Shown in pieces: positions 1-27,125 of a DNA stretch of 27,125 nt. The notes under the pieces are model-generated. The model ran no database searches. It saw only the letters and a program-made list of their open reading frames with translations, and was not told the origin of the DNA. The stretch comes from a virus: IMG/VR virus record IMGVR_UViG_3300021438_000061, positions 1 through 27,125 of that record; one strand, written 5' to 3'. How positions within the stretch are numbered: the first letter of the stretch is position 1; every line of letters starts with the position of its first letter. Position numbers and translations under genes: made by a program.

Positions 1-111
1 ATAGTAGATAAAACCACCAGTTTTTACGTTAGTGATTCACAAAGCATAGTTGTTACCAGTGGTGTTTCAAATGCACTAGAATTAGTGGCTACTTACGAGT
101 CTATTACTTAA
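1..111 (+). CDS. C-terminal end of an unidentified protein (partial)
   Basis: An open frame enters from the left edge and stops with TAA at 109-111, giving 36 residues ending in ELVATYESIT. It is followed 12 bases later by the first glycine-rich fibre gene, with the Shine-Dalgarno-like AGGGGG between them, so it is probably part of the same late transcription unit. The residues are polar and beta-prone (many Thr, Ser, Val), as in a structural or baseplate/fibre protein. Too little is present to name a family; the structural role is inferred from position only. Confidence 0.6.
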   Translation: MVDKTTSFYVSDSQSIVVTSGVSNALELVATYESIT

Positions 112-123
112 TAGGGGGCTTTT

Positions 124-960
124 ATGTCCATTAAGTATAGTGGCAGTTATTTATCTAATGGTCAAGTAACTGGTTTAAATGGCCCTGTTACCACAGTAGA
201 ATACCTAGTAGTTGCTGGTGGTGGTTCTGGATCAGCCGCAGTTGGCCCCTCCTATCCCGGCCCCGGAGGCGGCGCAGGCGGTTTGTTGCAAGGTTCTGGT
301 TATCCCATAGTTGCTGGAACAGCGATTACTGTTACTGTTGGTGCTGGTGGAACCGGAGGAATATACCCAAATCCTGGTTCAAGTGGAGGAAATTCAGTGT
401 TTGGTAACATCACTTCAGTTGGAGGAGGTGCTGCTAGCGGAGGCGTTGGTGGATCGGGTGGTGGTAATGGTTCTGGTAGTACACCAGGGCAAGGAAATAA
501 CGGGGCTTCATCCGGTTATAATAATGCAGGTGGAGGCGGAGCAGGTTCAGCAGCACCAAGTATTAGCAATGCTAGTGGTATTGCGCTTGGCGGGGCAGGA
601 TTGGTTTCAAATATTACCGGTTTGGCTGTTCAATATGCTGGTGGCGGTGGCGGTGGTTGTGCGGCGGCGTATTCATCGGCTCCTGCTGTAGCCCTTGGAG
701 CGGCTGGTGGGGGCAATGGTGGTTTAGCTACAAGTTCGTTGCCAACAACAGGTTTGGCTAATACGGGTGGTGGCGGTGGCGGTGGCAGTGCTAATGGGTC
801 TGTTGGACAAAACGGAGCATCAGGCGGCTCGGGCATCGTAGTCATCCGCTACCCAAGTTATCTAGCCCCAGCCGTATCAACCACTGGAAGCCCACAAACT
901 TATGTAGCAGGAAACTGGCGCGTTTATGTGTTTACAGCCAGTGGCACAATAACTTTTTAA
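124..960 (+). CDS. Glycine-rich tail fibre/adhesin-like protein (copy 1)
   Basis: This 278-residue protein consists almost wholly of one glycine-rich module. It opens with VEYLVVAGGG near residue 26, continues through Gly-Gly-X and poly-Gly runs separated by short beta-like strands (AITVTVGAGG, AVQYAGGGGGG), and closes with GIVVIRYP near residue 240. The last residues are SGTITF, a C-terminal signature shared with the next two fibre genes. Such domains are widespread in phage tail proteins; glycine-rich loops packed as polyglycine-II helices are known from the S16/T2 gp38 adhesins. A receptor-binding role at the tail tip is inferred from this resemblance. AGGGGG lies 7 bases before the ATG. 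No signal peptide or enzyme motif is visible. Confidence 0.8.
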   Translation: MSIKYSGSYLSNGQVTGLNGPVTTVEYLVVAGGGSGSAAVGPSYPGPGGGAGGLLQGSGYPIVAGTAITVTVGAGGTGGIYPNPGSSGGNSVFGNITSVGGGAASGGVGGSGGGNGSGSTPGQGNNGASSGYNNAGGGGAGSAAPSISNASGIALGGAGLVSNITGLAVQYAGGGGGGCAAAYSSAPAVALGAAGGGNGGLATSSLPTTGLANTGGGGGGGSANGSVGQNGASGGSGIVVIRYPSYLAPAVSTTGSPQTYVAGNWRVYVFTASGTITF

Positions 961-969
961 GGTGAATAA

Positions 970-3123
970 ATGGCTCGAGGAATTTTTACCTTAAAGCAAC
1001 AATTGCAAGGTATTAGAGAAAAATCTTGGACAACGCCCTCTGCCTATTCTGGATTGTTTAATGGTGCCAGCCAAACTTTAACTATTACAACTGGAACAAC
1101 TACTACCATTCCCAGTGGAAATGATTTGTATACTATTGAGGCTTGGGTTAACCCAACTTATCTTGCAAATCAATATCATCCAATTATTGGTTGGGGAACT
1201 TTTGGCACAACAAAAGCAGTTAATGCTGTAAAGATTGAATATATATCATCAACCGAAACTAGAATTACTAACTATTGGTGGGGCAGTGATTTAAGCAGTA
1301 GTAATTGTTTTAGTTTGGGATTGATGGTAGGCAATTGGACTCATGTTGCCTGCACTTTTGATGGAACAACCAGAAGAATATTTTGTAATGGTAATTTAGT
1401 TGCTAGTGATACACCAACTGGACATAATGTAACAAATGTTAATCCTGTAATAATTGGTGGAGATAATACAGCTTATTTTACAGGATATATATCTAATATG
1501 AGGGTTGTAAAAGGTGTAGCAGTTTATACTGCAAATTTTACACCTCCAACAGGCCCATTAACCGCAATTAACGGAACCTCAATTCTTACGCTACAAAACT
1601 CTACTTTTATTGATAATAGCAGCAATGCTTTTGCATTTACAAACAACAATACTGTAACCACAGCAATTGTTACACCATTTAGAGCACTTCAAACCCCAGC
1701 AGTAGACTACCTTGTTGTTGCCGGTGGTGGAGGTGGTGGATCCGAGGCAGGAGGCGGAGCGGGAGGCTTACTTCAAGGATCTGTTCCTGTTGCCACAGGA
1801 TCTGCAATAACGGTAACAGTTGGTAGTGGTGGTGCGGCCGCTACAAATGGTCAAAATTCTGTTTTTGGAAGTATAGCCGCGACTGGTGGCGGTGGTGCGG
1901 TTGATGCTAGTGCAACAGGAGCCAATAGTGGTGGTTCTGGTGCAGGAGGAGGTAGTGTATCATCTACTAAAGGTCAAGGTACTTTTGGACAAGGCAATGC
2001 CGGTGGTGCTGGCGCTAATATCAATTCTGCCGGAGGCGGAGGTGGTGCCGGAACTGCGGGATTACCTGCAATTTCTGGAGTCGGTGGTAACGGTGGCGCC
2101 GGCATATCTTCTGCTATTAGTGGAACACTTACGGCATATGCAGGCGGAGGTGGGGGATCTGGTTATACAGGCACACAAGGAATCGGTGGTGTGGGCGGCG
2201 GTGCTGCCGGGGTTTACCTTGCAACAGCAAACACCGGAACACCAAATACTGGCGGAGGGGGTGGTGGCAGATGGGGAAGTCCCGGCGGAGCAGGCGGCTC
2301 CGGTATTGTCATCGTGTCATACCCTGACATATACGCTGCCGCAGCCGCAACCACTGGTAGTCCTGTGGTCAGCACCAGCGGGTCGGGAAGTATTGGATTT
2401 GGATTAAGCGGTAAAAACGATTCCACCCAAGAAAACTCATATTTGAATATAACAGGAGTTCCAAACCTAACTGGAGATTTTACTGTTGAGTTTTGGTACT
2501 ATTTAACAGGAACTACTGGTTATCAAGCGTTGATTAGTAATTATACAACGTCAACCACTACTACTTGTTTGTATATTACAACTGGAAACAATTCATCCGG
2601 AATAAGTTGCGGTATTGGCAACGGTTCTACTGAAGTCAATCTATTTAATGCATCATCTTTAGTGAGGAATACTTGGTATCACGTTGCAATATCTAGATCA
2701 GGCAGCACTGTTAGAGGGTATGTAAATGGAACGCTTAATGGAACAGCAACAAGTTCTGCGTCAATAACTGGAAGTCCTTATGCTCTTGGGTCTTACCCCG
2801 GAAATTATGCCGGTATTTATCCTCTTCAAGGTTATATTTCTAACGTAAGAATTGTTAATGGAACCGCGCTTTACACAAGTAATTTTACTCCGTCCACAAT
2901 ACCTTTAACCCCAATTTCCGGTACGGTGTTGTTAATAAATACAGTTTCTGGGGCGCCATTTATTGATGGGTCCTCAAATAATTCAAGTGTTATTAGATCT
3001 TCCGGAACAGGCGGGGCTGGGCTTTCTTTACCTGCCTGGAACCAAGCCAGCCCATTTGCAACAGGTTTGGGATATAAGAACCGTGTGTACACTTATAATA
3101 GCAGTGGCACAATAACCTTCTAA
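970..3123 (+). CDS. Tail fibre protein: LamG-like, glycine-rich, LamG-like
   Basis: This 717-residue protein has three parts. A concanavalin/LamG-like jelly-roll covers about residues 30-220, with the hallmark NWTHVACTFDGTTRRIFCNG. A glycine-rich module follows at about 244-455, starting VDYLVVAGGG and ending SGIVIVSYP. A second LamG-like domain covers about 475-690, with NTWYHVAISRSGSTVRGYVN and YISNVRIVNGTALYTSNFTP. The two LamG domains share the YISNxRxVxGxAxYTxNFTP motif, so one probably arose by duplication. LamG-like folds commonly bind carbohydrate, so glycan binding on the host surface is inferred. The protein ends SSGTITF like its neighbours. The gene starts 10 bases after the previous stop, behind GGTGA, and belongs to the same co-directional run. 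Confidence 0.82.
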   Translation: MARGIFTLKQQLQGIREKSWTTPSAYSGLFNGASQTLTITTGTTTTIPSGNDLYTIEAWVNPTYLANQYHPIIGWGTFGTTKAVNAVKIEYISSTETRITNYWWGSDLSSSNCFSLGLMVGNWTHVACTFDGTTRRIFCNGNLVASDTPTGHNVTNVNPVIIGGDNTAYFTGYISNMRVVKGVAVYTANFTPPTGPLTAINGTSILTLQNSTFIDNSSNAFAFTNNNTVTTAIVTPFRALQTPAVDYLVVAGGGGGGSEAGGGAGGLLQGSVPVATGSAITVTVGSGGAAATNGQNSVFGSIAATGGGGAVDASATGANSGGSGAGGGSVSSTKGQGTFGQGNAGGAGANINSAGGGGGAGTAGLPAISGVGGNGGAGISSAISGTLTAYAGGGGGSGYTGTQGIGGVGGGAAGVYLATANTGTPNTGGGGGGRWGSPGGAGGSGIVIVSYPDIYAAAAATTGSPVVSTSGSGSIGFGLSGKNDSTQENSYLNITGVPNLTGDFTVEFWYYLTGTTGYQALISNYTTSTTTTCLYITTGNNSSGISCGIGNGSTEVNLFNASSLVRNTWYHVAISRSGSTVRGYVNGTLNGTATSSASITGSPYALGSYPGNYAGIYPLQGYISNVRIVNGTALYTSNFTPSTIPLTPISGTVLLINTVSGAPFIDGSSNNSSVIRSSGTGGAGLSLPAWNQASPFATGLGYKNRVYTYNSSGTITF

Positions 3124-3133
3124 GGATTTTAAG

Positions 3134-4057
3134 ATGAGTCAATATTTAGGAGGTTTTTTAAGCACAAACTTTAATCCTATGCGGGATCAAAAAACTAGTA
3201 GTGTAGAATACTTAGTAGTTGCTGGTGGTGGTTCAACCTCAGGCATTAACAATAATAATAACGGTAATGGCGGTGGAGGCGGCGGAGGTGTTTTAGCCGC
3301 AAATAATTATATTATTGTGCCAGGAACTACTATTACTGTTACTGTAGGTGCTGGTGGTGCGGCTGGAGCAACAAATACTAATGGAAATAATGGATCTATT
3401 TCTGTATTTGGTTCTATAATCGCAACAGGTGGTGGATACGGCGGCGCTACTGCTGCAAGTTATGCTGGTAGCGGTGGCGGTTCAGGAGGTGGTGGAACTG
3501 GCGGCAATCCTCCCGGTGCTGGGGTGTCCGGCCAAGGTTATTCTGGTGGAAGTTCTTATCAAAACGGTTCAGGCGGCGGTGGAGGTGGCGGAGCAGGATC
3601 AGCGGGTGCTTCTTATCGTTCCTCAACATTATTTGATTTAGGTGGAGTTGGCGGCACAGGAATTTGTTCAACTATTACAGGTTCACCACAATTTTATGCT
3701 GGTGGAGGTGCTGGTGGAAACACCTCTTATGCTTATACAAGTGAATTTAGTGCTAACTATATTTCATTAGGCGGTGCTGGTGGTGGAGGTAATAGTGGAA
3801 GTGCGGCTGTTAGCGCTGTTGCTGTTTATTATGCTCAACCAGGTAAAGCTAACACTGGTGGTGGTGCAGGTGCTCCTGGTGGATCAAATAATGTTTCATA
3901 TACAAATCCTGGTGCAAATGGCGGCAGTGGCATAGTTATAATTCGTTATCCACAAAATTTAGCACCTCCAGTTAGCACTACAGGTAATCCACAAATTCGT
4001 TATATTGGTGGTTATCAGATTTATATCTGGACTAGTTCCGGTTCTATAACCTTTTAA
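3134..4057 (+). CDS. Glycine-rich tail fibre/adhesin-like protein (copy 2)
   Basis: This 307-residue protein has the same layout as the protein at 124-960. A short N-terminal anchor leads into VEYLVVAGGG (about residue 24). Long Gly-Gly-X repeats with Asn and Tyr insertions follow, then GSGIVIIRYP near residue 270, and the protein ends WTSSGSITF. The glycine-rich middle is longer than in copy 1 and has different insertions, as expected for surface loops that diversify. The start follows an AAGGAT Shine-Dalgarno sequence 11 bases after the preceding stop. The function is inferred to be host-surface recognition, as for the other members of this local family; no catalytic motif is present. Confidence 0.78.
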   Translation: MSQYLGGFLSTNFNPMRDQKTSSVEYLVVAGGGSTSGINNNNNGNGGGGGGGVLAANNYIIVPGTTITVTVGAGGAAGATNTNGNNGSISVFGSIIATGGGYGGATAASYAGSGGGSGGGGTGGNPPGAGVSGQGYSGGSSYQNGSGGGGGGGAGSAGASYRSSTLFDLGGVGGTGICSTITGSPQFYAGGGAGGNTSYAYTSEFSANYISLGGAGGGGNSGSAAVSAVAVYYAQPGKANTGGGAGAPGGSNNVSYTNPGANGGSGIVIIRYPQNLAPPVSTTGNPQIRYIGGYQIYIWTSSGSITF

Positions 4058-4070
4058 TAGGAAATTTAAA

Positions 4071-4433
4071 ATGGCACATTTTGCAAAAGTTGAAAGTGGC
4101 GTGGTAACTCAAGTCATTGTAATTGATCAAGAAACACTTAATACAGGTAATTGGGGTGATCCACAAACGTGGATTCAAACCAGTTATAATACTCAAGGCG
4201 GTAAGCATATTCAGGGCGGTACACCATTACGTAAAAATTACGCAGGTATTGGTTATAGTTATGATGCACAACGTGATGCATTTATTCCGCCAAAACCCCA
4301 TGCAAGTTGGACTTTAGATGAAGAAACTTGCCTTTGGCAAGCACCTCAACCACAGCCCACAGATGGTAAAATGTATCAGTGGGACGAGCCTAGTACTAGC
4401 TGGCAAGAAGTCGTAATACCTACACAGGAGTAA
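4071..4433 (+). CDS. Conserved small phage protein, unknown function
   Basis: This 120-residue soluble protein begins MAHFAKVESGVVTQVIVID and contains an aromatic-rich middle (TWIQTSYNTQGG, RKNYAGIGYSYD) and a Trp-rich C-terminal half (HASWTLDEETCLWQAP, MYQWDEPSTSWQEV). Proteins with this opening and the ASWxLDE..C.W pattern are common near fibre and structural genes of marine T4-like phages, recalled here from general familiarity rather than a search. It has no transmembrane segment or signal peptide. It lies between two glycine-rich fibre genes with 13-base and 3-base spacers, so a role in fibre structure or assembly is plausible but unproven. Confidence 0.65.
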   Translation: MAHFAKVESGVVTQVIVIDQETLNTGNWGDPQTWIQTSYNTQGGKHIQGGTPLRKNYAGIGYSYDAQRDAFIPPKPHASWTLDEETCLWQAPQPQPTDGKMYQWDEPSTSWQEVVIPTQE

Positions 4434-4436
4434 TCC

Positions 4437-7400
4437 ATGCCTCGATACAGTGGAATCTGGACCCTAAGCCAGGTAAATCAGGCAATTAAGAATTTGGACT
4501 GGGAGGGTACCCCACCCACTGTAATAGAATACTTAGTAGTTGCTGGTGGTGGCGGTGCTGGTTCAAGATATGGCGGTGGTGGAGGTGCTGGTGGATTGCT
4601 TCAAGGCATTGCTGGAATTGCGCCAGGAGTTTCCTATAATGTAACTGTTGGTGCTGGCGGTATTGCAAGTACAGTAACCGGTACGGCTAGTAATGGTTCT
4701 GATGGAAACAACTCCGTTTTTGATGCTACTAGTTCAGGAGCATATACAGGCCGTATTGTTGCCGTTGGTGGCGGCAGAGGATGTGGAGCACAAGATGTAA
4801 ACTTTAGCGGTGGTTCTGGTGGTGGTGCCTCTTATCGTGGCCCAGCAAGTTCTGGCACTTCTGGCCAAGGAAATGGTGGTGGTGCAGCTGGCGTTGGTGG
4901 TGATGCATTTTTTGGCGGTGGTGGTGGTGGAGCTGGAACTATTGGTTTTAATGCTACTAGTACCCTTCCAGGAAATGGTGGTGCTGGTATTGCAAGCGAT
5001 ATTACCGGCACTAAAGTTACCTATGCCGGAGGTGGCGGAGGCGGTTCTGTTAACACTGCAGTTGTTGGAACAGGTGGGGCCGGTGGCGGTGGATTAGGTG
5101 CTGGAACTAGTGCTGGATATGCAGGCACGCCAAATTCTGGTGGTGGAGGGGGTGGTGGAAGTAGTACTTTTGGTGGATATAACGGTGGTGCTGGCATCGT
5201 AGTCATTCGTTACCCAGGCAATACGCAGTACTTTACCGGCGGCACCCTAAACTACAGCAACGGATATATTGTACACACTTTTTATAGTTCGGGTACATTA
5301 GCGCCAGTTGCTCCCAGATTATTTGCTTCGCCGGACTACCAGATTAGCAGATCACTAAGATTTAACAGTGCTAATAGTACATATCTAAGTCGCACTCCTA
5401 GTGCGGCTAGTAATCAGCAAACTTGGACACTTAGTTGTTGGATTAAACGTAGTGCTATTGGCACTGCAAGTAATGGTATTTTTTATCAACAAACTGCAAA
5501 CTCCGATACAGGTTATTTTGATATTTTATTTACCTCATCAGACACTTTAGTTCTTGAAGGATACACAACCATATGGCGAAATACAACTCAAGTATTTCGT
5601 GATCCAAATGCATGGTATCATATTGTTGTTGCTGTAGATACAAACCAAGTAACAGCAAATAATCGTATTCGATTATACGTAAATGGAGTTGAAGTAACTT
5701 CATTTAGTGCAACTGCCAATCCAACTCAAAGTTCAACTACTGGAGTAAATGGAACTGGTGCAGCTGGTCTTGGTAGAAATAATACTGCATATCTTAATGG
5801 CTACATGACCGAAGTCAATTTCATTGACGGTCAACAACTAACACCAGCCTCATTTGGTTATGTGGAACCTACAACCGGGGTGTGGACACCCTTACAGTAT
5901 GTGGGTACTTACGGCACCAACGGATTCTACTTAAACTTTGCAGATAACAGCGCTCTAACTGCCGCTACCTTAGGCAAAGACCTATCAGGCAATAGTAATA
6001 ATTGGACGCCAAATAATTTTAGTATTACTGCTGGTGCTACAAATAGTAGTATGGTAGACACACCAACTAACTACGGTGTGGATACAGGTGTGGGTGGCGA
6101 AGTACGGGGTAATTACTGTACTCTAGATCCATTAAATACTTATACTACTAATATTACATTAGCAAATGGCAATTTGAACTTTACACAAAGCGCATCAAAT
6201 GGTTTAACAATTGCTACAATTGGAGTAAACAGCGGTAAGTGGTACTGGGAATATCAACTTGGTGCAACAAATTATTGTGTTATTGGTATGTACCAATCAG
6301 GCTCATTAAGCATGACCTATCTTGGCCAAACTGGTGTTACTCTTTCAGTTACAAACGGTACTTCATTAAATCAATCCGGAGTAAGCGCACCAACTGGTAC
6401 AATGCCTGCATTTACATCATCTGATGTAGTTGGATATGCTTTAAATATGGATACGGGAACATTAACAGTTTATTTGAATAATGTTGCCAGACTTGTTTAC
6501 ACAGGATTAACTGGAACTTGGTTTCCAGCACAAGGTGCAAATGCTGCTGCATCTGGTATATTTAACTTTGGCCAACGCCCATTTGCTTACACTGCACCTA
6601 CCGGATTCAAAGCACTGTGCACACAAAATTTGCCAGCACCAGCTATATTACCACAAAAAGCATTTGCAGTAAATACATTTGCTTCCAGTTATTCTAATAG
6701 AGTTATTGGTACTGGCATTCAATCAGACTTTGTATGGGCAAAGCGCAGAGATGCTGCCAATGGTAATATACTATTGGATGCTGTTCGTGGTGCTGGTCAA
6801 ACTCTTCGTAGCGATACTAATGCAGTAGAAAGTAATGATGGTGCTTATTATGTTCAAAACTTTAATTCGGATAGTTATAGCATAGGCAGCAGTGATAATG
6901 CGCTAAATGGTGGGGCTGGTGCTACTTATGTAAGCTGGACTTGGAATGCTGGCGGTATAACTGCCACAAACACTGCCGGAACTGTTAGTGCTCAAGTTCG
7001 TGCTAATCCTCAAACAGGATTTAGTATTATAAGCTATACTTGTCCTGCAGCAAATGGTGCTTACTCAGTAGGCCATGGTTTAGGTACTACACCTTCTATG
7101 TTTATTATTAAATCAAGAAATGGTGGATACGATTGGTTTACATGGCATACAGTTTTAGGTACCTCACTAACTTCATATTTAAGACTAAATGGTAATTATG
7201 GTTTAGCAGATGCAGCAGGCATGTGGGGAACCGCTGGTAGAGACAGTACTGTTCTTGGTTTAGCAAACGGTGTTTCTACTATAGCTAATAATACACAAAT
7301 TATCTATTGCTGGGCAGAAGTGCCAGGATATAGTAAATTTGGTAGTTATATAGGTAATGGTTTAGCAGATGGTCCATTTATCTATTGTGGATTTAGACCG

Positions 7401-7673
7401 CGTTGGATTATGATTAAACTGTCTACTGCATCTACGAGTGAAAATTGGCAAATTATTGATACTAGCAGAGATACCTATAATGTTGCTGGATTAGAATTAT
7501 ATGCTAATTTATCAAATGCTGAATCAACTGGTAGCGGAAATTTAACCAGAGTAGATTTAACAAGTACTGGTTTTAAAATCAGAACAACAAATTCTGGTTG
7601 GAATACTAGCGGTAATACTTATGCCTATGCAGCCTTTGCTGAATCACCCCTAAAATACGCTCGCGCTAGATAA
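4437..7673 (+). CDS. Large multidomain tail fibre/adhesin (Gly-rich, LamG-like, SPRY-like)
   Basis: This is the largest protein here, 1078 residues. Domains in order: a glycine-rich module at about 29-260 (IEYLVVAGGG to GIVVIRYP); a LamG-like jelly-roll at about 300-475 (NAWYHIVVAVDTNQ, then RIRLYVNGVEV); a linker with LGKDLSGNSNNWTPNNFS; a SPRY-like domain at about 565-730 (GKWYWEYQLG, VVGYALNMDTGTLTVYLNN, FGQRPFAYTAPTGFKAL); and a C-terminal region at about 760-1078 rich in aromatic beta strands (DFVWAKRR, TYVSWTWNAGG, YCWAEVPGYSKFGSYIGNG). LamG and SPRY folds are binding modules, so this looks like a composite receptor-binding fibre. The start follows CAGGAG by 6 bases. The three shorter neighbours share only the glycine-rich part. 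Confidence 0.82.
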   Translation: MPRYSGIWTLSQVNQAIKNLDWEGTPPTVIEYLVVAGGGGAGSRYGGGGGAGGLLQGIAGIAPGVSYNVTVGAGGIASTVTGTASNGSDGNNSVFDATSSGAYTGRIVAVGGGRGCGAQDVNFSGGSGGGASYRGPASSGTSGQGNGGGAAGVGGDAFFGGGGGGAGTIGFNATSTLPGNGGAGIASDITGTKVTYAGGGGGGSVNTAVVGTGGAGGGGLGAGTSAGYAGTPNSGGGGGGGSSTFGGYNGGAGIVVIRYPGNTQYFTGGTLNYSNGYIVHTFYSSGTLAPVAPRLFASPDYQISRSLRFNSANSTYLSRTPSAASNQQTWTLSCWIKRSAIGTASNGIFYQQTANSDTGYFDILFTSSDTLVLEGYTTIWRNTTQVFRDPNAWYHIVVAVDTNQVTANNRIRLYVNGVEVTSFSATANPTQSSTTGVNGTGAAGLGRNNTAYLNGYMTEVNFIDGQQLTPASFGYVEPTTGVWTPLQYVGTYGTNGFYLNFADNSALTAATLGKDLSGNSNNWTPNNFSITAGATNSSMVDTPTNYGVDTGVGGEVRGNYCTLDPLNTYTTNITLANGNLNFTQSASNGLTIATIGVNSGKWYWEYQLGATNYCVIGMYQSGSLSMTYLGQTGVTLSVTNGTSLNQSGVSAPTGTMPAFTSSDVVGYALNMDTGTLTVYLNNVARLVYTGLTGTWFPAQGANAAASGIFNFGQRPFAYTAPTGFKALCTQNLPAPAILPQKAFAVNTFASSYSNRVIGTGIQSDFVWAKRRDAANGNILLDAVRGAGQTLRSDTNAVESNDGAYYVQNFNSDSYSIGSSDNALNGGAGATYVSWTWNAGGITATNTAGTVSAQVRANPQTGFSIISYTCPAANGAYSVGHGLGTTPSMFIIKSRNGGYDWFTWHTVLGTSLTSYLRLNGNYGLADAAGMWGTAGRDSTVLGLANGVSTIANNTQIIYCWAEVPGYSKFGSYIGNGLADGPFIYCGFRPRWIMIKLSTASTSENWQIIDTSRDTYNVAGLELYANLSNAESTGSGNLTRVDLTSTGFKIRTTNSGWNTSGNTYAYAAFAESPLKYARAR

Positions 7674-7682
7674 GGAGCACGC

Positions 7683-9128
7683 ATGAATTTTCCCATAAAT
7701 CCTACCCTAAATCAAACCTATACTTATGGCGGCAAAACGTGGAAGTGGGACGGCACAGCCTGGAACTTACAGGCTGCAGGGGTTGCACAGGCTACTGTGG
7801 CTTTTACAGGCAGTTTTACTGACCTAATTAATAAACCTACAACACTTAGTGGATACGGTATAACCGACGGTTATACCATTCCCACACAAACTGGCAATAC
7901 CGGAAAGTATTTAACTACCAATGGTACTGTAACTAGTTGGGCTACAATAGATGCGCTACCTAGTCAAACTGGTAATACTGGCAAATATTTAACTACCAAT
8001 GGTACTGTGGCTAGTTGGGCTACAATTACTGGTGGAGGTAGTCCTGGTGGCAGTACTACTCAAATTCAGTATAATAATGCTGGAGCTTTTGCTGGTAGTT
8101 CTAATTTTGTATGGGATAATACCAATAATATATTAGGTATTGGAGCTACTAGTGGTGCCTCAAGATTAACAATTAGCAATGGTACTGATTCAGCAACTCC
8201 AATAGTTTATATTGCTGGATATGGCGGTAATATGGCTCAAAATAATACAGCCGTATTAAAAATTTCTGCTAATATGAATACCACTAATGTGGCATCATTA
8301 TTATGGTTAGAACACAATAATCCTGCTGGATCAACTAGTTCAGATTATGCGTTTCGCATGACTGGTAACTTATACGGTGCGGCCCGTGAAATCTTTCATA
8401 TTAGGTCAGATACAGGAGCAACTTATATTAATCCTAGGAATGATATTGCGTTGATGTATTTTCAACAATCTAATACCACTCAAGGTACTATTTCTGTTTC
8501 GGGTACTACTGTATCGTATAATTCTTTTGCTGGGTCACATTGGAGCCAATGGCTTGAAGGTCGTGGACATACTCCTACTATTTTGCCTGGAACAGTGCTG
8601 TCAACTATTGACGAGATGTGCGTTTGGAAATCTAAAACTTGGGTTGATTATAGCGATGGACGGGATGATCAAATTATTGAAACTACAGAGATTGGCAGCT
8701 CAACAGAAAGTTTAAGTACTAAAGGTGGAATTGAAAGATCAGAATTCTATATTGGTGATGCCGCTGTTGGCACTACCATTATTGAAAATGGTGTGTCAAA
8801 AATAATTACTGATGATGGAAACGAACGACTACCAAAAGTAAAAATATCTGATGTAGTTGGTGATCGGCGTGTTTATGGAGTATTTATGGACTATGATGAA
8901 GCCCAAGATATTCATGTAACAGCAGTTGGCGCGTATTTTGTAAGAATTGCGTCTGGAGTAACTGTAACCGCCGGCGACTTACTAGAATCTAATGGTGATG
9001 GTTGTGCTCGTGTTCAAAGTGATGATTTAATAAAATCTTCTACTATTGGAAAAGTAACAACTAATATTAAAATTGCTGAATACGACGACGGATCGTACAC
9101 AGTGCCTTGTGTTTTATTTTGTGGATAA
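7683..9128 (+). CDS. Tail fibre protein with peptidase-G2/chaperone-like C-terminal domain
   Basis: This 481-residue protein starts MNFPINPTLNQTYTYGGKTW followed by KWDGTAWNLQ, a common fibre N-terminal module. It then has FTDLINKPTTLSGYGITDGY and two copies of a QTGNTGKYLTTNGT..SWATI repeat (residues 68-115). A beta-rich middle follows. The C-terminal 200 residues run from FAGSHWSQWLEG through PGTVLSTIDEMCVW, YGVFMDYDE, DLLESNGDGCARVQ and SSTIGKVT to VPCVLFCG. That C-terminal pattern resembles the autoproteolytic intramolecular chaperone domains (peptidase G2/IMC type) that help fibres trimerise and are then cut off. The resemblance is recalled, and no cleavage site is proven. A strong AAGGAG overlaps the preceding stop region. 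Confidence 0.75.
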   Translation: MNFPINPTLNQTYTYGGKTWKWDGTAWNLQAAGVAQATVAFTGSFTDLINKPTTLSGYGITDGYTIPTQTGNTGKYLTTNGTVTSWATIDALPSQTGNTGKYLTTNGTVASWATITGGGSPGGSTTQIQYNNAGAFAGSSNFVWDNTNNILGIGATSGASRLTISNGTDSATPIVYIAGYGGNMAQNNTAVLKISANMNTTNVASLLWLEHNNPAGSTSSDYAFRMTGNLYGAAREIFHIRSDTGATYINPRNDIALMYFQQSNTTQGTISVSGTTVSYNSFAGSHWSQWLEGRGHTPTILPGTVLSTIDEMCVWKSKTWVDYSDGRDDQIIETTEIGSSTESLSTKGGIERSEFYIGDAAVGTTIIENGVSKIITDDGNERLPKVKISDVVGDRRVYGVFMDYDEAQDIHVTAVGAYFVRIASGVTVTAGDLLESNGDGCARVQSDDLIKSSTIGKVTTNIKIAEYDDGSYTVPCVLFCG

Positions 9129-9130
9129 TT

Positions 9131-9463
9131 ATGGCAAGCCCAACTATTAAATTAGGATTTGCTGGTAATGTGTATACCAGAATGATGGTTTTTGAAAATG
9201 CTGGAGATGTTGAAGAAGGTCATACACATGATTTTGATCACTTAACACTATTAGCTTCAGGATCTTTACAAATTACTGCTAATGGTGAACATACTATTTT
9301 TCAATCCCCACATATGATTTGGATTAAAAAAGATGTTAATCATTTATTAACAGCACTTGAACCAAATACTGTTGCTTATTGTATTCATGGTGTTCATGGA
9401 AAAAATGGCGATATAGTTTCTAGTGACATGGTTCCACGGGGCGTTACTAAGTTGAATGTTTAA
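9131..9463 (+). CDS. Small cupin-fold protein
   Basis: This is a 110-residue single-domain cupin. The first cupin motif is EEGHTHDFDHLTLLASGSLQ, with metal-binding candidates His31, His33 and His37 and the closing Gly44. The second motif region contains His71 (IKKDVNHLLTAL). Small cupins include sugar isomerases, dioxygenases and plain binding proteins, and nothing here decides between them. A longer frame reaches 9107, but the ATG at 9131 is chosen because it lies 2 bases after the fibre stop (TAA at 9126-9128) and begins with a normal soluble N-terminus. The position among fibre genes suggests a structural or sugar-related role, by inference only. Confidence 0.72.
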   Translation: MASPTIKLGFAGNVYTRMMVFENAGDVEEGHTHDFDHLTLLASGSLQITANGEHTIFQSPHMIWIKKDVNHLLTALEPNTVAYCIHGVHGKNGDIVSSDMVPRGVTKLNV

Positions 9464-9498
9464 CGAGGCTATATTGCCTTAATTTTAAAGGAAACACT

Positions 9499-9684
9499 AT
9501 GTTTATTGGATTTACACACGGCAATACAAATGTTCGTGCAAATATTGAAGTTCCGCCAGGCGTGGATCAATTTGCAGTTATTGAAAAAATCAAAGAGTTT
9601 TTAGGTTATTGGACACAGTTTGAAAAAGCTATGATTCATATTGAAACCCCGCCGCCTCAAGAGCCTGTACCCACACAACAATAG
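9499..9684 (+). CDS. Small hypothetical protein
   Basis: This 61-residue protein is preceded by a good AAAGGAAA Shine-Dalgarno sequence 7 bases before the ATG. The body (MFIGFTHGNTNVRANIEVPP, then FAVIEKIKEFLGYW) suggests a short alpha/beta fold, and the tail is proline- and glutamine-rich (PPPQEPVPTQQ). No family is recognised. It lies between the cupin gene and a fibre gene. The codon content and ribosome site support a real gene. Confidence 0.55.
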   Translation: MFIGFTHGNTNVRANIEVPPGVDQFAVIEKIKEFLGYWTQFEKAMIHIETPPPQEPVPTQQ

Positions 9685-9729
9685 TTAAATAAAATACCCT
9701 AATTCTTTTGTCATTAGTAGGATTACAAT

Positions 9730-10932
9730 ATGAGTATTTCTCGAAATTTATCGGTGTTAGCTGATGCAGTTAACACCGCAGGTACTCTTGGTGCTCCTGG
9801 TGGGGGTTTGGGTACTAATGTTACTCCTACAAGTGGCGGAGTGCTATACGGAACTGGTACTACCAGTGGTTATACTAGTGCTGGTATCAGTGGTCAATAT
9901 TTACAGTCAACTGGTAGTGGTGCTCCTGTATGGAGTACAGTAAATGCTTTACCCACACAGACTGGTAACAGTGGCAAATATTTGACTACTGATGGTACTA
10001 GTCCTAGTTGGGCTTTTGTAATTGCACTGCCCACACAGACTGGTCAAAGTGGTAAGTATCTGACTACTGACGGCACAACGGCTAGCTGGGTGACAATTTC
10101 ACCATTTAATGGTGGTACAATTAGTAGTGCACTTAATATTACTGATAGTACGGCTAGTACTACTACTACAACTGGTGCGCTAAAAGTTGCTGGTGGTTTA
10201 GGTGTTGTTGGTGCAGTAAATATTGGTTCGTCAATTACTGCTACAAGTGCTACTATTAATGGTGCTATCAGTATTACTGGTACTGCAGGTATTACTGGCA
10301 TAACTAGCATAACTAATGCTACAGCAAGTACAACTACTGGTACAGGTGCATTAGTAGTTACAGGCGGTGTTGGCATTGGTGGTGCAGTAAATATTGGTTC
10401 GTCAATTACTGCTACAAGTGCTACTATTAATGGTGCTATCAGTATTACTGGTACTGCAGGTATTACTGGCATAACTAGCATAACTAATGCTACAGCAAGT
10501 AGTACAACTAGTAATGGTGCATTAGTAGTTACAGGCGGTGTTGGGGTTGGCGGTAGTGTAAATATTGGTGGAACACTAAGTGGCAGTATTTCTGCTAAAG
10601 TATATCAAGATAAAACTACAGCAATTACAGCTAGTACGGCTACAACAACAATTGACCTAAGCACAGGCAATACTTTTATAGTTACTATTAGCAGCAATAC
10701 TACTTTTAGCTTTACTAATCCACCCAGCGGCACAGATATGACGTCATTTACCCTTATTACAGTAAATGATGCAACCGCAGGCCGGGCCATTTCATGGCCA
10801 GCCAGCGTAACTTGGGCAGGCGGTGTTACTCCCACGCGCACTACTACTGCTAATAAATCTGACGTCTACACATTTTTTACCAGAACTGCTGGTACACAGT
10901 ATGTAGGTTCCTTAGCTATTTTAAACTTCTAA
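9730..10932 (+). CDS. Repeat-containing tail fibre protein
   Basis: This 400-residue protein starts MSISRNLSVLADAVNTAGTL. It carries two QTGxSGKYLTTDGT..SW repeats (residues about 76-118), then three copies of a repeat containing GALVVTGGVGIGGAVNIG (about residues 150-280). Two of these repeats are almost identical, with ITGTAGITGITSITNATAS. The C-terminal 110 residues form a beta-rich domain (TTIDLSTGNTFIVTISSNTT, ISWPASVTWAGG, FTRTAGTQYVGSLAILNF) that probably folds as the fibre tip. Repeats of this kind form elongated trimeric fibre shafts in many phages. It shares its SISRNL N-terminus with the fibre at 14588-15175, suggesting a common attachment point. Confidence 0.78.
   Translation: MSISRNLSVLADAVNTAGTLGAPGGGLGTNVTPTSGGVLYGTGTTSGYTSAGISGQYLQSTGSGAPVWSTVNALPTQTGNSGKYLTTDGTSPSWAFVIALPTQTGQSGKYLTTDGTTASWVTISPFNGGTISSALNITDSTASTTTTTGALKVAGGLGVVGAVNIGSSITATSATINGAISITGTAGITGITSITNATASTTTGTGALVVTGGVGIGGAVNIGSSITATSATINGAISITGTAGITGITSITNATASSTTSNGALVVTGGVGVGGSVNIGGTLSGSISAKVYQDKTTAITASTATTTIDLSTGNTFIVTISSNTTFSFTNPPSGTDMTSFTLITVNDATAGRAISWPASVTWAGGVTPTRTTTANKSDVYTFFTRTAGTQYVGSLAILNF
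10210..10501 (+). repeat. 171-bp tandem repeat inside the fibre gene
   Basis: Bases 10210-10330 and 10381-10501 are identical over 121 bases at a period of 171 bases (57 codons). The intervening part (encoding ALVVTGGVG.GG) is repeated less exactly on both sides, making about three units in all. The period is a whole number of codons, so unit loss or gain would keep the reading frame and only change shaft length. Confidence 0.9.
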
Positions 10933-10936
10933 TATT

Positions 10937-12055
10937 ATGAAATTAGCAGGCTTATTACAGCGCGAACGATCTGCAGTAGCAATTGTAGGAACTACTACTT
11001 TTAATGCACCAGGCATTTACTATCCACCATATGGTAAAAGTGTATTTTTATTAAGCGGAAAAGGTACTCCCGGTAATGCAACAGTACCGGGAAATATTAG
11101 TGGTAGTAATACTTATAGTTACAGTACGTATGTACCAGCTAGCGGTGGTAATGTGGCAGCATATTATCCAGCTACTGGTGGCAATGTTAGTGGAGATAAT
11201 AGTTATAGTTATAGTACTTATGTACCTGCTAGTGGTGGTAATTATGCTGGCGAAACTTACGGCGGTGCAAACTACGGCGGACAAAATCCCGCTAGTGGCG
11301 GTAATTACGCAGGAACAAATCCAGCCACTGGGGGTAATTATGCAAATACTAATCCGCCAGTACCTATTACTAGTACAGCTACTGTAAATTACGGTAGTAA
11401 CTTTGTACAACATTATCGCTATGATTATAGCTATCAAACATACTATTATAATAGTAATTTTAATTATTATACTAGTTATGCAGATCCAAGTGGTTATGCT
11501 TCAGGAACTTTTCCTGGATCTAATCCTAATTTATATAATCCTTGTTCTGACTTTGTAAGCTACTATAATGTAAAAATTAGTACAGCAACTAATACTGTTA
11601 CTAATGGTTATAATCCTGGAACTGCTAACTATAATCCCGTAGTACCTGGTAACCCCTATTATAACCCATATTATCCGGCTACTCCATATTACGTTCCTTA
11701 TAACGTACCTTATTATAATCCTTATACACCGGCTTATACATATAATACATATGTAGCAGGTAATCCTAATTATAATACATACTACCCTGCATATAGTAAT
11801 TATAATACTTACTACCCTGCTTATACATACAATACAACTGTACCAGGTAATCCTAACTATAATCCTACAGTACCTGGTAATACAGGCACAACTTATAATG
11901 TTTTAGGAATTACCCTGCCAGGAGGATCTAGTGATACTAGTGCTCCTGTTATTGGTTATAGTATAATTAGTGTGGATTATACTACTGCAGGAGTACCTAT
12001 TTCAGTACCTCCTGGTGGATATGTAGCCATTCAAAACAAATATCCTGGAACTTAA
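10937..12055 (+). CDS. Tyr/Asn/Pro-rich low-complexity structural protein
   Basis: This 372-residue protein has a short ordinary N-terminus (MKLAGLLQRERSAVAIVGTT, then FNAPGIYYPPYGKSVFLL). The middle is built from SGGNYAG-like and YSYSTYVPASGGN-like repeats (a 30-residue unit appears twice near residues 55-110). A second stretch is dominated by Tyr, Asn and Pro (YNPYYPATPYYVPYNVPYYN, GNPNYNPTVPGN). The C-terminal 60 residues are more complex and end in SVPPGGYVAIQNKYPGT. Similar PGNPNYNP-type proteins occur beside fibre genes in cyanophages and related marine phages, from general recollection. A flexible stalk or coat on the tail is inferred. The gene starts 5 bases after the previous stop. 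Confidence 0.65.
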   Translation: MKLAGLLQRERSAVAIVGTTTFNAPGIYYPPYGKSVFLLSGKGTPGNATVPGNISGSNTYSYSTYVPASGGNVAAYYPATGGNVSGDNSYSYSTYVPASGGNYAGETYGGANYGGQNPASGGNYAGTNPATGGNYANTNPPVPITSTATVNYGSNFVQHYRYDYSYQTYYYNSNFNYYTSYADPSGYASGTFPGSNPNLYNPCSDFVSYYNVKISTATNTVTNGYNPGTANYNPVVPGNPYYNPYYPATPYYVPYNVPYYNPYTPAYTYNTYVAGNPNYNTYYPAYSNYNTYYPAYTYNTTVPGNPNYNPTVPGNTGTTYNVLGITLPGGSSDTSAPVIGYSIISVDYTTAGVPISVPPGGYVAIQNKYPGT

Positions 12056-12059
12056 CATA

Positions 12060-12674
12060 ATGAACGTAAACCCCAAAGTGTTTGAAATTCCAACACTACA
12101 TATTCCGCTGGAGTATGTAGTAGTTTGGGCAAACGGTTTTAGTAGTGAAGACTTAGATGAAATTATTGCGCTAGGAGAATTAGCAGATTTTCAAAAAGGC
12201 TACATTGGCAGCGGAGCCAGCCCCGCAGATAAAGCTGTAGATACTGTAATTCGTGATACTGATATTGCTTGGATTGAACCCAATCAAAAATCAGAGTGGT
12301 TATATGAGCGAATGAAACAGTTTGTTACTAGAATTAATTACGATAAATATCAGTTTGATTTATACAATATTCAGGCATTACAATACGGCAAATATAAGCC
12401 TGGTGGACACTATACTTGGCATATTGATAGTGGCCCTAACTTAGACGTACACAGAAAAATTACTTTTATATTGGGTTTAACTGAGCCAGACCAGTATGAG
12501 GGTGGTGAGTTACTAATCAATGTAAGTGGTAGCACAGATAATGCTCATGAACTAAAAATCAGACGCGGTGATTTAATTGCCTTTCCCAGCTTTGTACCAC
12601 ATAAAGTCAATCCTGTAATCAGTGGCGAACGAGCCACCCTAGTTACTTGGGCTACTGGGCCTAAATTCAGATGA
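12060..12674 (+). CDS. 2-oxoglutarate/Fe(II)-dependent oxygenase (PKHD/prolyl 4-hydroxylase-like)
   Basis: This 204-residue protein has the complete facial triad of the 2OG-Fe(II) dioxygenases: His121 and Asp123 in GGHYTWHIDSG, and His181 in FPSFVPHKVNPV. The 2-oxoglutarate-binding Arg191 is in SGERATLV. The family couples oxidative decarboxylation of 2-oxoglutarate to hydroxylation of a substrate, often a proline or another side chain, or a nucleotide base. The substrate here is unknown. Its place directly after the Pro/Tyr/Asn-rich protein and before two structural-looking genes makes modification of a fibre component an attractive inference. The next gene overlaps it by 4 bases (ATGA), indicating translational coupling. 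Confidence 0.88.
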   Translation: MNVNPKVFEIPTLHIPLEYVVVWANGFSSEDLDEIIALGELADFQKGYIGSGASPADKAVDTVIRDTDIAWIEPNQKSEWLYERMKQFVTRINYDKYQFDLYNIQALQYGKYKPGGHYTWHIDSGPNLDVHRKITFILGLTEPDQYEGGELLINVSGSTDNAHELKIRRGDLIAFPSFVPHKVNPVISGERATLVTWATGPKFR

Positions 12675-13399
12675 AATTATTTTCTATTTTTAAAACGCCG
12701 GTTATAGAGTTTTTATGTGAGGAACGTTACTTAGATGTTGCTCCAGCTCCTGAACCGGCCATGAAAAATATTCCTGAATGGTTTAAACGCATTCCGCCCT
12801 ACAGCAAAACTAGTCGTGACTCGCATAACAGACCTAACATGAATGCTAAAAAATGTATGCCTATGTTAGATGCCATGAGCATTGGTTTCACTATTAGCCT
12901 ATTTATAGATCAGCATATTAAAACCAATCACGATTGTTCAGTAATTGAACCAGGCCCTACATCGGTTATGTTTGACAAAGCCGTAGAGTTTCACAGTTCA
13001 GAACAAGTAGGCGGACATTGTAGTCCTTTTGGCAAAACTAATCCTATTAAATTTATTAATCCTTGGATAGTTAAAACTCCACCAGGTTGGAGTACACTTT
13101 TTATACCTCCAATTAATAGTTTTGAAGATAGATTTATTTGCCTTAGTGGATTAGTAGATACTGATAGGTATCCCAAAGAAGTTAATTTTCCTGCAAAATG
13201 GCTTAAACCTAATTTTGATGATGTGCTCGCAGCAGGCACGCCACTAGTAACAGCCATACCAGTAAAACGCAGCGATATGAACCCTGAGTTTTTAGTTGGT
13301 GAATTAACTGATGCAGATAAGCAAAAATTAAACAAGATTAAAATGAATCAACTTGCTAGAAGCAGTTACTATACCAAAGAATTGCGAGCAAAGCGATGA
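12671..13399 (+). CDS. Conserved phage protein of unknown function (paralogue A)
   Basis: This 242-residue soluble protein has conserved-looking blocks PEPAMKNIPEWFKRIPPY, INPWIVKTPPGWSTLFIPP and AAGTPLVTAIPVKRSDM. The last two recur in diverged form in the next gene (CPWGIITKSGWSAHVIPAAF and AGTPLLQVIPFQREDI), so the two proteins are probably distant paralogues. It has no membrane segment or known catalytic motif. Proteins like this occur next to 2OG oxygenases in marine phages, from recollection rather than a search. The start codon lies within the oxygenase stop (ATGA overlap) and its own end overlaps the next start by 4 bases, so the three genes are coupled. Confidence 0.7.
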   Translation: MKLFSIFKTPVIEFLCEERYLDVAPAPEPAMKNIPEWFKRIPPYSKTSRDSHNRPNMNAKKCMPMLDAMSIGFTISLFIDQHIKTNHDCSVIEPGPTSVMFDKAVEFHSSEQVGGHCSPFGKTNPIKFINPWIVKTPPGWSTLFIPPINSFEDRFICLSGLVDTDRYPKEVNFPAKWLKPNFDDVLAAGTPLVTAIPVKRSDMNPEFLVGELTDADKQKLNKIKMNQLARSSYYTKELRAKR

Positions 13400-14115
13400 A
13401 CATATTTAAATCCAAAGTGCCACACATTAAATTTTTTACCGCATTTGGTGCGCCTAATGTAGCACAATTATCGCAAGTTAGACTTGCTAGTGATGTAGAC
13501 GTGCAACCTAAATGGGTTCGTGATCAACGTAGTTATAGTGACAATAAAAATAAGTTTTTAAATTGTCCAGGCATGGCAGACTGGATGAAAACCGGTTATA
13601 TTATACCAGCTTGGACAACTATTAAAATACGTGCTAATCGTGCAGATACTATGGTTATAATGGAGCATGGATACACTCCTCCTCCAGTACCTATGAATGA
13701 TAAATTAGTTACTGGGTTATTTAAGCCTGAAGCAGATGTAAAGTTTAAGGTTACTAAAATAACCTGTCCTTGGGGTATAATTACAAAATCAGGTTGGTCT
13801 GCGCATGTAATACCTGCAGCATTTCACAGTCCTTTTTTACAGGATTTATATGTATATCCTGGAACTGTAGATTACGATAAATTTCATACATGTAACTTTA
13901 TTTTTTCTGCTATGCGGCCGTGTGATATTGAAATACCTGCAGGAACTCCACTGCTACAAGTTATACCTTTTCAACGAGAGGATATTGTCGCAGTTTGTGA
14001 AAAAGGCCAGATTAAAGATTTAGATGCATTGAATTTTGGTTATCCAGCAAAACTTCGTGCTGCTTATCGTAAATTTTTTCATCAACGTAAAAACTATACC
14101 ATGGAGTATAAGTAA
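13396..14115 (+). CDS. Conserved phage protein of unknown function (paralogue B)
   Basis: This 239-residue protein is related to the preceding one through an aligned core: Pro-Trp-x-Ile, SGWSxxxIP and AGTPLxxxIPxxRxDI at corresponding positions near residues 115-200. The N-terminal half (FFTAFGAPNVAQLSQVRLAS, MADWMKTGYIIPAWTTIKIR) differs. The C-terminus is basic and rich in aromatic residues (AAYRKFFHQRKNYTMEYK). No enzyme signature is recognised. It overlaps both neighbours (4 bases upstream, 1 base downstream), placing it within a tight cassette with the oxygenase. A structural or modification-substrate role is possible but not shown. Confidence 0.7.
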   Translation: MNIFKSKVPHIKFFTAFGAPNVAQLSQVRLASDVDVQPKWVRDQRSYSDNKNKFLNCPGMADWMKTGYIIPAWTTIKIRANRADTMVIMEHGYTPPPVPMNDKLVTGLFKPEADVKFKVTKITCPWGIITKSGWSAHVIPAAFHSPFLQDLYVYPGTVDYDKFHTCNFIFSAMRPCDIEIPAGTPLLQVIPFQREDIVAVCEKGQIKDLDALNFGYPAKLRAAYRKFFHQRKNYTMEYK

Positions 14116-14591
14116 TGACAACAGTTTATAATATTGATAAACAAAGTAATCAGGTGTTAAGCAGTGGTCCAGTTCCAGCGGTATGGGGTACTATTAGTGG
14201 TATGTCTGATCTTAGTGAACAAGACCTAGCCGACCTAACTTGGGCAGGTTATCCAAATTACGGATTTTTAACTCGCCAAGCGGCACTAGCTCGCGGAATT
14301 ACTGCTAGTCAACTAGATCAAGCAGATTACCTATATAAAAAGTTGACTGTGCCTGAAAAGGTTACGATTCTGCAAATTAGACTAGCACTACTTAATGCTG
14401 GTTTGTTGGCTAGTGTAGAGTCCAGTATTGCCAGTATTCAGGACGCAACTCAACGTACAACTGCTGAAATTGAGTGGCAGTATGCACAGGAAATTCCTAG
14501 AAATAATTTCTTGGCCAATTTGCTAAAAAATTCCCTAAACTTAACCGAAGATCAAATCGACGACCTATTTATTGCAGCAGGTAAATTATGA
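14115..14591 (+). CDS. Fibre-associated conserved phage protein
   Basis: This 158-residue soluble protein has an N-terminal part containing VPAVWGTISGMSDLSEQDLA and a helical C-terminal part: VTILQIRLALLNAGLLASVE, then AEIEWQYAQEIPRNN, then LTEDQIDDLFIAAGKL. C-terminal domains of this pattern (RLALLxAGLL ... IEWxYA ... LTxxQxDDLF) are frequent in small proteins encoded beside tail fibres in many phages and prophages. Their function is not established. It shares single bases with both neighbours' start/stop signals (A at 14115; ATGA at 14588), consistent with coupled expression with the fibre at 14588-15175. An assembly-factor role is inferred from context. Confidence 0.65.
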   Translation: MTTVYNIDKQSNQVLSSGPVPAVWGTISGMSDLSEQDLADLTWAGYPNYGFLTRQAALARGITASQLDQADYLYKKLTVPEKVTILQIRLALLNAGLLASVESSIASIQDATQRTTAEIEWQYAQEIPRNNFLANLLKNSLNLTEDQIDDLFIAAGKL

Positions 14592-15175
14592 CTATATCAC
14601 GTAATTTAGCTGCACACGTTCAATATATAGATAGCAGTGGTATTTTAGGCCAAGCCGCTTCACTTCCAACACAAACTAGTAATAGTGGTAAGTTTTTAAC
14701 TACTAATGGTACGGCTGCTAGTTGGGGAAATATTAGTGGTAATATAAGTTTTCCAGCTACACAGGTTTCTTCTACTAATGCAAATACATTAGATGATTAT
14801 GAGGAAGGTACATTTACACCTACTGATGCAAGTGGTGTTAATTTGGTCTTTACAAGTAATACTGGTTATTATATTAAAATAGGTAGAATTGTTCATTGTT
14901 ATATGAATCTTCGGTATCCATCAACTGCTGACGGAAACGCTGCTAGAATTAGTTTGCCATTTCCAGTAGTTTCTACTGAAGGTGGTGGTGGTAGTCTTAT
15001 GTATTTTTATAATGGTAGTGGTGTTCCTAATACTGTTTTAACTCCTTATCCTCTTCAGTATAATGGTGTTGGTACCATTAGTTTAAATCAATGGAGTTCA
15101 TCTGGTCAAGCATCAAATGCTTACTGTTCACTGTTTATATTCCGCATATTTGTTACCTATTTTTCAGATGTATAA
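14588..15175 (+). CDS. Short tail fibre protein
   Basis: This 195-residue protein opens MTISRNLAAHVQYIDSSGIL, resembling the N-terminus of the fibre at 9730-10932. It has one LPTQTSNSGKFLTTNGT..SW repeat (about residues 25-45), then ANTLDDYEEGTFTPT and TGYYIKIGRIVHCYMNLRYP, which mark a C-terminal beta-sandwich common in phage fibre tips. The remainder is a beta-rich globular region ending IFVTYFSDV. It appears to be a complete, minimal fibre: attachment segment, one shaft repeat and a tip. Host recognition or an accessory fibre role is inferred. The start overlaps the preceding gene by 4 bases. Confidence 0.75.
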   Translation: MTISRNLAAHVQYIDSSGILGQAASLPTQTSNSGKFLTTNGTAASWGNISGNISFPATQVSSTNANTLDDYEEGTFTPTDASGVNLVFTSNTGYYIKIGRIVHCYMNLRYPSTADGNAARISLPFPVVSTEGGGGSLMYFYNGSGVPNTVLTPYPLQYNGVGTISLNQWSSSGQASNAYCSLFIFRIFVTYFSDV

Positions 15176-15193
15176 ATATCAAGGACAAACCTA

Positions 15194-15442
15194 ATGTCAT
15201 TAACAAAAACAAAATCAGTAGATCAAATCACAGTAACAGAAAACGGCGTAGTTTTATATCGCGAAGTTACTCGCATATTAGAAGAGGGAGTGGAAATTAG
15301 TAAAACCTATCACCGCTCTACTTTGTTGCCTGGGCAGGACCTAACTGGTGTTGCTGACAATGTTGTTGCTGTTTGTAAAGCAGTATGGACTTCAGATGTA
15401 GTATCTGCCTTTCAATCTGCACAAATATCGGAAACTAAATAG
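15194..15442 (+). CDS. Small conserved phage protein
   Basis: This 82-residue soluble protein (MSLTKTKSVDQITVTENGVV, VLYREVTRILEEGVEISKTY, HRSTLLPGQDL) is predicted to be mostly beta with a C-terminal helix (VCKAVWTSDVVSAFQSAQ). Small proteins with the pattern of a tail-attached YHR..L.PGxD segment are often found near fibre genes; no function is assigned. An AAGGA ribosome site lies 8 bases before the ATG. It shares one base with the following i-spanin gene (TAGTG), so it is co-translated with the lysis cassette. Confidence 0.65.
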   Translation: MSLTKTKSVDQITVTENGVVLYREVTRILEEGVEISKTYHRSTLLPGQDLTGVADNVVAVCKAVWTSDVVSAFQSAQISETK

Positions 15443-15804
15443 TGGCTAATGATATTAAAGCAGTAGTTAGCATCATTATATGTATTGCCTTAGCCGTAGC
15501 CGGATTTTTTGTATATAACTACATTTACAATCGTGGCTACGAGCAAGCACATCTAGCCTGTGAACAAGAAAAACAAGAATTACAGCAACAACTGCAAGAG
15601 AAAATTACTAAACTAGAGCAGAGTTTATCAGAAACACAAGCTCGTGCAAGCGAACAGCAGGATCGTTTAGGCAGAGATATAGGTAAGATTAGCAAGCTGC
15701 TAAAAAATCAGCCGGTGACTATTATAGAAAATGGACGGTGCTTACCATCAGAAGTTTTTGTGGATAGCATCAATCAAGCAATTTTGCGAGCCAATCAAAA
15801 ATGA
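15442..15804 (+). CDS. i-spanin (Rz-like inner-membrane spanin subunit)
   Basis: This 120-residue protein has one N-terminal transmembrane segment (IIICIALAVAGFFVYNYIY, about residues 10-28). A long, charged, Gln/Glu-rich coiled coil follows (residues about 33-85, HLACEQEKQELQQQLQEKI and following). This is the layout of Rz-type i-spanins, anchored in the inner membrane with the coiled coil in the periplasm. With the o-spanin it disrupts the outer membrane in the last step of lysis. The start is GTG at 15442, one base into the previous stop (TAGTG), with GGAA 8 bases upstream. The downstream lipoprotein gene overlaps it by 4 bases, the usual close arrangement of spanin pairs. Confidence 0.8.
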   Translation: MANDIKAVVSIIICIALAVAGFFVYNYIYNRGYEQAHLACEQEKQELQQQLQEKITKLEQSLSETQARASEQQDRLGRDIGKISKLLKNQPVTIIENGRCLPSEVFVDSINQAILRANQK

Positions 15805-16097
15805 AAAAACATATTTTAATCAGTTTTTGCCTTTTTGCAATGCTTACTGGTTGCGGAATTTTTTTAAAAAAATCTCCAGAACAGGCACCAATTCCCGCCT
15901 CAACTCCGCAGCGGATTGTGGTAGACCCTAAATCGTTACAGCCGTGCCAACCAATGCCGCAACTTCAAACTCCTGCAACTTACGAAACCATTGCACAACA
16001 TTATATCACAATTATTGGACTGTACGGTGATTGTGCAATTAAACAAAGTTCTAGCATAGAACTTATCCGTAAACTTTCCAATTTGGACAAACCATGA
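15801..16097 (+). CDS. o-spanin (Rz1-like outer-membrane lipoprotein)
   Basis: This 98-residue protein begins with a lipoprotein signal peptide, MKKHILISFCLFAMLTGCG. The lipobox is Leu15-Thr-Gly-Cys18, so the mature protein would be about 81 residues with a lipidated Cys. Gly after the Cys (not Asp) favours the outer membrane. The mature N-terminal part is proline-rich (PEQAPIPASTPQ, QPCQPMPQLQTP), as in Rz1-type o-spanins. It pairs with the i-spanin just upstream, whose stop it overlaps (ATGA), to fuse inner and outer membranes at lysis. It is separate rather than embedded within the i-spanin gene. This is strong evidence for a Gram-negative host. Confidence 0.82.
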   Translation: MKKHILISFCLFAMLTGCGIFLKKSPEQAPIPASTPQRIVVDPKSLQPCQPMPQLQTPATYETIAQHYITIIGLYGDCAIKQSSSIELIRKLSNLDKP

Positions 16098-16513
16098 AAG
16101 AACACTTACGTTTCCGCAACATTTTTATGATTGGCGGCACCATTATTGTTATGCTGTACCTTTTTATCAGCGATCCTAATGGCGGTAACATGACCATCCC
16201 ATTCTTAGCTAAGTTAGCCACTCCCATTGTAGCTGTGTGGTTTTCGCACCTAGCACGCAGGGCACTATTTGACTACGCAGACATGGAAAGCCTGATGAAA
16301 AAGGCACGCGAAACCGCCACTGGCGCAGGCTTAACTTTTGTTGGACTTTGCATTATTATCTACGGCCTACTTAGTCTCTTCGGCTCACAGGTGTATGCAC
16401 AACCAGTAGAAACTTACATACCCAAGCAGGCGTATCAACACCTCTCCACACTACAGCAAGAAAAAGACAAGATCTGGGCCACGCACCCAAAGCCGCATAC
16501 CTTGCTAGTCTAA
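16094..16513 (+). CDS. Holin-like membrane protein; its C-terminus is an endolysin N-terminus
   Basis: In the zero frame this encodes 139 residues. Three hydrophobic segments are visible: FMIGGTIIVMLYLFI (about 11-25), LAKLATPIVAVWF (about 38-50) and LTFVGLCIIIYGLLSLFG (about 75-92), as expected for a holin that permeabilises the inner membrane. After VYAQ the chain continues PVETYIPKQAYQHLSTLQQE with no membrane character. This stretch looks like the start of SLT-type phage endolysins rather than a holin tail, and it then runs into a short junk end (PHTLLV) at 16513. The downstream frame holds the rest of the endolysin. The start overlaps the o-spanin by 4 bases (ATGA). The holin call comes from topology and position, not from a recognised family. 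Confidence 0.68.
   Translation: MKEHLRFRNIFMIGGTIIVMLYLFISDPNGGNMTIPFLAKLATPIVAVWFSHLARRALFDYADMESLMKKARETATGAGLTFVGLCIIIYGLLSLFGSQVYAQPVETYIPKQAYQHLSTLQQEKDKIWATHPKPHTLLV
16486..16492 (+). promoter_or_regulatory. Candidate -1 ribosomal frameshift site CCCAAAG
   Basis: The heptamer fits X XXY YYZ, and its phase is correct for the holin-like frame (zero-frame codons CCA at 16487-16489 and AAG at 16490-16492). Slipping back one base gives CCC AAA, and reading continues GCC GCA TAC in the endolysin frame. The fused sequence WATHPKAAYLASLIEHESC reads smoothly across the junction. No convincing hairpin or pseudoknot starts 5-9 bases downstream. The nearest clear hairpin (CTGGAA/TTCCAG, 16554-16571) is about 60 bases away. 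Confidence 0.5.
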
Positions 16514-17049
16514 TAGAGCATGAGTCTTGCATATCACTTACTCACAGCAAATGCTGGAATTCTCGTTCCAGATTGCGTAGTGATCGTGAGGAGGGTGCAG
16601 GACTTGGTCAGATTACCAGGGCTTTTAAACCAGATGGGTCAATTAGGTTTGATGCTCTATCAGACCTAAAACATAAGTACAGCAAGGAGTTAGCAGAATT
16701 AACCTGGCAAGTAGTTTATGACAGACCAGACTTACAAATTCGTGCACTAGCACTAATGATGCGTGATAATTATCAGTATTTTAACAAGTATGTATTAGAT
16801 AAACAGGAGGCTTATGCTTTTGCTGATGCTGCCTATAATGGCGGTGCTGGAGGGGTAGATCATGAACGCAGAGCTTGTAAATTAGCTACGTGGTGTGATC
16901 CTAATCGTTGGTTTGATAACGTGGAGAAACTTTGTTTGAAGTCTCGGGTGGCACTATACGGTAATCGTAGTGCTTGTGATATTAACCGTCATCATGTTAG
17001 AGACGTACTCTTAAATCGCAGTGCAAAATATCTTGCATACGTTAAGTAG
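16492..17049 (+). CDS. SLT-type endolysin (lysozyme-like), joined to the holin-like frame by a -1 shift
   Basis: This frame encodes a muralytic domain. LASLIEHESCISLTH carries the Glu-Ser of the SLT lysozyme-like fold (catalytic Glu). It is followed by KCWNSRSRL, REEGAGLGQITRAF (matching the GAxGLxQ motif) and ADAAYNGGAGGVDHERRACK. The C-terminal helices contain CDINRHHVRDVLL. The frame is open from 16375 but has no ATG, GTG or TTG before the catalytic motif. The only conventional start is TTG at 16573, which would discard the catalytic Glu. The expected N-terminus (YIPKQAYQHLSTLQQEKDKI) lies in the overlapping holin-like frame. A -1 shift at 16486-16492 would give a 318-residue product starting at 16094. 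A missing base in the assembly is the alternative. The domain call is strong and the expression route is inferred. Confidence 0.75.
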   Translation, partial: AAYLASLIEHESCISLTHSKCWNSRSRLRSDREEGAGLGQITRAFKPDGSIRFDALSDLKHKYSKELAELTWQVVYDRPDLQIRALALMMRDNYQYFNKYVLDKQEAYAFADAAYNGGAGGVDHERRACKLATWCDPNRWFDNVEKLCLKSRVALYGNRSACDINRHHVRDVLLNRSAKYLAYVK

Positions 17050-17068
17050 TATTTTTAAAAAGGTCTTT

Positions 17069-17761
17069 ATGGCTACACAATCAGGTAAGCGGGCTCGTAA
17101 AATAGTTTTACCAGAAAACAACCAAAACCCTATTGAACATGGATTTAAGGAAGTAAAACCCCTAAATGAAATTCAAAGCATATACCTAGACGCTATTAGA
17201 AACAATGACATTGTTTTTGGTATTGGCAGTGCTGGCACTGGCAAAACTTATGTAGCAGCTAGTTATGCCGCAGGTCAACTGTTTCACCGTAAAATCTCAA
17301 AAATTATCTTAACTAGACCAAACGTGGAAACTGGTCGTGGACTAGGATTTCTACCTGGCAAGCTAGACGATAAATACGCGCCATACTTACAGCCATTTGA
17401 CTCAGTGTTTACCCGTACACTGGGTGCTGGATTTTATCAATATGCTTTAAAAAGTCGGGATATTGATCCTAAACCAATAGGGTTTATGCGAGGCATGAGT
17501 TTTGACTATGCCATTATCTTAGTTGATGAAGCGCAAAACTTAACCAAAACTGAACTTAAAATGTTACTTAGCCGTGTAGGTAAAAACTGCAAAGTTATAC
17601 TCAGCGGCGATCCTAAGCAAACTGATATTATAGACAGTGGTCTAGAAGACGCTGTTAATCGCCTTGGTGGATTGCCCGGTGTTCAAGTAGTTAAGTTTGA
17701 GGATGATGATATTGTTCGCAGTAAAATGTGTAAGCAAATTATCCTAGCCTACAACAACTAA
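17069..17761 (+). CDS. phoH: PhoH-like P-loop ATPase
   Basis: This 230-residue protein is a PhoH-family ATPase. Walker A is GSAGTGKT (residues 53-60), followed by the family block RGLGFLPGKLDDKYAPYLQP (90-109). Walker B is IILVDEAQN (149-157), and the sensor-like SGDPKQTD is at 179-186. PhoH proteins are NTPases linked to RNA metabolism and to phosphate starvation in bacteria, and are very common in marine phages; their phage role is unsettled. A longer frame begins at a GTG at 17021 inside the endolysin, but the ATG at 17069 is preferred because it has AAAAGG 8 bases upstream and lies 19 bases beyond the endolysin stop. The gene ends against a strong terminator. Confidence 0.93.
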   Translation: MATQSGKRARKIVLPENNQNPIEHGFKEVKPLNEIQSIYLDAIRNNDIVFGIGSAGTGKTYVAASYAAGQLFHRKISKIILTRPNVETGRGLGFLPGKLDDKYAPYLQPFDSVFTRTLGAGFYQYALKSRDIDPKPIGFMRGMSFDYAIILVDEAQNLTKTELKMLLSRVGKNCKVILSGDPKQTDIIDSGLEDAVNRLGGLPGVQVVKFEDDDIVRSKMCKQIILAYNN

Positions 17762-17763
17762 TA

Positions 17764-17799
17764 AAAAAGCCCCTAAGCAGCAATGCTTAGGGGCTTTTT
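17764..17799. terminator. Bidirectional intrinsic terminator
   Basis: A perfect 16-base inverted repeat (17764-17779 and 17784-17799) encloses the GNRA-type loop GCAA. The core GCCCCTAAGC is GC-rich, and A5 and T5 tracts form the stem ends, so it reads as a Rho-independent terminator on both strands. It separates phoH (+) from the convergent replication operon (-). Confidence 0.93.
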
Positions 17800-17803
17800 G
17801 TTT

Positions 17804-17995
17804 TTAGCTTAACTGTTCGGCAGTTTGTACGCTTTCATCAACGCTGTGGTTGATTGTGCGACCTTCCAGCTGCTGTTTTGCCTGTTCTACCAGCTTTTGG
17901 CTAAGTGGATTACACACTTTGGCAGGCAGTTCTTGCAGTCCAGCAAGGATTACATTAGCTTCGTCTTCTGTGAGTTCAAATTTAAAAGTTTTCAT
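17804..17995 (-). CDS. Small conserved phage protein
   Basis: This 63-residue protein has an LTEDEANVILAGLQELP segment followed by a Gln-rich helix (LSQKLVEQAKQQLEGR) and an acidic, polar tail. The pattern FxLTxxEANxILxxLxxLP is seen in many small phage proteins; no function is known. It is the last gene of the replication operon, 9 bases after the ribonucleotide reductase stop, and ends 4 bases from the terminator stem. It has no membrane segment or metal-binding motif. Confidence 0.65.
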   Translation of the reverse strand: MKTFKFELTEDEANVILAGLQELPAKVCNPLSQKLVEQAKQQLEGRTINHSVDESVQTAEQLS

Positions 17996-18004
17996 ATTAG
18001 TTAA

Positions 18005-19969
18005 TTAACGGATGGGACAAGCCCCGGTTGCACACTCTGCATCTACAATTTCGTCAAAGCTGTTGGCATCGTCTAGGACAACTGGGCGTAATTGAGCTGC
18101 ATAGTCTTTGTAAGTACGTTCATCTACTACTTCTTGCGGCAAGTAGAGATAACCTAAGTCTTTAGCTGTTTTTGTGGGATCAGTTCGGTAAATAAAGCTA
18201 ACACCAACATAGCAATCCCAATTATCCAATAACCAGCTAATAATGCTGTCAATTTCACTAGGATCATAGCTAATAGTTACCGATGTATTTTGTTGATTCC
18301 AGCTAGTTTGCAGCAACTTGTAGCGATCTAGCTGTGTAACTGCACTTTCCAAGTTAACTTCTTTGCCATCAACTTTATCAAACACTACACCGTCCCAGCA
18401 TACTGGAAAGGTTACTAGCACACCACTGTCATCAACTGGATGATTAATAACATGATAGTTTGCCTCACGCAGTTTTTCTACCACTGGATCGTGCTTTGAA
18501 AACTGTACATTGTTGAAAATGTACTTGCCTAGTGGCTTGTGAACACCCTCTGTAGTATCCATAATCTTGCTTAAGGTACCCGACGGCTTAATACAAGTTA
18601 CATTTTTAGGGCTGGGTAATCCCAATTCCTGAGCCATGCCTACTGCGGCACTGGTTGCTGTACGCTTCAAGTACTCGTAGTCATAACTGCCCATATCTGG
18701 ACGCATTGCAATACCAGTTAAACCTACGCCGCATAAACGCAAGAAGTAGTTGTTAAGATGCCAACTTTCTTGCAGAATACCGTCTTGTAGATCAACACAA
18801 GTTTGACGATAATTAGCGCGTGCAGCTAGTCTGATAGCAGCATGAAGTCCAGCATTATCACCCTTGAACTTAGCCAAGTCAGTTTCTGTTAGGTTACAAA
18901 AACTCTTATTGCCTAAAAGAATTTCTACACAAGGATTTGCGCCCTTAAACCAAGGAGCACGACGCAATGCCTCGACCTCATTAATAAAGCCCGGCTCCGA
19001 ACCACCAGCTTCCTGCATAAGATTAAAAATCTTTTCCAGATCTTCGCGTAAGGGCTTCTCTTTGAACACTAAGGAGTTATTGCTCTGTGTACGGTGTTCA
19101 TTGTTGTGTAACCACCAGTCTTTTTTAGCTACCGCAAACTCTTCCCACTCAGGCTGGCCATAGTCGAAAAGAGCGATTTCAGCACTTCTGCGGCTGCTAA
19201 GAATAGTACCCAAATGATTAACGATGTCCAGAATATCCATCCTAGTAAGTAGGCTATCAGCACGACCATTAAGGATATTGGCAATAGCAGTATATGCAAC
19301 ACTAATTGCAGTATCACCTGAAGAAATCCAACCATAACCTTTTAACCTTTCACCAGCGGGACGTAATTGGCTAAAATCCAAAACCAGAGTATCAGCGGGA
19401 TATTTACCAGCCATAAGCTTGCCAATACTTTTAGCCCAAGCCTCTGCACTATCACCGATTTGTAGTGTCCAAGTTTTAGTTGTTGCATCCCAAGTTTCCG
19501 TATTATACTCTTTACCGCCCTTATCTGTGCGTGTGCTACGAATTGTACGAATATTCTTAATAGGCTTTGAAAATCCATTAAGTGTACCCACAATAGGCTT
19601 AAAACCTACACCACAACCCTGCAGCAACAACCACAGTACGTCAACTACATCATATACAGTTTCTACATGAGTAAAGCTGCAGTTAAACTGACTAGCCTCA
19701 CGAGTTTTAGCTACTTGAGTACCACCTAGCCATAAGGTACGACCACTCATTAAAACTTTACGATCCAGCATAAGCTGTTCTAGATCATAAAGTTCTGCAT
19801 ATTCTACATCATTAAGTTCGCGACCAAGAGCACGTTCCCATAACCAAGCTTGGTGATCGATTACTCTAGCAACTGTTTCTTGCCATGTTTCAAATTGTTT
19901 TCCGTCGTCTGAAGTTGGCCTGTTATAGGTTCGACGTGTAATTACTTGTGCTCTTGTTGAAACTGTCAT
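18005..19969 (-). CDS. nrdJ: Adenosylcobalamin-dependent (class II) ribonucleoside-triphosphate reductase
   Basis: This 654-residue enzyme reduces ribonucleotides to deoxyribonucleotides for phage DNA synthesis, using B12 to start the radical. The residues expected from the monomeric Lactobacillus-type enzyme are present. Cys97 (FNCSF) and Cys358 (SFCNLTETDL) would be the redox pair. NPCVE (Cys347, Glu349) would carry the thiyl radical and general base; the 347-358 spacing of 11 matches the family. The C-terminal shuttle is C646ATGAC651PIR. QQNTSVTISYDPSE is a further family block. It is somewhat shorter than the roughly 740-residue prototype. No NrdB-like subunit is visible in this window. 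It follows dut by 8 bases in the same operon. The host must supply or salvage cobalamin. Confidence 0.9.
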   Translation of the reverse strand: MTVSTRAQVITRRTYNRPTSDDGKQFETWQETVARVIDHQAWLWERALGRELNDVEYAELYDLEQLMLDRKVLMSGRTLWLGGTQVAKTREASQFNCSFTHVETVYDVVDVLWLLLQGCGVGFKPIVGTLNGFSKPIKNIRTIRSTRTDKGGKEYNTETWDATTKTWTLQIGDSAEAWAKSIGKLMAGKYPADTLVLDFSQLRPAGERLKGYGWISSGDTAISVAYTAIANILNGRADSLLTRMDILDIVNHLGTILSSRRSAEIALFDYGQPEWEEFAVAKKDWWLHNNEHRTQSNNSLVFKEKPLREDLEKIFNLMQEAGGSEPGFINEVEALRRAPWFKGANPCVEILLGNKSFCNLTETDLAKFKGDNAGLHAAIRLAARANYRQTCVDLQDGILQESWHLNNYFLRLCGVGLTGIAMRPDMGSYDYEYLKRTATSAAVGMAQELGLPSPKNVTCIKPSGTLSKIMDTTEGVHKPLGKYIFNNVQFSKHDPVVEKLREANYHVINHPVDDSGVLVTFPVCWDGVVFDKVDGKEVNLESAVTQLDRYKLLQTSWNQQNTSVTISYDPSEIDSIISWLLDNWDCYVGVSFIYRTDPTKTAKDLGYLYLPQEVVDERTYKDYAAQLRPVVLDDANSFDEIVDAECATGACPIR

Positions 19970-19977
19970 AATATTCC

Positions 19978-20463
19978 TTATGTTCCGGTACTGCCAAATC
20001 CGCCAGTGCCTCGTTGTGTGTCATTCCACGTATCTACAAATTCTGCTGTAATAACAGGCATAATTACTAGTTGTGCAATGCGGGTTACGCCCGCTTCGAT
20101 TTTATAGGGTTCATCGCCAGTATTTTTTAGGATAACTTTAATAGTACCACGATAGTCGCTGTCAATTACGCCAACACTGTGTGGAATTGTAACGCCCTGT
20201 TTACCTTGTGAACTGCGATTAAAAACAAATCCACCATGACCTGGTGGAATTTTAACGGCTACGCCAGTATCAACCATAGCTTGTTCACCAGGATAAATAC
20301 TAGTAGTTGTAATGCTAAATAAGTCAGCACCTGCATCGGTATGATGTTGACGCCGAGGGATTTTAGCACCCTCGCTAAATAGGCACGGAATTTTTACAGT
20401 AGGAGTAATGGTAAAATTAGTGCTTGTGCCCACGTAGAGTAGGTTTGTATTAGTTATTGTCAT
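19978..20463 (-). CDS. dut: dUTP diphosphatase (dUTPase)
   Basis: This 161-residue trimeric-type dUTPase hydrolyses dUTP to dUMP and pyrophosphate, keeping uracil out of DNA and feeding dTMP synthesis. All five motifs are visible: I DAGADL (43-48), II NRSSQGKQG (82-90), III GVIDSDYRG (98-106, with the catalytic Asp), IV GVTRIAQLVIMPV (125-137) and V RGTGGFGSTG (151-160). Compared with the usual length there is an extra N-terminal stretch of about 20 residues (MTITNTNLLYVGTSTNFTIT). It overlaps the exonuclease gene by 4 bases and precedes the reductase by 8 bases, forming a nucleotide-metabolism group. Confidence 0.95.
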   Translation of the reverse strand: MTITNTNLLYVGTSTNFTITPTVKIPCLFSEGAKIPRRQHHTDAGADLFSITTTSIYPGEQAMVDTGVAVKIPPGHGGFVFNRSSQGKQGVTIPHSVGVIDSDYRGTIKVILKNTGDEPYKIEAGVTRIAQLVIMPVITAEFVDTWNDTQRGTGGFGSTGT

Positions 20464-21308
20464 AGTTTTATATATTGGTTTAAGATTTGGTCAATTTCTG
20501 CGGTATTTTCACCCAGCGCATCCCTACAAAAGGTGACTAGGTCCATAAGTTGATAGTTGAGTAAGATTCTGTCGCCACTCTGATTTAGGGTCTTGATATA
20601 CTTTAATTTACTTTCAATTGGTAGTTCAGCCACTATGTCTAAGGCACTACCGTACTGTTCTACTAGCTGTTGTGCACGTTTTGGGCCAATACCCTCTACG
20701 CCAAGCACATTATCGCCAGCGTCGCCCATTAAACATTTTACACTAATATAGTGCTCATGTGGAAATTGGTAGTGTGTATGCCAGTTATTAGCAGTAATTT
20801 CCTTGCGTGTTACATAACTAAATCTGCTAGTATTGTCATCAATAAGCAGATCCCAGTCTTTATCGCTGGAAATTAGCCAAATGTGATCAACAGCAGGTAA
20901 AAGGTTACGAATACTAGTGATATATGCAGCAATGTCGTCGGCCTCGGTTTGTTTAAATTGAATTACAGGATAGTAAGTAGTTGCGCGAATAAGGTCTAAA
21001 CTGGCTTGATAATCTTCAAAGAACATTTCAAACGCTGCTTTTTCAGCATCAGTTTGTTCAGCAAATTTATCTTTGCGATTTTGTTTGTACTCAGGATAAA
21101 TACTTTTACGATAGCTGCTCGAGCCTTGATCTGCTGCAACAACAACCCACTTGGCTTTATAACTTTTCTTTAGGCTTTCGATAGTACGTTTATAATCTTC
21201 TGCAAAATCTGTAGCGCCGCTATGTTTCCAGCGAAATGCTAAGTTAAGTGCATCTACGATCATTAAGCAATTTTCTTGTTCTGAGACTTGTTGAAATGTT
21301 TTACTCAT
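20460..21308 (-). CDS. 5'-3' exonuclease / FEN-type nuclease (T4 RNase H-like)
   Basis: This 282-residue protein has the metal-binding acidic residues of the FEN family: Asp19 (MIVDALN), Asp60 (VVVAADQG), EADD at 122-125, SSDKDWD at 147-153 and MGDAGDN at 194-200. A helix-hairpin-helix DNA-binding motif follows, GVEGIGPKRAQQL (203-215). YRKSIYPEYKQNRKD matches the helical-arch region. Such nucleases remove RNA primers and flaps on the lagging strand. No polymerase domain is attached. It is coupled to dut by a 4-base overlap and starts one base after the membrane-protein stop. An equivalent of T4 rnh is inferred from the family and the neighbouring T4-like genes. Confidence 0.9.
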   Translation of the reverse strand: MSKTFQQVSEQENCLMIVDALNLAFRWKHSGATDFAEDYKRTIESLKKSYKAKWVVVAADQGSSSYRKSIYPEYKQNRKDKFAEQTDAEKAAFEMFFEDYQASLDLIRATTYYPVIQFKQTEADDIAAYITSIRNLLPAVDHIWLISSDKDWDLLIDDNTSRFSYVTRKEITANNWHTHYQFPHEHYISVKCLMGDAGDNVLGVEGIGPKRAQQLVEQYGSALDIVAELPIESKLKYIKTLNQSGDRILLNYQLMDLVTFCRDALGENTAEIDQILNQYIKL

Positions 21309-21309
21309 A

Positions 21310-21606
21310 TTATCCTGTAGTTAGTAATCTTATAAAGCCAAATGTGTCAATGGAGACAAGCAGGAAGTAGTTAGCAAGCATACCCAATGAACGGCGAGAC
21401 CAAGCACACCAGGCATAAATAATACAACTAATAATCCAAGCGGGATAAAGAGCCATAAGTGGAGGGTTTGGTACTGTTCCAGCCATCGTAACAGCACACC
21501 CAATACTAAGAGCCCAGGCAACAAGCTCCATAATAAACCGATAACGATTTGATTTGAAATCATGATATATCCAGTCTAGGGTCGGCTTTATTAAAATATT
21601 TTTCAT
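21310..21606 (-). CDS. Small three-helix membrane protein
   Basis: This 98-residue protein has a basic N-terminus (MKNILIKPTLDWIYHDFKSN) and three hydrophobic segments: ELVAWALSIGCAVTMAG (about 27-43), LYPAWIISCIIYAWCAW (about 53-69) and MLANYFLLVSIDTFGFI (about 76-92). The SRRSLGMLANY motif before the last helix is typical of small membrane proteins seen in marine phages, from general recollection. The function is unknown. The start at 21606 is only 5 bases downstream of a near-consensus -10 box, with no ribosome site, so the mRNA may be leaderless. A later Met26 has no evident ribosome site and would lose the conserved-looking N-terminus. Confidence 0.7.
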   Translation of the reverse strand: MKNILIKPTLDWIYHDFKSNRYRFIMELVAWALSIGCAVTMAGTVPNPPLMALYPAWIISCIIYAWCAWSRRSLGMLANYFLLVSIDTFGFIRLLTTG

Positions 21607-21611
21607 TTAAT

Positions 21612-21640
21612 ATTATACTAAAATTTTAGGTCACAGTCAA
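21612..21640 (-). promoter_or_regulatory. Sigma-70-type promoter
   Basis: On the - strand, TTGACT (21640-21635) and TATAAT (21617-21612) are separated by exactly 17 bases, one mismatch from consensus. The -35 box overlaps the stop codon (TGA, 21639-21637) of the upstream nuclease gene. It would drive the membrane protein, exonuclease, dut and nrdJ with host RNA polymerase. Confidence 0.75.
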
Positions 21641-22095
21641 GACACAAATTCTGGTCGCTCATATGTTAACCAATCCTCTAGCAGTGAAACATAGAAACTA
21701 TAAGGTTCTCTGGATATATAAAAATGATTATAGCTTTCTGGTATGCAATAATCACTGCTAAACGCTACAAATATTTTACTACGATCATGTTTAAATATTA
21801 ACAGTGGTAGCTTATTTACTTGTTTTGCTTGACGTAAAGTTTGTTGCCAAAATTCTAGTAATTGTGGTGATTTAGATGTTAATACAGCGCTAGTCAAATG
21901 ATCGTCTGCGTATCCTTTAGCCTCAACACAAAATACGTTGTTGCAATTAGGGATATAAAGATCGCCTTTTAATCCATGTTTTTCATCTAATGCACCGGAA
22001 CCAGGAACCCTCTCCCATGCCAATCTGGTATGTTTTCGGAGAAGATCCCTGATTACTAACTCAGTTCTAGCGCCTTTAGCCCTAGAGTCAACCAT
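21637..22095 (-). CDS. PD-(D/E)XK nuclease, Holliday-junction-resolvase-like
   Basis: This 152-residue protein resembles the archaeal Hjc type of resolvase. It has a basic N-terminal helix with Glu12 (SRAKGARTELVIRDLL), then WERVPGSGA, then the core Asp45 (GLKGDLYIP) and Glu58-x-Lys60 (VFCVEAKGY) of the PD-(D/E)XK fold. The second half is less conserved (LLIFKHDRSKIFVAFSSD). Enzymes of this type cut branched DNA during recombination or packaging. The T4 endonuclease VII fold is different, so this could be a non-homologous replacement. The gene touches its upstream neighbour (TAATG) and lies in the gp46/gp47 group, which supports a recombination role. The resolvase assignment is inferred from motifs. 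Confidence 0.75.
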   Translation of the reverse strand: MVDSRAKGARTELVIRDLLRKHTRLAWERVPGSGALDEKHGLKGDLYIPNCNNVFCVEAKGYADDHLTSAVLTSKSPQLLEFWQQTLRQAKQVNKLPLLIFKHDRSKIFVAFSSDYCIPESYNHFYISREPYSFYVSLLEDWLTYERPEFVS

Positions 22096-22343
22096 TACTC
22101 ACTTGCTGGTGACTTTACAGGTGCTGGTGTTGGTGTTGGTGCTGGAGGCAAATACGCCTCAATATCAATACCACAAACTTCGCCAGTGCAATTTTCGTCA
22201 ATTCTATAGATCAATTTACTGCCATAGACTTTTAGCGTAGCAAGTTCATCTGCAGTAAGCATATCACCCACAAAAAGCTCTGTTTCCCTACCGTCTTTAA
22301 CAGCAGTAGCTTTAGCATTGATTACGTGTTCGATTTTATACAT
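22095..22343 (-). CDS. Small hypothetical protein
   Basis: This 82-residue protein starts MYKIEHVINAKATAVKDGRE and shows a compact alpha/beta body (ELFVGDMLTADELATLKVYG, SKLIYRIDENCTGEVCGIDI) and a Pro/Thr-rich tail (LPPAPTPTPAPVKSPASE). The open frame extends upstream to 22466, but the start at 22343 is preferred. It has GAGGGA 7 bases upstream, while the extension lies wholly inside the gp46 gene. No family is recognised. The two Cys residues (CTGEVC) might bind metal, but this is speculative. It sits between gp46 and the resolvase-like nuclease and touches the latter (TAATG). Confidence 0.68.
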   Translation of the reverse strand: MYKIEHVINAKATAVKDGRETELFVGDMLTADELATLKVYGSKLIYRIDENCTGEVCGIDIEAYLPPAPTPTPAPVKSPASE

Positions 22344-22344
22344 A

Positions 22345-24141
22345 TTATCCCTCGATTGTTGAAATGTTGTTGCGTTTAACAACGTGTACCTTTTCCAATA
22401 AGGGGTGGCTGAATCCGTGACTAACGAGTATGGTATTGAGTGCTTCTTCTTTGAGTAAGACTTCAATCAATTTCTCCTTACCATCCACATCTAGGGCCTC
22501 TATAGTTTCATCTAAAACTAGGAGATTTATTCGGCTTTGACTTAAACTTTGCATTAGTTTACGAATAGCTAATAGTGTTGCCACATTAACTCTGGCTCGT
22601 TCACCTCCGCTAAGTGCAAGTATGTCAATATCTGTTCCATTATCAGTAATAACCACATTTAATTTGTCACTACCGCTAATCTGAAAACTAATTTGAAATC
22701 TGCCACCACTAAGTTCGCCTAGATACTCATTACTGATGCCCTCTAGGTCTTTAACAAGATTTTCAATCTTATACGCCACTAATCCTGTTGTACTAAAAGT
22801 TTTCACTAAAGTATTAATAGTATTTAGTTTTGCAGTCAACTGCTTTGCCGTTGCATCCCATTCACCAAGTTCTAACTCCATTTCAACTATTTGTGATTTT
22901 ATCAATTCTAGTCGATTGTTGTGTGCAGTTACTTCTTGGTTATGCTTTTCCGCATTAGCAATATCTTGTTTTGTTTTTGCTATTTGTTGTTGCAAACCTT
23001 TTAATTGTTCTTGTAATATTGCTTCATCCAATAGACTTTCGGGCAATTCCGTATCTATTAATTGATGGTACTTTTCCCAGTGCTCTTGATTTTGAATAGC
23101 GGTTTTCCAAGCATTAAGTTGATCATTGTATTCTACAATTTTTTCTGATTCCAGCAGCGCCTCAGCTTTAGCATTTGCTATTAGCGCGTCTTGTTCTGAG
23201 ATTAAGTTTTGTGTTTTATCTGTATCAATTGCTTGTAAGCAAGTAGGACAATTACCGTGCAGTGCTTGCATTTTCTTTTTGAACATGGTTGCATCTTGAA
23301 TAGTCTTATCGTATTCAGCTTTTCTAGCTATTGATATGCTTACTACGCCCTCTGGTTTAGCAGGCATAGGTAACAGTGTAATTTCAGCTAATAATTGTTT
23401 GTATACATTATTTTTTGAAATCTTTTTATTGGTTTTTTCAATGTCTTGAATTGTAGTTGATAATCTACTAGCCTCTGCAACTAGACTATCGTCTAAAACG
23501 GAAACCGGAGCATAGCCTTTTGGTTCAAAACTTGTTTTACTATACTTGCCTATCCACTGCTGAATAGTATCTAACTTAGCTTGTGCTTGTGTAAGGTCTT
23601 TACCTACTTCCGCTGCTGCTTGTTTAAATACTTCTCCAGCTTGTGTATATTTGCCTAAGTTAAGTAGTTCGATTAGAAACTTTTTTCTAGCAGTATCAGC
23701 ACTAGTTAGAAATTCTAGGCTACCAGCATGACTTTGATAAACAATCTGTGAAAATGTTTTGTGGTCTATGCCAATTAACTGTTCTATTAATTTATAAGTA
23801 GTAGTGGCAGTATGACCACTAATGTCCTCGGAACCTTTGTAGAGTTTTACTTGCTGTTGTTGGCCGCGTTTTGTTTCAATTTTATAATCACAACCGTCTT
23901 TGTTAAATACAAGTTCGATTTGATAATGCTTGTCCTTAATATAACGATTTAAAATATCGCCTTTTTTAATGCCTTTGCTGTTTTTATTGAACAGGACTTC
24001 TTCTAAGATTAGTGCAACACTGCTTTTACCATGACCATTTTTACCCACAAGCTGAGTAAGTGGACTCTGTGTAAAATCAATTCGGTTGCCCTCGCCATAA
24101 CTAAAAGCATTAGACCAGCGTAGTTCTTTTAGTATAATCAT
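22345..24141 (-). CDS. 46: Recombination nuclease ATPase subunit, gp46/SbcC/Rad50-like
   Basis: This 598-residue SMC-like ATPase is close in length to T4 gp46. Walker A is GKNGHGKSS (33-41). A coiled-coil middle contains the zinc-hook motif CPTC (298-301). The ABC signature is LSGGERARVNVA (from residue 510) and Walker B is LLVLDETIEALD (from residue 540), with ILVSHGFSH as the H-loop. With gp47 it resects DNA ends for recombination-dependent replication and degrades host DNA. The start overlaps the gp47 stop by 4 bases. The coiled coil is short compared with bacterial SbcC. Confidence 0.94.
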   Translation of the reverse strand: MIILKELRWSNAFSYGEGNRIDFTQSPLTQLVGKNGHGKSSVALILEEVLFNKNSKGIKKGDILNRYIKDKHYQIELVFNKDGCDYKIETKRGQQQQVKLYKGSEDISGHTATTTYKLIEQLIGIDHKTFSQIVYQSHAGSLEFLTSADTARKKFLIELLNLGKYTQAGEVFKQAAAEVGKDLTQAQAKLDTIQQWIGKYSKTSFEPKGYAPVSVLDDSLVAEASRLSTTIQDIEKTNKKISKNNVYKQLLAEITLLPMPAKPEGVVSISIARKAEYDKTIQDATMFKKKMQALHGNCPTCLQAIDTDKTQNLISEQDALIANAKAEALLESEKIVEYNDQLNAWKTAIQNQEHWEKYHQLIDTELPESLLDEAILQEQLKGLQQQIAKTKQDIANAEKHNQEVTAHNNRLELIKSQIVEMELELGEWDATAKQLTAKLNTINTLVKTFSTTGLVAYKIENLVKDLEGISNEYLGELSGGRFQISFQISGSDKLNVVITDNGTDIDILALSGGERARVNVATLLAIRKLMQSLSQSRINLLVLDETIEALDVDGKEKLIEVLLKEEALNTILVSHGFSHPLLEKVHVVKRNNISTIEG

Positions 24142-25091
24142 AGTTCTAGCTTGTCCGAATAATTGTAAAATTCTTTTAATGTTTCCGAAACTGCGTCTTC
24201 ATTAAGCTGTAGGATATAAGTTAGATATTCCTTAACCTCTTCGCCTAGTGAAAGTTCTGGGTCTAAGATTAGCTGAGTTTCCTGTGCGCGTTTAACTACC
24301 TTTTTATCGATGAGATCGCTGTCTTCTAGCTGGCCCAGTTCGTGCAAGTCACCCTCAATTTCATAAATGGTATGGTGAAACGGCGTCTGCGGCTTAGGGT
24401 CATGTACACCTACTGTTTGCTTAATCAACTGCGGAAGCTGAAAAGGCATCCAAATATGAGTTAAATTATCGCAGTCTAGTAATATAGCTCCAGTATTAAC
24501 CTCATTACGGTGAAAACTAGTAGTATAAGGACTGCCTGGGTATAAAATGTTTCTTTGCGAGTTCTCATAGCTGTGTAAGTCTCCGGCTAGCACCCGTTGC
24601 CAACGATCAAATAGTGCTAAATCTACTTCTGGTTTAACGTGTGGCGGAATTTCTCCGCGAACATGAGTACAAAGAATCTTTTCTGCAAAAGTATACTTTG
24701 TAGTTTCCAGTTCTTTTAGTTTATTATAGGGTACAAAATCAATACCATGTCTGGTATAGAAATCATCTACAATAGTTACTAGTGGATTAATTCTAGTAGT
24801 AGCACGTTTTAAATAGCTTAGGAATGTAGTATCCTTTTTAAGCATTTCATGATTGCCAGGATAAACTATACACTCTACATCAATACTAGCAATTAAGTCA
24901 AAATATAACTCAACCTCGTCCATAGTAGGCAAACGGTCAAATATGTCACCGCCTAAGACTACTATGTCGGCATGCTGCTGCATCTTGTTAAATTGTTCTA
25001 TAAATAACTGAAATCTGTTTTTAGCCCATTCAACTGGCACATTTTTTTGACCCAGTTTTATGTGAATATCTGCAATGAAAAGTATGTTCAT
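24138..25091 (-). CDS. 47: Recombination nuclease subunit, gp47/SbcD/Mre11-like
   Basis: This 317-residue metallophosphoesterase has the phosphoesterase motifs in order: IADIH (Asp8, His10), GGDIFDR (47-53), YPGNHEM (77-83), THVRGE (about 141-146) and AGDLHSYEN (about residue 169). This is the Mre11/SbcD nuclease family, partner of the gp46-type ATPase encoded immediately downstream with a 4-base overlap. The C-terminal region (LGEEVKEYLTYILQLNEDAV, then FYNYSDKLEL) would contact the ATPase. The start (ATG at 25091) lies inside the last codons of the HNH gene with a 4-base overlap, so the nuclease gene upstream may influence its translation. Confidence 0.93.
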   Translation of the reverse strand: MNILFIADIHIKLGQKNVPVEWAKNRFQLFIEQFNKMQQHADIVVLGGDIFDRLPTMDEVELYFDLIASIDVECIVYPGNHEMLKKDTTFLSYLKRATTRINPLVTIVDDFYTRHGIDFVPYNKLKELETTKYTFAEKILCTHVRGEIPPHVKPEVDLALFDRWQRVLAGDLHSYENSQRNILYPGSPYTTSFHRNEVNTGAILLDCDNLTHIWMPFQLPQLIKQTVGVHDPKPQTPFHHTIYEIEGDLHELGQLEDSDLIDKKVVKRAQETQLILDPELSLGEEVKEYLTYILQLNEDAVSETLKEFYNYSDKLEL

Positions 25092-25558
25092 AAATTTAAT
25101 TCTTTTTTATAATTTTCTACCGCTATAGAAGCTTCTTCTCCAGTATCGTACATTCCTATATGAATTGTTTTACCTGCTATTTTTATAGCTGCTTGATACC
25201 TATTATATACTTTTCTAACATTTCTATAGCCAGAGGTGGAGAGTTTTTTATTTGCTTTTCGTACATTTTTATTTTGACTAATATCTTGTAAATTATCAAG
25301 CCTATTATCGTCTTTTATGCCATTTATATGATCAATGATATGTTCGGGCCATTCTTGGAAACAATAGAACCATGCTAATCTATGTGCTAAATATAGTTTT
25401 CCATCTACGCTAATTTGTCTATAACCAGAACCATTAACACTACCTGCAATAGAATTGGCTTTTGCTAATCTTTTTCTATCCACTTTCCAAGTAAATATAC
25501 CAGTATCAGGATTATAACTTAGTAATTCTAATAATCGTTCATGTTTAATATGTTCCAT
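25088..25558 (-). CDS. HNH homing-type endonuclease
   Basis: This 156-residue free-standing HNH nuclease has an N-terminal element (YNPDTGIFTWKVDRKRL and NGSGYRQISVDGKLYLAHRL), the HNH core His59-Arg60 ... Asp76-His77-Ile-Asn79-Gly80, then NRLDNLQDIS and NKNVR (residues 85-100). A C-terminal AP2-like DNA-binding segment follows (SGYRNVRKVYNRYQAAIKI ... GMYDTGEEA). Such genes spread by cutting intron- or gene-free alleles in related phages. It lies between SSB and gp47, partners that are often adjacent, and overlaps gp47 by 4 bases. It looks more AT-rich than the neighbouring genes, consistent with later arrival. AAAGG lies 7 bases before the ATG. Confidence 0.9.
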   Translation of the reverse strand: MEHIKHERLLELLSYNPDTGIFTWKVDRKRLAKANSIAGSVNGSGYRQISVDGKLYLAHRLAWFYCFQEWPEHIIDHINGIKDDNRLDNLQDISQNKNVRKANKKLSTSGYRNVRKVYNRYQAAIKIAGKTIHIGMYDTGEEASIAVENYKKELNL

Positions 25559-25581
25559 GCTGCAACCTTTAAAGCGTAAAT

Positions 25582-25612
25582 AGCCCGCTAAAGCACAGTA
25601 CTCTAGCGGGCT
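25582..25612 (-). terminator. Hairpin/terminator after the SSB gene
   Basis: AGCCCGCTA (25582-25590) and TAGCGGGCT (25604-25612) form a perfect 9-bp GC-rich stem with a 13-base loop, 7 bases past the SSB stop on the - strand. The following - strand sequence, ATTTACGCTTT, has only an interrupted T tract, so termination may be partial. It would limit read-through into the HNH and gp47/46 genes or stabilise the SSB mRNA. Confidence 0.7.
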
Positions 25613-25618
25613 TGTTGT

Positions 25619-26254
25619 TTAACCTAGCTCTTTTACAGCTTCTTGATCGCTTTGAGAATTCTCTTCTTCTACACCAGCTTGAAGTTTTTCCAGCAGTGCT
25701 TTAATTTCATCAGGAGTTGCACGAGGATACTTTTCGTCAATAGGCAGTGCTTTTGCAGCCAGTTCAGTTTCTTGAGCACTAAGAGCGCGTGGCTTGCAAC
25801 GCAAAACTTGCAAGGTATATTCCACGTTGTACGTCAGTGGCCCAGTTTTTACTCGTTTAAATACCACATCCCAGCCAGTTTCTGGATCAGTAGGATCACC
25901 CAGATCTTCTGCTGCTGTGATAATTTGTTCAAACAGTTTCTTTTTCAGGTTAAGAACTTTGACTTTACCGTCCTTAGGGTCAATGCAGTTAACTGCATAG
26001 CTCCACGAACATTTAAGATCGCCGTGGAATTCAGGAACCCAATCTTTTTCCAGATTGTCAAACTTCTCTTTTTCACGGCTAAACGCAAGACACTCCACTG
26101 GAATATCTTTGTTGTTAGTACCACGAACCCAATAAACATATCGGGGTAGTACACCACCAATCAATCGAACGACGTTTTCGCCGTCTTTGTATTCGTAGCT
26201 TTCAACGGAAGATTTTTGTGCGCGACCTTTTGTTTGCTTAAAGCTAAGTGCCAT
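25619..26254 (-). CDS. 32: Single-stranded DNA-binding protein (T4 gp32-like)
   Basis: This 211-residue protein has a basic N-terminus (MALSFKQTKGRAQKSS), an OB-fold-like core (VVRLIGGVLPRYVYWVRG; CSWSYAVNCIDPKDGKVKVL; LKKKLFEQIITAAEDLGDPT; TGPLTYNVEYTLQVLRCKP) and an acidic C-terminal tail (EEENSQSDQEAVKELG). The core order resembles T4 gp32: an aromatic strand, a D..xGKV.x.. strand, a KK-F/W helix, then a Y-rich strand. Acidic tails are the usual docking site for replication partners. It is shorter than T4 gp32 (301 residues), and a canonical zinc-binding cluster is not obvious. It starts 2 bases after the preceding stop with GAGGAAAC upstream, a strong ribosome site suited to an abundant protein. 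Confidence 0.82.
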   Translation of the reverse strand: MALSFKQTKGRAQKSSVESYEYKDGENVVRLIGGVLPRYVYWVRGTNNKDIPVECLAFSREKEKFDNLEKDWVPEFHGDLKCSWSYAVNCIDPKDGKVKVLNLKKKLFEQIITAAEDLGDPTDPETGWDVVFKRVKTGPLTYNVEYTLQVLRCKPRALSAQETELAAKALPIDEKYPRATPDEIKALLEKLQAGVEEENSQSDQEAVKELG

Positions 26255-26256
26255 TT

Positions 26257-26643
26257 TTAAGTTTCCTCGTGTATAAATTTAATTTGTTTGTTTGCGATTA
26301 TTAAAAGCGGGTTTGACTTTATTTTTTGTAAGTCAATATCAGGATATAGTGTTAAATCTAGTGATTTAATGCCGTGGGTTTTGTATAAGCCATAATTGCG
26401 TAATCCGGCTAATCTAATATATTGTGCTCTATATGCTGAATCTATGCCCGTGTTTTTGAAGAACGGTTCAGGTTTAAGTAAGAAACTACTTCCTGCCTTT
26501 AGTCTTGGTAATGGCTTGTATTTTTCGTGAACATTTTTTGGTATAGTCACACCCCTGTAAAACTTGTGCAATGCTTCTACCATATATTCGGCATTACATT
26601 GTGTGTCTTGCTCTAGGGTTTTAAGGTTAAAAAATAAAGTCAT
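26257..26643 (-). CDS. Conserved phage protein of unknown function
   Basis: This 128-residue soluble, basic protein (MTLFFNLKTLEQDTQCNAEY, HKFYRGVTIPKN, KPLPRLKAGSSFLLKPEPFF, AGLRNYGLYKTHGIKSLDL, LYPDIDLQKIKSNPLL) looks well folded. Its segments have the feel of a conserved phage family found next to SSB genes, but no function is known. It has no catalytic motif or membrane segment. It is the first gene after the promoter at 26663-26691 and is followed by SSB after only 2 bases, so the two are co-transcribed. A role in replication or recombination is suggested only by context. Confidence 0.68.
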   Translation of the reverse strand: MTLFFNLKTLEQDTQCNAEYMVEALHKFYRGVTIPKNVHEKYKPLPRLKAGSSFLLKPEPFFKNTGIDSAYRAQYIRLAGLRNYGLYKTHGIKSLDLTLYPDIDLQKIKSNPLLIIANKQIKFIHEET

Positions 26644-26662
26644 TTCTCTGATCTAAGAATAT

Positions 26663-26691
26663 ATTATAGCACAATGAACAAAGATTTACAA
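26663..26691 (-). promoter_or_regulatory. Sigma-70-type promoter
   Basis: On the - strand, TTGTAA (26691-26686) and TATAAT (26668-26663) are separated by 17 bases, in the only sizeable gap (26644-26701) between the helicase and the unknown gene. It would start an mRNA about 13 bases before the ATG at 26643 and feed SSB. The -10 box is perfect and the -35 box matches consensus at four of six bases. Confidence 0.65.
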
Positions 26692-26701
26692 GTGTAAATT
26701 T

Positions 26702-27125
26702 TTATACCAGTTCAATGTCCCAGCCTTTACGCATATAGAATCCTAATCTATCCCTGTTTTGTTTTTTATCCATGTAACCTGCAAATTGCATATCTAGTAC
26801 TACTGGAGTTAGTTTATCGTCGTGTTGACGTTGAATTCTGCCTACAATCTGCTCTAGTAAACTATCATTTGCAATTGGTACTGCTAAGATAACACAACTA
26901 AGTGAATTTATGGAGATGCCTTCGCTAAAGATTTGGCGGCTACCAGCAATGCACATTTTTTCTTTTGTGAGTAATTGCTGTTTAATCTGTTGACGTTGCT
27001 CAAAGTTGGTTTCGCCAGTAACCAACACACACGTTTCTCCGACATATTCCTTTACCTTTTGTAAAAATCCAACTCTGTCTGCAATAACTAAAACTTGATG
27101 CCCAAGTGCAACTTGAATTTTTGCT
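26702..27125 (-). CDS. uvsW: SF2 helicase C-terminal part, UvsW-like (partial)
   Basis: The frame runs off the right edge; about 141 residues of the C-terminus are present. It begins AKIQVALGHQVLVIADRVGF, the motif IV-type strand of RecA domain 2. VLVTGETN follows, then FSEGISINSLSCVILAVPIA (motif V) and LLEQIVGRIQRQ, the Q..GR..R of helicase motif VI, whose Arg finger couples ATP hydrolysis. This is the second RecA-like domain of a superfamily 2 helicase. The neighbouring SSB and gp46/47 genes make a UvsW-type branch-migration helicase the best guess; a generic DEAD/DEAH helicase is possible because the N-terminal motifs are outside the window. A longer reading is required, as the apparent GTG at 27028 is internal. 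Confidence 0.82.
   Translation of the reverse strand, partial: AKIQVALGHQVLVIADRVGFLQKVKEYVGETCVLVTGETNFEQRQQIKQQLLTKEKMCIAGSRQIFSEGISINSLSCVILAVPIANDSLLEQIVGRIQRQHDDKLTPVVLDMQFAGYMDKKQNRDRLGFYMRKGWDIELV

Follow-up and report, generated by a model that had tools for sequence, protein, structure and literature searches.

A candidate prolyl hydroxylase gene beside a proline-rich repeat adhesin gene in phage tail-fiber cassettes

What is a 2-oxoglutarate (2OG)-Fe(II) oxygenase gene doing among the tail-fiber genes of a bacterial virus? The window analyzed here, by which we mean the whole IMG/VR record of 27,125 bases, carries such a gene directly behind that of a repetitive protein rich in proline, tyrosine, and asparagine. 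An earlier note on this DNA had guessed, from adjacency and composition, that the enzyme hydroxylates its neighbor. In the excerpted text of PMC9301287, the use that viruses make of prolyl 4-hydroxylase is called cryptic. Our analysis favors, with a probability of roughly 0.6, a fiber-modifying and probably prolyl hydroxylase encoded beside its own substrate.

The fiber gene run

The left half of the window is a series of fiber and structural genes, within which the repeat protein-oxygenase pair lies; the right half holds phoH together with genes for ribonucleotide reductase, exonuclease, and SbcCD-like proteins. The relevant features are as follows.

4437-7673: fiber/structural gene with Gly_rich_2 and DUF7483, matching virion structural families
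9730..10932, + strand: upstream tail-fiber protein, 400 aa (phrog_9017 tail fiber protein, E = 5e-12)
10937-12055, + strand: repeat protein, 372 aa, ATG start, ending 4 nt before the oxygenase ORF
12060..12674, + strand: 2OG-Fe(II) oxygenase, 204 aa, ATG start (PF13640, E = 4.8e-16; phrog_61, E = 3e-38)
12671..13399, + strand: DUF6065/phrog_7084 protein, 242 aa (PF19541, E = 9e-8; phrog_7084, E = 4e-48)
13396..14115, + strand: diverged paralog of the preceding gene, 239 aa (phrog_7084, E = 1e-22; 24% identity to its neighbor)
14115..14591, + strand: small cassette protein, 158 aa (phrog_6034, E = 2e-15)

Both ORFs of the pair are thus present as the earlier note described them. The C-terminal type of the upstream tail-fiber protein (..AGTQYVGSLAILNF) also precedes the repeat protein in relatives L036, L039, and L057. 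Between two fiber genes lies a small cupin-like gene (9134-9463), whose AraC_binding match (E = 8e-4) falls just under the cut-off. Megablast of the first 25,000 bases of the window against 50,697 annotated phage records returned no near relative, and tblastn of the repeat protein against annotated phages returned no match; a cultured phage with the window's cassette was therefore not found.

The repeat protein

The protein consists of conserved N- and C-terminal parts with repeats between them.

10937..11101, + strand: head, residues 1-55, with conserved TFNAPGxYxPPYGK and beta strands; its invariant columns recur in two alignments
11102..11848, + strand: repeat region, residues 56-304, with GGN(Y/V)Ax units followed by YNPYYP and PGNPNYNP units; the proposed substrate
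11849..12055, + strand: C-terminal part, residues 305-372, LPGGxxDTSAPVIGY..VPPGGYVxIxN, with beta strands

The architecture of the window's gene is mixed, in that GGN units come first and YNP/PGN units after; the protein contains 11.0% P, 12.1% G, 12.4% N, and 16.4% Y, with five PGN, five GGN, six YNP, and two NPYY sites. Its relatives in viral contigs are 40-51% identical over the best tblastn segment, and their alignment is conserved at the ends (start TFNAPGxYxPPYGK; end APVIGY..VP.GGYV.IQN) and variable in the middle. In 29 complete relatives the repeat middle averages 15.4% N, 14.8% P, 14.4% G, 12.0% T, and 12.0% Y, with 3.3% charged residues; PGN occurs 310 times against 29.5 in shuffles of the same composition, and YNP 247 times against 23.8. 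This roughly 10-fold excess bears out the repeats reported in the earlier note and argues that they are more than low-complexity composition. Among the 1,313 prolines of these middles, 515 stand before Gly and 556 after Asn, and the commonest unit spacings in the family are 10 and 11 residues. Because codons vary at the repeated PGN and GGN sites, the units do not look like a product of recent slippage.

The window's repeat protein belongs to no Pfam or PHROG family; neither Gly_rich_2 (PF21722, searched to E = 0.1) nor Collagen (PF01391) matches it, and its units are not G-X-Y. An AlphaFold2 model built from 21 sequences has a mean pLDDT of 53.7 and is confident in residues 11-50 and about 311-370, both of which carry beta strands. 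Block means are 64-95 for residues 1-60, 29-51 for 61-300, and 87-95 for 311-370, and residues 72-301 mostly fall below 50. We read the model as one beta-sandwich with the repeats forming a long inserted loop, itself modeled at low confidence. The extracellular stalk imagined in the earlier note does not appear in it; what AlphaFold gives is that loop between two confident beta-strand parts. Foldseek found no match to the model below E = 1e-3.

The oxygenase and its kinship

The oxygenase scores 59.9 bits against PF13640, for which the curated cut-off is 27, and its catalytic set is intact, as had been claimed.

12420-12422, + strand: H121, iron triad (HxD...H)
12426-12428, + strand: D123, iron triad
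12600-12602, + strand: H181, iron triad
12630-12632, + strand: R191, basic residue for 2OG

All 14 cassette oxygenases in the alignment, the most distant at 34% identity, have H121, D123, H181, and R191 unchanged. When the oxygenase profile was compared with solved structures, PKHD hydroxylases matched best (E = 7e-16 to 2e-13), followed by 4iw3 (E = 1e-11), which we take to be the Pseudomonas EF-Tu prolyl hydroxylase, by entries named prolyl 4-hydroxylase (E = 3e-11 to 1e-7), and by Egl nine homolog 1 (E = 6e-7). On these profile matches the enzyme is akin to prolyl hydroxylases, which the earlier note had named among the members of its group, although PKHD entries match better. The PKHD-type proteins PiuC/YbiX (3dkq, 9qn0, 9ghl) match over the core only, and the oxygenase lies far below the cut-offs of their models: the NCBIfam model PRK05467 (PKHD-type YbiX/PiuC) gives 65.8 bits against a cut-off of 143, and the other three models were missed by more. 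We found no relative of the oxygenase in the genome contigs (Genome_contigs).

Co-occurrence in the window's class

We scanned viral contigs for DNA encoding PGNxNYNP, making no use of the oxygenase, and obtained 65 stretches on 57 contigs. Thirty of these contigs carry a repeat adhesin: 28 by motif density, plus L114 and L124, which have the same adhesin head and a density just below the threshold; L115, which encodes another phage protein, was taken out. An oxygenase is present in 28 of the 30, so the pairing does extend to other phages. It is the next gene in 26, at a distance of ≤36 nt in 24, 41 nt in one, and 119 nt in one, and it follows after two intervening genes in 2. In the remaining two contigs, which measure 128.8 and 85.2 kb and may be fragments, no oxygenase was found. 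Among control contigs, in which the pattern falls in another protein, only 1 of 23 searched has an oxygenase, with a much weaker score (4e-27); the control set comprises 23 of 27 contigs, the other four having no in-frame ORF. These pattern scans and controls rule out coincidence as the reason for the adjacency. Several contigs are close kin, so the 30 do not represent independent events; the aligned oxygenases of this class are nonetheless only 36-69% identical to that of the window, and their flanking genes differ. In the genome contigs, the 80 of 88 pattern stretches that we examined (L141-L220) held no repeat protein of the window's type.

Gene order in this class is nearly constant: repeat protein, oxygenase, two DUF6065 proteins, small protein. 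In L002 (2944-7858), four tandem paralogs of the repeat adhesin precede a single oxygenase, and in L086 and L048 a second adhesin follows the cassette; these arrangements suggest alternative fiber tips that use one enzyme in common.

Co-occurrence with collagen-like proteins

Two further classes of oxygenase neighbor are built differently. In L012, L018, and L021, the gene upstream of the oxygenase encodes a similar head followed by a GNPGTA-type collagen middle, and two oxygenases come after it. Pfam Collagen (PF01391) matches L012 (E = 1e-21) and L021 (E = 2e-12), as well as L266 and L496. We call this kind of locus marine for its kinship to ocean phages; the label says nothing of the habitat of the contigs. 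A scan for GNPGxxGNPG gave at least 120 stretches, and all in-frame proteins were scored. Among the matches listed, an oxygenase lies within 2 kb of 34 of 44 nonredundant GNP-class proteins flanked on each side by 1.5 kb or more, and of 20 of 20 of these that also match the head motif, a regular expression that misses or mistypes some proteins. For controls with full context, again among the matches listed, the figures are 3 of 40 for GPTGPT collagen and 2 of 37 for poly-Gly (Fisher's P = 3e-11 and 1e-11, respectively, in a test that ignores kinship among contigs). The idea that any collagen-like or Gly-rich phage protein has an oxygenase neighbor is ruled out by these control counts.

The third class came to light through 13 oxygenase relatives with 38-40% identity (L003-L011, L013, and L015-L017; many nearly identical). 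They might have passed for solitary oxygenases, a reading excluded by collagen-like genes on the other strand: in 12 of the 12 stretches with context, GPP-collagen genes are convergent (tail-to-tail) with the oxygenase, L013 being left out because its stretch ends 141 nt after that gene. Each array has three genes that encode GPPGPPGP-type runs; the first gene ends 4 nt inside the oxygenase gene. Three of the array genes were scanned, and they match Gly_rich_2 and Collagen weakly. The arrays of L003-L011 and L015-L017 encode short MPxLLD.. proteins that combine GPP-collagen runs with such weak Gly_rich_2 matches.

Marine cassettes often carry two or three different oxygenases. A second oxygenase with HxE in place of HxD (for example, YHVWHGEQ) stands beside collagen-class adhesins in L241, L256, L261, L266, L267, and others, often in tandem with the HxD enzyme.

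Reach of the association

We collected 63 distinct oxygenases. All 36 that match the cassette profile at E ≤ 1e-60, a profile trained on 14 of these 36, have a Pro/Gly repeat neighbor. That gene sits immediately upstream in 30 cases and is convergent in 4; in one case it is two genes distant, and in one it lies behind a second oxygenase. The other 27 score more weakly, and a Pro/Gly repeat gene lies upstream of just one of them, the second oxygenase of L021, though S-RSM4, MS29, HTVC008M, and S-PRM1 have Gly-rich or collagen-like fibers a few genes from the oxygenase. More distant superfamily members occur in cyanophages and elsewhere without a Pro/Gly repeat neighbor. The earlier note had held that an oxygenase occurring widely without the repeat protein would speak against the pairing; such occurrence is found in these distant members and not in the subclade to which the window's enzyme belongs.

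Approached from the adhesin side, a head profile gave 51 same-head proteins that have full context, 45 of them with an oxygenase within 2 kb, although this is not a blind count, because some of the loci used to build the profile, and loci on which it was run, had been retrieved through the oxygenase. A further four belong to adhesin arrays at 2.7-3.9 kb from the oxygenase, which makes 49 of 51 within the stretch; for the other two, on one contig, no oxygenase was found. Every same-head protein sampled contains proline, so an association with the head and one with proline are inseparable here. As in the window's class, loci are often related, and the counts are not independent.

Candidate target residue

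X-Pro-Gly is the sole feature common to all three repeat classes. In G-X-Y collagens the site modified by animal prolyl 4-hydroxylase is the Y position. Among the head-bearing collagens listed as matches, with GNP left out, proline stands at Y 337 times and at X 54 times; by protein, Y exceeds X in 48 of 57, X exceeds Y in 4, and 5 are ties. GPT controls, with GPT left out, show the reverse among the matches listed (87 at Y and 727 at X; Y over X in 4 proteins and X over Y in 77). Since sampling on GNP favors Y, we also examined proteins that had turned up in other ways. Among these, L012, L021, and L496 together have 47 prolines at Y and 1 at X, and L018 has 4 at Y to 3 at X. In the cyanophage S-PRM1 fiber the ratio is 1 at Y to 30 at X, and in the GPP class 115 prolines are at X and 86 at Y. 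Six collagen genes found through the oxygenase divide evenly (three Y over X, three X over Y), and six GPT-type collagens with an oxygenase nearby, among the matches listed, have proline at X. The GPP, S-PRM1, and GPT-type counts make the Y preference a property of one class rather than a general rule. For that class it is suggestive, given the report, in the excerpted text of PMC3368898, that bacterial and viral collagens have neither a Y-position proline preference nor a prolyl hydroxylase.

Tyr and Asn, also raised as targets in the earlier note, fare less well. Collagen runs of the GPP class contain 33.0% P, 1.5% N, and 0.3% Y, and Tyr makes up about 1-2% of marine upstream genes, which leaves Pro as the residue in common; GPP-class composition disfavors Tyr or Asn as a general target.

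Other cassette genes

In the window's class, most cassettes (L036, L048-L050, L057, L123, and others) have two tandem phrog_7084/DUF6065 paralogs after the oxygenase. The model of the 12671..13399 protein has a mean pLDDT of 77, and the structure matches listed for it are all dUTPases (best Z, 9.2; 114 residues aligned; rmsd, 2.8; 14% identity; Foldseek E no better than 1.4e-3), which may hint at a dUTPase-like barrel. Fifty phage records include DUF6065 relatives, and most of these are of tailed viruses of haloarchaea. A similar-looking small gene recurs at the cassette end, with similar starts in L036, L049, L048, L123, and L086.

Some cassettes contain a sulfotransferase-like gene (L124 1887-2594, PF03567 at E = 1e-5; equivalents in L129 and L130), a possible hint, from family resemblance, of further fiber decoration. 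The L050 gene at 7406-8029 has no Pfam match, but its N-terminal KTGTRS motif resembles this gene. In L109 a TIGR02466-like gene (2364-3032, minus strand; E = 3e-13, below the cut-off) follows the cassette, and the L136, L137, and L116 cassettes have an extra gene starting MKIFVSICSYRDPLL, a putative glycosyltransferase by its look.

Model and alternatives

We propose that the repeat protein would be the last component of the tail fiber, probably facing the receptor: a small beta-sandwich with a central loop expanded into a long Pro/Gly/Asn/Tyr repeat. Adhesin and oxygenase would be coexpressed during infection, and the enzyme, with O2, 2-oxoglutarate, and Fe(II), would hydroxylate the unfolded repeats before virion assembly, most likely at the prolines of X-Pro-Gly (VPGN, TPGN, NPG); the modified protein would then be assembled into the fiber tip. 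By our inference, extended chains of the polyproline-II-like or collagen-like kind would become stiffer once hydroxylated, and the adhesive surface would be altered. That the repeat protein is the substrate is likely, and that proline is the residue modified we hold, overall, to be somewhat better than an even bet. The original guess of an enzyme-substrate link thus gains from the recurrence of the pair in scans blind to the oxygenase and with differently built Pro-Gly repeats, whereas its Tyr/Asn targets and its stalk gain no support. Weighing against our proposal, the closest solved relatives of the oxygenase appear, by profile, to be PKHD/PiuC proteins. The two contigs with the repeat protein and no oxygenase, the GPT-type collagens that do have one nearby, and the superfamily members that lack a Pro/Gly repeat neighbor also count against it.

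The enzyme could act on the repeat protein at Asn, Thr, Tyr, or another residue instead of Pro. Asn is the commonest core residue of the PGN class, in which PGN is strongly enriched, and the several oxygenases of marine cassettes, some with HxE for HxD, would allow more than one residue type to be hit. The scarcity of Asn and Tyr in GPP-collagen runs, and of Tyr in marine upstream genes, tells against this reading, as do the named structure relatives of the oxygenase: most of them are prolyl hydroxylases, and asparaginyl hydroxylases fall in different branches. We consider it unlikely. Quite improbable, in our estimate, is a target in the host or a small molecule (a receptor, surface sugar, or iron physiology), with the oxygenase linked to fibers through a shared role in host interaction. 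Members of the superfamily are frequent in cyanophages, at various positions, and some relatives adjoin genes that read, from their sequence, as sugar-kinase-like (L020 and L022-L025); such a target would leave unexplained why Pro-Gly repeats of three builds recur beside the oxygenase while GPT-collagen and poly-Gly proteins mostly lack it, and why gaps between oxygenase and repeat gene span only a few to tens of nucleotides.

Adhesin cassettes are known as mobile, and the near-constant order in the window's class would also fit passive association, in which the fiber cassette travels as one unit and the oxygenase serves a structural or chaperone role, or none. The invariance of the catalytic residues speaks against this, and in the marine and GPP classes no DUF6065 pair adjoins the oxygenase, and gene order and orientation differ, so the pairing has survived rearrangement of the unit; we regard this last alternative as very improbable. 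Returning to hydroxylation of the adjacent adhesin, it is possible, though we put it at slightly under even odds, that a dedicated and widespread clade of phage 2OG-Fe(II) oxygenases, a subset of those now counted as auxiliary metabolic genes, hydroxylates the Pro-Gly repeats of tail-fiber adhesins, both in true collagens and in the extensin-like PGN/YNP class.

Relation to known systems and significance

The prolyl 4-hydroxylase of chlorella virus PBCV-1 is virus encoded and acts on peptides, according to the title of Eriksson et al. (1999) as cited in PMC9301287. It belongs to the same superfamily as the phage oxygenase, which matched entries named prolyl 4-hydroxylase, the viral enzyme presumably among them. 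PBCV-1 infects a eukaryotic alga, however, whereas the window derives from a bacterial virus with a candidate substrate next door; we know of no dedicated adjacent fiber substrate for the PBCV-1 enzyme. Animal collagen and its prolyl 4-hydroxylase offer a likeness in the Pro-Gly repeat and, for the head-bearing collagen class, in proline mainly at Y, but animal collagen is built of G-X-Y and the window's protein of 10- to 11-residue PGN/YNP units. Hydroxyproline-rich plant extensins are a closer look-alike, although Extensin_1 matches a relative at E = 0.03 only. Gly-rich phage adhesin domains, such as Gly_rich_2 and those of polyglycine-II adhesins, resemble the repeat protein in having beta strands at both ends and a long inserted repeat, and Gly_rich_2 occurs in the window's 4437-7673 gene and, weakly, in GPP-class genes, but the insert of the repeat protein is rich in P, N, and Y rather than poly-Gly. 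Side-tail proteins of Escherichia coli O157:H7 prophages also carry collagen-like segments in phage fiber proteins, but without prolyl hydroxylation or a Y-position proline preference, as far as the excerpted text of PMC3368898 goes.

Neither viral prolyl hydroxylase nor phage collagen is new by itself; what appears new is the linked hydroxylase-fiber cassette in tailed phages, together with a noncollagen repeat class. We found no description of such a pairing in open-licence PMC papers. Phage prolyl hydroxylases appear in lists of auxiliary metabolic genes, with no function assigned to them, and a candidate substrate linked to the enzyme in many phages opens the matter to direct test. The production of hydroxylated collagen-like or extensin-like materials could also draw on these hydroxylase-substrate pairs, which are small and would be expressed in bacteria. 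If a dedicated clade of the kind considered above exists, phage fibers would be collagen-like in chemistry as well as in sequence, and extra cassette enzymes such as the second, HxE-type oxygenase and the sulfotransferase-like genes would decorate the fiber further. A linked substrate would shift phage prolyl hydroxylase genes from "host metabolism" to "virion maturation."
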